Shown here in pieces: positions 1 to 64,000 of a DNA stretch of 64,000 bases. Both the position numbers and the translations under genes were made by a program. The notes under the pieces were generated by a model. It ran no database searches and was not told where the DNA came from. It saw only the letters and a program-made list of their open reading frames with translations. Positions within the stretch are counted from its first letter, which is position 1; each line of letters opens with the position of its first letter. The DNA is from Marmoricola endophyticus (lineage in GTDB: Bacteria; Actinomycetota; Actinomycetes; Propionibacteriales; Nocardioidaceae), in assembly GCF_014644415.1 (NCBI RefSeq), contig NZ_BMKQ01000001.1:1354861-1418860 (forward strand), given 5' to 3'.

Positions 1-616
1 CCGGCGTCGCGCCTGCCTCCTGCAGGTGGTAGCTGCAGATGTTGATCGGGTTCCACTTCGGGATCTGGTTGACGGTGTACGCGATGGTGTCCGAGATCAG
101 CCGCAGCGAGTGCTCGGGCGGGAAGACGTACGTCCCGCGCGAGAGGTACTCCTTGATGATGTCGTTCTGCGTGGTGCCGGCCAGCTGGGCCGCGACCTCC
201 TCGGGCGCGACGTCGGGGTTCTGCTCCTCGGCGACCACCTGGTAGAGCGCCAGCAGCCACATCGCGGTGGCGTTGATCGTCATCGAGGTGTTCATCTGGG
301 TCAGCGGGATCTCCTCGAAGAGCCGTCGCATCTCCCCCAGGTGCATCACCGGGACGCCGACCTTGCCCACCTCCCCGCGCGCCAGCGGGGAGTCCGGGTC
401 GTAGCCGGTCTGGGTCGGGAGGTCGAAGGCGACCGAGAGCCCGGTCTGCCCACGCTCGAGGTTCGTCCGGTAGAGCTCGTTGGACGCTGCGGCGGTCGAG
501 TGCCCGGCGTACGTCCGCATGACCCACGGCCGGTCCTTCTCGTGCTGGCCGGCCGGGACGCTCTCCTCGACCGAGGCTGCGGGGGCGTCGGCGGGCTGGG
601 CGGGGCTCTGCGTCAT
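1..616 (-). CDS. B12-dependent acyl-CoA mutase, MeaA/ethylmalonyl-CoA mutase-like (3' end cut off)
   Basis: This is the first ~205 residues of an adenosylcobalamin-dependent acyl-CoA mutase; the remainder lies left of the window. The substrate-domain motifs RPWVMRTYAGHS and TGLSVAFDLPTQTGYD are visible, followed by WNPINICSYHLQEAG at the cut edge. These define the methylmalonyl-CoA mutase superfamily. The short N-terminus and exact motif wording are closest to MeaA/ethylmalonyl-CoA mutase single-chain proteins of ~670 aa, although isobutyryl-CoA mutase cannot be excluded without the C-terminus. The ATG at 616 is supported by a TACATT -10 box exactly 7 nt upstream (leaderless start). A cobalamin adenosyltransferase, which makes the cofactor, is divergently transcribed. 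Confidence 0.85.
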   Translation of the reverse strand, partial: MTQSPAQPADAPAASVEESVPAGQHEKDRPWVMRTYAGHSTAAASNELYRTNLERGQTGLSVAFDLPTQTGYDPDSPLARGEVGKVGVPVMHLGEMRRLFEEIPLTQMNTSMTINATAMWLLALYQVVAEEQNPDVAPEEVAAQLAGTTQNDIIKEYLSRGTYVFPPEHSLRLISDTIAYTVNQIPKWNPINICSYHLQEAGATP

Positions 617-623
617 GGGAGGC

Positions 624-629
624 AATGTA
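624..629 (-). promoter_or_regulatory. -10 box of the mutase gene, leaderless type
   Basis: On the minus strand this reads TACATT, matching TANNNT, and lies 7 nt before the ATG at 616. That places the transcription start at or next to the start codon. No Shine-Dalgarno sequence can fit. Inferred from spacing. Confidence 0.55.
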
Positions 630-799
630 CGGCGCGGGTTACCGGCGGGTCACCGGGTCGTGAGCGATCTGTCTGCCAGATCGGTCACAGGCCCGTCCCG
701 ACCGGGCCCGTCCGGACGGGTGGGTTCTCGCCGCCCGACGCCGCTCGAGCAAGGCGGCGAGCCGTTGCCCATCAGCGCCGCTCTGCTGACGTAGCGCCC

Positions 800-805
800 T
801 AGGCT
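800..805 (+). promoter_or_regulatory. -10 box of the adenosyltransferase gene, leaderless type
   Basis: TAGGCT lies exactly 7 nt before the ATG at 813, so the transcript should begin at the start codon. The 196-bp gap from 617 to 812 carries this promoter and the divergent mutase promoter. I see no cobalamin riboswitch in it. Confidence 0.55.
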
Positions 806-812
806 GGACCGC

Positions 813-1403
813 ATGGTCAACCTGACGCGCATCTACACCCGGACCGGCGACGGCGGGCGCACCCGGCTCGGGGACATGAGCGAGACCTCGAAGAACGACT
901 CGCGGCTGGAGGCGTACGCCTGCGTCGACGAGGCGAACGCGCACGTCGGGATGGCGCTGGCGTCCGGCAAGCTGCCCAAGGGCGTGGGCGCGGTGCTGCT
1001 GCACCTGCAGAACGAGATGTTCGACGTGGGCGCCGACCTGTGCACACCCGTCGTACCCGACCCCGAGTACCCGCCGCTGCGGGTCGAGCAGGAGTACGTC
1101 GACCGGCTCGAGGCGTGGTGCGACGAGTACAACGAGTCCCTGCCGAAGCTGCGCTCGTTCATCCTCAACGGCGGCACCGCCTCGGCCGCCTCGCTGCACG
1201 TCGCGCGCACCGTGGTACGACGTGCGGAGCGGGCCGCCTGGCGCGCCCACGAGGAGCACGCCGACTCGATGAACCCGCTCGCGCTGACCTATCTCAACCG
1301 GCTCTCGGACCTGCTGTTCATCCTCGCCCGCCAGGCCAACGTGGGTCACGGCGGCGACGTGCTGTGGCGACCCGGTGGCGACCGCGAGGAGTCGGGGAGC
1401 TAG
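813..1403 (+). CDS. Cob(I)yrinic acid a,c-diamide adenosyltransferase, PduO/MMAB type
   Basis: A 196-aa cytosolic enzyme that transfers the 5'-deoxyadenosyl group of ATP to cob(I)alamin, producing the cofactor used by the neighbouring mutase. The N-terminal YTRTGDGGRTRLGD is the PduO-type ATP-binding signature, and the C-terminal half contains the expected RRAER and NRLSDLLF motifs. Length is normal for the family. The ATG at 813 has a TAGGCT -10 box 7 nt upstream. The stop codon overlaps the stop of the convergent MFS gene by 4 nt (CTAG), so the two 3' ends interlock. Confidence 0.9.
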   Translation: MVNLTRIYTRTGDGGRTRLGDMSETSKNDSRLEAYACVDEANAHVGMALASGKLPKGVGAVLLHLQNEMFDVGADLCTPVVPDPEYPPLRVEQEYVDRLEAWCDEYNESLPKLRSFILNGGTASAASLHVARTVVRRAERAAWRAHEEHADSMNPLALTYLNRLSDLLFILARQANVGHGGDVLWRPGGDREESGS

Positions 1404-2584
1404 ACCCGGACCTCCCGGTCCTCTCGCGCCGACGGCACCACCAGCGCCGCCGGGACCAGCAGCACCGCGACCACCAGCAGCGCTCGCAGCGCGCCGGCCT
1501 CGTCGCCGAGGAAGCCGAGCAGCGGCGGACCGGCGAGGAATGCCGTGTAGCCGATCGTGGAGACGACCGAGACCCGGGCCGCGGCCCGCCCCGGGTCGTC
1601 GGCGGCGGCGCTCATCCCGACCGGGAACCCGAGCGAGGCGCCCAGGCCCCACAGGGCGATCCCGGGGACGACGAGCCAGGGCGTGCCGCCCAGCACGAGG
1701 AGCAGCACTCCGACGCCGGCGCAGACCATCGTCGCCCAGAGCACCGGCACCCGCCCGTGACGGTCCAGCAGCGGCGGGCCGAGGACCCGGCCGACCGTCA
1801 TCGCGACCACGAACAGGGCGAACCCGAGCACGGCGACGTAGCGCGGCACGTCGTACCCGTCCTCGAGGGCGACCGCGAGCCAGTCGTTCGCCGTGCCCTC
1901 GGTCAGCGCGAGCGCGAGCACCATCAGCCCGATCAGCAGCGTGCGCGGCTCGGTCCAGGCGCTGCTCCCGCGAGGGGCGGACTCCTCGACCGCCGGCACC
2001 GTGTCGGGCAGGAACCCGCCCACCGTCCCCAGCGAGACGGCGACCGCGAGCACGGCGACGGCGCCCAGGTGCCACTGCAGGGGTACGTCCACCGCCTCCA
2101 GCAGCGCGCCGACGCCGGCACCGAGGACCGTCCCACCCGAGAACGCCGCGTGGAACCGCGGCATGATCGTGCGCCCGAGGCGGCGCTCGACCTCGGCGGC
2201 CTCGACGTTCATGGCGACGTCCCACAGCCCGATGCCCGCGCCGGCGAGGAACAGGGCCACCCCTGCCACCGGGACCGACGCCCAGGCGCCCACGCCCACC
2301 GCGACCAGCAGCAGGCCGGTGCCGTTGACCACCGTGCCGGCACCCACGGTGCCGGCGGGGCCGAGCCGCTGCACCAGGCGCCCCGAGAGGGCCAGAGCGG
2401 TCAAGGAGCCCACGGACATGCAGAGCAGGAGCAGGCCCAGCCCGCTGGTGTCCAGCCCGAGCCGCGCGCGCGTGTCGGGGACGCGCGCCGCCCAGTTGGA
2501 GAAGACGAATCCGTTGACCGTGAAGGAGACGACGACCGCGGTACGGGCCGCGGCCAGTCCGCGCGGCGTACGCTCCCCGCTCAT
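1400..2584 (-). CDS. MFS transporter
   Basis: A 394-aa polytopic membrane protein with about 12 hydrophobic segments, a first helix ending VNGFVFSNWAARVPDTRARLGL, and a mid-protein amphipathic linker. The pattern resembles the YbjJ-like/fucose-permease-type MFS branch. The substrate cannot be read from sequence. The ATG at 2584 overlaps the DUF2550 stop by four bases (ATGA), indicating translational coupling and placing it at the tail of the atp transcript unit. The ORF could be extended upstream, but that would run through DUF2550 in another frame. Confidence 0.75.
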   Translation of the reverse strand: MSGERTPRGLAAARTAVVVSFTVNGFVFSNWAARVPDTRARLGLDTSGLGLLLLCMSVGSLTALALSGRLVQRLGPAGTVGAGTVVNGTGLLLVAVGVGAWASVPVAGVALFLAGAGIGLWDVAMNVEAAEVERRLGRTIMPRFHAAFSGGTVLGAGVGALLEAVDVPLQWHLGAVAVLAVAVSLGTVGGFLPDTVPAVEESAPRGSSAWTEPRTLLIGLMVLALALTEGTANDWLAVALEDGYDVPRYVAVLGFALFVVAMTVGRVLGPPLLDRHGRVPVLWATMVCAGVGVLLLVLGGTPWLVVPGIALWGLGASLGFPVGMSAAADDPGRAAARVSVVSTIGYTAFLAGPPLLGFLGDEAGALRALLVVAVLLVPAALVVPSAREDREVRV

Positions 2585-3030
2585 CTGGCCGAGGGCCACT
2601 GGGCACCCGGCGGGCCGGCCTCGAGCCACGCCTGGAGACCGGTCAGCGCCTCGCTCGCCATCGCCATCTGGACCTCGCCGCCGGGGCTGTCGCAGATCAC
2701 GACGAGGTGACCGTCGTAGAGCGTCAGGCGCTCGTCCCCCTCGGGTGGTCGCGAGGACCGGTACGAGAGGTCGTCGCGGTCCCAGGTCCGCTTGGCGGCG
2801 GGCAGCAGCGAGAAGATCCGGAACCACTCCAGCCGGCCTCCGTCGTAGCGCCCCAGCCCGAGCACCCAGCCGCGGCCGGCGTCACCGGCACCGGTGCGTA
2901 CCGAGAGCTCGAACGTCCCGCCGTGGCGTGAGAGCAGCCGGCGCCGCAGCACCAGGGTGATGCCGTAGAGGAGGACGACGATCAGGACGACCGCGGCCGA
3001 GTCCAGGACCCACAACCACGGTGCCACCAA
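2581..3030 (-). CDS. DUF2550 family membrane protein
   Basis: A 149-aa protein with one N-terminal transmembrane helix (about residues 5-27), followed by RRRLLSRHGGTFELSVR and a compact soluble domain containing GWVLGLGRYDGGRLEWFRIFS. This matches the actinobacterial DUF2550 family, whose M. tuberculosis member (Rv1312) directly follows atpC. Function is unknown. The conserved position suggests a link to the ATP synthase or cell envelope, which is inference only. The GTG/ATG region at 3030 lies 66 nt after atpC. The stop overlaps the start of the MFS gene. Confidence 0.8.
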   Translation of the reverse strand: MVAPWLWVLDSAAVVLIVVLLYGITLVLRRRLLSRHGGTFELSVRTGAGDAGRGWVLGLGRYDGGRLEWFRIFSLLPAAKRTWDRDDLSYRSSRPPEGDERLTLYDGHLVVICDSPGGEVQMAMASEALTGLQAWLEAGPPGAQWPSAR

Positions 3031-3096
3031 ACCCCCCTCGCGACCTCCTGGCCTCCGGGAGGAGGCTGCTCACTGCGCTCGTCAGCCTACGCGACC

Positions 3097-3486
3097 TCAG
3101 CGGCGCTCGACCGCGCGCACCCGGGCCTCCGCCCGACGGAGTGCGGACTGCGCCGCGGTGTCGTCGGGGTCGGCGTCGGAGTACTTGCGCACCGCCTCGC
3201 GGGCCTCGTCGACATCGATGTGGTCGGCGAGGTCGACGTGCTCGGCGAGCAGCGAGACCCGGTCGTTGGCCACGGAGATGAAGCCCGCGTCGACGGCCGC
3301 CAGGAACGATCCGTCGTCGTTGGTGTCGATCTCGACGACGCCCTCGATCATCACCGAGAGCAGCGGGGCGTGCCCGCGCAGGATGCCGACGTCGCCCTCG
3401 GACGTACGGGCGATGATCCGCGTCGCCTCGCCCGACCACACGAGGCGGTCGGCCGCGACGAGCTCCACCTGGAGCAGCTCGGCCAT
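3097..3486 (-). CDS. atpC: F1Fo ATP synthase subunit epsilon
   Basis: A 129-aa central-stalk subunit of F1 that couples rotation to catalysis and can inhibit ATP hydrolysis. The N-terminal beta-sandwich (residues 1-85) includes VELVAADRLVWSG and EGDVGILRGHAPLLS. A helical C-terminal region (85-129) ends in an Arg-rich tail. I chose the ATG at 3486 because it begins the standard epsilon N-terminus and follows a GGAAACG-type purine-rich stretch. The upstream extension of the frame overlaps atpD and is not real. It is the last subunit gene of the operon. Confidence 0.95.
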   Translation of the reverse strand: MAELLQVELVAADRLVWSGEATRIIARTSEGDVGILRGHAPLLSVMIEGVVEIDTNDDGSFLAAVDAGFISVANDRVSLLAEHVDLADHIDVDEAREAVRKYSDADPDDTAAQSALRRAEARVRAVERR

Positions 3487-3520
3487 CGTCGTTCCTTTCT
3501 GCTGGGAGGAGTGGGAGAGG

Positions 3521-4981
<1,461 letters not shown>

Positions 4982-4985
4982 TCAC

Positions 4986-5906
4986 TCATTCCTTGGCCGC
5001 GTTGGCGTCGGCCAGCGCGTTCACGCCACCGACGATCTCGGAGATTTCCTGGGTGATCCCGGCCTGGCGCGCCTGGTTCGCGATCCGGGTGAACTTCTTG
5101 ATCAGCTCGTCGGCGTTGTCGGTCGCGGCCTTCATGGCCTTCTGCCGGGCCGCGAGCTCGGAGGCCGAGGCCTGCAGCAGCGCGAAGTAGATCCGGCTGT
5201 TGACGTAGCGCGGCAGCAGCTCGTCGAGCACCTCGGCGCCCGAGGGCTCGAACTCGTAGAGCGGGAGCACCTCGTCGGACTCCGGCTTCGCCTCGCCCTC
5301 GACGACCTCGAGCGGCAGCAGCCGCACCGTGTGCGGCTCCTGGACGAGCATCGACTTGAACTGCGTGTAGACCAGGTGCACCTCGTCGACGCCGTGGTCG
5401 TCGTCGTCCTCGGGGTCGCCGAGGAAGGCCGCGACGAGGGTGTCGCCGATCTCCTTGGCGTCGTCGTACGTCGGCTGGTCGGAGAACCCGGTCCACGCCT
5501 CGACCACGGGGCGGTCGCGGAAGGTGAAGTACGCCTGCCCCTTGCGCCCGGTGATGTAGGTGCTGATCTCCTTGCCCTCGTCGCGCAGCCGCGCGGCGAG
5601 CCGCTCGGACTCCTTGATGACGCTCGAGGAGTAGGCACCGGCGAGCCCGCGGTCGCTGGTGATCACCAGCATCGCGGCCTTCTTCGGGTCCTCCGGCTCG
5701 GTGGTCAGCGGGTGGTCGACGGATGCGTACGTCGCCACGGCGGAGACCGACCGGGTCAGCTCACGGGCGTACGGCGCCGCCTGGCGCGCCCGCTGCTGGG
5801 CCTTGATGATCCGCGAGGCCGCGATCAGCTCCATCGCACGGGTGATCTTCTTCATCGACTCCGTGGACTTGATCCGCGCGCGGTACTCGCGCAGGGACAC
5901 CGCCAT
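4986..5906 (-). CDS. atpG: F1Fo ATP synthase subunit gamma
   Basis: The 306-aa rotor shaft. The N-terminal helix contains [21 protein letters not shown] and the C-terminal helix contains [18 protein letters not shown], the two coiled-coil strands that form the axle. [14 protein letters not shown] marks the conserved Rossmann-like domain. The acidic insertion [15 protein letters not shown] around residues 165-180 is longer than in E. coli and typical of actinobacterial gamma subunits. The start is 3 nt after the atpA stop. Confidence 0.96.
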
Positions 5907-5909
5907 GGG

Positions 5910-7559
5910 TCAGCTCCGCTTCTGCTTGACGATCTGCTCCTGGTCGAGCTCGTCGTCGGTGGTGGCCTCGACGTTGTCGTTCTCGTGCTCGGAGGCCTTG
6001 ATCGACCCGCCGTCGGAGGTCTCGAACTGGTCGGTGAAGCTGTCGTACGCCGAGGCGACCTTCGCGTCGGTGTCGTCGTCGAACTTCTGCGTCTCCCGGA
6101 TGCCGGTCATCAGGTCCGCCTCGGTGCGCTTGAGGTGGTCGATGAACTCGTGCTCGAAGCGCAGCACGTCGTCGGTCGGCACCGCGTCCAGGCGTCCGGT
6201 CGTCCCCAGCCACAGCGAGACGGTCATCTCGTCGAGCGGGTACGGCGAGTACGCGGGCTGCTTGAGCAGCGCCATCAGGCGCTGACCGCGGTCCAGCTGC
6301 TGGCGCGAGGCGGCGTCGAGGTCAGAGGCGAACATCGCGAAGGCCTCCATCGCGCGGAACTGCGCGAGGTCGACCTTCAGCGAGCCGGTGACCGCCTTCA
6401 TCGCCTTGGTCATCGCCGAGCCGCCGACGCGCGACACCGAGATGCCCACGTCGATCGCCGGGCGCTGGTTGGCCGCGAAGAGGTCGGACTGGAGGAAGAT
6501 CTGCCCGTCGGTGATGGAGATGACGTTGGTCGGGATGAACGCCGAGACGTCGTTGGCCTTCGTCTCGATGATCGGCAGGCCGGTCATCGAGCCCTTGCCC
6601 ATGTCGTCGGAGAGCTTGGCGCAGCGCTCCAGCAGCCGGGAGTGCAGGTAGAACACGTCGCCGGGGAACGCCTCGCGGCCCGGCGGGCGGCGCAGCAGCA
6701 GCGACACGGCGCGGTAGGCGTCGGCCTGCTTGGACAGGTCGTCGAAGACGATCAGCACGTGCTTGCCGTCGTACATCCAGTGCTGGCCGATGGCCGAGCC
6801 GGTGTACGGCGCGAGGTACTTGAAGCCGGCGGAGTCCGAGGCGGGGGCGGCGACGATGGTGGTGTACTCCAGCGCGCCGGCCTCTTCGAGGGCACCTCGG
6901 ACCGAGGCGATCGTCGAGCCCTTCTGGCCGACCGCGACGTAGATGCAGCGGACCTGCTTGTCCGGGTCGCCGGTCTCCCAGTACTGCTTCTGGTTGATGA
7001 TCGTGTCGATCGCGATGGTCGTCTTGCCGGTCGCGCGGTCGCCGATGATCAGCTGGCGCTGGCCGCGGCCGACCGGGGTCATCGCGTCGATCGCCTTGAT
7101 GCCGGTGGCGAGCGGCTCGTGGACCGACTTGCGCTGCATGACGCTCGGCGCCTGGAGCTCGAGCGCGCGGCGCTCGGTGCTCTCGATGTCGCCCATGCCG
7201 TCGATCGGGTTGCCCAGCGGGTCGACCACGCGGCCCATGAAGCCGTCGCCGACAGGCACGGAGAGGACCTCGCCGGTGCGCTTGACCGGCTGCCCCTCCT
7301 CGATGCCGTCGAAGTCGCCGAGGACGACGGCGCCGATCTGGCGGGTCTCCAGGTTCAGTGCGAGGCCTCGGGTGCCGTCCTCGAACTCGAGCAGCTCGTT
7401 GGCCATCGTGGAGGGCAGGCCGGAGATCTGGGCGATGCCGTCGCCGGCCTCGGCGACGGTGCCGACCTCCTCCTTGCTGGCGGCCTCCGGCTTGTAGTCG
7501 GAGACGAACTTGGCCAGCGCGTCGCGGATCTCATCCGGGCGGATCGAAAGCTCCGTCAT
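5910..7559 (-). CDS. atpA: F1Fo ATP synthase subunit alpha
   Basis: The 549-aa non-catalytic nucleotide-binding subunit. The P-loop [14 protein letters not shown] and the [13 protein letters not shown] segment are intact. The protein carries a ~35-residue acidic, low-complexity C-terminal tail ending EQIVKQKRS. Mycobacterial alpha subunits have a similar extension that represses ATP hydrolysis, so this tail may serve as a hydrolysis brake; that role is inferred. The ATG at 7559 is the only start giving the family N-terminus [13 protein letters not shown]. Confidence 0.97.
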
Positions 7560-7636
7560 GTGCGGTGTCCCTACTCTCTGTGGCCCCTGCGGGCCGTTGG
7601 ACCTGGTGTGTGGTTCGTGAATGCGTGGGGGGTGCG

Positions 7637-9072
<1,436 letters not shown>

Positions 9073-9276
9073 CTAGATGACGAAGGCGAGCGCGATACCG
9101 ATGATCGCCAGCGCCTCGGCGAGCGCGAAGCCGAGGATCGCGATCGACTGCAGGCGGCCCTGGGCCTCGGGCTGGCGGGCGACGCCGTTGATGTAGGCGG
9201 CGAAGATCAGGCCGATACCGATACCGGGACCGATCGCGGCGAGGCCGTAGCCGACCATGTTGAGCGAGCCTTCCAT
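9073..9276 (-). CDS. atpE: F1Fo ATP synthase subunit c
   Basis: A 67-residue proteolipid with two membrane helices joined by the polar RQPE loop (34-37). The proton-carrying carboxylate is Glu54 in FALAEALA. The Gly-rich first helix GPGIGIGL is the helix-packing motif. A purine-rich GAGAGGAGAG Shine-Dalgarno lies upstream of the ATG, consistent with the high translation needed for a multi-copy ring. A short CCGGAG/CTCCGG stem lies in the 95-nt atpB-atpE gap. Confidence 0.97.
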
Positions 9277-9371
9277 GGCTTGCTCTCCTCTCTTGTTGGC
9301 AGCGTTGGTGCTGTCGACGGGGTTGCTATTCAGTTGTCTGCCGGAGCCGTGCGGGCCTCCGGCGGGTCCGG

Positions 9372-10211
9372 TCAGTGCTCTTCGGCCAGTGCGCCCTGGA
9401 TGTAGGTCGCGTTGAGCAGCACGAAGACGTACGCCTGGAGGAACTGGATCAGCACCTCGAGGAAGGCCACGGCGATGAACATGATCCAGGCGACCGGGCC
9501 GACGACCTTGACCAGGCCCTCGCCGTGGACGAGGAGGTACTCCCCGCCCAGCGCGAAGAGGATCAGCAGCAGGTGGCCGGCGAACATGTTGGCGAACAGT
9601 CGCAGTGCCAGCGTCACCGGGCGCACGATGATGTTGGAGAAGAACTCCAGCGGGACGATCAGCACCAGGACCGGGCCGGTGACCCCTCCCGGGATCGTCT
9701 GGTGCTTGAAGTAGCCGAAGAAGCCGTGCTTCTTGATGCCCACGTAGTTGTAGATCAGCCAGCTGATCAGCGCGAGCGAGTAGACGATCCCGACCCGGCC
9801 CATCGTCGGGAACTCGAAGAACGGGATGGTCCCGAGGAAGTTGTTGATCAGGATGAAGAAGAACAGCGCGAAGAGGTACGGCACGAACCGCATGAAGTCC
9901 TGGCTGCCGATGATGTCGCGCCCGATCGAGTTGCGGACGAACCCGTAGCCGGCCTCGCCGACGTACTGCAGCTTGCCGGGCACCATCGCCCGCTTGGCGC
10001 CGGCGACCCGGAAGAAGGCGAAGACGAGGAGGGCGACCAGGACCAGCTGGATCATCGGCTTGGTGACGCCGAGGTACATCGTCTGGCCGAGGAACTCGAA
10101 GGTCTTGTCGGGCCCGATCGGCGGCAGGTTGAAGTCGCCCGGACCGGGCGGGGTGAACTCCTCGGTGCGGACGGAGCCCACCATCGGCGCGAGGGTGGCC
10201 AGGAAGGTCAC
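9372..10211 (-). CDS. atpB: F1Fo ATP synthase subunit a
   Basis: A 279-aa polytopic stator subunit forming the proton half-channels against the c-ring. The essential Arg lies in [16 protein letters not shown], and the C-terminal helix includes [20 protein letters not shown]. The GTG at 10211 gives the expected short periplasmic N-terminus. It follows the AtpZ-like gene by 28 nt. Confidence 0.96.
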
Positions 10212-10239
10212 ACCGTCTCCTCAGGTCTCGTGCGGTCGG

Positions 10240-10491
10240 TCAGTCGTGGGGCGACGATCTCGTCGCGGGCGGTGGTCGCCGTGGGCCGTAGAAGCGCGCC
10301 CAGGTGGCGTAGAGACCCAGCACCACGCCGAGCAGGATGCCGACCACCACCAGGAAGCTCGTCCCCAGCCAGCGGTCCAGCCCCCAGCCGACCGCGCCGT
10401 AGAGCAGCACGCCCGCCACCAGGTAGCTGAAGGCGTGCCAAGGGTCCCCGCGCGTCAGGTCGTCGCGGTCGTCGGTCTGCTGGCTGGCCAT
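10240..10491 (-). CDS. AtpZ/AtpI-family small membrane protein
   Basis: An 83-aa protein with two predicted membrane helices (about residues 20-38 and 45-66) and a basic C-terminus. The helix-1 sequence GVLLYGAVGWGLDRWLG is typical of AtpZ/AtpI family proteins encoded at the head of atp operons. Family members are proposed to aid Mg2+ uptake or c-ring assembly. Start ATG at 10491. Confidence 0.75.
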   Translation of the reverse strand: MASQQTDDRDDLTRGDPWHAFSYLVAGVLLYGAVGWGLDRWLGTSFLVVVGILLGVVLGLYATWARFYGPRRPPPATRSSPHD

Positions 10492-10536
10492 CGCGCTCCG
10501 GACTGTAGCAACGCGGCAGGGTCGCAGCGAGCGCGC

Positions 10537-11013
10537 TCATGAGCCGCTCACCGTCTGCTCGCGTGTGCGGCTCCGCGACCCCTCGAACGCCGGGATCCTC
10601 AGGCGCGTGGTGGCCCGGATGTGGCCAGCCGTCCAGGCCAGCGTGCACCCCAGCAGCCCGGCCACGACCCAGCCGCGCTCGGCGGCGGTCGGGAAGACCT
10701 CGGCGCGGTCCAGGGCGACGAAGACGACGAGGAGCAGCAGCACCTCGAGGGTGTACGTCAGCAGCGCGACCAGCATCGCCAGCTGCGGCTGCGAGGCGGC
10801 GACCGCCCCGACGAGCACCGAGCCGGCGAGGAAGAACACCAGCGCGATGCTGCCGCCGGCCATCGCCCCCACGCCCGCGGCAGGGCCGGTCGCGAGGGTC
10901 GCGAGGAGCGCCACGAGGACGCTCACCCCGAGGGCGACCAGGCCGGCGCCGACCAGCTCCGCACCGCGCGGCGTGGTGCGCGCCAGGTGGGTGGTTGGCG
11001 TCTCGGTCGTCAT
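10537..11013 (-). CDS. AtpI-like integral membrane protein (ATP synthase protein I)
   Basis: A 158-aa protein with four hydrophobic segments, the first gene of the atp operon. Actinobacterial atp operons often begin with such a gene, corresponding in position to Rv1303. AtpI has been proposed as a c-ring assembly factor in other bacteria; that role is not readable here. The ATG at 11013 is preceded by a leader of ~45 nt. Confidence 0.7.
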   Translation of the reverse strand: MTTETPTTHLARTTPRGAELVGAGLVALGVSVLVALLATLATGPAAGVGAMAGGSIALVFFLAGSVLVGAVAASQPQLAMLVALLTYTLEVLLLLVVFVALDRAEVFPTAAERGWVVAGLLGCTLAWTAGHIRATTRLRIPAFEGSRSRTREQTVSGS

Positions 11014-11040
11014 TGCTCGGCGGCCTCAATCGTCGTGGTA

Positions 11041-11058
11041 CGCCGGGGGTTTCCGGCG
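11041..11058 (-). other. Hairpin at the 5' end of the atp mRNA leader
   Basis: CGCCGG and CCGGCG form a perfect 6-bp stem around a 6-nt loop. It lies right after the predicted transcription start. It may stabilise the 5' end; no function is demonstrated. Confidence 0.4.
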
Positions 11059-11060
11059 CT

Positions 11061-11076
11061 TGTGAAAGTTAGCACA
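11061..11076 (-). promoter_or_regulatory. atp operon -10 region overlapped by a CRP/GlxR-like palindrome
   Basis: On the minus strand the sequence is TGTGC-TAACTT-TCACA, one mismatch from the CRP/GlxR consensus TGTGA-N6-TCACA. The central TAACTT fits the TANNNT -10 consensus, so a bound CRP-type protein would cover the promoter and repress it. GlxR of Corynebacterium is known to bind at respiratory and atp promoters. Confidence 0.5.
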
Positions 11077-11136
11077 AAGTCTGCTGGGGGCTCCAACCGA
11101 TACCTCGTCGACGTGCCCTCCCGACTCCGCAGAACC

Positions 11137-12279
11137 CTAACCCGAGCCACCGGCGGTGAGCTCGTGCGGGGGGCGCAACCGAGGCACGAGGAAGGTCGCG
11201 AACAACGTCCCCACGAACCAGAGCGCGATCAGGGCCCAGACCAGCGGCCGGGAGTAGATGCTGATCAGCACGCTGCCGAAGGCGAGCAGCGCGGCCCACA
11301 GCCACATGATCAGCACGGCCCGGCGCTGGGAGTGCCCGATCTCGAGCAGCCGGTGGTGCAGGTGCTTCTTGTCGGGCTGGTAGAACATCTTGCCCGCGCG
11401 GGTGCGTCGTACGACCGCCAGCACCAGGTCGGTGAACGGCACCAGCAGGATCGCGATCGGCAGCAGGAACGGCACCAGCATCGCCAGCGGTGGCGGGCTC
11501 GCCCCCGCACCGGCGTTCACGTCGAGGTCGACGGTGCTGAACTGTCCCGTCAGCGTCAGCGCCGAGCCGGCCAGCACCAGCCCGAGCAGCATGGACCCGG
11601 AGTCCCCCATGAAGATCCGGGCCGGCGAGAAGTTGTGCGGCAGGAAGCCGACGCAGGCACCGCCGAGCGCGGCGCAGAGCAGCGCGGCGGTGATGGCCAG
11701 GGTCTCGCCGTTGAACTCGGCGAGCTTGTAGGAGAACGCGAAGAAGGCGACCGCACCGATCCCCACCACTCCCCCGGCGAGCCCGTCCAGACCGTCGACG
11801 AAGTTGACCGCGTTGACCGTGCCCACCACCAGCAGGACGGTGAGCAGCATCCCCTGGGTCGGGTCGAGCGAGAACTGGGTGCCGGGGATGGTGAAGCTGA
11901 TCAGCTGGACGTCGTTGAGCACGAGGAACGCCGCGGCCACCACCTGCCCGCCGAGCTTGGTCAGCGCGTCCAGCTCGATGAGGTCGTCGAGAACCCCGAC
12001 GGCGCACACGATGGCGCCGCCGATGAGCACGACGCCCGCGTCGTGGAAGGTGACGTCCCCCGCCGTGGAGAGGAACGGCAGGTGGTGCGCGACGAGGAAG
12101 CCGGCAGCCAGGCCGCCGAGCATCGCGAGCCCGCCGAAGTACGGGATGGGGACGGCGTGCACGTCGCGGTCGCGCACCTCCGCGACCGCCTTGGCGTGGA
12201 TCGCCAGCTCCCGGGCGACCACGCAGAGCAGGTAGCTGACGACGGCCGCGACGAGGAAGACGACCAGGTACTCACGCAC
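11137..12279 (-). CDS. wecA: Undecaprenyl-phosphate GlcNAc-1-phosphate transferase (WecA/TagO type)
   Basis: A 380-aa integral membrane enzyme of the MraY/WecA family that loads a sugar-1-phosphate on the polyprenyl-phosphate carrier, starting cell-wall glycan linkage. About 11 membrane helices are visible. Active-site motifs are VLDDLIELDA, NFVDGLDGLAGG and the cytoplasmic His motif KKHLHHRLLEIGHSQ. The GTG start overlaps the upstream tsaC stop by 8 nt. The order tsaC-wecA-atp is the same as in M. tuberculosis (Rv1301-Rv1302). Confidence 0.9.
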   Translation of the reverse strand: MREYLVVFLVAAVVSYLLCVVARELAIHAKAVAEVRDRDVHAVPIPYFGGLAMLGGLAAGFLVAHHLPFLSTAGDVTFHDAGVVLIGGAIVCAVGVLDDLIELDALTKLGGQVVAAAFLVLNDVQLISFTIPGTQFSLDPTQGMLLTVLLVVGTVNAVNFVDGLDGLAGGVVGIGAVAFFAFSYKLAEFNGETLAITAALLCAALGGACVGFLPHNFSPARIFMGDSGSMLLGLVLAGSALTLTGQFSTVDLDVNAGAGASPPPLAMLVPFLLPIAILLVPFTDLVLAVVRRTRAGKMFYQPDKKHLHHRLLEIGHSQRRAVLIMWLWAALLAFGSVLISIYSRPLVWALIALWFVGTLFATFLVPRLRPPHELTAGGSG

Positions 12280-12988
12280 CGGCGCCGGTCTCCTGTCCTT
12301 CCTCGGGGCCCTCGTCGAGCGAGGTGCCCGCCGAGGTCAGCGTCGCCCGGATGTCGGCCAGCGACAGCGCCCCCTCACGGAGCACCCGCGGGCGCTCCCC
12401 GGTGCAGTCGAGGATCGTGGAGGGCTGCTCACCGGCGGTCGGTCCGGCGTCGAGCAGCACCGACAGCGAGGAGCCGAGCATCCGCTCGGCCGCGTCGGCG
12501 TCGGTGGCCGCGGGCTCACCCGTGCTGTTGGCCGACGAGACCGCCAGCGGCCCGGTGCGCTGGATCAGGTCGAGCGCCACGTCGTGGTCGGGCATGCGTA
12601 CCGCCACCGTGCCCCGGGTCTCCCCCAGGTCCCACTGCAGCGACTCCTGCTGCGGGCAGACCAGGGTCAGCGGCCCGGGCCAGTACGAGTCCGCGAGCAC
12701 CCGCGCCCACTCGGGCACCGAGGAGGCCAGCGCGTCCAGCGTGGTGACCGCCGAGATCAGCACCGGCGGCGGCATGTCCCGGCCACGGCCCTTGGCGTCG
12801 AGCAGGGCCTGCACCGACTCCGGCTCGAAGGCGTCGCAGCCGATGCCGTAGACGGTGTCCGTCGGGAGGACGACGAGCTCGCCTCGCCGCACCGCCAGCG
12901 ACGCGGTCGCGAGCCCCTCCTCGCGCAGGTCGCCGTCGCGCATGTCGAAGCGCTGCAGCTGCGGTGGTTCCGCGTCGGTCTCGCTCAC
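12272..12988 (-). CDS. L-threonylcarbamoyladenylate synthase (TsaC/Sua5 family)
   Basis: A 238-aa YrdC-domain enzyme making threonylcarbamoyl-AMP from threonine, bicarbonate and ATP for the t6A37 modification of tRNAs. Signatures are [11 protein letters not shown] and [12 protein letters not shown]. It lacks the extra Sua5 C-terminal domain, so TsaC is the better fit. The GTG at 12988 lies 4 nt after the prmC stop. An ATG at 12943 (MRDGD) is an alternative start. The long upstream extension of the frame is antisense-free but non-homologous. Confidence 0.88.
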
Positions 12989-12992
12989 CCGT

Positions 12993-13871
12993 TCATGGTG
13001 CCAGGGTCCGGCCCGCGGCAGGGAGCCGACGTGCGGTGAGGTAGCGGGGCCGGCCGGCCAGGTCCGCGTGGTCGCGTACGTCGGCCCACCTCCCGGTGCT
13101 GCCGAAGCAGGCCGGCGCCGACTCGCCCTGGGCGTCCGCGTGCTCCGCACCGACCACGCCACCGGGGCGCAGCAGGCGGTGCGCCGTGCGCTCCAGGACC
13201 CGCATCGCGTCCAGGCCGTCCTCGCCGGACCACAGCGCCGCGGCAGGGTCGTGGTCGCGGGCCTCGGGAGCCACGGACTCCCACGCCTCGAGGGGGATGT
13301 ACGGCGGGTTGCAGACGACGACGTCCACCCGGCCGTCCAGCTCCGGCAGCGCGCTGGCGAGGTCCCCCAGGCCCAGTGAGACGTCGGCGCCGATCGCTGC
13401 CGCGTTCCGCTCGGCCCAGGCCAGCGCGTCGGGGTCGAGCTCGACTCCGTGGACCACGGCGTGCGGTACCTCGGTCGCCACGCTCAGCGCGATCGCGCCC
13501 GACCCGCAGCACAGGTCGACCACCACCGGCCGCTCCAGCGGCGCGGCTGCCTCGACGGCCCACCCGGCCAGCAGCTCGGTCTCCGGTCGCGGGACGAAGA
13601 CGCCCGGCCCGACGGCCAGGTCGAGGTAGCGGAAGCCGGCGGACCCGGTCAGGTGCTGCAGCGGCTCGCGCGCGGCGCGGCGCGCGAGCAGGGCGTCGTA
13701 CGGACCGACGAGCTCGGCGGGGACCTCGCTCGGCAGCGTCGCCCGCGTGCGACCGACGACGTGGGCGAGGAGCTCGGCGGCGTCGTGCTCGGGACTGGCG
13801 ACCCCTGCGTCGGCGAGCCTCACGGCCGCGTCGCCCAGCAGCCCACGGGTCGGCTCCGAGCTCGGCGTCAC
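12993..13871 (-). CDS. prmC: Peptide chain release factor N5-glutamine methyltransferase
   Basis: A 292-aa SAM-dependent enzyme that methylates the GGQ glutamine of release factors. An N-terminal helical RF-binding domain (1-90) precedes a Rossmann fold with [13 protein letters not shown] and the NPPY motif CNPPYIPLE. The GTG start overlaps the prfA stop (GTGA), so the modifying enzyme is translationally coupled to its substrate. The segment [16 protein letters not shown] replaces the more usual hydrophobic strand with a Gly-Ala but keeps the family motif. Confidence 0.93.
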
Positions 13872-14941
13872 TCGCCCAGCGCCTCGAGCCGGGCCTCGAG
13901 GTCGGCGCTGACGCTGGACTCGACGACCGGGTCCAGCGCACCGTCGAGGACCTGGTCGAGGTTGTAGGACTTGTAGCCGGTGCGGTGGTCGGAGATCCGG
14001 TTCTCCGGGTAGTTGTAGGTCCGGATCCGCTCGGAGCGGTCGACCGTGCGTACCTGCGAGCGCCGCGCCTCGGAGGCCTCGCTCGCTGCCTGCTCCTCCG
14101 CCGCGGCCAGCAGCCGGGAGCGCAGGATCCGCATCGCCTGCTCCTTGTTCTGCAGCTGCGACTTCTCGTTCTGGCAGCTGGCCACGACCCCGGTCGGCAG
14201 GTGGGTGATCCGCACGGCGGAGTCGGTGGTGTTGACGCTCTGCCCGCCCGGGCCCGAGGAGCGGTAGACGTCGATGCGCAGGTCCTTGTCCTCGATCTGC
14301 ACGTCGACCTGCTCGGCCTCGGGCAGCACGAGCACGCCGGCGGCGCTCGTGTGCACCCGGCCCTGGCTCTCGGTCACCGGTACGCGCTGGACCCGGTGGA
14401 CGCCGCCCTCGAACTTCAGCCGGGCGTACGGCGCGTGGCCGGGCTCCGGCGTGCCCTTGGCCTGCACCGCCACGGTCACGGACTTGTAGCCGCCGAGGTC
14501 GGACGCGGTGGCGTCGATGATCTCGGTGCGCCAGCCGTGCTGCTCGGCGTAGCGGGTGTACATCCGCAGCAGGTCGCCGGCGAACAGCGCCGACTCCTCG
14601 CCGCCCTCGCCGGACTTCACCTCGACGATCGCGTCCTTGCCGTCGGAGGGGTCGCGCGGCACGAGCAGACCACGCAGCCGCTCGGCCGCGCTCGCGCGAC
14701 GCGCGGCGAGCTCGTCGGCCTCCTCGGCGAACGAGGGATCCTCGGAGGCCAGCTCGCGTGCGGCCTCCTCGTCGTCGCCGAGACGGCGCCACTCGTCGTC
14801 GGCGCGCAGGACGGCGCTGAGCTCGGAGTAGCGCTGGTTCAGGCGCTTGGACAGGGCCGGGTCGGCGTGCACCGCCGGGTCGGCCAGACGCGGCTCCAGC
14901 TCGCGGTGCTCGTCACGCAGTGCGTCGACCGCTTCGAACAC
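13868..14941 (-). CDS. prfA: Peptide chain release factor 1
   Basis: A 357-aa factor that recognises UAA/UAG. The catalytic GGQ loop ([20 protein letters not shown]) and a C-terminal domain rich in basic residues are intact. The GTG at 14941 was chosen over the upstream in-frame ATG because AAGGAGG lies 5 nt before it. A strong hairpin separates it from rpmE. Confidence 0.93.
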
Positions 14942-14980
14942 CGCTGCCTCCTTCGTCTCGTGCCGGACCTCACGACGCAC

Positions 14981-15018
14981 GACACCGGCCGCCGCACGCG
15001 AGGTGCGGGGCCGGTGTC
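14981..15018 (-). terminator. Hairpin terminator between rpmE and prfA
   Basis: A 10-bp stem (14981-14990 with 15009-15018) continues, after one bulged base, into a 6-bp stem with a 5-nt loop. There is no U-tract, as usual for high-GC actinobacteria. It probably ends or attenuates the rpmE transcript. Confidence 0.6.
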
Positions 15019-15028
15019 GGCAGGGGCG

Positions 15029-15253
15029 CTACTTCTTGTCGCTCTGCGCCTTCTTGGCGTAGCGGGCCTCGAAGCGGGCCACGCGGCCGCCGGTGTCGAG
15101 GATCTTCTGCTTGCCGGTGTAGAAGGGGTGGCACTTGTTGCAGACGTCGGCGCTCATGGTGTCGCTCTCGGACGTGCTGCGGGTGGTGAACGTGTTGCCG
15201 CAGGTGCAGCGCACGGTCGTCTCGGTGTACGCGGGGTGGATGTCGGTCTTCAT
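15029..15253 (-). CDS. rpmE: 50S ribosomal protein bL31 (zinc-binding C+ form)
   Basis: A 74-aa ribosomal protein. Four Cys residues (C16, C18, C38, C41 in CTC and CNKC) form the zinc site, so this is the zinc-containing C+ paralogue. The ATG at 15253 follows GAGAGGACACC. Upstream extension of the frame is not conserved. Confidence 0.95.
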
Positions 15254-15324
15254 GGTGTCCTCTCGGTGACGGTCGCCGGGTCGTGACCTCGGGGACGAGG
15301 CACGTGAACCGGAACCAGCGAGTG

Positions 15325-15354
15325 ATTGTGCCACCGCCCGGTGGACCGGGCCAA
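15325..15354 (-). promoter_or_regulatory. Candidate rpmE promoter
   Basis: TTGGCC (minus strand 15354-15349) and CACAAT (15330-15325) are separated by 18 nt, a reasonable -35/-10 pair. They would give a leader of ~65 nt. Confidence 0.4.
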
Positions 15355-15417
15355 TCGGTGACACCGGGCCCAACGGGCTGGGGCGCGTCGTTGTTCCTTC
15401 GGCCGGTCGGCCCTGGA

Positions 15418-15595
15418 CGGGTCTCGACGTCCCTTCGACGCGCTCCTTCGTCGCTGCTCAGGACATCGCCTCCCTCGCTGGCGCTCGGTCGGGCTGGACC
15501 ACCTAGGTGCTGGAGCCCGTTCTCTTGGTGGTGGAGCGTGTCCTCCAGGTGGTTGAGCAGCGACCGAGGAACGAGGGAGCGCGTCGAGACCACAC
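15418..15595. repeat. Inverted, degenerate intergenic repeat element
   Basis: The 354-bp gap between rpmE and the CocE hydrolase has no gene besides the rpmE promoter. A unit reading GGTGGTTGAGCAGCGACCGA followed by a GAGGGAGCGCGTCGAGACC end lies at 15551-15594. A decayed, interrupted inverted copy starting GTCTCGACGTCCCTTCGACG lies at ~15420-15515. I recognise the unit as an interspersed intergenic repeat common in Nocardioides-type genomes. It could fold into a long hairpin. Confidence 0.6.
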
Positions 15596-15607
15596 CGACA
15601 AGCAACC

Positions 15608-17305
15608 TCAGCCCCGCACCGGCAGCGTCAGCCACGATCCCGTGTGGCTCACCGTCTGCACGGTGACCACGGCGTCCTCGATCCGTCCGAGCTCGGGCAC
15701 CTCGCGCGTGCCGAGGTTGCGGCTGAACCGCGGGAAGCTGCTCCCGGCGACGTCGACGCGCAGCCGGTGCCCGGCAGCGAACCGGTGCGCCGTGTGCAGC
15801 AGCGGCACCCGCACCTCGTACGTCCTCCCGGGCACCAGCCAGTCCTCGGTCCCGCCCTCGCGCGTGCGGAGACGGAGCGCGCCCTCGCTGACGTTGGCGA
15901 CGTACCCGTCCGGCTCGACGTCGCTGACCACGACGACCACGTCGGTGTCCTCGCCGGTGCTGGCCACGCGCAGCGTCAGCACCGGCTCGCCGACCACCTC
16001 GAGGTCGTCGTCGAGCCGCGGAGAGGTCCACACCACGACGTCGTCGCGTGCCTGCCGCGCGGCCTGGTCCTGGACCCCGTCGGGACCGAGCGGGGCACAG
16101 GTGAACGCCCCGCCGACGGTCGGGACGGGCGTGGCCGCGTCGTGGACGTACGTCGACTCCCCCGCGCCGGGGTCGCGGGACAGCGCGCCGCCGTCGTCCA
16201 GGTGCCAGTCGACCGGCCGGGCGTCCGCCGGCGGCCACGACTCCCCGCCGGCCCATGCGCCGGAGGCTCCAGGCCCCGTGGCGAACCACGCCACCGGTGG
16301 CCCGTCGAGCAGCCGCCGGGCCAGCGGCGCCGCGACCGGGTCCGCGTCGGGTCGCAACCACCGGTCGAACCAGCCCTGCACCACCGACTGCCAGGCGCCG
16401 ACCCCGCCGGGTGCGGCGGCCCAGGTGCGGGCCCCGACGTTGCCGGTGTAGGTGCCGTTGTGCGCCCACGGCCCGACCACCAGCCGGTGCCGCTCCCCCG
16501 CGTCCCGACGCCCGAACGCGGTCAGCATGCTCGGCTGCATGAAGTCCCGGGTGCCGACGACGCTCAGCACCGGCACGTCGGTGACCGGTGCGTCACGAGC
16601 CGCTGACCGGGTGACGTAGCCGCCGGACTCGTCGCGCACCCAGGCGGCCCACCACGGTGCGAGGTCGGGGTCGGCGAGCACGTCGATCCCGGCGACCGGC
16701 GTGTGCGCGACGGTGCCGCGGAGGTCGGCCGCCGCCGCTCCGATCCGCTGCAGGAGTGAAGCCTTCTCCTCGCCCGTACGGTCGCTGCGGACGACCTGCC
16801 CGACGCACTGGCCCAACGAGTAGCCGGTCAGGAACCCCAGCTCGAGCAGCCCGCCGGGGCGGACGGTCGTGGACAGGTCGGCAGCGCCGATCATCACCAG
16901 CGCCGCCCTCAGGTGTGGCGGAGCCGCGGCGAGGGCGGCGTACGCCGTGATCGCGTGGTACGACGACCCGTACACGCCGACCTGCCCGTCGCACCAGGGC
17001 TGCGCAGCCGCCCACTCGACGGCGTCGTAGCCGTCGTCGTGCTCCTGCTCGCCGAAGTCCAGCACCCCGTCGGAGGCGAAGCGCCCGCGCACGTCCTGGA
17101 CCACCACGGCGTACCCGGCCCGGGCCAGCGCGACGGGGTCGGCGACCAGGGCCGAGACCAGCGTCGGGCTCGTCTTGTCGTACGGCGTCCGGTGCAGCAG
17201 GGCGGGCCGTGGCCGGTCGTCGTCGACCCGGTAGACGTCGGCACGGAGCACGACGCCGTCGCGGGTGGTCATCTCGACGTCGGTGTCGATCCGCAGGCCG
17301 CTCAC
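15608..17305 (-). CDS. CocE/NonD family alpha/beta hydrolase (X-Pro dipeptidyl-peptidase S15-like)
   Basis: A 565-aa esterase/acylaminopeptidase-type hydrolase. The N-terminal catalytic domain contains TTRDGVVLRADVYR, the oxyanion region and the nucleophile Ser115 in VYGSSYH. The C-terminal jelly-roll domain is that of the S15/CocE family (ending ELGRIEDAVVTVQTVSHTGS). The substrate is unknown. The GTG at 17305 is 13 nt after the rho stop; an internal ATG at 17272 would remove 11 residues. No signal peptide is seen. Confidence 0.8.
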   Translation of the reverse strand: MSGLRIDTDVEMTTRDGVVLRADVYRVDDDRPRPALLHRTPYDKTSPTLVSALVADPVALARAGYAVVVQDVRGRFASDGVLDFGEQEHDDGYDAVEWAAAQPWCDGQVGVYGSSYHAITAYAALAAAPPHLRAALVMIGAADLSTTVRPGGLLELGFLTGYSLGQCVGQVVRSDRTGEEKASLLQRIGAAAADLRGTVAHTPVAGIDVLADPDLAPWWAAWVRDESGGYVTRSAARDAPVTDVPVLSVVGTRDFMQPSMLTAFGRRDAGERHRLVVGPWAHNGTYTGNVGARTWAAAPGGVGAWQSVVQGWFDRWLRPDADPVAAPLARRLLDGPPVAWFATGPGASGAWAGGESWPPADARPVDWHLDDGGALSRDPGAGESTYVHDAATPVPTVGGAFTCAPLGPDGVQDQAARQARDDVVVWTSPRLDDDLEVVGEPVLTLRVASTGEDTDVVVVVSDVEPDGYVANVSEGALRLRTREGGTEDWLVPGRTYEVRVPLLHTAHRFAAGHRLRVDVAGSSFPRFSRNLGTREVPELGRIEDAVVTVQTVSHTGSWLTLPVRG

Positions 17306-17318
17306 CGGGTCGAGGATG

Positions 17319-19166
17319 TCACCTCGTGGTGGTGAGCTCGGAGTCCTCGGCCCGCTGGATCGCGGTGAGGAACTCGTAGTTGCTGCGGGTGTGGCCCAGG
17401 CGTGCGAGCACCATCTCCAGCCCGCGGGCCGGCTCCAGCTCCGCCAGCGCGCGCCGCAGCTTGCGGGAGATCTCGATCTCCTCCGCACCGAGGAGCAGCT
17501 CCTCACGACGGGTGCCCGAGCGGAGCACGTCGACCGCGGGGAACAGCCAGCGGTCGGCCAGGTCGCGGCGCAGCCGGAGCTCCATCGTCGAGGTGCCCTC
17601 GAACTCCTCGAGGATCACCTCGTCCATCGCCGAGCCCGACTCGACCGTCGCGGTGGCGATGACGGTCAGCGACCCGCCGTTCTCGATGTTCCGGGCGGCG
17701 CCGAAGAACCGCTTGGGTGGGTAGAGGGCCGAGGCGTCGACACCGCCGGCCAGCGTGCGGCCGGAGGCGGGCGCGGCGAGGTTGTAGGCGCGGCCCAGCG
17801 TCGTGACGCCGTCCAGCAGCACCACGACGTCGTGGCCGAGCTCGACGAGCCGCTTGGCCCGCTCGATGGCCAGCTCGGCGATCGCGGTGTGGTCCGACGG
17901 CGGCCGGTCGAAGGTCGAGGAGATCACCTCTCCACGCACGGACCGCTCGAAGTCGGTGACCTCCTCGGGCCGCTCGTCGATCAGCACCACCATCAGGTGG
18001 CACTCGGGGTTGTTGGCGCTCACGGCGTCCGCGATCGCCCGGAGCACGGTCGTCCGGCCCGCCTTCGCCGCCGAGACGACCAGCCCACGCTGGCCCTTGC
18101 CGATCGGGGCGGCCACGTCGATGACCCGGCCGATCAGCTCGTCGGCCCGGGTCTCCATGCGCAGCCGCTCGGTCGGGTAGAGCGGCGTCAGCGCACCGAA
18201 CTCCTTGCGCGAGCGGGAGAGCTCGGGCTCGGCGCCGTTGACCGAGTCGATCTTGACCAGGGGGTTGAACTTCTCCTTGCGCTCGCCCTCGCGCGGGAGG
18301 CGTACCTGACCGCTGATCGCGTCGCCCGGACGCAGCCCGAGCTTGCGGACCATCGACAGCGAGACGTAGACGTCGTCGGGACCGGCGAGGTAGCCGGTCG
18401 TGCGGACGAACGCGTAGTTGTCGAGGACGTCGAGGATCCCCGCGCACGGCAGCAGCACGTCGTCCTCGAGCACGTTGGTGTCGGGCTCGTTGCGGTTGGT
18501 GCGACCACCGCCCTGCTGCTGCCGGTCGCGGCCACGGCGGCGGCGGTTGCGGCGACCACCGCTCTCGTCGTCGTCGTCGGAGCCGGCGGTCGCGCCCTGG
18601 TCCTGCTTGTTCTGGTCCTGCCCGCCCTGGTTGTTGCTCTGACCACCGCGGGCGTCCTGCTGCTTCGGGCCCTTGTCCTGGCCCTTCTGCTTGTCGTTCT
18701 GCTGCTTGTCGTTCTGCTGCTTGTCGTTCTGCTGCTTGTCGTTCTGCTGCTTGTCGTTCTGCTGGTTGCGACGGCCGCCGCGACCGCGCTGCTGGTCGCC
18801 GCCAGCGTGACCCTCGCGCTGGGTACGGGTCGCCTCGTCGGGCCGGTCGGGCTGCTGGTCCTGGGGCTGGTCGGTCGCGGCCGGCGCCGGCTCCGCCCGC
18901 TTGCGGGTGCGGCGCGCCGGAGCCTCACCCTGCGGGGCGTTGGCTGCTGCGTCGGGCGTCGTGTCCTGCTGCGTCGCGGAGCTCTGGGCACCCTGCCTCG
19001 CCGGACGCCCGCTCTCCTGGGAACCTCCCTGGGCACCCCTGACAGCGGCGACGAGGTCCGCCTTCTTCATCCCCGCGCTCTTGATCCCCAGTGCGCCGGC
19101 GACGCGGCGCAGCTCGGGCATCAGCATCGCGGAGACGTCGCGGCCGTTCTCGGCGGATTCGGTCAT
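17319..19166 (-). CDS. rho: Transcription termination factor Rho, divergent active site and Q/N-rich insertion
   Basis: A 615-aa hexameric RNA helicase ending untranslated transcripts. A Rho_N helical domain (residues ~14-40, MPELRRVAGALGIKSAG) is followed by a ~200-residue disordered Q/N/D/K/R-rich insertion containing QQNDK repeated five times, then the RNA-binding cold-shock domain and the ATPase core. Core residues differ from the usual Rho. The P-loop reads SAAKAGRTTVL where PPKAGKT is standard, LLDGVTTLGRAYN replaces LLDSITRLGRAYN, and DRWLFPAVD replaces ERRVFPAVD. SGTR, DERPEEVTD and RPPSDHT remain. The ATG at 19166 begins the conserved N-domain. Confidence 0.93.
   Translation of the reverse strand: MTESAENGRDVSAMLMPELRRVAGALGIKSAGMKKADLVAAVRGAQGGSQESGRPARQGAQSSATQQDTTPDAAANAPQGEAPARRTRKRAEPAPAATDQPQDQQPDRPDEATRTQREGHAGGDQQRGRGGRRNQQNDKQQNDKQQNDKQQNDKQQNDKQKGQDKGPKQQDARGGQSNNQGGQDQNKQDQGATAGSDDDDESGGRRNRRRRGRDRQQQGGGRTNRNEPDTNVLEDDVLLPCAGILDVLDNYAFVRTTGYLAGPDDVYVSLSMVRKLGLRPGDAISGQVRLPREGERKEKFNPLVKIDSVNGAEPELSRSRKEFGALTPLYPTERLRMETRADELIGRVIDVAAPIGKGQRGLVVSAAKAGRTTVLRAIADAVSANNPECHLMVVLIDERPEEVTDFERSVRGEVISSTFDRPPSDHTAIAELAIERAKRLVELGHDVVVLLDGVTTLGRAYNLAAPASGRTLAGGVDASALYPPKRFFGAARNIENGGSLTVIATATVESGSAMDEVILEEFEGTSTMELRLRRDLADRWLFPAVDVLRSGTRREELLLGAEEIEISRKLRRALAELEPARGLEMVLARLGHTRSNYEFLTAIQRAEDSELTTTR
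18691..18765 (-). repeat. Five-copy 15-bp tandem repeat inside rho
   Basis: TTGTCGTTCTGCTGC occurs five times head to tail on the plus strand, the last copy with one base changed. It encodes repeated QQNDK in the Rho insertion and keeps the frame in every copy, so length changes would be tolerated. Confidence 0.95.
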
Positions 19167-19371
19167 GTGCTGCGTCCTTGTCCCTGGCGACCAGTGGCTG
19201 CGACGGCGAACGGTCCCAGTGGGAGTGATGAGGAGGCGCGGAGCCTTGCCGGAGGCCGTACGACGCAAGACCCGGCGCAGGTGCGAACCGGGGCGACCCC
19301 GGCATCTGCGTACGGCGGCGCGAGCGTAGCACCACGACGACCACACCGGGACCGACCCGGAGCGCTACGGC
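19167..19371 (-). promoter_or_regulatory. rho promoter and leader region
   Basis: The 205-nt gap before rho contains a TACGCT -10-like box on the minus strand at 19328-19323, predicting a leader of ~150 nt. The leader carries a perfect CCGGGG-CGA-CCCCGG hairpin at 19288-19302. Rho genes commonly autoregulate through their leaders; that is inferred here. Confidence 0.4.
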
Positions 19372-20277
19372 TCAGCCGACCTCGACGCTCGCGCCGGGGA
19401 CGCCGATGTCGGGCGTCCGCAGCGTCCATCCCGCCGGCAGCCGGGCCGCGGCCTCCTCGACGTCGCGGTCACGGACCAGGGCGAGCACGCTCGGCCCGGC
19501 ACCGGAGACGACCGCGGCGACCCCGTCGGCCCGCAGGGCGTCGACCAGCGCCATGCTGTCCGGCATCGCCGGGCGTCGCTGCTGCTGGTGCAGCCGGTCC
19601 TCGGTGGCCGGCAGCAGCAGGTCCGCGCGACCGGTCAGTGCAGTGACCAGCAGCGCCGCGCGACCGGCGTTGGCGGCGGCGTCCGCGTGGGGGACGACGT
19701 CGGGCAGCAGTCCACGCGCGACCTCGGTGGAGAGCGGGTCGGGCGGGACGTACACCACGCCGGCGATCTCGGGATCGGGCTGCAGCCGCGCCACGCGGAT
19801 GCGGCCGTCGTCCTGGGTCACCGACACCGTCAGGCCGCCGAGCAGGGCAGGGGCGACGTTGTCGGGGTGGCCCTCCAGGCGGGTCGCCAGCGCCAGCGCG
19901 GCCTCCTCGTCGAGCAGCGAGCGCCCGTCCTCGACCAGTGCCCGCGCCAGCACGATGCCACCGACGATGGCGGCCGAGGACGACCCGAGACCGCGGGCAT
20001 GGGGGATCAGGTTGCTGCAGACCAGGCGCAGGCCGGGCGCCTCGCAGACCATCTCGGTGAAGGCGGCGACCATGGCGCGGTGCACGAGGTGCCGCTCGTC
20101 GCGCGGCACGTCCTCGGCACCCTCCCCCTCGACGAGGATCTGCAGCGGGCCGTCGACGACCTCCGCTCCGAGGCCGTCGAGGACGCCGACGGCCAGCCCG
20201 AGGGTGTCGAAGCCGGGACCGAGGTTGGCGCTGCTGGCCGGGACGCTGGCGGCGACCGGCCCGTCGACGAACCTCAC
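19372..20277 (-). CDS. thrB: Homoserine kinase
   Basis: A 301-aa GHMP kinase phosphorylating homoserine for threonine synthesis. The ATP-binding motif [15 protein letters not shown] and the N-terminal [18 protein letters not shown] are diagnostic. The GTG start overlaps the thrC stop (GTGA). The C-terminal [11 protein letters not shown] motif is intact. The long upstream open frame belongs to thrC's other frame. Confidence 0.95.
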
Positions 20278-21359
20278 CGCAGGCCGGCGGCGGCAGCCGC
20301 GGCGTCGACGTCGGCGTCCACGACGGTGTCCACGACGTCGGTGAACGTCGACAGCGCGGTGTCGACGTCCTTCAGGCCGTGACCGGTCACGGTGACCACG
20401 ACCGTACGGCCGGAGACGTCCGCGCCCTCGGCCTGCTCGAGCAGCAGCCCGGCGACCCCTGCGGCGGACGCCGGCTCGACGAAGACGCCGTCGCGGGAGG
20501 CGAGCTCGCGCTGCGCGGCGAGGATCTGGTCGTCGGTGACCTTGCGGAACATCCCACCGGACTGCTCGGCGGCCTCGACCGCGAGGTCCCACGACGCAGG
20601 GTTGCCGATCCGGATCGCCGAGGCCAGGGTCTCCGGCGCCGCGACGGGCGCCCCGTCGACCAGTGGGGCGGCACCCCACGCCTGCCAGCCGCGCATCACC
20701 GGGCGCCGGGTGGCGTCGCCGGCGTCCGCCGCCTCGCGGTAGCCCAGCCAGTACGCCGAGACGTTGCCGGCGTTGCCCGTCGGCAGGACGTGCACGTCGG
20801 GCGCGTCGCCGAGAGCGTCCACGATCTCGAACGAGGCGGTCTTCTGCCCCTGCAGGCGCATCGGGTTGACCGAGTTCACCAGCGCGACCGGGTAGTCCTC
20901 GGCGAGACCGCGCGAGAGGCGCAGGCAGTCGTCGAAGTTGCCGCGGACCATGATCACCTGCGCGCCGTGGATGATCGCCTGGGCCAGCTTGCCGGCCGCG
21001 ATCTTGCCCTGGGGCACGAGGACCAGCGGCTTGACCCCGGCCCGTGCGGCGTACGCCGCCATCGATGCGGAGGTGTTCCCGGTCGAGGCGCACACCACCG
21101 CCTCGGCGCCCTCGCCGACCGCGACCGAGAGCGCCACGGTCATCCCGCGGTCCTTGAAGGAGCCGGTCGGGTTGTCCCCCTCGACCTTCAGGTGCACGTC
21201 GGCACCGAGCAGGCCCGAGAGCCAGCCGCTGCGCACCAGCGGGGTGCCGCCCTCACCGAGCGTGATGGTCGGGGTGGACCCGGGGATGTCGAGGCGGTGG
21301 CGGTACTCCTCGATCACGCCCCGCCACTGGCGACCGCGGACCGGTGCGGGCGCGCTCAC
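20274..21359 (-). CDS. thrC: Threonine synthase
   Basis: A 361-aa PLP enzyme converting phosphohomoserine to threonine. The PLP lysine is Lys69 in [12 protein letters not shown] and the phosphate-binding loop is visible in [13 protein letters not shown]. The GTG start overlaps the hom stop and its own stop overlaps thrB, so hom-thrC-thrB are translationally coupled. The C-terminal Ala-rich tail ([14 protein letters not shown]) is not part of the fold. Confidence 0.96.
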
Positions 21360-22681
21360 GACAGCGCCCCCTCGGTGTCGCCCTCGACCCGCATCACCGA
21401 GGACACCTCACGCACCCACGCCATCGCGCTGAGCGTCTCGACCGTCGCGGAGAGGTCGGCGTCGCTGGCGCGGTGCGAGACGACGACGAGCTGCGCGTCG
21501 TCGCCACGTCCCTCCTGGCGCACGGTCTGCAGCGAGACGTCGTGCTCGGCGAAGGCCTGCGCGACCGAGGCCAGCACGCCCGCCTTGTCGTCGACGTCGA
21601 GCTGGATGTGGTAGCGCGTCTGGGTGCGGCCCATCGGCAGCACCGGCAGGTCGGCGTACGTCGTCTCGGCCGCCCCACGGACCTGCGAGACCCGGTTGCG
21701 CGCTGCGGATACCAGGTCCCCGAGCACCGCGCTGGCCGTCGGGGGGCCGCCCGCGCCGGGGCCGTAGAACATCAGCCGGCCGGCGGCCTCGCTCTCGACG
21801 AAGACCGCGTTGTACGCCTCACGCACGCTGGCCAACGGGTGGCTCAGCGGGATCATCGCCGGGTGGACGCGGGCCGAGACGGCCGGGCCGTCCGGCCCCT
21901 CGACCAGCTCGCAGATCGAGAGCAGCTTGACCACGGCGCCCATCTCGCGCGCCGAGGCGACGTCGCTGGCGGTGACCTCGGAGATCCCCTCGCGGTGCAC
22001 GTCGTTGGCGGTGACCCGGGTATGGAAGGCCAGCGAGGCGAGGATCGCGGCCTTGGCGGCGGCGTCGAAGCCCTCGACGTCGGCCGTGGGGTCGGCCTCG
22101 GCGTACCCGAGACGCTGTGCCTCCTCGAGGGCCTCGGCGAAGCCCGAGCCCTGGGAGTCCATCCGGTCCAGCACGAAGTTCGTGGTGCCGTTGGTGATGC
22201 CGAGGACCCGGGTCACCCTGTCGCCGGCCAGCGACTCGCGCAGCGGACGCAGGATCGGGATCGCCCCTGCCACCGCGGCCTCGTAGAACAGGTCGCGCCC
22301 GGCCGCGTCGGCGGCGGCGAACAGCGTCGCGCCGTCCTCGGCGATCAGCGCCTTGTTGGCGCTCACCACCGAGGCGCCGGACTCCAGCGCGGCCAGGATC
22401 AGCGACCGTGCCGGCTCGATGCCGCCGATCACCTCGACCACCAGGTCGACGTCGTCGCGACGCACCAGCGCCTCCGCGTCCGTGGTGACGAGGCCGGCGG
22501 GGAGGTCGACGTCGCGCGGGGCGTCGGGACGGCGTACGGCGACCCCGGCGAGCTCGAGCGGCGCGCCCACGCGGGCGGCGAGGTCCTCCGACTGGGTGGT
22601 CAGCAGCCGGACGACCTGGCTGCCGACGACGCCGCAGCCGAGCACGGCGACCTTCAACGGGGTCGGGTGGGGAGAGTTCAT
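21356..22681 (-). CDS. hom: Homoserine dehydrogenase
   Basis: A 441-aa NAD(P)-dependent enzyme making homoserine from aspartate semialdehyde. It shows the Rossmann motif [13 protein letters not shown], the substrate motif [12 protein letters not shown] with [13 protein letters not shown], and a C-terminal ACT domain (about residues 355-435, [19 protein letters not shown]), the usual threonine feedback site. The ATG at 22681 gives the family N-terminus. The open frame continues upstream through a hairpin that is not coding. Confidence 0.96.
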
Positions 22682-22720
22682 GGCGCCCCCATCCTCGCAC
22701 TGTGCTCGCGGCCGGCCCGT

Positions 22721-22762
22721 CGTGTGTCTCACGACGCCCTCCAGGTCGTCGTGAGACACACG
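22721..22762. terminator. Perfect 16-bp hairpin between lysA and hom
   Basis: The arms 22721-22736 (CGTGTGTCTCACGACG) and 22747-22762 are exact reverse complements around a 10-nt loop. It lies 10 nt after the lysA stop and 40 nt before hom. It could terminate lysA, attenuate hom, or be a mobile palindromic repeat. No U-tract follows. Confidence 0.65.
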
Positions 22763-22772
22763 ATCTCGAGCG

Positions 22773-24188
22773 TCAGCCCTCGTCGAGGGCGAGCAGGTCG
22801 TCCTCGGTCTCCCGGCGCACGAGCACCCGGGCCCCGCCGTCGCGCACGGCGATGACCGGCGGGCGCAGGGCGTGGTTGTAGTTCGAGGCCATCGACCGGC
22901 AGTACGCGCCGGTGCCCGGCACCGCGATCAGGTCGCCGGGCGCGACGTCGCCGGGCAGGAACTCGTCCTTGACCACGATGTCGCCGGCCTCGCAGTGCTT
23001 GCCGACCACCCGCGCCAGCACCGGCGGGGCGTCGCTGCGGCGGTTGGCCAGCGTGCAGGAGTAGTCGGCGTCGTACAGCGCCGTCCGGATGTTGTCGCTC
23101 ATCCCGCCGTCGACCGAGACGTACGTCCGCACCGCGCCGCCGTCGAGCATCACCGGCTTGACCGTGCCGACGGTGTAGACCGTGCAGGTCGCCGGCCCGG
23201 CGATCGCACGGCCTGGCTCGATCGAGAGCCGGGGGACGGCGATGCCGCGGCCCCGGCACTCGTGCTCGACGATCCGGGTCATCTCCTCGGCGAGACGTGA
23301 CGGCTCGGCCGGGTCGTCCTGGGTCGTGTACGCGATCCCGAAGCCGCCGCCGAGGTCCATCTCCTCCAGCTCGACCCCGAGCTCCTCGGCCACCGTGGCG
23401 TGCAGCCCGAGCACCCGGCGGGCGGCCACCTCGAAGCCGGAGGAGTCGAAGATCTGGCTCCCGATGTGCGAGTGCAGCCCGCGCAGGTCGAGGTCGGGCG
23501 AGGCGAGCAGCCGGCGTACGGCCTCCAGGGCGTCGCCGGAGGTGATCGACAGCCCGAACTTCTGGTCCTCGTGGGCGGTGGCGATGTACTCGTGCGTGTG
23601 CGCCTCGACCCCGGCGGTCACCCGCACCATCACGCCCTGGGGTCCCGCCAGGTGGCCCTCCTCGCGCAGGTCGGCGGCGACCGCGGCCAGCCGCTCGGCC
23701 TCGGTGAGGGAGTCGACGACGATCCGGCCCACCCCGGAGGCGACCGCGCGGCGCAGCTCGGGCACCGTCTTGTTGTTGCCGTGGTAGCCGATCCGTGCCG
23801 GGTCGAAGCCCGCGCGCAGCGCGACCGTCAGCTCGCCGGGGCTGCACACGTCGAGGCACAGGCCCTCCTCGGCCACCCAGCGCGCGACGGCCGTGCAGAG
23901 GAACGCCTTGCCGGCGTAGTAGACGTCGTACGCCGCGAACGCCTCGCGGAACGCCCGGGCGCGACCACGGAAGTCGTCCTCGTCGAGGACGTACGCGGGC
24001 GTGTTGTGCTCGGCGACGAGGTCGGCCACGGCCACTCCCCCGACGACGAGGTCGCCGTCGCGCTTGTGCGCGGTGCTCGACCAGAGCAGCGGGACCAGGT
24101 CGTTGGGGTCACCGGGCTGCCGCAGCCAGGACGGGCCCTTGAGGGCACCGGAGGCGTGCGCCCAGCCGGCCTCGTGCGTGGTGGTCAC
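22773..24188 (-). CDS. lysA: Diaminopimelate decarboxylase
   Basis: A 471-aa PLP enzyme performing the last step of lysine synthesis. The PLP lysine is Lys94 in YYAGKAFLC. The C-terminal active-site segment CEAGDIVVKDEF, which usually reads CESGD, carries Ala for Ser. The GTG at 24188 lies 7 nt after the argS stop, an operon arrangement also seen in mycobacteria. Confidence 0.95.
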   Translation of the reverse strand: MTTTHEAGWAHASGALKGPSWLRQPGDPNDLVPLLWSSTAHKRDGDLVVGGVAVADLVAEHNTPAYVLDEDDFRGRARAFREAFAAYDVYYAGKAFLCTAVARWVAEEGLCLDVCSPGELTVALRAGFDPARIGYHGNNKTVPELRRAVASGVGRIVVDSLTEAERLAAVAADLREEGHLAGPQGVMVRVTAGVEAHTHEYIATAHEDQKFGLSITSGDALEAVRRLLASPDLDLRGLHSHIGSQIFDSSGFEVAARRVLGLHATVAEELGVELEEMDLGGGFGIAYTTQDDPAEPSRLAEEMTRIVEHECRGRGIAVPRLSIEPGRAIAGPATCTVYTVGTVKPVMLDGGAVRTYVSVDGGMSDNIRTALYDADYSCTLANRRSDAPPVLARVVGKHCEAGDIVVKDEFLPGDVAPGDLIAVPGTGAYCRSMASNYNHALRPPVIAVRDGGARVLVRRETEDDLLALDEG

Positions 24189-24195
24189 CGGCCCG

Positions 24196-25878
24196 TCACA
24201 TCCGCTCGGGTGCGGAGACGCCCAGCAGGCCGAGGCCGTTGGCGATCACGGTGCGGGTGGCGTGCACCAGCACCAGCCGTGCCAGGTTCGCCGGACCGAC
24301 CGGCTCGTCGCCGACGGGCAGCATCCGGCACTCCTTGGTGTCGTACCACTTGTTGAACACCGAGGCGGTGTCCTCGAGGTAGCGCGCGACGCGGTGCGGC
24401 TCGCGCAGCTCCGCAGCCGCCTTGACCACCCGCGGCAGCTCGGCCAGGGCACGCAGCAGCTCGCCGTCGCGCTCGTGGGAGAGCAGCGAGGGGTCGAAGT
24501 CTCCCCCCGAACGGCCTTCGGGCAACGCCATGCCCAGGTCGGTCGCGTTGGCGATCATCCGGCAGCTGCGGGCGTGGGCGTACTGGACGTAGTAGACGGG
24601 GTTGTCGTTGGTCGCCCTGGCCCACAGGTCGAGGTCCAGGTCGATGGTCGCGTCGCTGGAGTAGCGGGCGAGCGCGTACCGCGCGGCGTCGACGCCGATC
24701 GCCCCGACCAGGTCCTCGAGGGTGATCACGGTGCCCGCGCGCTTCGACATCCGCACCGGCTGCCCGTCGCGCAGCAGGTTGACCATCTGCCCGATCAGGA
24801 TCTCCAGGTTCTCCCCCGGCTCGTCCCCGAAGGCGGCGCACATCGCCATCATCCGCGCGACGTAGCCGTGGTGGTCCGCGCCGAGCATGATGACGCACCG
24901 GTCGAAGCCGCGCTCGCGCTTGTCGAGGTAGTAGGCCAGGTCGCCGGAGAGGTACGCGCCCTGACCGTCCGACTTGATGATCACCCGGTCCTTGTCGTCG
25001 CCGTACTGCTCCGTGCGCAGCCAGAGCGCACCGTCGCTGGTGTACGTGTTCCCCAGCTCGGTGAGCCGTTCGACCGCCCGGTCCACCGCGCCCGACGCGT
25101 GCAGGTCGTTCTCGTGGAAGTAGACGTCGAAGTCCACGCCGAAGTCGTGGAGGCTCCGCTTGATCTCGGCGAACATCAGGTCGACGCCGATCGCACGGAA
25201 GACCTCCTGGGCCTCCTCGTCGGGGAGGTCCTTCGCGTCCGGCCGCTGCGCGAGCACCTGCGCGGCGATGTCGGCGACGTACTGCCCGCCGTAGCCGTCC
25301 TCGGGGGTCGGCTCGCCCTTCGCGGCGGCCAGGAGCGAGGAGGAGAAGCGGTCGATCTGCGCCCCGTGGTCGTTGAAGTAGTACTCCCTGGTGACCTCGG
25401 CGCCGGCGAGCGTCATGATCCGGCCGAGGGCGTCGCCGACCGCGGCCCAGCGGACCCCGCCGATGTGGATCGGGCCGGTCGGGTTCGCGGAGACGAACTC
25501 GAGGTTGACCTTCTCCCCCGCGAAGGTCTGCGTCGCGCCGTACGACGCTCCCGCAGCCACGATCTCGGCAGCGACCTCGCCCTGCGCACCGGCGCTGACG
25601 GTGATGTTGAGGAAGCCCGGCCCGGCCACCTCGACCCCGGCGACGCCGTCGACCTGCTCCAGCCGGCCGGCCAAGAGCTCGGCCAGGGCGCGCGGGTTGG
25701 TACCGGCCTTCTTGGCCAGCTGCATCGCGACGTTGGTGGCGTAGTCGCCGTGCCCCTTCTGGCGCGGACGCTCGACCGTGACCTGCGCGGGGACCTCGCC
25801 GTCGAGGGTCAGCTCGCCGGCGTCGACGAGGGCGGTCAGGGTGCCGACGATGCCGGCCGAGAGCTGCTGCGGAGTCAC
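24196..25878 (-). CDS. argS: Arginyl-tRNA synthetase
   Basis: A 560-aa class I synthetase. It shows the N-terminal Add1 domain, the HIGH equivalent [10 protein letters not shown], the KMSKS equivalent VRMSKRAGT and the C-terminal DALR anticodon-binding domain ending [11 protein letters not shown]. The GTG at 25878 has TAGGCT 6 nt upstream (leaderless). A tRNA-Arg(CCG), one of its substrates, is transcribed divergently from the same 98-bp gap. Confidence 0.96.
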
Positions 25879-25884
25879 CGAGCG

Positions 25885-25890
25885 AGCCTA
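25885..25890 (-). promoter_or_regulatory. argS -10 box, leaderless type
   Basis: TAGGCT on the minus strand ends 6 nt before the GTG at 25878, so transcription should start at or within a base of the start codon. It probably also drives lysA. Confidence 0.5.
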
Positions 25891-25904
25891 TCGGGGGCCT
25901 CCGG

Positions 25905-25935
25905 TTGGTCCGGCACGGATATCTGCCGGTAGTCT
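25905..25935 (+). promoter_or_regulatory. Candidate tRNA-Arg promoter
   Basis: TTGGTC (25905-25910) and TAGTCT (25930-25935) are separated by 19 nt. The expected start near 25942 would precede the mature tRNA by ~35 nt. Confidence 0.35.
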
Positions 25936-25976
25936 CCTCGACGCGCAGCCCGCCGGTCACCCGGCAGCGCTGCGGG

Positions 25977-26049
25977 GCCTCCGTAGCTCAGGGGATAGAG
26001 CACTGGTTTCCGGTACCAGGTGTCACAGGTTCGAATCCTGTCGGAGGCG
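25977..26049 (+). tRNA. tRNA-Arg (anticodon CCG)
   Basis: A 73-nt cloverleaf. The acceptor arms GCCTCCG (25977-25983) and CGGAGGC (26042-26048) pair perfectly. The D-arm is GCTCAGGGGATAGAGC. The anticodon stem CTGGT/ACCAG encloses loop TTCCGGT (anticodon CCG). The T-arm is ACAGG-TTCGAAT-CCTGT with discriminator G26049. It reads CGG codons, frequent in this genome. CCA is not encoded. Confidence 0.95.
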
Positions 26050-26877
26050 CTTCGCCGCGCGAGCGGGGTCGCCAGTGCCGACCGCGTGCTCGGGCTCCGG
26101 CGCCCGGGCTCTCCCGATCGGCAGCCTCGGCACCCGACCCGCGGCGTAGAGCACCAGCTCGAGCAGGATCCACCCGAGCAGCAGGCCGCCGAGCAGGTCG
26201 GTCAGCCAGTGGTAGCCGAGGTAGAACGACACGGTCACCGCGTTGGCGACCACCGCCGCCCACACCAGGCGGGCGACCACGAGCCCTCGCGGGCCGAGCC
26301 CGACGTGGCGCCGCAGCACGGCGTAGCTGACGCCGTACATCAAGATCGCCTCGCTGCTGTGGCCCGAGGGGTAGCTCATCACGAACTTCTCGATGTGCCC
26401 GAGCTGGCCGCTGAAGAAGTCGGCGCCGGTGCCGAGGGCGGTCGAGTCGCGGGCGAAGACGATCTTCACCGCGCCGACGGCGTAGAAGCCGATCGTCGCG
26501 GCGACGGCGTACACGAGCGGGTTCCAGGACCGCGACCGCGCCACCCCGATCAGGGCCACGAGGACCAGCACGGAGGTGTTCACCTGCTGGCCCGCGACCT
26601 TGTCGGCGGTGTCGCGCAGCAGCTCGACGCGGTTGGGGGTGAGGACCGTCGCCCAGGGCCGGTGCAGGGCGAGGTCGAAGGCCTTCAGCGGACCGATCGC
26701 GAGGACGGTGAACGCGACGAAGAGCAGGACCGCGACCTCGACCCGACGACGGCGAGAGGTGCACCAGCGCGGCAGGTGCAGCCCTGGATCCCCAGGCCGT
26801 CGGGGCCGCGCCGTCACGATGTCTGCCCGAGGTTCGTCGACCTGCGCCACCTCGTCATCGTGCCGCGCGGCACCCAC
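26023..26877 (-). CDS. PAP2-family membrane phosphatase, degenerate motif 3
   Basis: A 284-aa protein with about six membrane helices. PAP2 motifs are recognisable: KIVFARDS for KX6RP, YPSGHSSEA for PSGH, and SFYLGYHWLTD for SRX5HX3D. Motif 1 lacks the Pro and motif 3 has Phe where Arg is usual, so activity is uncertain. The likely substrate class is a lipid or undecaprenyl pyrophosphate. The last ~9 codons read antisense through the T-arm of tRNA-Arg (27-nt overlap), which may be a late extension of the frame rather than functional protein. The GTG at 26877 is uncertain. Confidence 0.65.
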   Translation of the reverse strand: MGAARHDDEVAQVDEPRADIVTARPRRPGDPGLHLPRWCTSRRRRVEVAVLLFVAFTVLAIGPLKAFDLALHRPWATVLTPNRVELLRDTADKVAGQQVNTSVLVLVALIGVARSRSWNPLVYAVAATIGFYAVGAVKIVFARDSTALGTGADFFSGQLGHIEKFVMSYPSGHSSEAILMYGVSYAVLRRHVGLGPRGLVVARLVWAAVVANAVTVSFYLGYHWLTDLLGGLLLGWILLELVLYAAGRVPRLPIGRARAPEPEHAVGTGDPARAAKRLRQDSNL

Positions 26878-26918
26878 CCCCGAGTCACACCGGACCGACG
26901 TCCGGGTGAACGTCTGCC

Positions 26919-26948
26919 GTCATGTCTCTCGACGTCGAGAGACGTGAC
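26919..26948. repeat. 30-bp palindrome upstream of kgd
   Basis: The central 20 bp GTCTCTCGACGTCGAGAGAC is a perfect palindrome, and five further positions on each side pair with only one T-G wobble. It lies 45 nt upstream of the kgd -10 box and 42 nt from the PAP2 start. It may be an operator or cruciform-forming element. Confidence 0.7.
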
Positions 26949-26992
26949 GCGGGAGACGTGGACACCCCTCGGGTTTCGCACCCCTGAGGCGA

Positions 26993-26998
26993 TAGTGT
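26993..26998 (+). promoter_or_regulatory. kgd -10 box
   Basis: TAGTGT fits the TANNNT consensus and predicts a ~37-nt leader before the GTG at 27042, containing a GGAAGAGGCG purine stretch. Confidence 0.4.
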
Positions 26999-27041
26999 CG
27001 AGCCCAGCACCCACGCGCAGCGGAAGAGGCGAAAATCGAAC

Positions 27042-30838
<3,797 letters not shown>

Positions 30839-30839
<1 letters not shown>

Positions 30840-31015
30840 TGTACTTCACCGACCGGGGGGTCGAGGAGCTGGCCTCCCGGCGCGGCGAGGAGGAGGTGAC
30901 GCTCGCCTGGGTCGCGGAGCGGCTCAGCGAGTTCACCGACGTCCACCCCGAGCACGAGGTTCCCGTCGAGCGGTTCGCCACCTGGCTCGCCCGGCTGGAC
31001 GACCCCGAGGACTGA
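30839..31015 (+). CDS. DUF6104 family small protein
   Basis: A 58-aa acidic protein (TDRGVEELASRRGEEEVTL, ending WLARLDDPED). I recognise it as DUF6104, a short actinobacterial family encoded directly after kgd. The ATG overlaps the kgd stop by one base (TGATG), so it is translationally coupled and could modulate Kgd. Function is unknown. Confidence 0.75.
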
Positions 31016-31022
31016 GCGCGTC

Positions 31023-31757
31023 GTGGCGCTGCGCGGGCCCGGGCACGAGCTCGCGGTGCGTCGGTTCCGCGCGAACGACGACGTCGGCGAGGAGTGGCCG
31101 CGGGGGTTGCCCGCGGTCGAGCAGGTCCTGCGCGAGGGGTTCGACGTCACGCCCGGCGTCACGCTGCTGTTCGGGGAGAACGGCGCCGGCAAGTCGACGC
31201 TCGTCGAGGCGTTCGCGATGCGCTTCGGCCTCGGGCCGGAGGGCGGCAGCAGCGGCGCCGAGCACACGACGTACGCCACCGAGTCGCCCCTGCACTCCTG
31301 GTTGAGCATGGAACGAGGGCCCGGTGGCCCGCGCTGGGGGTTCTTCCTCCGCGCGGAGTCGATGCACGGCTTCTACACCTACCTCGCCGAGAACCCGGGG
31401 TCGAACCCCCACGAGCCCGACTTCCACGCGCTGAGCCACGGGGAGTCGTTCCTCTCCGTGCTGAGCAGCCGGTTCGACTCCGCCGGGTTCTACGCCCTCG
31501 ACGAGCCCGAGGCGGCGCTGTCCTTCAGCGGTCAGATGGCCCTCCTCGGCACGATGCACGACCTCGCCCGGGCGGGCGCTCAGCTCGTCTGCGCGACCCA
31601 CTCACCGCTGCTCGCGGCGCTGCCCGGAGCACGACTGCTGGAGGTCGGCGAGTGGGGCATCCGCGAGACCACGTACGACGACCTCCCCCTGGTCGCGCTC
31701 TGGCGTGACTACCTGGCCGAGCCGCAGCGATTCCTGCGGCACGTGCTCGAGGGGTGA
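31023..31757 (+). CDS. ABC-type/SMC-like ATPase (AAA_21 family, COG3910-like)
   Basis: A 244-aa cytosolic single-domain ATPase. It has Walker A LLFGENGAGKSTLVEA, signature-like LSHGESFLSVL, Walker B FYALDEPEAALS and switch-His VCATHSPLL. The compact form without coiled coil matches the stand-alone predicted ATPases of the COG3910 type, some associated with overcoming lysogenisation defects or toxin modules. No partner gene is adjacent. The GTG lies 7 nt after DUF6104, so it is probably cotranscribed with kgd. Confidence 0.75.
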   Translation: MALRGPGHELAVRRFRANDDVGEEWPRGLPAVEQVLREGFDVTPGVTLLFGENGAGKSTLVEAFAMRFGLGPEGGSSGAEHTTYATESPLHSWLSMERGPGGPRWGFFLRAESMHGFYTYLAENPGSNPHEPDFHALSHGESFLSVLSSRFDSAGFYALDEPEAALSFSGQMALLGTMHDLARAGAQLVCATHSPLLAALPGARLLEVGEWGIRETTYDDLPLVALWRDYLAEPQRFLRHVLEG

Positions 31758-31781
31758 GGCACGGCGTCGAGGTCTGCGTCG

Positions 31782-31787
31782 TAGGTT
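31782..31787 (+). promoter_or_regulatory. -10 box of the epoxide-hydrolase-like gene, leaderless type
   Basis: TAGGTT ends 7 nt before the ATG at 31795, the same geometry as at mdlC-like 42409 and other starts in this window. Confidence 0.55.
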
Positions 31788-31794
31788 GGCGCCC

Positions 31795-32634
31795 ATGACG
31801 ACGCAGCGACTGACCTCGTACTCCCACGACGGGCTGCAGTTCGCCGTCCGCGACGAGGGACCGGTCGACGGTCCGGTGGTGGTGCTGCTGCACGGCTTCC
31901 CGCAGACCTCCTCGTGCTGGGACGGCGTGGTGCCGCTGCTGCACGAGGCCGGCTACCGCACGGTCGCTCCGGACCAGCGCGGCTACTCCCCCGGCGCCCG
32001 TCCGCGGGGGCGGTCGTCGTACACCCTGGGCAGGCTCGTCGGCGACACCGTGGCGCTCGTCGACCAGCTCGCCAGCGGCCCGGTGCACCTGGTCGGGCAC
32101 GACTGGGGTGCGGCGGTGGCCTGGTCCACCGCCGCGGCGCACCCCGAGGCGGTCCGCACCCTCACCACGGTCTCGGTCCCCCACCCTCAGGCCTTCGTGC
32201 GTGCGCTCAAGACCCCGGGACAGCTGGCGAAGTCGTGGTACATGGGCTTCTTCCAGCTGCCGTGGCTGCCGGAGCGGGCGATGGCCTCTGCCTCGATCTC
32301 CCGCCGGATGCTGCGCGGCATCGGGATGGACCGCGAGAGCCTGCGGCGCTACCAGCGCGAGATCGTCGACGCCGGGGCGCTGTACGGCGGCATCTGCTGG
32401 TACCGCGCCCTCCCGCTGGAGAACCCCAGGGGCCTGGGTCGCCCGGTCACGGTGCCGACGACGTTCGTGTGGAGCGACGACGACGGCGCCCTGGGCCGGA
32501 CCGGTGCCGACCTGACCGCGGAGTACGTCGACGCCGCCACCTACCGCTTCGAGGTCCTCGAGGGTGTCAGCCACTGGATCCCGGAGCAGGCGCCCGAGCG
32601 GCTGGCGGAGATCATCCTGGACCGGGTGCGCTGA
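31795..32634 (+). CDS. Alpha/beta hydrolase, epoxide hydrolase/haloalkane dehalogenase-like
   Basis: A 279-aa hydrolase. The oxyanion motif LLHGFPQTSSCWDG and the nucleophile-elbow VGHDWGAAVAW have Asp rather than Ser, pointing to epoxide hydrolase or dehalogenase chemistry. A lid domain (150-220) and the catalytic His in GVSHWIPEQAPE are present. The substrate is unknown. The start is set by the 7-nt -10 spacing; the frame is open further upstream but in the preceding gene. Confidence 0.82.
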   Translation: MTTQRLTSYSHDGLQFAVRDEGPVDGPVVVLLHGFPQTSSCWDGVVPLLHEAGYRTVAPDQRGYSPGARPRGRSSYTLGRLVGDTVALVDQLASGPVHLVGHDWGAAVAWSTAAAHPEAVRTLTTVSVPHPQAFVRALKTPGQLAKSWYMGFFQLPWLPERAMASASISRRMLRGIGMDRESLRRYQREIVDAGALYGGICWYRALPLENPRGLGRPVTVPTTFVWSDDDGALGRTGADLTAEYVDAATYRFEVLEGVSHWIPEQAPERLAEIILDRVR

Positions 32635-32640
32635 GCGTCC

Positions 32641-33378
32641 TCAGCCGGCCGGTGCCACGGCCGGCCCGACCGGCTCGGCCGTGACGACAGCGAGGTTCTG
32701 GTAGCCGCCGCGCGAGCGGTCGTACGGCCCGGCGCAGGTCACCATCGTGAGCCTGGGCTTCCCCCGCGGCGAGAAGATGTCAGGCACCGTGTCGAGCTTG
32801 TCCCTCGCGACGACTCGTCTCTCGGAGACGGCGAAGGTCTGCGTCAGGCCACGCTCGCCGGTGGCGGTGAAGCGCGCACCCGGCCCCACGCTCAGCAGCA
32901 CGGAGTAGGGACCCAGACCCTGGGTGCGCGAGTCCACGTGAGCCGCGATCAGCATCGACCCGAACGGGTCGCCGAGCCGCGCTCCCCCTTGCCACCAGCC
33001 GGCGACCCGGATGTCGTCGGGCACGTCCAACGAGCCGTCGGCGCCCGTGCCGACCGCCCGCACCGGCACGACCACGTCGTTGGCCAGCCGCAGCGTCACA
33101 GGCGGCGAGGTCTGTCCGGTCAGGGCGGGGACCGCGGCCGTCCCGGCCCCACCGGAGAAGTCCGGCGTGACGGTGAAGAGCTTCGGCGCGGGTCGCGGCG
33201 TCGGCGTGGCAGGCTCGGCGCTGGCCGACCCCACGGCCGAGCCCGACGTGCTCTCTCGCGGCTGCTGCGCGCCGAGGTTGACCAGCAGCGCGGTGACCAC
33301 GGTCAGTCCGAGCAGCGGACCGGCGTACGTCGTCAGCCAGCGACGGACCGGGTGGGCCGTCGCACCGGCTCGCGGCAC
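32641..33378 (-). CDS. Class F sortase
   Basis: A 245-aa membrane-anchored transpeptidase. It has an N-terminal anchor (residues 19-37), a Ser/Pro/Thr linker and a sortase beta-barrel. Catalytic residues are His147 in LIAAHVDSRTQG and Cys215 in TMVTCAGPYDRSRGGY, with an Arg shortly after. Class F sortases act in actinobacteria on few substrates. It starts 1 nt after the DUF4397 stop, so the two proteins are probably made together. Confidence 0.85.
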   Translation of the reverse strand: MPRAGATAHPVRRWLTTYAGPLLGLTVVTALLVNLGAQQPRESTSGSAVGSASAEPATPTPRPAPKLFTVTPDFSGGAGTAAVPALTGQTSPPVTLRLANDVVVPVRAVGTGADGSLDVPDDIRVAGWWQGGARLGDPFGSMLIAAHVDSRTQGLGPYSVLLSVGPGARFTATGERGLTQTFAVSERRVVARDKLDTVPDIFSPRGKPRLTMVTCAGPYDRSRGGYQNLAVVTAEPVGPAVAPAG

Positions 33379-33379
33379 C

Positions 33380-34309
33380 TCAGCGGCGTCGGCGCCGCTC
33401 GCCGGCGATCGCGACGCTCAGGCCACTCTCGCCGCGCGTCCTGCGGAGCACCGACAGTCCGAGGAGCGCGAGCGTCGGAAGGGCGAGCACCCACGACAGC
33501 ATCGTGATCCACCCGGCGACACCCTGCTGGGCTCCGCCCAGCCCGAACGCGGTCGGGACGGCCGACGCGAGACCGGCGGACCCGGTGTGGATGCGCTGCG
33601 GGGCAGCGGTCCCGGTGGTGGACAGCGTCGCCGTGTGGCTGACCACCTTCATCGACTTGGTGGCGGGGTTGCCGTAGGCGTACGTCATGGTCACCGTGCC
33701 CGAGGGCAGCGTCATCGACAGCGGGCCGAGGACCGGCGTGGTGTCCTGGCCGGCCGGGAACAGCTGCACCTCGTGCTCGCCGGAGGGGACGTCGGCCTCG
33801 GCGAACTGCCCGTTGGTCACGCCGTCGAAGACGACGGTGCCGTCGAAGGCCACGTCGGCGGCGCCGACGTTGGCGGTGTGGGCGACGAGCACACGGCTCT
33901 TCTCCGGGCCGATCGCGGTGGTCGGGGTGTCGTAGACGTTGACCTCGGGCTTGCCGTCGACAGCCTCGGGCAGGTGGAGCACCACGTCGCGGCTGCCACC
34001 GGCGGCCACCTCGACCTTCTCGGTCACCGTCGTGCCCTCGACGTCGCTGAAGGAGATCTCGTGCGCACCCGGAGCGAGCGAGTACGGCCCGAGGACCGAC
34101 CCCGCGGAGGCGCCCGTCTGGACCGACCTCCCGTCGACGGAGACTCCGACGGCGCTGCCCGGCAGCGCCTGGACGACGGTCACCTGGCCCTGAGCGCCGC
34201 TGGCCGCGGACGACGCGCTGGGCGCGTCGGCGTGGGCCGGGAGGGCGAGGAGGACGCCGACGATCAGCGCGGTCGCGCCGGTCGCTCCGGCGATGCTCAG
34301 ACGGCTCAC
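33380..34309 (-). CDS. DUF4397 domain-containing exported membrane protein
   Basis: A 309-aa envelope protein. The Sec signal peptide (MSRLSIAGATGATALIVGV to ~A27) is followed by two DUF4397-type beta domains (~40-125 and 135-225). A Ser/Thr/Gly linker follows, then a C-terminal membrane helix (~265-288) with a basic tail RRRRR. No LPXTG motif precedes the helix. GGAGG lies upstream of the GTG. Its coupling to a sortase suggests it is the partner or substrate, which is inference. Confidence 0.8.
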   Translation of the reverse strand: MSRLSIAGATGATALIVGVLLALPAHADAPSASSAASGAQGQVTVVQALPGSAVGVSVDGRSVQTGASAGSVLGPYSLAPGAHEISFSDVEGTTVTEKVEVAAGGSRDVVLHLPEAVDGKPEVNVYDTPTTAIGPEKSRVLVAHTANVGAADVAFDGTVVFDGVTNGQFAEADVPSGEHEVQLFPAGQDTTPVLGPLSMTLPSGTVTMTYAYGNPATKSMKVVSHTATLSTTGTAAPQRIHTGSAGLASAVPTAFGLGGAQQGVAGWITMLSWVLALPTLALLGLSVLRRTRGESGLSVAIAGERRRRR

Positions 34310-34455
34310 AGGTCATCCTCCAACGCTCGTCGGGCACAGCGGTTGCAGGGCCCCGTCGACGCCGAGCAGGCTCGGCACGTCACGGTCAACGACCGCGACG
34401 TCGAAAGGATACTGTCCCCGTCGACGCACCGAGGTCGGTTGCGGGCGGTTCGCGG

Positions 34456-34461
34456 TATTAT
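34456..34461 (+). promoter_or_regulatory. -10 box of the FabR-like gene, leaderless type
   Basis: TATTAT, the most canonical -10 in the window, ends 7 nt before the ATG at 34469. The 159-bp gap 34310-34468 also serves the divergent DUF4397 gene. Confidence 0.6.
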
Positions 34462-34468
34462 GTGACAG

Positions 34469-35110
34469 ATGTCCACTGACTCTGTGCTCGACGGCACTCG
34501 GCAGCAGCGAAAAGAGCGGACCAGGCAGCACATCCTGGATGCCGCCCTGGCCCTGTCGACCGCGGGCGGCCTCAGTGCACTCTCGTTGCGCAAGGTCGCT
34601 CGAGAGGTCGGGATCGTGCCGACGGCGTTCTACCGACACTTCGACTCCATCGAGGACCTCGGGCTCGCCCTGGTCGACCAGGCGTTCGTCTCGCTGCGGG
34701 CGATGCTGCGCGACGTGCGCCGCGACACCGCGATCGACGCCATGATCATCCGCTCGATCGACGTCGTGAAGCGCCACGTGATCTCGGAGTCGGCCCACTT
34801 CGCCTTCATCGCTCGCGAGCGGCTGGCGGGTCCCGCCCGGGTCCGACGCGCGATCCAGCACGAGCTGGAGCTGTGCCAGCGCGAGCTCGCCACCGACGTC
34901 GCCCGCGTCCCCGGGACCGAGGAGTGGTCCTCCGAGGACCTGACGCTGCTCAGCGAGCTGATCGTGACGGCCATGGTCACCACGGCCGGCGAGCTGCTCG
35001 AGGCGCCGTCGGGCACGGCCTCGGCGGCCGTGGTCCGGAGAGCCCACAAGCGGCTCCTGATGGTCGTGGTCGGCGCCATGCACTGGGAGAGCCGACCCGC
35101 CGCGACCTGA
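34469..35110 (+). CDS. TetR-family regulator, FabR-like
   Basis: A 213-aa DNA-binding protein. The N-terminal HTH (residues 20-65, LSLRKVAREVGIVPTAFYRH) and the effector domain with HFAFIARERLAGPARVRRAI resemble FabR, the fatty-acid composition repressor of E. coli, more than typical TetR proteins. The target is unknown. Its neighbour on the opposite strand is a quinone-oxidoreductase-like gene. Confidence 0.78.
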   Translation: MSTDSVLDGTRQQRKERTRQHILDAALALSTAGGLSALSLRKVAREVGIVPTAFYRHFDSIEDLGLALVDQAFVSLRAMLRDVRRDTAIDAMIIRSIDVVKRHVISESAHFAFIARERLAGPARVRRAIQHELELCQRELATDVARVPGTEEWSSEDLTLLSELIVTAMVTTAGELLEAPSGTASAAVVRRAHKRLLMVVVGAMHWESRPAAT

Positions 35111-35141
35111 GCGGTACGCACGGCCCGGCCCGCGGTTCACC

Positions 35142-36110
35142 TCACGGACGCGTGAAGACGACCTTCCCGAACAGCTCGCCGTCACGCATCGCGGCGAAGC
35201 CGTCCGCCGCGTCCTCGAGCGGCATCGTCCGGTCGATCAGCGGCCGCACGCCGGTCGCGTCGAGCATGGTCACCAGCGAGGCGAGCTCGGTGCGCGTCCC
35301 CATCGTCGAGCCGACCACGTCGAGCTGCAGGAAGAAGATGCGGGTCAGCTCGGCGGCGATGTCCGGGCCGGACGTGTGGCCGGAGGTGACCAGCCGCCCG
35401 CCGGGGCGCAACGACTTCACCGAGTGCCCCCACGTCGCCTTGCCGACCGTCTCGATGACGCCGTCGACCTTCCCCGGCAGCCGCTCGCCGGACTCGTACA
35501 CCTCGTGGGCGCCGATCTCGAGCGCACGCCGCCGCTTCGCCTCGTCGCGGCTCGTGGCGAGGACCCGCAGACCGCCCGCACGCGCCAGCGTGATGGCGGC
35601 GGTGGCGACGCCGCCGCCGGCACCCTGCACGAGGACCGTGTCGCCGGCCTTGAAGCCGCCGCGGGTGAACAGCATCCGGTAGGCCGTGAGCCACGCGGTC
35701 GGCAGGCAGGCGGCCTCCTCGAAGGACAGCGAGGCCGGCTTGGGCACGACGTTGCCCTTGGGGACCGCGACCCGGTCGGCCAGGGTGCCCTGGTAGCGCT
35801 CGCTGAGCAGCGACCGCTTGGGGTCGAGCGTCTCGTCGCCGTGCCAGGACGGGTCGCTGATGACGGCGTGCACCACGACCTCGTTGCCGTCCTCGTCGAG
35901 CCCGGCCGCGTCGCAGCCGAGGATCATCGGCAGGCTCTCCCCGCGCAGGCCGACGCCCTGCAGGGAGAACAGGTCGTGGTGGTTGAGCGAGGCGGCCTTG
36001 ACCGTCACCGTCGTCCAGCCGTCGGGGACCTCGGGCTCGGGGCGCTCCCCAAGCCGGAGTCCGGACAGCGGGTCGTCGGAGGAGAAGGACTCGACGTAGG
36101 CGGCGTACAT
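35142..36110 (-). CDS. Quinone oxidoreductase-like MDR dehydrogenase
   Basis: A 322-aa NADPH-binding medium-chain dehydrogenase. The GroES-like half includes AASLNHHDLFSLQG, followed by the Rossmann segment VLVQGAGGGVATAAITLA. The catalytic zinc ligands of alcohol dehydrogenase are absent, favouring quinone/enone reductase chemistry. The ATG at 36110 is backed by TAGGGT 7 nt upstream. Confidence 0.85.
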   Translation of the reverse strand: MYAAYVESFSSDDPLSGLRLGERPEPEVPDGWTTVTVKAASLNHHDLFSLQGVGLRGESLPMILGCDAAGLDEDGNEVVVHAVISDPSWHGDETLDPKRSLLSERYQGTLADRVAVPKGNVVPKPASLSFEEAACLPTAWLTAYRMLFTRGGFKAGDTVLVQGAGGGVATAAITLARAGGLRVLATSRDEAKRRRALEIGAHEVYESGERLPGKVDGVIETVGKATWGHSVKSLRPGGRLVTSGHTSGPDIAAELTRIFFLQLDVVGSTMGTRTELASLVTMLDATGVRPLIDRTMPLEDAADGFAAMRDGELFGKVVFTRP

Positions 36111-36117
36111 GCTCGCG

Positions 36118-36123
36118 ACCCTA
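36118..36123 (-). promoter_or_regulatory. -10 box of the MDR dehydrogenase, leaderless type
   Basis: TAGGGT on the minus strand, 7 nt before the ATG at 36110. Confidence 0.55.
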
Positions 36124-36170
36124 GGACATCCCTCGGCGACGCGACCGTGCGGTCGGACGACCGGGCGGGC

Positions 36171-37349
36171 TCAGGCCCGGGACACGCCGTCGCGGCGTGC
36201 GGCCTCGGCGACGGCCAGGGCCACGGCGGGCCCCACCCGGGCGTCGAACGGGTCGGGGACGACGAAGTCGTCGGCGCGGTCCTCGCCGACGAGGTCGGCC
36301 AGCGCCTCCGCGGCAGCCAGCTTCATCCCCTCGGTGATCGCGCTGGCGCGCGCGTCGAGCGCACCGCGGAAGATGCCGGGGAAGGCGAGCACGTTGTTGA
36401 TCTGGTTGGGGAAGTCCGAGCGTCCGGTGGCGACCACGCGCGCGTGCCGGTGCGCGACCTCGGGCATCACCTCGGGGGTCGGGTTGGCCAGGCCGAAGAT
36501 GATCGCCTCGGGGGCCATCGTGGCCACCAGGTCCTCGGGGATCGTCCCGCCGGAGACGCCGACCAGCACGTCGGCCCCGGCGAGCACGTCGGCGAGGCTC
36601 CCCGAGCGGCCCGTGTCCGCGGTGGTCTCGCCGGCCAGGGCGGCCTTCACGGGGTTCATGTCCTCGCGGGAGGGGTGCAGGACGCCCTTGCTGTCGACCA
36701 CGGCGATGTCGCGGACCCCCGCTGCCAGCAGGATCCGCGCGCAGGCCACTCCCGCGGCGCCGGCGCCGGAGACGACGACCCGGGTGGTCTCGAAGAGCCG
36801 CCCGGTCAGCGCGAGCGCGTTCGTCAGGGCGGCGAGGACGACGACCGCCGTGCCGTGCTGGTCGTCGTGGAAGACGGGGATGTCCAGCTTCTGCTTCAGT
36901 GCGTCCTCGATGAGGAAGCAGCGCGGCGCGGAGATGTCCTCGAGGTTGATCCCACCGAAGCCCGGCGCGATGCGGCACACGGTCTCGATGATCTCGTCGG
37001 TGTCCTGGGTGTCCAGCGTGACCGGGACGCCGTCGACCCCTCCGAAGGCCTTGAACAGCACCGCCTTGCCCTCCATCACCGGCATCGCCCCACGAGGACC
37101 GATGTTGCCCAGCCCGAGGACGGCCGAACCGTCGGTGACGACCGCGACGGTGTTCGGGACCCAGGTGTAGCGGCTCAGCAGCGACGGGTCGTCGGCGATC
37201 GCCTGGCAGACCCGCGCGACCCCCGGCGTGTAGGCCAGCGAGAGGTCCTCGCGACCGGCGAGCGGGACGGTCGCGGCGATCTCCATCTTGCCGCCCTCGT
37301 GCAGAGCGAAGGCTGGGTCGTCGGCGGGTGAGATCTCGTGGTCGGCCAC
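36171..37349 (-). CDS. NAD(P)-dependent malic enzyme (short bacterial type)
   Basis: A 392-aa enzyme decarboxylating malate to pyruvate. Motifs are [15 protein letters not shown] (catalytic Tyr), [11 protein letters not shown] (catalytic Lys), [11 protein letters not shown] and [15 protein letters not shown] (dinucleotide binding). The length fits the small MaeA/MaeB core without the phosphotransacetylase domain. The GTG at 37349 lies 7 nt after GACGAT, a weak -10 match. It is the most conservative choice. Confidence 0.93.
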
Positions 37350-37420
37350 GGTCGTGATCGTCGCACAGCGGTGGCGCCCACGGCGCCGGCGCCTGTGGTC
37401 CCCGCCGGGCGACCCGACGT

Positions 37421-37735
37421 TCAGTCGCCGCGCCGGCGCAGTCGGCGCGGTCGCGGCCACAGCCGTACGACGGCCACGCCCAGCAGGTCGTCCGGCGCGA
37501 CCGGACCCACCAGCGCCGAGTCCACGCCCTCGCGCGGGTTGTCCCGCTCGACCCACCAGCCGCCGCGCACCGACGCGGTCGCCCGCTTGACGGCGAGGGT
37601 GGCGTCGGGGAAGCGGCAGACGACCACGTCGCCCCGGCGCGGTACGACGTCGTAGCGCACCAGGAGCCGGTCGCCCTCGACGAGGGTCGGGAGCATGGAG
37701 CGTCCGTGGACGCGAGCGATCCCCAGCCTCGGCAT
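37421..37735 (-). CDS. sodX: Nickel superoxide dismutase maturation protease
   Basis: A 104-aa S26-family signal peptidase-like enzyme that cleaves the SodN propeptide. The catalytic Ser13 in [13 protein letters not shown] and Lys50 in LAVKRATA form the Ser-Lys dyad. There is no membrane helix, as expected for SodX. It is divergent from sodN with 69 bp between starts. An upstream in-frame ATG would add 15 non-conserved residues. Confidence 0.88.
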
Positions 37736-37804
37736 GCGCGTAGTGTCGCAAGGTGTGGGTACACCCCACATGACAGCCACGACAGCCGACAGTGAGGATC
37801 AAGC

Positions 37805-38206
37805 ATGTTCTCGCGCTTCTTCGCCCCGACCATCGACGTCTCCGCCCACTGCGACCTTCCGTGCGGGGTCTACGACCCGGCCCAGGCCCGCATCGAGGCC
37901 GAGTCGATCAAGGGCATCGTCTCCAAGCTCGCCGACAACGACGACCCGGACTTCCGCACCCGCGCGATCATCATCAAGGAGCAGCGCTCGGAGCTGGTCA
38001 AGCACCACCTGTGGGTGCTGTGGACCGACTACTTCAAGCCCCCGCACTTCGAGAAGTACCCCCAGCTGCACACGCTGGTCAACGAGGCGACCAAGCTCGC
38101 CGGCGCCTCGGGCACCAAGGCCGACATGACGGTCGAGGGCGCCGACGCGCTGCTGGCCAAGATCGACGAGATCGCCGAGATCTTCTGGGAGACCAAGAAG
38201 TCCTGA
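37805..38206 (+). CDS. sodN: Superoxide dismutase [Ni]
   Basis: A 133-aa precursor. Cleavage after Ala14 exposes His15 of the nickel hook [11 protein letters not shown], in which His15, Cys16 and Cys20 ligate Ni. The remaining four-helix bundle is intact and length is typical. GAGGATC acts as Shine-Dalgarno. The likely regulator is nickel-responsive, but no clear Nur box was found. Confidence 0.96.
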
Positions 38207-38220
38207 ACGAAGTGAAGGAC

Positions 38221-38503
38221 TTCCAGGTCTGAGGACGTGCTGAGCGAAGCGAAGCACGGACGTACGCCTTGTGCCGAGCTGAGCTCAGGCCTTCCAGGTC
38301 TGAGGACGTGCTGAGCGAAGCGAAGCACGGACGTACGCCTTGTGCCGAGCGAAGCTCAGGCCTTCCAGGTCTGAGGACGCGCTGAGCTCGCGAAGCACCG
38401 ACGTACGCCTTGTGCCGAGAGAAGCTCAGGCCTTCCAGGTCTGAGGACGCGCTGAGCTCGCGAAGCACGGACGTACGCCTTGTGCCGAGCGCTGCGACGC
38501 ACG
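38221..38503. repeat. Four tandem 70-71 bp repeats downstream of sodN
   Basis: Units begin TTCCAGGTCTGAGGACG at 38221, 38292, 38363 and 38433 (periods 71, 71, 70), followed by decayed fragments to ~38535. Each unit contains GAAGCAC(C/G)GACGTACGCCTTGTGCCGAG. The first unit starts 14 nt after the sodN stop. No open frame is convincing, and spacers do not vary as in CRISPR. Confidence 0.9.
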
Positions 38504-38583
38504 GAGGTACGCCTCGTGCCCAGCGACGCACGGCGCTGAGCCTGCCCTTGGACCAGGAGCACCCGAGCGAGACGGTCTCTCGC

Positions 38584-38600
38584 CGACGCGGAACGCGTCG
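38584..38600. other. Small hairpin downstream of the repeat array
   Basis: CGACGCG-GAA-CGCGTCG is a perfect 7-bp stem with a 3-nt loop in the gap between sodN and the RsbW-like gene. Confidence 0.4.
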
Positions 38601-38622
38601 GTCGGACCGGACGCTCCACGCA

Positions 38623-38654
38623 CGGGGAGTCGCCGCACCCGCGGCGGCTCCCCG
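38623..38654 (+). terminator. Strong hairpin upstream of rsbW-like gene
   Basis: A 14-bp stem (38623-38636 with 38641-38654, one G-T pair) encloses a 4-nt loop. It probably terminates the sodN transcript, ~420 nt after its stop, leaving the tandem repeats in the 3' UTR. Confidence 0.5.
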
Positions 38655-38673
38655 TCGTACGTCGTGACGGGTC

Positions 38674-38679
38674 TAGCCT
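38674..38679 (+). promoter_or_regulatory. Candidate -10 box for the rsbW-like/sigma operon
   Basis: TAGCCT fits TANNNT and predicts a leader of ~26 nt containing GAGAGGAGA before the GTG at 38712. Confidence 0.4.
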
Positions 38680-38711
38680 GAGGGCCGATCCCGGGCGAGA
38701 GGAGACCTCCG

Positions 38712-39092
38712 GTGCCGTCACGACCCGACGTCGAGCTGCGCCTGCCCGCGGAGCGTGCGTTCGCCGCGGTCCTGCGGAGCACGGCGGCGTCGCTCGCCGC
38801 ACGACTGGACTTCACGGTCGACGACATCGACGACCTGCGGCTGGCGGTCGGCGAGACCACCACGATGCTCCTCGAGGCGGCGCGACCGGCGACGGACCTG
38901 CTCGTCGAGTACCACCTCGGCGATCACGAGATGACCATCGACGTCTCGGTCGAGGTCGCCGGCTCGGTGGAGCCGGACCGTGAGGGCTTCGCCTGGCAGC
39001 TGCTGACGGCGCTGACCACGTCGTTGACCGCGGACCTGCAGGACGCTCGGCTGCGGATCGGGCTGACGATGAAGTCGACGCCCCTCGAGTGA
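38712..39092 (+). CDS. RsbW-like anti-sigma factor (HATPase_c_2)
   Basis: A 126-aa serine-kinase-type anti-sigma factor predicted to hold the sigma factor encoded next. The N-box LRLAVGETTTMLLEA is visible; the ADP-binding G boxes are weak, so kinase activity is uncertain. Its stop overlaps the sigma start (GTGATG). No anti-anti-sigma (STAS) gene is adjacent; the partner must lie elsewhere. Confidence 0.75.
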   Translation: MPSRPDVELRLPAERAFAAVLRSTAASLAARLDFTVDDIDDLRLAVGETTTMLLEAARPATDLLVEYHLGDHEMTIDVSVEVAGSVEPDREGFAWQLLTALTTSLTADLQDARLRIGLTMKSTPLE

Positions 39093-39868
39093 TGGCCGGC
39101 GCGCCGCACCCGCCCGACCGGGACCACGTACGGTCGCTGTTCGCGACCCTGGCCTCCGCGACCGCGTCCAGCGCGCAGACGACCGGCTCGCGCGAGGAGC
39201 TGGTCCACCTGCACCTGGACCTCGTCACGCTGTGCGCCCGTCGGTTCGGCGGGCGCGGCGAGAGCCTGGACGACCTCGTCCAGGTGGGCACGATCGGCCT
39301 GCTGAACGCGATCGACCGGTTCGACGCGGAGCGCGGGTTCGAGTTCGCGACGTTCGCGACGCCCACCATCGTCGGGGAGATCAAGCGGCACTTCCGGGAC
39401 AAGAGCTGGGCGGTACGCGTACCTCGGCGCCTCCAGGAGCTGCGCGCGGAGGTCAACGCCGCCACCGGCGACCTGACCCAGGATCTCGGGCGCTCGCCCA
39501 CCCCGCGCGAGGTGGCGATCCACCTCGGCCTGGGGCTGAACGAGGTGGTGGAGGCGCTGGAGTCCTCGAACGCCTACTCCACCCTGTCCCTGGACCACCG
39601 CGGCCACGGCGACGACGAGGACGAGGGGTCGTCGGTGCTCGATCTCCTCGGTGCGGAGGACGAGGCCCTCGAGGGCGTCGAGCTGCGCGAGTCGTTGTGG
39701 CCCCTGGTCGACAGCCTGCCCGCCCGGCAGCGCGACATCGTCCGCATGCGCTTCGTGGAGTCCCTGTCCCAGCAGCAGATCGCCGACCGGGTCGGACTCT
39801 CGCAGATGCAGATCTCCCGGCTGCTGCGGCGAGCGCTCGAGACGCTGCGCGGGTCCTTCGACACCTGA
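39092..39868 (+). CDS. Sigma-B/F/G-type alternative sigma factor
   Basis: A 258-aa sigma-70 family group 3 factor. Region 2 contains DDLVQVGTIGLLNAIDRFD and FATFATPTIVGEIKRHFRD. Region 3 (LGRSPTPREVAIHLGL) and region 4 (LSQQQIADRVGLSQMQISRLL) follow. The ATG at 39092 overlaps the rsbW-like stop (TGATG); GTG at 39089 is an alternative. It is likely a general or envelope stress regulator. Confidence 0.88.
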   Translation: MAGAPHPPDRDHVRSLFATLASATASSAQTTGSREELVHLHLDLVTLCARRFGGRGESLDDLVQVGTIGLLNAIDRFDAERGFEFATFATPTIVGEIKRHFRDKSWAVRVPRRLQELRAEVNAATGDLTQDLGRSPTPREVAIHLGLGLNEVVEALESSNAYSTLSLDHRGHGDDEDEGSSVLDLLGAEDEALEGVELRESLWPLVDSLPARQRDIVRMRFVESLSQQQIADRVGLSQMQISRLLRRALETLRGSFDT

Positions 39869-39880
39869 GCGCGGCCCGCG

Positions 39881-40285
39881 TCAGTCGGCCGGCCGGTTCT
39901 CCTCGATGGCCCGGATCGAGGCCGGGTGCAGCAACGCCGCCAGGCACAGGACCGCCGAGACCGCGAGCACGACGGCCAGCCAGGTGGCCGAGCCGCTGTG
40001 CAGCGAGTAGGCGACGCCCAGCCACACCAGTTGCGCGGCGAGGACCGGGCCGCGCGCCCAGGTGCGTGGACGCCAGAGGGCGACGCCGCTGACGACCAGC
40101 AGCAGGCCGTACGCGGCGAAAAACACCGCCGTCGTCACACCGACGACCACGCGGTCGCCGTCGACCGCGAACGCCTCGACGACGCCGAGCACGGCCGTGA
40201 CCGCGCCCTGCACCACGGCGATCGCCGCGGCCGCCCTGAGCACCGCCGGCGACGCCTGCGAGGGATCGGCAGCGGGATCGGGCAC
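39881..40285 (-). CDS. Hypothetical four-helix membrane protein
   Basis: A 134-aa protein with four hydrophobic segments (about 20-41, 47-68, 78-93, 97-117) and short polar ends. I do not recognise the family. The GTG start has TAGTCT 6 nt upstream (minus strand 40297-40292), supporting a real, separately transcribed gene. Confidence 0.65.
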   Translation of the reverse strand: MPDPAADPSQASPAVLRAAAAIAVVQGAVTAVLGVVEAFAVDGDRVVVGVTTAVFFAAYGLLLVVSGVALWRPRTWARGPVLAAQLVWLGVAYSLHSGSATWLAVVLAVSAVLCLAALLHPASIRAIEENRPAD

Positions 40286-40631
40286 CGTAGGAGACTAGTC
40301 GGGCTGCCGCCGAGCGCGGCCGCTCGCCTGCGAACGGCGGTGTGACGTGTGACCCATGCGACCGGAGTGGGGGGTTGTATACCGGGCTCGGAGTTGTCAC
40401 GATCTACTGGTTGGCCACGCGTGCTGTCGAGGAACCGTCTCGACCGCCTGTGTGGCGCCCCCTTCCTGGTCCGTCACGCGGGGCAGGGAGAAGGCAGGTG
40501 CGCAGGTCTCGTCTCCCCCGGACGAGCACTTCTGCACCGACCCGCACCCGACCACGACCTGGCCGTCGAGCGGGTCCAGCAGGCCGCGGCAGACCGCGGC
40601 CGTTGACGCAAGCAAGAAGGAGTCACCCGCC
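40286..40631 (+). promoter_or_regulatory. Long upstream region of whiB1
   Basis: This 346-bp gap carries the leaderless -10 (TAGTCT, minus strand) of the membrane protein and the whiB1 control region. TGTGACGTGTGACC at 40341-40354 resembles only one half of a CRP site. TTGTATACC near 40376 is the best promoter-like stretch and would give a ~245-nt leader. AAGGAG lies 9 nt before the ATG. No gene is seen. Confidence 0.4.
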
Positions 40632-40883
40632 ATGGATTGGCGTCACCGCTCTGCGTGCCTCGAAGAGGACCCCGAGCTGTTCTTCCCGATCGGCAACACC
40701 GGTCCCGCCATCCTCCAGATCGAGGAGGCCAAGCAGGTCTGTCGCCGCTGCGACGTCCGTGAGCAGTGTCTCGCGTGGGCGCTCGAGGCCGGTCAGGACC
40801 ACGGGGTCTGGGGCGGCTTGGGCGAGGACGAGCGTCGGGCCCTCAAGCGGCGCAATGCCCGGGCACGGGTGCGTACCGCCTAG
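40632..40883 (+). CDS. whiB1: WhiB-family iron-sulfur regulator, WhiB1/WblE type
   Basis: An 83-aa protein with [4Fe-4S] ligands Cys9, Cys37, Cys40 and Cys46, the GVWGG turn and a basic tail RRALKRRNARARVRT. DWRHRSACLEEDPELFFP is nearly the WhiB1 N-terminus. WhiB1 binds the primary sigma factor SigA and is nitric-oxide sensitive in mycobacteria. Next to pdtaS, as in M. tuberculosis (Rv3219-Rv3220c). Confidence 0.92.
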   Translation: MDWRHRSACLEEDPELFFPIGNTGPAILQIEEAKQVCRRCDVREQCLAWALEAGQDHGVWGGLGEDERRALKRRNARARVRTA

Positions 40884-40919
40884 GACCACGCCCGGACGGC
40901 CCTCGACCGGGGCCACGGC

Positions 40920-42374
40920 TCATCCCAGCGGGACCTCCAGCGTCGCCGCGGTCCCCTGACCGTCCGAGCGGCGACCCAGTCGTACCTCTCCCCCGAGCTC
41001 CTCGATGAGCGTGCTCACGATCGAGAGCCCCAGGCTGCCGGTGAACGGGTCGAGGTCCTCGGGCACCCCGACGCCGTCGTCGAGCACGTCGATGCTGAGC
41101 CGGTCGGCGGCGCGTCGTACGACCAGCTCGAGGTGTCCCGGGCCGCCGCGGCCGAAGCCGTGCTCCACGGCGTTCTGCATCAGCTCGGTGAGTGCCATGG
41201 ACAGCGGCGTGGCGACCTCCGCGTCCAGGGAGCCGAACGACCCGTGCCGGCTGGTGTGGACGCCGGCCCCGCCCAGCTCTCCGACCGCACGCCGCAGCCG
41301 GTCCGCGACGTCGTCGAAGTCGACGCTCTCCTCCTCGGACTGGCTGAGCGTCTCGTGGACGATCGCGATCGACCCGACCCGGCGTACGGCCTCCTCGAGC
41401 GCCGCGCGGGCCTCGGGCGCGTTGAGGCGCCGACCCTGGAGGCGGAGCAGCGCGGCCACGGTCTGCAGGTTGTTCTTCACCCGGTGGTGGATCTCGCGGA
41501 TCGTGGCGTCCTTGGTGATCAGCTCCCGGTCGCGGCTGCGGATGTCGGTGACGTCGCGGAGCAGGACCAGCCCTGCGACCGGTTCGCCGCCCGACCGGAG
41601 GGGGATGGAGCGCCAGATGACCGCCGCGGAGTCGTTCTCCAGCTCCGTGTCGCGCGCGACCCTCGCCCCGAGCACGGCTGAGACGGTCTCCTCGTCGGGC
41701 CGGGAGGCCGCGGGCACCAGGTCGCGGGTCAGGTCGGCGAGCACCTGGCCGGTCAGGTCCCCGGTGAGTCCCAGCTTGCGGTAGACCGAGAGCGCGTTGG
41801 GGCTGGCGTACAGCACCCCGCCCCTCGGGTCGACGCGGACGAACCCGTCGCCCACCCTCGGCGAGTCCGCGTGGTCCGAGCGCTGGCCCGGGTGCGGGAA
41901 CTCGCCCGCTGCGATCATCTCGATCAGCTCGGCGGCGGTCTGGAGGTACGTCAGCTCGAGCCGGCTCGGGGTGCGTACCCCGTTGAGGTTCGTGTTGCGC
42001 GTGAGCACGGCGAGGACGCGGTCCTCGCAGACCACCGGGATCGCCTCGACGCGCACCGGCACGTCGTCGCGCCACTCGGGATCGCCCTCGCGCACGACGC
42101 GTACCTGGCGGAAGGCGTCCTCGATCGCCACCCGGCTCCCGGGCGCGAGGTGGTGACCGACGACGTCGTCGATCAGAGCGGTCGGGCCCGTCGTCGGGCG
42201 CATCTGGGCCGCCGCCCACCAGCCGTCGCCGTCCCGGTCGGCGAGCCACAGCACCAGGTCGGCGAAGGAGAGGTCGGCCAGGATCTGCCAGTCGGCGACC
42301 AGGCGCTGCACCCAGGCCAGGTCGGCGTACGACAGATCGGTGTGCCGCCGCGCCAGGTCGTCCAGGAGGGCCAC
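40920..42374 (-). CDS. pdtaS: Cytosolic sensor histidine kinase, PdtaS-like
   Basis: A 484-aa soluble kinase. It has a GAF-like N-terminal domain (1-140), a PAS domain (~170-270), a HisKA_2 domain with phospho-acceptor His in EIHHRVKNNLQTVAALL, and an HATPase domain (LTELMQNAVEHGF). There are no membrane helices. In mycobacteria it signals to the antiterminator PdtaR, which is not in this window. The GTG at 42374 is backed by TACGCT 8 nt upstream; an ATG at 42410 would overlap the divergent gene's start. Confidence 0.88.
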   Translation of the reverse strand: MALLDDLARRHTDLSYADLAWVQRLVADWQILADLSFADLVLWLADRDGDGWWAAAQMRPTTGPTALIDDVVGHHLAPGSRVAIEDAFRQVRVVREGDPEWRDDVPVRVEAIPVVCEDRVLAVLTRNTNLNGVRTPSRLELTYLQTAAELIEMIAAGEFPHPGQRSDHADSPRVGDGFVRVDPRGGVLYASPNALSVYRKLGLTGDLTGQVLADLTRDLVPAASRPDEETVSAVLGARVARDTELENDSAAVIWRSIPLRSGGEPVAGLVLLRDVTDIRSRDRELITKDATIREIHHRVKNNLQTVAALLRLQGRRLNAPEARAALEEAVRRVGSIAIVHETLSQSEEESVDFDDVADRLRRAVGELGGAGVHTSRHGSFGSLDAEVATPLSMALTELMQNAVEHGFGRGGPGHLELVVRRAADRLSIDVLDDGVGVPEDLDPFTGSLGLSIVSTLIEELGGEVRLGRRSDGQGTAATLEVPLG

Positions 42375-42382
42375 GCTGCACA

Positions 42383-42401
42383 AGCGTAGGGCTTGTAGGT
42401 T
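42383..42401. promoter_or_regulatory. Interleaved divergent -10 boxes of pdtaS and the TPP enzyme
   Basis: TACGCT on the minus strand (42388-42383) serves pdtaS, and TAGGTT on the plus strand (42396-42401) serves the TPP enzyme. Both are leaderless type. The two boxes are 7 bp apart, so the polymerases should compete. Confidence 0.5.
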
Positions 42402-42408
42402 CGCCTCC

Positions 42409-44085
42409 ATGAGCGACGACAGCAGCACGGACGGCCGGCTGACCGGCCACGCAGGGGCGCACGCGGTCGAGGTGGCCCGGGCGCACGGCGTGGAGACGAT
42501 GTTCACGCTGTCCGGCGCCCACGTCTTCCCGCTGTACGACGGTGCCGTCAACGCCACGCCCCCGATGCGGATCCTCGACGTGCGGCACGAGCAGACCGCC
42601 GCGTTCGCCGCCGAGGCGACCGGCAAGCTGACCCGTACCCCGGGGCTGGCGGTGCTCACCGCGGGCCCCGGCGTCACGAACGGCACCAGCGCGATCGCGC
42701 AGGCGCAGTTCGCGGGGTCGCCGATGGTGGTCCTCGGCGGTCGCGCACCACAGAACCGCTGGGGCCAGGGCAGCCTCCAGGAGCTGGACCAGCCGCCGAT
42801 CATGGCGCCGATCGCCAAGCAGTCGCGCACCGTCCCGACGGCACCCGAGGTGGCGGCGGGCTTCGACGAGGCGTTCACGCTCGCGGGGTCCTCGCACCGC
42901 GGGCCGGTGTTCGTCGACGTCCCCATGGACGAGCTGTTCAACGCCGCCGAGGTGGACCGTCCGGCGGCACCGACGCGGACCCGTACGGAGCCCGACGGCG
43001 ACCGGCTGCGCGACATCGGCCGGCTGCTGGGCGAGGCCCGGCGTCCGGTGCTGATCCTCGGCAGCGACGTGTGGCTCGACGGGGCCGAGGACGCGGCACT
43101 CCGGCTCGTCGAGGGACTGGGTGTTCCGACCATCACGAACGGCATGGGTCGCGGTCTGGTACCCGGAGGGCACCCGCTGCTGGTCACCAAGGCGCGCGGC
43201 GCCGCGCTCAACGGCGCCGACCTGGTCGTCGTCGTCGGGACGCCGCTGGACTTCCGGCTGGGCTACGGCGTCTTCGGCGGCAAGCAGGAGGGCACGTCGC
43301 CCGCGCGGGTCGTCCACGTCGCCGACTCCGACGCCCAGGTGTCGACCCACGCGGCGCTCGCCGCCTCGGCCTCTGGTGACCTGACGCTGGCGCTGGACGG
43401 CATCCGCTCGGCGGTGGAGTCGTTGTCCTCACGCCCGGACTGGGCGTCCTGGGTCACCGAGCTGCAGGACTCGGTCAAGGCGGCGGTCGAGCGGGACTCC
43501 GCGCTGCTCACCGCGACGGCCGACCCGATCCACCCGGCGCGGATCTACGGCGAGCTGGTGCCGCGGCTCGCCGAGGACGCGGTGGTGATCGGCGACGGCG
43601 GCGACTTCGTCTCGTTCGCCGGCAAGTTCGTCGAGCCGCAGCGGCCCGGCGGCTGGCTGGACCCGGGCCCGTACGGGTGCCTCGGCGCCGGCATGGGTGC
43701 CGCCATCGCCGCCCGCCTGGTGCGGCCGTCGTCCCAGGTCGTGCTGCTCTACGGCGACGGCGCGGCGGGGATGTCGCTGATGGACGTCGACACCCTCGTC
43801 CGGCACGACCTCCCCGTCGTCATGGTCTGCGGCAACAACTCCGCGTGGGCGCTGGAGAAGGGCCCGATGCAGATGCTGTACGGCTACGACGTCGCCGCCG
43901 ACCTCGCGCCCGCCACGAGGTACGACGAGGTGGTCAAGGCCCTCGGCGGGGCTGGCGAGACGGTGACCGACCCTGCCCAGATCGGTCCGGCGATGGACCG
44001 CGCCTTCGCCTCGGGTGTCCCGTACCTCGTCAACGTCATCACCGACGTCGAGGCCGCGTACCCCCGCGCGACCTTCGGCATCTGA
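42409..44085 (+). CDS. Thiamine-pyrophosphate-dependent enzyme, acetolactate synthase-like
   Basis: A 558-aa three-domain TPP enzyme. Catalytic Glu lies in DVRHEQTAAFAAEA, the central domain is Rossmann-like (ALNGADLVVVVGTPLD), and the TPP/Mg motif is LLYGDGAAGMSLMD with NNSAWALEK. It resembles the acetolactate synthase-like and oxalyl-CoA decarboxylase branch; the true substrate is not readable. There is no small subunit gene nearby, so it is probably not the biosynthetic IlvB. The ATG at 42409 is set by the 7-nt -10 spacing. Confidence 0.85.
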   Translation: MSDDSSTDGRLTGHAGAHAVEVARAHGVETMFTLSGAHVFPLYDGAVNATPPMRILDVRHEQTAAFAAEATGKLTRTPGLAVLTAGPGVTNGTSAIAQAQFAGSPMVVLGGRAPQNRWGQGSLQELDQPPIMAPIAKQSRTVPTAPEVAAGFDEAFTLAGSSHRGPVFVDVPMDELFNAAEVDRPAAPTRTRTEPDGDRLRDIGRLLGEARRPVLILGSDVWLDGAEDAALRLVEGLGVPTITNGMGRGLVPGGHPLLVTKARGAALNGADLVVVVGTPLDFRLGYGVFGGKQEGTSPARVVHVADSDAQVSTHAALAASASGDLTLALDGIRSAVESLSSRPDWASWVTELQDSVKAAVERDSALLTATADPIHPARIYGELVPRLAEDAVVIGDGGDFVSFAGKFVEPQRPGGWLDPGPYGCLGAGMGAAIAARLVRPSSQVVLLYGDGAAGMSLMDVDTLVRHDLPVVMVCGNNSAWALEKGPMQMLYGYDVAADLAPATRYDEVVKALGGAGETVTDPAQIGPAMDRAFASGVPYLVNVITDVEAAYPRATFGI

Positions 44086-44101
44086 CTGCCCGGCACCTAC
44101 C

Positions 44102-44228
44102 CCGTTGAGTGGTGCCCGCCACCGGGTCGAGTGGCGGGTTCTACCGGGTTCGGCTGCGCCCGGACAGTACGAGGCGCCACTCGAACCCGCAGGACGCACC
44201 ACTCGACCCGGGAGAACAGACCACTCGA
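44102..44228. repeat. CCACTCGA-type inverted repeat cluster
   Basis: Between convergent genes, three CACTCGA units (near 44178, 44202 and 44221) and two opposite copies (TTGAGTGG near 44105, TCGAGTGG near 44128) occur within ~125 bp. The arms CGAGTGGCGGGTTC and GAACCC allow a long hairpin. The same CCACTCGA core recurs at 54252-54305. No gene is seen; it may act as a bidirectional terminator. Confidence 0.6.
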
Positions 44229-44234
44229 CGGGCC

Positions 44235-44615
44235 TCAGCGCAGGCGGGAGAGGAAGCGGTCGGCCTCGACGACGACGCGGGTGATCTCGCCCGAGCCGAC
44301 CAGCTTGCCGTCGTCGGTGGCGGCGACGGTGAAGCGGACGAGCCGCCCGTCCACGTGCAGCACGGAGGCCTCGACGTGCAGCGAGCGACCCACGGCGCTG
44401 GGGGCGAGGTGCTCGACCTGGACGCGGGTGCCGACGCTGGTCTCGCCGTCGTTGAGCACGTCGGCGAGCGCCGCACAGGTCGCCGCCTCGCACCAGGCGA
44501 GCAGGCGTGGGGTGCCGAGCACGGGCAGGCTCCCCGAACCGAGAGCGGCGGCGGTGTCGTCGTCGGCCACCTCGACGTCGAGCGAGGCGGTCAGTCCCTG
44601 GGTGATCGCGGCCAT
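44235..44615 (-). CDS. Hot-dog-fold thioesterase, FlK-like
   Basis: A 126-aa acyl-CoA thioesterase candidate. LLAWCEAATCAAL and VGTRVQVEHLAPSAVG match the FlK-type (fluoroacetyl-CoA thioesterase) subgroup of hot-dog proteins. The substrate is unknown. The ATG at 44615 is the conserved start; further upstream the frame enters the bL37 gene region. Confidence 0.75.
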   Translation of the reverse strand: MAAITQGLTASLDVEVADDDTAAALGSGSLPVLGTPRLLAWCEAATCAALADVLNDGETSVGTRVQVEHLAPSAVGRSLHVEASVLHVDGRLVRFTVAATDDGKLVGSGEITRVVVEADRFLSRLR

Positions 44616-44706
44616 CGGGTCAGTGTGGCCGATCCGGCGGCGATTTCGCTGCCGGGCCGCGACCTGGGACGATGGGAGTCGTACGAGGAAGACGAGGAGG
44701 TCCGCC

Positions 44707-44781
44707 ATGGGCAAGACCGGCCGCAAGCGCCGCGCTCGCAAGAAGAAGGGCGCCAACCACGGCAAGCGTCCCAACGCCTGA
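44707..44781 (+). CDS. 50S ribosomal protein bL37
   Basis: A 24-residue basic peptide rich in Arg, Lys and Gly, ending ANHGKRPNA. I recognise this as bL37, the small ribosomal protein found in mycobacterial ribosome structures. GAGGAGG lies 7 nt before the ATG, and a perfect terminator hairpin follows at 44801. The gene is easily missed because of its size. Confidence 0.82.
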   Translation: MGKTGRKRRARKKKGANHGKRPNA

Positions 44782-44800
44782 TGCAGGCACTCGGACGAAC

Positions 44801-44835
44801 GAAGGGCACGACGCGACTGGCGCGTCGTGCCCTTC
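44801..44835 (+). terminator. Intrinsic-type terminator of bL37
   Basis: A perfect 15-bp stem (GAAGGGCACGACGCG with its complement) and a 5-nt loop begin 20 nt after the bL37 stop. No U-tract follows. Confidence 0.75.
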
Positions 44836-44851
44836 GCGCTCTCCCGGGTCC

Positions 44852-44857
44852 TACGAT
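44852..44857 (+). promoter_or_regulatory. -10 box of the small membrane protein, leaderless type
   Basis: TACGAT ends 6 nt before the ATG at 44864. Confidence 0.5.
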
Positions 44858-44863
44858 CCGGCC

Positions 44864-45049
44864 ATGAGCGTCGACCACTCCGGCCCCGGTGACCCCAAGA
44901 CGGCGATGTGGCTGGCGATCGGCTTCGCGGCCCTCGCGCTCGTGCTGGCCGTCGTGCTGCACAACGTGTTCAGCATCGTGCTGATCGTCTTCGCGGTCGG
45001 CGACTTCGCGTACTTCCTGTGGCTGCGGGACCGGATCACGAAGGACTGA
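44864..45049 (+). CDS. Small two-helix membrane protein
   Basis: A 61-aa protein. A soluble N-terminus (MSVDHSGPGDPKTA) is followed by two hydrophobic helices (~15-33 and 35-52) and a charged end RDRITKD. I do not recognise the family. It lies between bL37 and the convergent rsrA. The -10 box supports it as an independent gene. Confidence 0.65.
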   Translation: MSVDHSGPGDPKTAMWLAIGFAALALVLAVVLHNVFSIVLIVFAVGDFAYFLWLRDRITKD

Positions 45050-45061
45050 GGGCTGCGCCGC

Positions 45062-45364
45062 TCACTCCTCGGTGATCGTCACGCGCACCTCGCGGATGCT
45101 GGTCAGCACCCGCTCGCGCAGCCCGGACGGGGCGACCTCGGTGCAGGAGCGGGAGACCAGGGTCTTCACCGTCCGCTCCAGGTTGTACTTCGCCAGGCAC
45201 GGCTGGCAGTCCTCGAGGTGCTTCTCGATCTGCCCGCAGTCGGCCTGGTCGAGCTCCTGGTCGATGAAGACGAAGAGTCGGTCGACGACCTCGGAGCAGT
45301 CCAGGTCGGTCGGCAGCTCCTGGCCGACCAGGCCGGGAGACTGGAACTCGTCGTGGGACGCCAT
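45062..45364 (-). CDS. rsrA: Zinc-binding anti-sigma factor, RsrA type
   Basis: A 100-aa redox-sensing anti-sigma factor. Cys23, His49, Cys53 and Cys56 (HLEDCQPC) reproduce the spacing of the RsrA zinc site. Oxidation of the Cys residues forms a disulfide, releases zinc and frees the sigma factor. The ATG at 45364 overlaps the sigR stop (GTGATG); GTG at 45367 is an alternative. Confidence 0.93.
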   Translation of the reverse strand: MASHDEFQSPGLVGQELPTDLDCSEVVDRLFVFIDQELDQADCGQIEKHLEDCQPCLAKYNLERTVKTLVSRSCTEVAPSGLRERVLTSIREVRVTITEE

Positions 45365-46059
45365 CACTTCACCCCCTCGGTCGCGGCCGGGGTGAGCAGG
45401 TCGTTCTCCCGCACGTAGTCGGTCAGCTTCTCGCGCAGCTGTCGGCGACCGCGGTGCAGCCGGGACATGACCGTGCCGATCGGCGTGCCCATGATCTCGG
45501 CGATCTCCTTGTACGGGAACCCCTCGACGTCGGCGAGGTAGACCGCCAGGCGGAAGTCCTCCGGCAGCTCCTGCAGCGCCGTCTTCACCTCCGAGTCGGG
45601 CAGGTGCTCCAACGCGTCCGTCTCGGCCGACTTCAGGCCCCCGGAGGTGTGCGACTCCGCCCGGTGCAGCTGCCAGTCCTCGACGTCCTCGGACATCGAC
45701 TGCTGCGGCTGGCGCTGCTTCTTGCGGTAGTTGTTGATGAAGGTGTTGGTCAGGATTCGGTACAGCCAGGCCTTGAGGTTGGTGCCCGGGCGGTACTGGT
45801 GGAAGGACCCGAACGCCTTGGCGAAGGTCTCCTGCACGAGGTCCTCGGCGTCGCTCGGGTTGCGGGTCATCCGCATCGCCGCCGAGTAGAGCTGGTCCAG
45901 GAACGGCATCGCGTCGCGCTCGAAGCGCGCCGTCCGGTCGGCGTCGCTCTCGGTCTCGCGGACGTCTCCGTCGCGCTCGACGTCGACGGAGTCGGTCTGG
46001 CGGGGCGGGTCGTCGCGCCGCGGACGGCGGGAGGGCTGGGGAGCCTTGGTGTCGGTCAT
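45364..46059 (-). CDS. sigR: Thiol-oxidative-stress ECF sigma factor, sigma-R/SigH type
   Basis: A 231-aa ECF sigma factor. Region 2 contains [22 protein letters not shown] and region 4 contains [23 protein letters not shown]. The frame stays open upstream of the ATG at 46059, to ATG at 46134, adding 25 residues (beginning [12 protein letters not shown]). A perfect sigma-R promoter would drive that longer form, while TAGGCT 8 nt before 46059 drives the short one. This mirrors the unstable sigma-R-prime isoform of Streptomyces coelicolor. Confidence 0.92.
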
Positions 46060-46067
46060 CGCGCTCC

Positions 46068-46073
46068 AGCCTA
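46068..46073 (-). promoter_or_regulatory. sigR p1 -10 box, leaderless type
   Basis: TAGGCT on the minus strand lies 8 nt before the ATG at 46059. It gives the short, presumably constitutive, sigma-R transcript. Confidence 0.5.
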
Positions 46074-46143
46074 CTGACGCGGCGCTCAGCGCGCCGTTGT
46101 CGATGGCCGCCGGGCGGCTGAGGAGGTCCTGCATGCCTGTCGG

Positions 46144-46170
46144 AACGTCACTCCCGGCCGGCTCATTCCC
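46144..46170 (-). promoter_or_regulatory. sigR p2, perfect sigma-R-type promoter
   Basis: On the minus strand GGGAAT (46170-46165), an 18-nt spacer and GTT (46146-46144) reproduce the sigma-R/SigH consensus GGGAAY-N18-GTT exactly. The predicted start (~46138) lies a few bases before the in-frame ATG at 46134. Its -35 overlaps the stop codon of the upstream hydrolase. Confidence 0.8.
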
Positions 46171-46828
46171 CGTCGGCACGGGACAGCATCCGCCCCAGCC
46201 ACTCGGCGACGGCGGTGGAGAGCAGCGCGAGGTGGTCCGGCCCGTCCCAGCTCTTCAGCACCGCGAAGCCGTGGTCCGCCCCCGGAACGGGTACGACCTC
46301 CTGTCCCGCGGGCAGCTCCGGCAGCTCGCCCGGGCCGCCGAACGGGTCGCGCTCCCCCTGCACCACCAGGGTCGGCACGGTGCACCCGAGGAGCTCGTCG
46401 GCGCGGCTCTTCTCCGGCCGTTCGGGCGGGTGCAGCGGGAACGCGAGGGCCAGTGCGGCGACGGCACCGAGCGGCCCGGCGCGGCGTACGGCGCACCGGG
46501 CGCCGGCCGAGCGCCCGCCCAGCACCAGAGGTCCCTCGAGCGAGAGGTCGGCCACGACCTCGTCGACGACGGTGTCCAGCGCCGCCGGCCGCGGGCCGAT
46601 CCGCTTGCCCGCCACGGCGAACGGCTGCTGCAGCAGCCGCGTCGTCACCCCTTGGTCCGGCAGGTCGGTCACCAGTCGGACCAGGTCGGCGGAGTCGAGC
46701 TTGCCGTTGGCGCCGTGCATGAGCAGCAGATCGCCGTACGAACGGCCCGTCGCGGGCCAGGTGAGCACCCGCGCCGTGCCGTACGGTGTCTCGACCTCGC
46801 GGGCACGCGCGCCGCCCGGCTCAGCCAC
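46163..46828 (-). CDS. Alpha/beta hydrolase (KANL3/Tex30-like small serine hydrolase)
   Basis: A 221-aa hydrolase. [13 protein letters not shown] gives the oxyanion loop, GGRSAGAR holds the nucleophile Ser, and the His lies in GADHGFAV. Dienelactone-hydrolase-like or Tex30-like; the substrate is unknown. The GTG overlaps the SRAP stop by 8 nt. Its 3' end contains part of the sigR p2 promoter, so oxidative stress transcription starts inside this gene. Confidence 0.78.
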
Positions 46829-47624
46829 GACCCACCGCGTGGTCGGCGACCTCGGCCGGCACGTCGTCTAACGGCAGCGGCTCGACGAGGTCGGGCCCGT
46901 TGTTGGCGACCTGGGAGACCCGCGTGCTGACCGGGTACGCCTCCAGCCGGCCCGGTGCCGCGGGGGTGAGCAGCCCGAGCAGCGTGTCGGTGTCGCCGAG
47001 CGTCGGGTCGAGCCATGCGTCGTACCGCTCCGGGTCGAGCATCAGCGGCATCCGCTCGTGGATGCGGCCCAGGGAGTCCTCGGCGGAGGTGGTGAGGACG
47101 GTGCAGGTCCAGCGGAACCGCTCGGGGTCGTCGTCCGCGCGCTCGGGGTCGCGCCAGATCTCGTACAGCCCGGCCATCGCCAGCGTGCCGCCGTCCGTGG
47201 GACGGATGAAGAACGGCTGCTTCCTCGCCCTGCCCTTGGCGGTGGTCTGGGAGGTCGGGTACCACTCGTAGTAGCCGTCGGCCGGCAGCAGGCAGCGGCG
47301 CCGCTCGAACGCACGACGGTAGGCCGGCTTCTCCGCGACCGTCTCCATCCGGGCGTTGATCATCCGGGAGCCGATGCTCGCGTCCTTGGCCCAGAACGGG
47401 ACCAGCCCCCAGGTCAGCCCGCGCAGCTGACGCTCCTGCGTACGCCCGGTCTCCTCCTCGTCGGTGCCCCGTCCCGGTGGCCGCTCGAGGACGGCGTACA
47501 CCTCCTTGGTGGGGGCGACGTTCCAGTCCGGCTCGATCCGCGGCAGGTCGGCGGCGGGCACGAGGACGTCGAACTCGTCGGCGAGGTCCTCGGGCTCCTT
47601 GCTGGAGGCGTACCGGCCGCACAT
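46821..47624 (-). CDS. SRAP-domain protein, abasic-site processing (YedK/HMCES family)
   Basis: A 267-aa DNA-damage protein forming a covalent link with abasic sites in single-stranded DNA. Catalytic Cys2 in MCGRYAS requires Met removal. Asn in WNVAPTKEV, Glu in DGYYEW and His in RIHERMPLML complete the site. Fits position Rv3226c next to aroA. TATCGT lies 7 nt before the ATG (leaderless), which fixes Cys2 as the first residue. Confidence 0.93.
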   Translation of the reverse strand: MCGRYASSKEPEDLADEFDVLVPAADLPRIEPDWNVAPTKEVYAVLERPPGRGTDEEETGRTQERQLRGLTWGLVPFWAKDASIGSRMINARMETVAEKPAYRRAFERRRCLLPADGYYEWYPTSQTTAKGRARKQPFFIRPTDGGTLAMAGLYEIWRDPERADDDPERFRWTCTVLTTSAEDSLGRIHERMPLMLDPERYDAWLDPTLGDTDTLLGLLTPAAPGRLEAYPVSTRVSQVANNGPDLVEPLPLDDVPAEVADHAVGRG

Positions 47625-47631
47625 GGCCTCG

Positions 47632-47637
47632 ACGATA
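47632..47637 (-). promoter_or_regulatory. SRAP -10 box, leaderless type
   Basis: TATCGT on the minus strand, 7 nt before the ATG at 47624. Confidence 0.55.
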
Positions 47638-47738
47638 GGCGGGGCCTGGGACAGGGTCGTCACGGATCGGTGCCTGCCGCCCGCGTACGCACAGCGGTGG
47701 GTCGCATGAGCGTCGACCCGATGGGGTATCAAGGACCC

Positions 47739-48263
47739 ATGATGATCGCGCGCCGCCTCGCCCGTCCCCTGCTCGCCGCCGGCTTCGTCGTCGGTGGCAT
47801 CAACGGACTCCGCCACTCCGAGAAGCTGGCCCCGGTGGCCCGCAAGGTCACCGACAAGGTGATCCCGGCAGCCCAGAAGAAGGTGCCGCAGATCCCGAGC
47901 GAGCCGGTCACGCTGGTCCGGGTCAACGCCGGGGTGCAGATCGTGGCGGGCCTCGCCCTGGCCACCGGCCGCTTCCCGCGCGCCTCCGCGTCCCTGCTGG
48001 CCGCCAGCCTGGTGCCGACCACGGTCGCCGGGCACGCCTTCTGGGAGGAGACCGACCCGGTCGCCAAGAACAACCAGCGCCTGCAGTTCGCCAAGAACCT
48101 CTCGATGCTCGGTGGTGCCCTGCTGGCCGCGGTCGACACCGAGGCCCAGCCCAGCGTCGCCTGGCGCGCCCGCCGCGCCGCCAAGGACCTGCGCAAGGAG
48201 GCCGGACACATGGGCAAGGACGCGGCGTACGAGGCGCGCCTGGCCGCAGCCAAGGTCGGCTGA
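47739..48263 (+). CDS. DoxX-family membrane protein
   Basis: A 174-aa protein with four membrane helices. [23 protein letters not shown] is the DoxX N-terminal helix and conserved residues follow. The C-terminal part is basic. DoxX proteins are tied to oxidative stress and respiration, with unknown biochemistry. AAGGA precedes the ATG by 4 nt. The upstream GGGTAT (47724-47729) resembles a sigma-F -10, but no matching -35 was found. Confidence 0.8.
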   Translation: MMIARRLARPLLAAGFVVGGINGLRHSEKLAPVARKVTDKVIPAAQKKVPQIPSEPVTLVRVNAGVQIVAGLALATGRFPRASASLLAASLVPTTVAGHAFWEETDPVAKNNQRLQFAKNLSMLGGALLAAVDTEAQPSVAWRARRAAKDLRKEAGHMGKDAAYEARLAAAKVG

Positions 48264-48270
48264 GCGGGGC

Positions 48271-49530
48271 TCACCCCCCGGCCGGGCCCTCACGCAGACT
48301 CAGCCGACGGATCGCGGGACTGGCCAGCGGCAGCGCCATCGCGGCGGTCATGGCGGCCCCGAAGACGGCGAACGCCGTGGTCAGGCCGGCGACACCGGTC
48401 AGGGCGCCGAAGCCGACCGTGGCCAGCGGCATCAGCGCGTCGTCGCCCAGTCGCTGGATCGAGGCCATCCGGCCCAGGTAGGACTCCTCGACCACCGCGA
48501 CGAAGGTCGCGCTGAGCAGCACCGAGGCCACCCCCGCGCTCACGCCGATCGCGGAGGCAGCGAACAGCATGACCCATTGCGGGCCGACACCGAGGGCGAC
48601 GATCGCCACCCCCTGCCCGGCCAGCCAGACGTACGACCACCAGGCCTCGCGCCGGGGCCGCCAGCGCATCGAGACCAGGGCCCCGGCTGCCGCCCCGGCG
48701 CCCATGCAGGCCAGGGAGAGTCCGACCGAGCCGGCGCCCCAGCCCTCGCGACTGGCTCGCAGCGCGATGCCGATGCTCTCGGCGGGGAGGACGAACAGGT
48801 TCAGCCCCGCCATCGACACCACCAGGGTCCGGGTCAGCGGCGTGGCCCGCAGGTGTCGTACGCCGCCGGCGATGCTGCGCAGCGGCGACTCGGCCGCCGC
48901 CCGTCGCAACGGGTAGCGCGGCTTCATCCGCCAGAGAAGGAACGCAGCGAGCGCGGCGAAGGTGACCGCGTCGAGCGCGGCACTTGCTCCCAGACCCCAG
49001 GCGGCCACCACCAGACCCCCGGTCGCCGCACCCCCGGTCTCGCCCAGGCGGGAGAGCGTCTGTCCGGCCGCGCCGTAGGCCGGCAGGTCCTCGCGGCGCA
49101 CGAGCTGGCGCGAGACGGTCATCGCCGACGGGTCGTGGAGGGCGTCGAAGACGCCGAGGACGACGGCGGCCAGCACGAGCACCGTCAGCGACGGAGGGCC
49201 GACGAGGACCCGGACGAGGATCGCCAGCAGTACGACCACGCGGCCGAGGTTCGCCGCCGTCATCACCCGTCGGGCGTCGAAGCGGTCCGCCACGACACCG
49301 CCGAGCAGCAGGACGAGGGCTCGCGGGACGGTGCCCGCGGCCACGACCGCGCCGGCTGCCGCGGGGCTCGCGACGTGCACGGCGGTCCAGGCCAGCGCGA
49401 TGGTCCAGATCGAGTCACCGGCCTGGGAGAGCCCCCGCAGCGCCAGCCAGGTGCGCGCCATCGTGTCGCGGCGCAGCGACGGCGGCTCGGTCGGCGCAGT
49501 CCTCGGCGCCGGCCTGGTCGGCGTGCTCAC
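48271..49530 (-). CDS. MFS transporter (12-helix, multidrug-type)
   Basis: A 419-aa membrane protein. The N-terminal helix segment QAGDSIWTIALAWTAVHVASP and cytosolic motif A-like VADRFDARRVM point to the MFS. The overall layout resembles MFS exporters of the MdtG/enterobactin-exporter-like group. The GTG at 49530 overlaps the ArsR-family stop (GTGA), so the regulator and transporter are co-translated. The substrate is unknown. Confidence 0.82.
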   Translation of the reverse strand: MSTPTRPAPRTAPTEPPSLRRDTMARTWLALRGLSQAGDSIWTIALAWTAVHVASPAAAGAVVAAGTVPRALVLLLGGVVADRFDARRVMTAANLGRVVVLLAILVRVLVGPPSLTVLVLAAVVLGVFDALHDPSAMTVSRQLVRREDLPAYGAAGQTLSRLGETGGAATGGLVVAAWGLGASAALDAVTFAALAAFLLWRMKPRYPLRRAAAESPLRSIAGGVRHLRATPLTRTLVVSMAGLNLFVLPAESIGIALRASREGWGAGSVGLSLACMGAGAAAGALVSMRWRPRREAWWSYVWLAGQGVAIVALGVGPQWVMLFAASAIGVSAGVASVLLSATFVAVVEESYLGRMASIQRLGDDALMPLATVGFGALTGVAGLTTAFAVFGAAMTAAMALPLASPAIRRLSLREGPAGG

Positions 49531-50078
49531 GGCCGGCTCGGGAAGCCGTGGCTGAACATGAACACGGGCTCTCGCTCCTGGCCGTCGTCGAGGTCGATGT
49601 CGGCCTTCCACTCGGCGACCGTCCGGACGAGGCGTCGCATCAGCTCCTCGAGCTCCACCGCCGTGGCGCGTCCGAGGCTGTCCGTGCTGTACGCCGCCCG
49701 CCGCCACGCCTCGGGCGCCGCGGCCTCCCGCCGCTTCCAGTCGGCGAGCTTGGTGAAGTGCCGCTCGGCGTTGAGCCGGTCGGCCACTCGGGCACGGTGC
49801 TGGTCCGCGGGGCGGTCGGCGAAGTCGTCCACGGCCCAGCTGAAGGAGGTGGTGCTCGCCCGCCACCAGCTCGTACGGCCGTCGGTCGACAGCTCGGGAG
49901 CCCGGACGACCACCTCGACCCGCTCGAGGATCCGCAGGTGGTGGCTGATCGAGCCGATCTGCTCGTCGAGCTCGCGGGCGAGGGTGCCGACCTGCGCGGG
50001 CCCGTCGAGGACGAGCCGGTCGACGATGCGCCGGCGTACCGGGTGGTGCACGGCGACGAGGGTGTCGATGGAGACCAT
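49527..50078 (-). CDS. ArsR-type winged-helix regulator
   Basis: A 183-aa DNA-binding protein. The winged HTH (residues ~10-75, [20 protein letters not shown] then [15 protein letters not shown]) is ArsR/SmtB-like without visible metal-binding Cys, followed by a ~100-aa helical C-terminal domain. It is translationally coupled to an MFS exporter and likely represses it. Two inverted repeats lie directly upstream. ATG at 50078 preferred over an upstream in-frame ATG (50111) that would run into the repeats. Confidence 0.8.
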
Positions 50079-50086
50079 GGCGCGAC

Positions 50087-50123
50087 TCTCGCGACGCTCG
50101 CGAGATCTCACAAGAGTTCTTGT
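50087..50123. promoter_or_regulatory. Two inverted repeats, candidate operators
   Basis: TCTCGCGA-CGC-TCGCGAGA (50087-50105) and ACAAGA-GT-TCTTGT (50110-50123) are both exact inverted repeats inside the 71-bp gap between the ArsR-family and aroA genes. Either fits an ArsR dimer site. Confidence 0.5.
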
Positions 50124-50136
50124 ACATCTCCATGGA

Positions 50137-50142
50137 TAGCCT
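50137..50142 (+). promoter_or_regulatory. aroA -10 box, leaderless type
   Basis: TAGCCT ends 7 nt before the GTG at 50150 and so selects that start over upstream in-frame ATGs at 50120 and 50132. Confidence 0.5.
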
Positions 50143-50149
50143 GCTCCCC

Positions 50150-51412
50150 GTGACGACCGACCCGTGGCCCGCGCCGTACGCCGCCGCCCCGGTGCGCGCC
50201 ACGGTGGCGCTGCCGGGGTCGAAGTCGCTGACCAACCGCGAGCTCGTCCTGGCGGCCCTGGCGGACGGCCCGTCGGTCGTGCGCGCCGCGCTGCGATCGC
50301 GCGACACCGAGCTGATGGCGGCGGCGCTGACCTCGCTCGGGTCGCCCGTCGACACCTCTGGCGCGGACTGGACGGTGACCCCGGGCCCGTTCCGCGGAGG
50401 CGTGGCGGTCGACTGCGGGCTGGCGGGGACGGTGATGCGGTTCGTCCCGCCGGTGGCGGCGCTGAGCGACGGTGAGGTCGCCTTCGACGGCGACCCGCAC
50501 GCGCGCACGCGCCCGATGGGCGAGGTGCTGGCCGGGCTGCGTTCGCTCGGGGTCGGCGTCAGCGCCGGCGACACGCTGCCGTTCACGGTGCGCGGCACCG
50601 GGTCCGTGCGCGGTGGCCGGGTGACGATCGACGCCTCGGCGTCCAGCCAGTTCGTCTCCGCGCTGCTGCTCGCGGGGGCGTCGTACGACGAGGGCGTCGA
50701 CGTGCTGCACGACGGCAAGCCGGTCCCCTCGCTCCCCCACATCGAGATGACCGTCGCCTGCCTGCGCGGGCACGGCGTCGAGGTCGACGACGCCGAGCCC
50801 GACCGGTGGCGGGTGCTGCCCGGCACGGTGCGTGCCCGCGACACCACGGTCGAGCCCGACCTGTCCAACGCCGCCCCCTTCTTGATGCTGGGCATGCTCA
50901 GCGGCGGCGCCGTGACCGTCCCCGGCTGGCCGGGCGCGACCACCCAGCCCGGTGACGTGCTGCGCGACCTGCTCGCGCGGATGGGTGCCGAGGTGGTGCT
51001 CGACGACGACGGCCTCACCGTCGGCGGTACCGGCACGATCAGCGGCGTCGACGTCGACCTGCACGACGTCGGCGAGCTCGCGCCGGCCGTCGCCGCCCTG
51101 TGCGCGCTGGCCGACTCGCCGTCCGTGCTGCGCGGCATCGCGCACATCCGCGGTCACGAGACCGACCGGCTGGCGGCGCTCGCCACCGAGCTGAACGCGC
51201 TCGGCGGCGACGTCACCGAGACCGAGGACGGGCTGGCGATCCGACCCGCACCGCTGCACGGCGGCCGCTTCGCGACGTACGCCGACCACCGCATGGCGCA
51301 CGCCGGCGTCGTCCTCGGTGCCGCCGTCGACGGCGTGCTGGTGGAGGATGTCGCGACGACGAGCAAGACCTTCCCCGGGTTCGCCGAGGTCTGGGCCGGG
51401 CTGTTCGGGTGA
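50150..51412 (+). CDS. aroA: 3-phosphoshikimate 1-carboxyvinyltransferase (EPSP synthase)
   Basis: A 420-aa shikimate-pathway enzyme. [29 protein letters not shown], and RTRPMGEVL form the phosphate and PEP sites; the Gly of the AGT motif corresponds to the glyphosate-sensitive class I type. [17 protein letters not shown] is the C-terminal motif. aroA-rsgA-hisN order matches Rv3227-Rv3228 and the conserved actinobacterial hisN context. Confidence 0.94.
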
Positions 51413-51419
51413 GCCAGCG

Positions 51420-52415
51420 GTGAGTCGGCGGACGGGACGCTACGGCGCGGAGGACTACGAGTCGTACGAGCGGCCCCGACGCCGTACCCGACCGCGGACC
51501 AAGGAGCGGCCGACGTACGACGACGCCGTGACCGGCCGCGTCGTGACGGTGGACCGCGGTCGCTACACCTGCCTGGTCGAGGACACGCTGGTCACGACGA
51601 TGAAGTCGCGACCGCTCGGGCGCAAGGGCGTCGTCGTCGGTGACTCGGTGCGCATCGTCGGCGACGTCTCGGGCGACGAGGGGACGCTGGCGCGGATCGT
51701 CGAGGTCGAGCAGCGGCGCACCGTGCTGCGTCGTACCGCCGACGACACCGACCCCGTCGAGCGCGTGGTCGTCGCCAACGCCGACCAGCTCGTGGTCGTG
51801 GTCGCGCTCGCCGACCCCGAGCCGCGGCTGGGGCTGGTCGACCGCGCGCTCGTGGCGGCGTACGACGCCGGCATGGACCCGCTGCTGTGCCTGACGAAGT
51901 CCGACCTGGCGGCACCCGACGACCTCCTGGCGGTGTACGCCCCGCTCGGGGTGCCGTACGTCGTCACGCGCCGCGGCGCCGACGTGACCGCGGTGCGCGA
52001 GCGGCTCGACGGCCGGACGAGCGTGCTGCTCGGCCACTCCGGGGTCGGGAAGTCGACCCTGGTGAACGCCCTGGTGCCCGACGCCGACCGGGAGACCGGG
52101 TCGGTCAACGCCGTCACCGGCCGCGGCCGGCACACCTCCGTCAGCGCGCTGATGCTCGAGCTCCCCGCCGGCGCCGGGTGGATCGTCGACACCCCCGGCA
52201 TCCGCTCCTTCGGGCTCGCCCACGTCGACCCCGACGACCTGATCGACGCCTTCCCGGACCTCGCGGCGCTCACCGCCGGGTGCTCGCGCGGGTGCACGCA
52301 CGCGGCGTCGGAACCGGAGTGCGGGCTGGACGCCGGGGTGCTCGCCGGAGCGGTCGCGGCCGACCGCGTGACGGCGTACCGCCGACTGCTCGCCTCGCGG
52401 GAGGCCGCCGCCTGA
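51420..52415 (+). CDS. rsgA: Small ribosomal subunit biogenesis GTPase RsgA
   Basis: A 331-aa circularly permuted GTPase that tests 30S maturation. It has an OB-fold (residues 40-100), permuted G motifs LTKSD (G4), GHSGVGKSTLVNAL (G1) and DTPGIRSFG (G3), and a C-terminal zinc site CSRGCTHAASEPEC. The N-terminus has a ~30-aa basic extension RRTGRYGAEDYESYERPRRR. GTG start 7 nt after aroA. Confidence 0.93.
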   Translation: MSRRTGRYGAEDYESYERPRRRTRPRTKERPTYDDAVTGRVVTVDRGRYTCLVEDTLVTTMKSRPLGRKGVVVGDSVRIVGDVSGDEGTLARIVEVEQRRTVLRRTADDTDPVERVVVANADQLVVVVALADPEPRLGLVDRALVAAYDAGMDPLLCLTKSDLAAPDDLLAVYAPLGVPYVVTRRGADVTAVRERLDGRTSVLLGHSGVGKSTLVNALVPDADRETGSVNAVTGRGRHTSVSALMLELPAGAGWIVDTPGIRSFGLAHVDPDDLIDAFPDLAALTAGCSRGCTHAASEPECGLDAGVLAGAVAADRVTAYRRLLASREAAA

Positions 52416-52438
52416 CCGGTCGCGGGAGGTCCCGGCCT

Positions 52439-52444
52439 TACCCT
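52439..52444 (+). promoter_or_regulatory. hisN -10 box, leaderless type
   Basis: TACCCT ends 7 nt before the ATG at 52452. Confidence 0.5.
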
Positions 52445-52451
52445 GTGGCCC

Positions 52452-53333
52452 ATGGCCTCCGCGTTCACCGACGACCTGCGTCTCGCGCACGTGCTCGCCG
52501 ACGACGCCGACGCGCTCACGATGGAGCGCTTCAAGGCCCTCGACCTGCACGTGATGACGAAGCCGGACCTCACGCCGGTGACCGACGCCGACCAGGCGGT
52601 CGAGGCGAGCATCCGGCGCACCCTCTCGCGCGCGCGCACCCGCGACAGCGTGTACGGCGAGGAGGAGGGCGTCACCGGCCCCGCCACGTCCTCCGCCGGC
52701 GCCCCGCGGCAGTGGGTCGTCGACCCGATCGACGGCACCAAGAACTTCGTCCGCGGGGTCCCGGTCTGGGCGACCCTGATCGCGCTGGTCGTCGAGGAGG
52801 AGGTCAAGGTCGGGCTGGTGTCCGCCCCGGCGCTGAACCGGCGCTGGTGGGCCTCGGTCGGCGACGGGGCGTGGAGCGGCAAGTCGCTGCTGCGCGCGTC
52901 GCGCTGCGGGGTCTCCGACGTGAGCCGGCTCGAGGACGCCTCGCTGTCGTACTCCTCCATGGGCGGCTGGGAGGAGCGCGACCGGCTCGAGGACTTCGTG
53001 TCCTTGACGCGGCGCTGCTGGCGCACGCGGGCGTACGGCGACTTCTGGTCCTACGTGCTGCTCGCCGAGGGGGCGGTCGACCTGGCCGCCGAGCCCGAGC
53101 TGGAGCTGTACGACATGGCGGCGCTGGACGTCATCGTCCGCGAGTCCGGCGGGATGTTCACCTCGCTCGAGGGCACTCCCGGCCCCTTCGGGGGCAACGC
53201 GCTGGCCAGCAACGGCCGGCTGCACGACCAGGCGCTGGCGTTCCTCGGCTCGATGCCCGGTCGCGGGCCCGAGCGGGGGACCGAGCAGGAGCCGGGGTCC
53301 GTGCACCACCTGGACACGTTCCGCCGCGGCTGA
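52452..53333 (+). CDS. hisN: Histidinol-phosphatase, inositol-monophosphatase family
   Basis: A 293-aa Mg-dependent phosphatase. The motif WVVDPIDGTKNFVRG holds metal ligands; GEEEG precedes it and LYDMAALDVIVRESGG completes the site. The sequence and the aroA-rsgA neighbourhood fit HisN, the actinobacterial histidinol-phosphatase. Inositol-1-phosphatase activity cannot be ruled out. Confidence 0.88.
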   Translation: MASAFTDDLRLAHVLADDADALTMERFKALDLHVMTKPDLTPVTDADQAVEASIRRTLSRARTRDSVYGEEEGVTGPATSSAGAPRQWVVDPIDGTKNFVRGVPVWATLIALVVEEEVKVGLVSAPALNRRWWASVGDGAWSGKSLLRASRCGVSDVSRLEDASLSYSSMGGWEERDRLEDFVSLTRRCWRTRAYGDFWSYVLLAEGAVDLAAEPELELYDMAALDVIVRESGGMFTSLEGTPGPFGGNALASNGRLHDQALAFLGSMPGRGPERGTEQEPGSVHHLDTFRRG

Positions 53334-53371
53334 GCCGACGCGCGGCTCTGGTCAGCCCGGACGACCTCCCC

Positions 53372-53377
53372 TAGTGT
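53372..53377 (+). promoter_or_regulatory. Candidate -10 box for the CBS protein
   Basis: TAGTGT predicts a ~34-nt leader. GCGGAGG lies 5 nt before the ATG at 53418, so this one would not be leaderless. Confidence 0.4.
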
Positions 53378-53417
53378 CGTGAGTCACACTGCGGGACGAG
53401 TCGCTGCGGAGGCCATC

Positions 53418-53849
53418 ATGCAGATCAAGGACGTGCTCGACGCCAAGACCCACACCGGCGCGCTGACGATCGCGCCCGACGCGAGCGTGCGGGACCTGCT
53501 CGCCGTCCTCGCCGAGCACAACATCGGCGCACTCGTCGTCTCGGGCGACGGCCGGGCGGTGGCCGGCATCGTCAGCGAGCGCGACGTCGTACGCCACCTG
53601 CAGCGCGACGAGACCGTCCTCGACGCCCCGGTGTCCACGATCATGACCACGACGGTCGTCTCGGGCGACGGCGGCGACGACGTCGTCGGTCTGATGCGGC
53701 TGATGACCGACCGGCGGATCCGGCACGTGCCCGTGCTCGACGGCGAGCAGCTGGTCGGCGTGATCAGCATCGGCGACGTGGTCAAGCACCGCATCGAGCA
53801 GCTGGAGCAGGAGCGGGACCACCTGGAGTCGTACGTCCACCAGACCTGA
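53418..53849 (+). CDS. Tandem CBS-domain protein
   Basis: A 143-aa protein made of two CBS domains (residues ~8-65 and 70-125), with ligand-binding GIVSERDVVRHL and RHVPVLDGEQLVGVIS. These domains usually bind adenosine nucleotides. Resembles the stand-alone hypoxic-response-type CBS proteins; partner unknown. Start ATG chosen on the GGAGG; a GTG at 53379 is open in frame. Confidence 0.85.
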   Translation: MQIKDVLDAKTHTGALTIAPDASVRDLLAVLAEHNIGALVVSGDGRAVAGIVSERDVVRHLQRDETVLDAPVSTIMTTTVVSGDGGDDVVGLMRLMTDRRIRHVPVLDGEQLVGVISIGDVVKHRIEQLEQERDHLESYVHQT

Positions 53850-53862
53850 CAGGGTGGGTCCC

Positions 53863-54237
53863 ATGACTGCAGAGAAGCCCGAGATCGAGTTCCCCGGCGG
53901 GGAGCCGCCCGCCGACCTGGTGATCACCGACGTCGTCGAGGGCGACGGCGACGAGGCGGTGGCCGGCAAGCGCGTGAGCGTGCACTACGTCGGCGTCGCG
54001 TTCAGCACCGGCGAGGAGTTCGACGCCTCGTACAACCGTGGCACGCCGCTGCAGTTCCAGCTCGGCGTCGGCCAGGTCATCGCCGGCTGGGACCAGGGCG
54101 TGCAGGGGATGAAGGTCGGCGGTCGTCGCCAGATCGTGATCCCGTCGCACCTGGCGTACGGCGAGCGCGGCGCCGGCGGCGTCATCGCCCCCGGCGAGAC
54201 GCTGATCTTCGTCTGCGACCTCGTCGCCGTCGGCTGA
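53863..54237 (+). CDS. FKBP-type peptidyl-prolyl isomerase
   Basis: A 124-aa single-domain cytosolic isomerase. KRVSVHYVGVAFSTGEEFDAS, VIAGWDQGVQGMKVGGRR and LAYGERGAGGVIAPGETL contain the aromatic active-site residues. No signal peptide. CAGGGT (not quite TANNNT) lies 7 nt before the ATG. Confidence 0.93.
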   Translation: MTAEKPEIEFPGGEPPADLVITDVVEGDGDEAVAGKRVSVHYVGVAFSTGEEFDASYNRGTPLQFQLGVGQVIAGWDQGVQGMKVGGRRQIVIPSHLAYGERGAGGVIAPGETLIFVCDLVAVG

Positions 54238-54251
54238 ACCAGCACGACGCG

Positions 54252-54305
54252 CCATTCGACCCTGTAGGGGGCACCACTCGACCCTGTAGGGGGCACCACT
54301 CAACG
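54252..54305. repeat. 22-bp tandem repeat at the end of the S4-domain gene
   Basis: CCATTCGACCCTGTAGGGGG plus CA is followed by a second copy with one base changed (54274-54295) and a third truncated copy (54296-54305) overlapping the S4 gene stop codon. CCACTCGA cores are shared with the element at 44102-44228. Confidence 0.85.
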
Positions 54306-54548
54306 AGAGACGCGCACCAGGGTGCCGAGCGGGTGGGTGAGGTCGGTGAGGTCGACGACGTCGCCGGGGACCAGCTGCCGGCCGCGGCGCGTCTCGACCT
54401 CGCCGTTGACGGTCACGACGCCCTGGCCGAGCAGCTGGCGCGCGTCGGAGCCGTTGTCCACCAGGTCCGCGAGCTTGAGGAACTGGCCCAGGCGGATCGC
54501 GTCGTCGCGGATGACGACGTCGCGGGGCTCTGCTGAGGGGGCGCTCAC
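54300..54548 (-). CDS. RNA-binding S4-domain protein (YbcJ/Hsp15-like)
   Basis: An 82-aa single S4 domain (IRLGQFLKLADLVDNGSDAR to VNGEVETRRGRQLVPGD). Such small S4 proteins bind structured RNA, often on ribosomes. The GTG overlaps the DUF445 stop. The stop codon itself is supplied by repeat sequence. Confidence 0.82.
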   Translation of the reverse strand: MSAPSAEPRDVVIRDDAIRLGQFLKLADLVDNGSDARQLLGQGVVTVNGEVETRRGRQLVPGDVVDLTDLTHPLGTLVRVSR

Positions 54549-55804
54549 GAGATCAGCTCCGAGAGGGTGTGGATCGCCAGGCCGACCAGGCCGCCGACGA
54601 TGGTGCCGTTGATCCGGATGAACTGCAGGTCGCGACCGACGTGCAGCTCGATCTTCCCGGCGGCCTCCTTGCCGTCCCAGCGCTCGACGGTCTGGGTGAT
54701 GATCGCGGTGATCTCGTCGCCGTAGCGCGAGACCGCGAAGACGGCGAGGTCGGCGCCCCAGGTGTCCAGCCTGCTCCGCAGCTCCTCGTCGGCACCCAGG
54801 CGTACGCCGAAGGTGCTCAGCTCCTTGACCAGGCGACGGCGCAGCGGCCCGTCGACCTCCTCGAGCGCCTCGATCAGCGCCTTCCGCAGGGCGTTCCACA
54901 CCGAGACGCTGGAGTCGACCAGCTGTGGCTGCTCCAGGACGCGCCGCTTGAGCCGCTCGGCGCGCTCCTGGGTCCCCGGGTCCGCGAGCAGGTCCTCGGC
55001 GAGGTCGGCGAGCAGGCTGTCCAGCGCCTCGCGGGCCGTGTGGTGCGGGTCGGCGCGAATGTCGGCCAGCCACCGCAGCGCCTCGAGGTGCAGCCGGTCG
55101 GTGACCGCCTCGTTGAGCCGCGGCGGGCTCCACCACGGCGCCCGCTCCCCCAGCACCTTCGTGAAGGTGTCGTGGTTGCCGGACAGCCAGCGGTGACCCT
55201 CCTCGAGCACGAGGTCCACGAACCCGTGGTGGGCGCCGTCGCGGACCACCTCGGCCAGCAGCCGGCCGGCGACGGGGCTCACCGGCTCCTCGATCAGCCG
55301 CGGGACGATCACCTCGGTGACGATCGAGGCCACGTCCTCGTCGCGCAGCTGCCGCAGACCGATGGCCAGCAGCGTCGCACCCTCGCGTACGACGGTGTCG
55401 GCGTTGGCCTCCTGGCTCAGCCAGGCACCGACCCGGCGCGAGACGTCCGCGGAGGCCAGCCGGTCGCGGATCACCTGCTCCTGCAGGAAGTTGTCGGAGA
55501 CGAACTCCTCCAGGCTCCGGCCCAGCTCGTCCTTGCGCTTGGGGATCAGCGCCGTGTGCGGGATCGGCAGCCCCATCGGGTGCTTGAACAGCGCCGTCAC
55601 CGCGAACCAGTCGGCCATCGCGCCGACCATCGAGGCCTCGGCCGCGGCGTTGACGTACCCGACCCAGCCGTCCCGGCCGAGCGTGGCGACGTACACCACG
55701 GCGGCGAGCACCAGCAGCGAGACGGCGACGGTGCGCATCTGCCGCAGCCGGGTACGACGCCGGGCGTCGGCCGTCGGGTCCGGCGTGATCAGCGAGATGC
55801 TCAC
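54545..55804 (-). CDS. DUF445 family membrane protein
   Basis: A 419-aa protein with an N-terminal membrane helix (~25-45), the DUF445 signature MVGAMADWFAVTALFKHPM, a long helical soluble region and a C-terminal hydrophobic helix (GTIVGGLVGLAIHTLSEL). Function unknown; similar to YjiN-like proteins. The GTG is backed by TACCGT 7 nt upstream. Confidence 0.82.
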   Translation of the reverse strand: MSISLITPDPTADARRRTRLRQMRTVAVSLLVLAAVVYVATLGRDGWVGYVNAAAEASMVGAMADWFAVTALFKHPMGLPIPHTALIPKRKDELGRSLEEFVSDNFLQEQVIRDRLASADVSRRVGAWLSQEANADTVVREGATLLAIGLRQLRDEDVASIVTEVIVPRLIEEPVSPVAGRLLAEVVRDGAHHGFVDLVLEEGHRWLSGNHDTFTKVLGERAPWWSPPRLNEAVTDRLHLEALRWLADIRADPHHTAREALDSLLADLAEDLLADPGTQERAERLKRRVLEQPQLVDSSVSVWNALRKALIEALEEVDGPLRRRLVKELSTFGVRLGADEELRSRLDTWGADLAVFAVSRYGDEITAIITQTVERWDGKEAAGKIELHVGRDLQFIRINGTIVGGLVGLAIHTLSELIS

Positions 55805-55811
55805 CCGGCAC

Positions 55812-55817
55812 ACGGTA
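55812..55817 (-). promoter_or_regulatory. DUF445 -10 box, leaderless type
   Basis: TACCGT on the minus strand, 7 nt before the GTG at 55804. Confidence 0.5.
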
Positions 55818-55958
55818 TCCGGCGCCGACCCGGCGCGATCCGTGTCACGCGCGCCGCCGCAGGAGGGTGCCAGGCCGTCGGTACCGGGGAGTAGTTTCTG
55901 CCGTGGAGCACGGGCGGACCGTCCGCGCTCCCCCATCCCGTTCCGCCAGGAGGCACCG

Positions 55959-57125
55959 ATGCAGCTGCAGCTGACCGAGGAGGAGCGCGCGTTCCGCGAG
56001 GAGATGCGCACCTTCTTCAACGACGAGGTCCCCAAGGAGCTCCGCGACGGCATCGGCCGTGGCGACGAGCAGTTCAAGGAGGCGGTCGTCAAGACCCAGC
56101 AGCTGCTCAACGCCAAGGGGCTGGCGGTGCCCTCGTGGCCCGAGGAGTACGGCGGCCAGGACTGGACGCCGCTGCAGAAGCACATCTGGCACGAGGAGAT
56201 GCAGCTGGCGGGCGTGATCCCGCCGCTGGCCTTCAACGCCAACATGATCGGCCCCGTCATCGCGAACTTCGGCAGTGACGAGATGAAGGAGAAGTTCCTC
56301 GCCAAGACGGCGAACCTCGACATCTGGTGGTGCCAGGGCTTCTCCGAGCCCAACGCCGGCTCCGACCTGGCCTCGCTGTCGACCAAGGCCGTGCGCGACG
56401 GCGACGACTGGGTGATCAACGGGCAGAAGACCTGGACCACCCTGGGTCAGCACGCCGACTGGATCTTCGTGCTGTGCCGCACCAACCCCGACGTGAAGAA
56501 GCAGGCCGGGATCTCGATGATCCTGTGCCCGATGGACGCCGAGGGCGTCACGCTGCGCCCGATCCAGCTGATCGACGGCGGCCACGAGGTCAACGAGGTG
56601 TTCTTCGAGGACGTGCGCGTCCCGGCCGAGAACCTCGTCGGCGAGGAGAACGCCGGCTGGACGTACGCCAAGTTCCTCCTCGGCAACGAGCGCGTCGGGG
56701 TCGCCCCCGTCGGCGCCACCAAGCGCAACCTGGCCATCGCCAAGGAGAAGGCGCAGGAGACCGGTGCGCTCGACGATCCCGCGCTGCAGGCCACCATCGT
56801 CGACCTCGAGAACGAGCTGCTCGCTCTCGAGCTGACCGCGCTGCGCGTCGCTGCCAACTCCGACGGCGGCAAGCCGCACCCGGCCTCGTCGGTGCTCAAG
56901 CTCAAGGGCACCGTGCTGCAGCAGGCCGTCTCGGAGCTGCTGGTCGACGTCTTCGGGCCGCTCTCGGTCGGCTCCGGCGCGGCCGATGTGGCCGACGGCT
57001 CCGACCTGCCCGCGCTCGCGCGGACGGCGACGCCGACGTACCTCAACCTGCGCAAGGCCTCCATCTACGGCGGCTCCAACGAGGTGCAGCGCCAGATCAT
57101 CGCCGGCAACATCCTGGGACTGTGA
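55959..57125 (+). CDS. Acyl-CoA dehydrogenase, FadE26-like catalytic subunit
   Basis: A 388-aa FAD enzyme. WCQGFSEPNAGSDLASL and WVINGQKTWTT contact FAD. The catalytic base is probably Glu244 in LLGNERVGVAP, as in isovaleryl-type ACADs, because the alternative Glu of the medium-chain enzyme is Gly here (IYGGSNEVQ). Paired with a second ACAD 9 nt downstream. Ribosome binding site CCAGGAGG. Confidence 0.87.
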   Translation: MQLQLTEEERAFREEMRTFFNDEVPKELRDGIGRGDEQFKEAVVKTQQLLNAKGLAVPSWPEEYGGQDWTPLQKHIWHEEMQLAGVIPPLAFNANMIGPVIANFGSDEMKEKFLAKTANLDIWWCQGFSEPNAGSDLASLSTKAVRDGDDWVINGQKTWTTLGQHADWIFVLCRTNPDVKKQAGISMILCPMDAEGVTLRPIQLIDGGHEVNEVFFEDVRVPAENLVGEENAGWTYAKFLLGNERVGVAPVGATKRNLAIAKEKAQETGALDDPALQATIVDLENELLALELTALRVAANSDGGKPHPASSVLKLKGTVLQQAVSELLVDVFGPLSVGSGAADVADGSDLPALARTATPTYLNLRKASIYGGSNEVQRQIIAGNILGL

Positions 57126-57134
57126 GGAACTGAC

Positions 57135-58241
57135 ATGGACTTCCTGCTCGACGACGAACAAGAGGCGCTGCGCGACGCGGTGCGCGGCCTGCTCAAGGGC
57201 TACGACGCGGAGAAGCGGCGCCAGGTGACCGACGCCGACCCCGGCTTCGACGAGGCGATGTGGAAGAAGCTCGCCGACATGGGCGTGCTCGGTCTCCCCT
57301 TCCCCGAGGACGTCGGCGGCTCCGGCGCCGGCCCGGCCGAGGTGTCGGTGGTGGCCGAGGAGATCGGTCGGGTGATCGCACCCGAGCCGTTCGTGGAGGC
57401 CGTGGTCTTCGCCGGCGGCCTCGTGGCTGCGCTCGGCAGCGACGGCCAGAAGAAGGAGATCCTCGGCGGGCTGTCCGCCGGCGAGCTGCTTCCGGCCGTG
57501 GCCTGGATGAGCCCCCACGGTGACGACGAGGGCGTCACCGTCGACGGTGACACGCTCACCGGTGTCAAGGAGCCGGTGCTCAACGGCGCTCGTGCCGACG
57601 TGCTGCTGGTGCTGGCCGAGGGCGGGCTCTTCGTGGTCAAGGGCGAGGACGTCGACGCCCACGGCGAGCGGACGTCGTACCGCACCGTCGACGGCGGTCG
57701 CGCCGCCCGGGTGAGCTTCGACAAGACGCCGGCCACCCCGCTCGGTGACGGGGGCGACGCGCACGACGCCTTCGAGATGCTCGTCGCGATCGCGCGGATC
57801 GCGTACGGCCACGAGGCCCTGGGCGCGATGGAGTCCGGGCTGTCGATGACCACCGAGTACCTCAAGACCCGCAAGCAGTTCGGGGTCACGCTGAACACCT
57901 TCCAGGCGCTGACCTTCCGGGCCGCCGACATGTACACCTCGGTCGAGCTCACCCGCTCGATCGTCATGTGGGCCACGATGGTGCTCGCCGACGCCGGCGA
58001 CCCCGCGCTGGTCAAGGACGCCGCCCGCCGCTCCAAGCTGCAGGTCTCCCGGGCCGGTCGTCACATCGGCCAGGAGGCGATCCAGCTGCACGGCGGGATC
58101 GGCATGACCATGGAGTACGCCGTCGGGCACATCACCACCCGGCTCACCACGATCGACCACCTCCTCGGGGACGGTCGCGAGCAGGGGCGGGCGCTGCGCG
58201 AGAACCTCACGTCGTACGGCGTCGTGGAGCCGCTGCCCTGA
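57135..58241 (+). CDS. Acyl-CoA dehydrogenase, FadE27-like non-catalytic partner
   Basis: A 368-aa ACAD-fold protein. KQFGVTLNTFQALTFRAADMY and QLHGGIGMTMEY supply FAD-binding. The segment aligned to the catalytic Glu reads IARIAYGHEALGAM, with no Glu at the expected spot. This split matches the alpha2-beta2 heterotetrameric ACADs of cholesterol catabolism, so a bulky side-chain substrate is plausible. Confidence 0.83.
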   Translation: MDFLLDDEQEALRDAVRGLLKGYDAEKRRQVTDADPGFDEAMWKKLADMGVLGLPFPEDVGGSGAGPAEVSVVAEEIGRVIAPEPFVEAVVFAGGLVAALGSDGQKKEILGGLSAGELLPAVAWMSPHGDDEGVTVDGDTLTGVKEPVLNGARADVLLVLAEGGLFVVKGEDVDAHGERTSYRTVDGGRAARVSFDKTPATPLGDGGDAHDAFEMLVAIARIAYGHEALGAMESGLSMTTEYLKTRKQFGVTLNTFQALTFRAADMYTSVELTRSIVMWATMVLADAGDPALVKDAARRSKLQVSRAGRHIGQEAIQLHGGIGMTMEYAVGHITTRLTTIDHLLGDGREQGRALRENLTSYGVVEPLP

Positions 58242-58251
58242 TCCTCGACCC

Positions 58252-58297
58252 CTCGTGTGCTGGTGCGGCTGCCCGGGCGACCGCTCCAGCACACGAG
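58252..58297 (+). terminator. Hairpin after the acyl-CoA dehydrogenase pair
   Basis: CTCGTGTGCTGG (58252-58263) and its exact complement (58286-58297) form a 12-bp stem with a 22-nt loop, 10 nt after the stop. Probable terminator. Confidence 0.6.
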
Positions 58298-58400
58298 CCG
58301 GGCGCAGGCTCACCGCGCGCCGGGTTTGTACGGTTCACCGCATGGTGCGAGGATCCGTTTCGCCACTCGCCCCTCGCCCCTCGACGCGGAAGATGACGCC

Positions 58401-58997
58401 ATGACCCGGACCCGCCTGCTCGCTCTCCCGATCGCCGCTGTGGCCCTCAGCGCCGGACTCACCGCGTGCGGCGGCGGTGCCGAGCTGCCGTCGACCAAGG
58501 CAGGTGAGGGCTACGACCCCGCCACAGGCCCCGCGATCTCCGGGACCGGCTACGAGATGCACGCCCCGAAGGGCTGGACCGACGTGACGTCGTCCGTGAA
58601 GGCCTCCCAGAAGCAGGTCGACCAGGCGTACGCCTCCCCGCAGGCCGTCGACAACTTCAAGCCCAACCTGAACATCATCATCGGCAAGGACGTCGGCAGC
58701 GGCACGCCGAGCGACAAGGACTTCGACGAGGGCGAGGAGCAGCTGACCAGCCAGCTGAAGAAGGTCGGCGCCACGAACGTCAAGGTCCAGCCACGGGTGG
58801 CGCTCGACGGCGAGACAGCCGTCCACGTCACGGCCAGCGCGTCCGCGAGCGGCGTCGAGTACGTCACCGACCAGTACATCGCCATCCACGACGGCGACGC
58901 CTACACGCTGACGTACTCCTTCCCCTCGAGCGCTCAGGAGAAGGAGTCCCAGGACGTCAAGGGACCCTCGCTGGCGTCCTTCGAGTTCACGGACTGA
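58401..58997 (+). CDS. Putative lipoprotein
   Basis: A 198-aa exported protein. The signal peptide with lipobox LTAC places the lipid anchor on Cys23. The mature part has a YEMHAPKGWTDVT segment and a compact alpha/beta fold of the LpqN/PsbP-like type, which I suggest only tentatively. A TACGGT at 58329-58334 would give a leader of ~60 nt. Confidence 0.72.
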   Translation: MTRTRLLALPIAAVALSAGLTACGGGAELPSTKAGEGYDPATGPAISGTGYEMHAPKGWTDVTSSVKASQKQVDQAYASPQAVDNFKPNLNIIIGKDVGSGTPSDKDFDEGEEQLTSQLKKVGATNVKVQPRVALDGETAVHVTASASASGVEYVTDQYIAIHDGDAYTLTYSFPSSAQEKESQDVKGPSLASFEFTD

Positions 58998-59003
58998 GCG
59001 CTC

Positions 59004-61058
59004 TCACCCGGCCCAGAAGCCGCGGCCACCCGTCCAGTCGCCGAACTGGTCGCGGTACGACCCACCCGGGCGACGCGAGCCGAGGTAGGAGCCGACCACG
59101 GCCGCGCCGAGGTCGTCGAGCTCGGGCGCGACGACGGTCCCGTCGACCCGGCGCGCCATCTGGTCGATGAATCGCGCCAGCCCCGGGTCCTCGCCGAGGC
59201 GGAAGAACGTCGTCTGGGCGCCGAGCCTGCCGGTGTTGTCCAGCTCCTTGACCGTCTTCGCGATGGTCACCGGGTGCGGCGGGTACGAGAACCACACCTC
59301 CCCGTCCGGCTCCAGGTGGGCCGTCGGCTCGCCGTCGGTCACGACCAGCAGCACCGGCTGGGCGTTCGGGTGCTTGCGGAAGTGCCGGTTCGCCAGCAGC
59401 AGCGCGTGGTGCAGGTTGGTGCCCTTGTCCCACATCGCGTCGAGTGCGGTGAGGTGCTCGATCGGCATCGTCTCGGCGTAGCGGCCGAAGCCGATCAGCT
59501 GCAGCGCGTCGCCGCGGAAGCGCGACCCGATCAGGTGGTGCAGCGCGAGCGCCGTGCGTTTCATCGGCACCCAGCGGCCGTCCATCGCCATCGAGAACGA
59601 CGTGTCGACCAGCAGCGCGACCGCGGCCTGGGTGCGGGCCTCGGTCTCCAGCACCTCGATGTCGTCCATCTGCAGCCGCACACCGGCGCGGGTGGTCTCG
59701 ACGTCCTCCCGGGATCCCGCCTCGCGAAGCACGGCGTTGGTGATCGAGCCGGTGACGTCCCACGGCTCGGTGTCGCCGAACTCCCAGGGCCGTGACCCGC
59801 CCGTACGATCACCGGCGGCACCGGCCTGGCGCATGTCGCGCGCACCCTGACGCCCCGACATCCGGCGCGCGACGTCCTTGAGCAGGGCCTTCCCGAGCTG
59901 CCGCATCGCCTGCGGGGAGAGCCGCAGCTCGCCGTCGGAGGTGCGCTTGAGGTAGCCGGACTGCCGCAGCGCCCGCTCCAGCTCGGCCAGCGCCCGCGCG
60001 TCGACCGCGGCGTCCTCGCCGAGCTGGCGCGAGAGCGCATCGAGGTCGACGTCGTCCATCCGCGAGCCGTCGTAGGACTGGGAGAGCTGCTCGGAGAGCG
60101 CATCGAGGTCGGCGAGGTCCTGCAGTGCCCCCGTGCCGTCACCGAGGCCGAGTCCCTCCGACCCCTCGAACTGCTCCGACCCGCCCCAGTCCTCGCCCGG
60201 CCGCGCATCCTGGAGGTTGCCGTCCAGCCGGGACAGCTGGTCCATCAGCTCCGGCGAGCCGAACGCCTGCGCGGAGAGCTCCATGAGCTCCTGGCGCTGC
60301 TCCGGCGTCATCGAGCTCATCATCCGCTGCGCGGCGGCTGCCCGCTTGGCCATCGCGTCGAGCAGCTCGTCGATGTCCTGCGGGTTTTCCGGGAAGAAGT
60401 CCCCGTGCTCGTCCATGAACTTCTCGAACTGCTCCGGGGTGTGCTCGCCGCGCGCGTTCGCCTCGAGCATCTCGTTGAGGTCCGAGAGCATCTGCGAGAT
60501 CCGCTGCCGGTCCTCGTCCGTCGCGCCCGCCATCGCCTCCTTCATGCCCTGGAAGCGCTGGTCGAGCAGCTCACGGCCGAGCAGGTCCTTGATCTCCTCG
60601 TACGCCGCCCGCGCCTCCGCGCTCTGCCAGTCGTACGAGGACAGCTCGCTGACCGCGGAGGCGGTGCTGGCCGGCAGGTCGTCCAGCTGCATCTCGCGGA
60701 AGGTGCGGTCGTCGTCGTCCATCGTGATGTCGCGGGCCAGCTGGCCGCGCTCGGCGAGCACCGCCTTGTCCAGCAGCTCCTTCACCTCGCGCAGCGTGCC
60801 GTCCAGGTTGTGCTGGGAGAGGATCTCCTGGCGTCGCTCGGCGACCCGGCGGGCCAGGTCGTCGGCGCCGCGCTGGTCACGGCCGCCGCGGCGCAGGAAC
60901 TCCTGCATCGCCCGCTCGGGGGAGTAGCCGGCCATCACGTCCTGACCGATCGCGTCCAGTGCCTCGGCCAGGTCGACCGGCGGCGCGAGCGGGTCCGGGC
61001 CGCCGGTGTAGCGGCCGTAGCGGGAGCCGTGGCCCGGGTTGACGGAGTCCTTGGCCAT
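59004..61058 (-). CDS. VWA-domain protein, CoxE/ChlD-like
   Basis: A 684-aa cytosolic protein. A long helical, acidic N-terminal region (1-470, with Gln/Asp/Leu-rich heptad-like stretches) precedes a von Willebrand factor A domain whose MIDAS motif is LLVDTSFSMAMDG, with TDGE later. It starts 3 nt after the ATPase gene. The pair corresponds to Rv0959-Rv0958. Function unknown; presumably a metal- or protein-remodelling chaperone with its ATPase. Confidence 0.82.
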   Translation of the reverse strand: MAKDSVNPGHGSRYGRYTGGPDPLAPPVDLAEALDAIGQDVMAGYSPERAMQEFLRRGGRDQRGADDLARRVAERRQEILSQHNLDGTLREVKELLDKAVLAERGQLARDITMDDDDRTFREMQLDDLPASTASAVSELSSYDWQSAEARAAYEEIKDLLGRELLDQRFQGMKEAMAGATDEDRQRISQMLSDLNEMLEANARGEHTPEQFEKFMDEHGDFFPENPQDIDELLDAMAKRAAAAQRMMSSMTPEQRQELMELSAQAFGSPELMDQLSRLDGNLQDARPGEDWGGSEQFEGSEGLGLGDGTGALQDLADLDALSEQLSQSYDGSRMDDVDLDALSRQLGEDAAVDARALAELERALRQSGYLKRTSDGELRLSPQAMRQLGKALLKDVARRMSGRQGARDMRQAGAAGDRTGGSRPWEFGDTEPWDVTGSITNAVLREAGSREDVETTRAGVRLQMDDIEVLETEARTQAAVALLVDTSFSMAMDGRWVPMKRTALALHHLIGSRFRGDALQLIGFGRYAETMPIEHLTALDAMWDKGTNLHHALLLANRHFRKHPNAQPVLLVVTDGEPTAHLEPDGEVWFSYPPHPVTIAKTVKELDNTGRLGAQTTFFRLGEDPGLARFIDQMARRVDGTVVAPELDDLGAAVVGSYLGSRRPGGSYRDQFGDWTGGRGFWAG

Positions 61059-61061
61059 GGC

Positions 61062-62483
61062 TCAGCCGTAGACCGTCTCGCCGTCGGCGGAGTCCTTGTC
61101 GACCTTGCGCGCGAGGTAGAGCCCCTCGAGCGCGAGCTCGATCGCCCCCGCGCGCTCGCCGTCGTTGGTGGCCTCCAGACGCTCGCAGATGTCGTCGTAG
61201 AGCTCCGACTCGCCGAGCACGGGCAGCCCAGCCAGGAAGTCGCGGGCGGTGACCTGCTCGCCGGTGCTCACCGACGCCCCGCCCTCGATGGCGTCGACGA
61301 GGACGCCGAAGTCCAGCCCGCGCATCGAGCGACGCACGGTCTCGGCGGTCGCCGTGCGCAGCAGGTGGTCGAGGATGTCGCGCTCGCGGCCCTCCTCGCC
61401 GGTCTCGAACTCGATCTTGCCGCCCAGCACGTCGACCGCGGTCTCCAGGTCGACCACCCGGGCGACCGCCTGCTCCTCGCCCTGCACGGTCGCGCGGTGC
61501 AGCGCCGCGGCGGCGATCGTCTCGGCCCCGGCGATGGAGAAGCGCGCCGAGACCCCCGAGCGCTGGTCGACCGACTGCGACTCGCGCAGCAGGCGGGTGA
61601 AGCGGGCCAGGATCTCCACGAGGTACGACGGCACCTGCGCGACCAGGTCCGCCTCCTGGCGGATCACGGCGACCTCGTCGTCGAGCGCGACCGGGTAGTG
61701 GGTACGGATCTCGGCGCCGAAGCGGTCCTTGAGCGGGGTGATGATCCGACCGCGGTTGGTGTAGTCCTCGGGGTTCGCCGAGGCGACGACGAGCACGTCC
61801 AGCGGGAGCCGGAGGACGTACCCCCGGATCTGGATGTCGCGCTCCTCCATCACGTTGAGCATGGCGACCTGGATCCGCTCGGCCAGGTCGGGCAGCTCGT
61901 TGATGGCGACGATGCCGCGGTGGCTGCGCGGGATCAGCCCGAAGTGGATGGTCTCGGGGTCGCCCAGCGAGCGGCCCTCGGCGACCTTCATCGGGTCGAC
62001 GTCGCCGATCAGGTCGGCGACCGAGGTGTCGGGGGTGGCGAGCTTCTCGGCGTACCGCTCGTCGCGGTGCACCCACGAGACGCGCAGCGCGTCACCGTGC
62101 TCGGCGACGGCGGCCTTGGACTGCACCGTGATCGGCTCGTACGGGTGCTCGCCCAGCTCGGAGCCGGAGATCACCGGCGTCCACTCGTCGAGGAGCCCCA
62201 CCAGGGTGCGCAGCAGCCGGGTCTTCCCCTGCCCGCGCTCGCCGAGGAGCACGACGTCGTGCCCGGCGATCAGCGCTCGCTCCAGCTGCGGGACGACGGT
62301 GTTCTCCAGCCCGTGCAGACCGGGCCACGGGTCGACGCCGTCGCGCAGCCGGGAGAGGAGGTTCTCGCGCAGCTCCTGGCGCAGCGTGCGCAGCTCGTGG
62401 CCACTGGCGCGCAGCTCGCCGAGGGTGGCGACGGTGGGGCGGGGGGTCGGTGTGCGGGTCGTCTGTGAGGGAGAGGACGTCAC
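61062..62483 (-). CDS. AAA+ ATPase, magnesium-chelatase ChlI/MoxR-like
   Basis: A 473-aa AAA+ protein. Walker A is LLGERGQGKTRLLR, Walker B-like GIVAINELPDL, and sensor LVVASANPEDYTNRG. It is the ATPase partner of the downstream VWA protein. The GTG is preceded at 6 nt by TAGCGT, so the operon mRNA is leaderless. Confidence 0.85.
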   Translation of the reverse strand: MTSSPSQTTRTPTPRPTVATLGELRASGHELRTLRQELRENLLSRLRDGVDPWPGLHGLENTVVPQLERALIAGHDVVLLGERGQGKTRLLRTLVGLLDEWTPVISGSELGEHPYEPITVQSKAAVAEHGDALRVSWVHRDERYAEKLATPDTSVADLIGDVDPMKVAEGRSLGDPETIHFGLIPRSHRGIVAINELPDLAERIQVAMLNVMEERDIQIRGYVLRLPLDVLVVASANPEDYTNRGRIITPLKDRFGAEIRTHYPVALDDEVAVIRQEADLVAQVPSYLVEILARFTRLLRESQSVDQRSGVSARFSIAGAETIAAAALHRATVQGEEQAVARVVDLETAVDVLGGKIEFETGEEGRERDILDHLLRTATAETVRRSMRGLDFGVLVDAIEGGASVSTGEQVTARDFLAGLPVLGESELYDDICERLEATNDGERAGAIELALEGLYLARKVDKDSADGETVYG

Positions 62484-62489
62484 CCTTCG

Positions 62490-62495
62490 ACGCTA
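62490..62495 (-). promoter_or_regulatory. -10 box of the AAA+/VWA operon, leaderless type
   Basis: TAGCGT on the minus strand, 6 nt before the GTG at 62483. Confidence 0.5.
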
Positions 62496-62547
62496 CTCCG
62501 GCCCTCCGCACGGACGCGCGCCCCCTGGGGAGGGAGACGAACGCGCC

Positions 62548-64000
62548 TCAGCCGCGGCCGACCGGGTGGTAGCGCGCCGTCTGCTTCAGCGGGGCGAGCA
62601 GCGGCCGGGCACGGGCGGCGGCCGGCAGCGGCGCGGTCGGCGCCGGGTTGTCCCGCGCCTCGCGCTGGGCCCGCACCAGCGAGGCGGTCGCGGCGGCGTA
62701 GGTCAGCCGCGGGTCCTTGGGGTACGACGCCGCCGCCCGCGCGAAGCGGAAGGCCGAGGTCAGGTCGCCCACCGTGCGTCGGCGCCAGTCGCTGATCAGC
62801 GGCGCGGCGACGCCGAAGCGGCGCTCGAGGAGGCGCAGCAGCGAGGTGTGGTCGAAGGTCTCGGAGGCGACGTACCCGCCCCTGGTCCACGGCGAGACGA
62901 TGATCGTGGGGACCCGGAAACCGAGCCCGATCGGCACCCCGTCGACGTACTCCCCCGGCGTGCCCGGCGGCGCGACCGGCGGGCGCACGTGGTCGAACTG
63001 ACCGTCGTTCTCGTCGTAGGTGAGGATGAAGACGGTCTTCTTCCAGACGTCCGGGTTGGCGGCGATCGCGTCGAGCTTGGAGGCGATGTACTGCGCTCCC
63101 GCGGCCGGCATCCAGTTCGGGTGCTCGGTCTGTGCCGACGGCGCGACCAGCCAGGAGACCTGGGGCAGCTGGTCGTGCGCCGCGTCGTGCTCGAACCAGC
63201 CGGCCGACTTCTTCTCCATCGCGCGCCGGTGGAGCGGGGAGCCCCGCTTGGCGCCGGCGAACTGGCCGAACCACTCCAGCGAGTTGTCGCCGTAGTTGTC
63301 CTCCTCCTGGTAGATCCGCCAGCTCACCCCGGCCGCCTCGAGCCGCTCGGGGTAGGTCTGCCAGGTCAGCCGGGGGTCGTCGGCGGACATGTCGTTGTGG
63401 TTGGCCGGGTGGCCGTACCTGCCGTCGGGATCGATGAAGCCGGTCCACATGTAGAGCCGGTTCGGGTTGGTCGGCCCGATCACCGAGGAGTGGTAGCCGT
63501 CACAGATGGTGAAGTTCTCGGCCAGCGCCCGATGGAACGGGATGTCCTCAGCGTCGAAGTAGCCCATCGTGTTGACGCCCTTGGCCCTGATCCAGGAGTC
63601 CAGCGCACCGTCGTTGTACGCCGTGTGCTGGTCCTCCCAGTCGTGCGGCAGCGTCGGGGTGACCTGGGCGCTGGTGGTGGCCGTGTCGTAGCGGAACGGT
63701 CGCAGCCGACCGCCGCCCGGGACCGGCTGGTCGAAGACCGAGTGGCCGTCGGGGAGCGTCAGCGCGTCGGGGTCGTCGAACCCCCGGACGCCCGGCATCG
63801 TGCCGAAGTAGTGGTCGAACGAGCGGTTCTCCTGCATGAGGATCACCACGTGCTCGATGTCCTCGAGCCGGCCGTGGCGGACCTCGGGCGTGGCCGCCAT
63901 GGCCCGCTGCAGGTTCAGCGGCAGCCAGGCCGAGCCCGTGATGCCGGCCAGGCTGCCGAGGAACGCGCGGCGGCGGAAGCCGGCGACGGGCCGGTCGGTA
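62548..64000 (-). CDS. Phospholipase C / acid phosphatase family enzyme with Tat signal (5' end beyond window)
   Basis: At least 483 residues of a secreted phosphoesterase. The frame continues upstream of the internal ATG at 63900 to the window edge and contains a twin-arginine signal (FRRRAFLGSLAGITG) before the mature enzyme, so the true start lies beyond 64000. Catalytic motifs are ILMQENRSFDHYFG, NPNRLYMW, and TYDENDGQFDHV. Family members cleave phosphatidylcholine or other phosphoesters outside the cell. Confidence 0.88.
   Translation of the reverse strand, partial: TDRPVAGFRRRAFLGSLAGITGSAWLPLNLQRAMAATPEVRHGRLEDIEHVVILMQENRSFDHYFGTMPGVRGFDDPDALTLPDGHSVFDQPVPGGGRLRPFRYDTATTSAQVTPTLPHDWEDQHTAYNDGALDSWIRAKGVNTMGYFDAEDIPFHRALAENFTICDGYHSSVIGPTNPNRLYMWTGFIDPDGRYGHPANHNDMSADDPRLTWQTYPERLEAAGVSWRIYQEEDNYGDNSLEWFGQFAGAKRGSPLHRRAMEKKSAGWFEHDAAHDQLPQVSWLVAPSAQTEHPNWMPAAGAQYIASKLDAIAANPDVWKKTVFILTYDENDGQFDHVRPPVAPPGTPGEYVDGVPIGLGFRVPTIIVSPWTRGGYVASETFDHTSLLRLLERRFGVAAPLISDWRRRTVGDLTSAFRFARAAASYPKDPRLTYAAATASLVRAQREARDNPAPTAPLPAAARARPLLAPLKQTARYHPVGRG

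Follow-up and report, generated by a model that had tools for sequence, protein, structure and literature searches.

Rho, the transcription termination factor, is normally a ring driven by ATP that draws RNA away from the transcription machinery. Its ATPase residues have been called mostly or highly conserved in bacteria on the basis of an alignment covering more than 1200 species (PMC8828861 and PMC4499133). The best solved relative of the protein analysed here is Rho of M. tuberculosis (7oqh; 537 bits over query residues 8-384), which has the same RNA-binding and ATPase domains and likewise a large N-terminal insert; unlike the protein analysed here, it has the Walker A lysine and is presented as a bona fide motor with a catalytic Glu (PMC4499133). 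Its E211A-equivalent is reported to carry out no ATP hydrolysis, unwinding or termination (PMC4499133; PMC5379054), with oligomeric state and the binding of ATP and RNA not drastically changed (PMC4499133), and mutants equivalent to E211, D265 and R366 fail to sustain growth (PMC5379054). The roles of motor and allosteric contact in termination are still debated (PMC8964686); a motor-independent stand-by/allosteric mode has been proposed (PMC8964686), and a motor-independent proposal made for M. tuberculosis Rho has been contested (PMC4499133). Bound nucleotide is also reported to promote higher-order Rho oligomers that are inactive (PMC11829017).

The window is a stretch of 64,000 nucleotides from Marmoricola endophyticus, whose genome is a draft in 22 contigs and 99.99% complete. 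Its rho gene lies in a minus-strand frame (17319-19346), and the product scores 555.3 bits against the NCBIfam equivalog of transcription termination factor Rho (TIGR00767, cut-off 509.45) and carries the Pfam domains PF07497 and PF00006, the former, the RNA-binding domain, at 91.5 bits. The short-form Rho paralog (NF041509) is homologous, but the protein stays below the cut-off of that family (503.1 bits against 628), and unlike the paralog the window gene is a single copy in a conserved neighbourhood. An earlier note on this DNA had proposed looking for a second rho in the genome; a PF00006 profile search gave three matches, rho and two others which, from their place, we take to be F1 alpha and beta, and thus no second Rho. 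Among 181 rho-region loci, several of them cut by contig ends and one (L357) not covering rho, the ThrC-type neighbour is present in 172 and the PrfA-type neighbour in 159. The N-terminal insert contains QQNDK repeats, encoded by a tandem repeat with a 15-base unit (5.5 copies, 98% match). Downstream, an open reading frame at 15608-17506, as listed, overlaps the 3' end of rho; presumably it encodes a CocE/NonD-type hydrolase, and among the 181 loci scanned a relative was found in only one, the window itself.

Table 1. Features of the rho region in the window (residue numbers as in E. coli Rho).
Feature	Position	Strand	Remark
Flanking gene, taken from its sequence to be Hom	21356..22759	minus	control
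Flanking gene, taken from its sequence to be ThrC	20274..21359	minus	rate and tree control
Flanking gene, taken from its sequence to be PrfA	13868..14980	minus	control
rho gene, 615 aa	17319..19166	minus	ATG at 19166; sole Rho found in genome
Tandem repeat, 15-base unit (QQNDK)	18687..18768	minus	in N-terminal insert of Rho
RNA-binding domain PF07497, primary RNA site	18222..18443	minus	F64, R66, D78, Y80, E108, K109 kept
RecA-like ATPase domain PF00006	17517..18128	minus	altered
P-loop SAAKAGRT, residues 178-185	18051..18074	minus	
Walker A lysine, K184 to R	18054..18056	minus	codon CGG
Catalytic E211 and arginine valve R212	17970..17975	minus	both retained; roles as given in PMC8828861
Walker B D265, and S266G	17808..17813	minus	D265 retained; G266 (GGC) common in family
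R269 to T	17799..17801	minus	codon ACG
R-loop K326 to A	17628..17630	minus	codon GCG
K336 to E	17598..17600	minus	codon GAG
R353 to W	17547..17549	minus	codon TGG
Arginine finger R366	17508..17510	minus	retained, codon CGT

The motifs on which the earlier note had based its reading are encoded exactly as quoted, in SAAKAGRTT, DGVTTLGRAYN and ADRWLFPA. When aligned with and numbered after E. coli Rho (PDB 1pv4), a homologue over the whole core with the same primary RNA-site residues, the protein bears out the note's claim of changes at normally invariant ATPase positions (K184R, R269T and R353W); its list had missed K326A and K336E, at two motor sites that are usually basic, so that five residues of E. 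coli Rho are replaced. By contrast, S266G and the loss of P180, both within stretches that the note had quoted, do not mark the window, because both occur in Rho that bears K184: G266 is found in 232 of 319 family sequences, and P180 is present in 138 and absent from 181. Position 181 is other than K in 108 of the 319. Compared with what is expected of a RecA-type hexameric ATPase, the window Rho thus has R in place of the Walker A lysine, while the Walker B Asp, catalytic Glu, Arg valve and Arg finger (D265, E211, R212 and R366) are all present, as is T185. The basic R-loop residue expected of an RNA translocase, K326, is replaced by A; K326 itself is not absolute for Rho, since M. tuberculosis Rho has T at this position and still works (PMC8828861). 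A close relative within Nocardioidaceae, G003, has K184, R269, K326, K336 and R353, so that the state of the window is derived and not a misreading.

The window is not alone in this respect. Out of 341 family genomes searched, 329 matched, and 319 Rho sequences were readable from 318 genomes (G015 contributes two; G055, G057, G060, G062, G269, G271, G272, G276, G277 and G291 were left out, and G328/L211 was too short). K184 is gone in 76 of these 319, and seven different residues take its place (R in 32, A in 27, T in 11, V and N in two each, I and G in one each). Outside the family, in samples of the same order and class, it is present in 47 of 47 sequences that could be read, which come from 46 genomes (two of 49 loci dropped; second Rho-like matches of G368 and G370 were left out). 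Full match tables, which cover 69 of the 76 lysine-less genomes, contain no second Rho. Without regard to the N terminus, core copies of lysine-less relatives fall on both sides of the TIGR00767 cut-off, L302 (580.4) and L026 (522.4) above it and L064 (474.8), L350 (466.7) and L344 (384.9) below. Two long Rho matches per genome were seen in G092:C4 and G086, those in G092 about 10 kb apart on the same contig. In two single-contig genomes, a K184-bearing Rho match is split over two frames (L391 in G158 and L065 in G264), which reflects either an assembly frameshift or real damage.

To count the losses, we used a species tree built from the three flanking genes, so that Rho's own tree was avoided; it holds 171 of 180 Rho loci, those with two or three control genes, of which 51 are lysine-less and 120 K184-bearing. 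On this tree K184 changes at least 19 times, there are 19 maximal lysine-less clades, and 15 independent pairs can be drawn on starred branches. A Rho tree of all 319 sequences with thirteen catalytic columns removed gives a minimum of 13 losses; both are FastTree trees with local support only. K184 is still present in the window's sister G003 (support 99) and in that of N. aequoreus (support 100), which means two losses in the window's genus alone, and one group of 22 genomes is lysine-less throughout. We estimate from the flanking-gene tree that K184 was lost about 15-19 times independently in Nocardioidaceae. With a probability of roughly 0.6, we suggest that members of this family have repeatedly turned Rho into an RNA-binding ring that is no motor, or a severely crippled one, and that the window represents one such case.

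The lysine does not disappear alone. A basic residue (K or R) at R-loop position 326 is found in only 3 of 76 lysine-less sequences vs 216 of 243 K184-bearing ones; within the 171 genomes of the species tree, it is lost in 48 of 51 and 10 of 120, respectively. In independent pairs this co-loss goes the same way in 7.9 and the other way in 0 (p 0.008), the sole significant association. For F355, the adenine-stacking residue, the pairs are borderline (5.1 to 0, p 0.06), an aromatic being present in 30 of 76 lysine-less vs 238 of 243 K184-bearing Rho. R353 (21/76 vs 214/243), R347 (17/76 vs 200/243) and E211 (33/76 vs 242/243) are also kept far less often, and the Q-loop residue G288 is among the altered sites; in independent pairs, co-loss with K184 is not significant for K336, R347, R353, E211, G288, R269, L320 or R366, and loss of E211 amounts to only four changes on the flanking-gene tree. 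A group of 35 sequences, defined by residues and not as a clade, combines A, T or V at 184 and A or T at 211 with a C terminus that lacks about 17 residues; this short tail is found in exactly those 35 of the 76 lysine-less, and also in 6 of 243 K184-bearing sequences. Motor sites are eroded to some extent in K184-bearing Rho as well, where 27 of 243 reach a score of at most 7 over ten sites. L095, L108 and L112 are K184-bearing sequences with partly eroded motors, in which residue 181 is D (APSDAGKT) and residue 353 is G.

Other sites are untouched. The primary RNA-site residues F64, R66, D78, Y80, E108, K109 and F110 are kept in 76 of 76 lysine-less Rho, the window included; 32 sequences, every one from the 35-sequence group, have C in place of Y62. 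D265, R212, E215 and R173 are unchanged in all 76, position 185 is T or S in all 76, R366 is found in 70 and R181 in 49. Such retention raises the question of an altered but still active motor, in which arginine at 184, or R181, stands in for the lysine and gives a slow enzyme whose coupling to nucleotide or RNA has changed. Among replacements of the lysine, K184R is the most frequent and also the one in the window, and 26 of the 32 sequences with K184R keep E211; judged from these residues, nucleotide may still be bound, and perhaps slowly hydrolysed, and K181 or R181 might partly substitute for K184. For the window Rho, slow residual ATPase is thus possible and is the main alternative. We regard an active motor as rather unlikely overall, as 44 of the 76 have A, T, V, I, G or N at 184, catalytic E211 is absent from 43, the aromatic at 355 is mostly gone and the R-loop lysine is lost at the same time. 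Loss of hydrolysis would be much more likely in the 35-sequence group than in the window.

Rates of evolution differ between the two classes and between the two domains. Summed over terminal branches of the fixed species tree, the length of the Rho core divided by that of the control genes comes to 2.13 in the 51 lysine-less vs 0.52 in the 120 K184-bearing genomes (51 and 118 ratios compared by Mann-Whitney, p 1.2e-9, uncorrected for kinship); terminal core length against that of the controls is 0.39/0.19 in the window and 0.04/0.22 in its sister G003. The acceleration is concentrated in the ATPase domain, where relative terminal length is 2.37 in lysine-less vs 0.45 in K184-bearing Rho (5.3 times faster), compared to 0.79 vs 0.68 (1.2 times) in the RNA-binding domain; in the window, the RNA-binding domain evolved fast as well (1.63). 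Close pairs drawn from the 35-sequence group, although not independent of each other, give a dN/dS of 0.135 for the ATPase domain (117 pairs; 0.170 in 4832 K184-bearing pairs) and 0.022 for the RNA-binding domain (0.253 in K184-bearing pairs); on these close pairs only, the group is under purifying selection. Over all pairs, where distant pairs dominate, the median is 0.454 in lysine-less vs 0.245 in K184-bearing Rho for the core, and 0.244 vs 0.234 for the RNA-binding domain. A scan of the loci for compensating intrinsic terminators, as hairpins followed by T-runs, had no discriminating power: it gave 0.02 per 10 kb in the 51 lysine-less and the 120 K184-bearing alike, less than a single shuffled version of either set (0.06 and 0.05).

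A faster ATPase domain is also what relaxed selection predicts. Here Rho would be dispensable in these bacteria and the gene slowly decaying, motor first; we think this unlikely overall. The whole-core rate and the fast RNA-binding domain of the window agree with it, Rho is reported to be dispensable in Streptomyces lividans, B. subtilis and S. aureus (PMC5379054), and the window Rho finds no match in one genome, G192 (given as 99% complete, in 340 contigs), where the Rho profile scores only 34 bits. Against this, all 12 genomes without a Rho match are fragmented (150-500 contigs), and the cores of 76 of 76 lysine-less Rho are open and complete, with at most 15 gapped sites of 331 in each; the earlier note's view that decay is unlikely holds in that the window rho is not an obvious pseudogene. 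The RNA-binding domain keeps a near-normal rate across the lysine-less set as well as its primary-site residues, and an ATPase domain that evolved fast and was then constrained again in the 35-sequence group speaks against a dying gene there, and for a changed function. For the younger losses, including that of the window, relaxed selection is possible.

Bicyclomycin-resistance mutations map to ATPase-pocket positions such as those changed here, and the earlier note had thought of an altered-kinetics or drug-insensitive Rho. Remodelling of the pocket to escape bicyclomycin or another Rho inhibitor would fit the placing of K184 and L320 in or by the bicyclomycin cavity (PMC8828861) and the changes of S266 and M219 in most of the family. 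We nonetheless consider drug escape improbable and reject it as the principal cause, because K326, the site that changes most constantly along with K184, belongs to the R-loop and is a residue of the RNA channel (PMC8828861), and G266 is common in K184-bearing relatives, being in fact rarer in lysine-less (27/76) than in K184-bearing Rho (205/243). The Q-loop residue G288, F355 and the shortened C terminus are also involved, and resistance as described in the available text requires one mild change, L320M (PMC8828861). Drug insensitivity may follow from the changes, but it leaves the loss of K326 unexplained. The interpretation of the note is thus partly supported: the Rho is altered, but the wider pattern looks like neither a tuned nor a drug-insensitive pocket, and instead like a recurrent loss of motor residues at many sites with the RNA-binding domain intact.

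An assembly or sequencing error, or a paralog read in place of rho, is scarcely credible even for a draft genome, since going from a lysine codon to CGG takes at least two base changes, so that one miscalled base is not enough (the earlier note had named sequencing error as a possible refutation), and since the same syndrome recurs in many independent genomes, some of them single-contig (G127, G185, G202, G249 and G253), in a conserved neighbourhood and without a second Rho.

Returning to the reading of Rho without a motor, we think that the window gene is rather probably the orthologous single-copy rho of a Nocardioides-type bacterium in which the ATP-driven RNA translocase has been lost, or largely lost, and the primary RNA-binding domain kept. 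Lysine-less Rho, if it works at all, probably does so without a motor. We propose that the presumably disordered N-terminal insert and the primary RNA site of the assembled ring would still capture nascent RNA, and that docking on RNA polymerase may be preserved; lacking the R-loop lysine and effective hydrolysis, the protein would not pull the RNA through. Its cellular role might then be that of a passive, non-translocating factor in pausing, attenuation or RNA capture, with at most the motor-independent stand-by/allosteric route left to it. The published mutants, the stand-by mode and the nucleotide-bound oligomers introduced above lead us to the view that lysine-less Rho may bind RNA, and perhaps nucleotide and polymerase, without translocating. 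The laboratory ATPase-dead mutants (E211A/E386A, D265N, R366A) are alike in expected phenotype, RNA binding without hydrolysis; the lysine-less Rho differs from them in that it arose in nature, repeatedly, and is retained as the sole Rho found, and the residues are partly other ones.

It is about an even chance, as we see it from sequence comparison, that this is a natural, repeatedly evolved and selectively maintained motor-less Rho, whose effect on transcription comes only from RNA capture or from allosteric contact with the polymerase. If so, a function that makes Rho worth keeping would be separable from ATP hydrolysis and translocation, and an annotated rho gene need not imply Rho-dependent termination. 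The roughly 15-19 losses, most with K184-bearing relatives beside them, offer matched natural pairs for the question of motor vs allosteric contact. Among the open-access literature matches listed, taken by title and start of abstract, none is an earlier report of a natural Walker-A-less Rho.

Beyond the family, an exact-pattern DNA scan over GTDB (84,980 species) returned 28 loci, ten of them titled Nocardioides (alcanivorans, solisilvae, currus, aequoreus, allogilvus, daejeonensis, two strains and two MAGs) and two Amnibacterium. With any codon allowed at 184 the pattern matches 46 of 47 out-of-family sequences; with a non-lysine codon it matches only 19 of the 76 lysine-less family sequences, and it is blind to K to Q, E, D, N or H, so that 28 is a lower bound. 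The two Amnibacterium loci (L049 and L050) have K184T, and no Rho other than the altered one was found there; L044 and L058 likewise have an altered Rho outside the family, with K184T in the former but R in L058. Loss of K184 in Amnibacterium has an origin separate from that in Nocardioidaceae. Most of the remaining matches come from MAG contigs, in some cases from a genome that has a second Rho as well (as L409 in G348). The Thermoleophilia MAGs L038 and L041 contain divergent Rho-like proteins with DRPVEE replacing DERPEE, and the genome of L038 additionally holds a full-scoring Rho match, L402.
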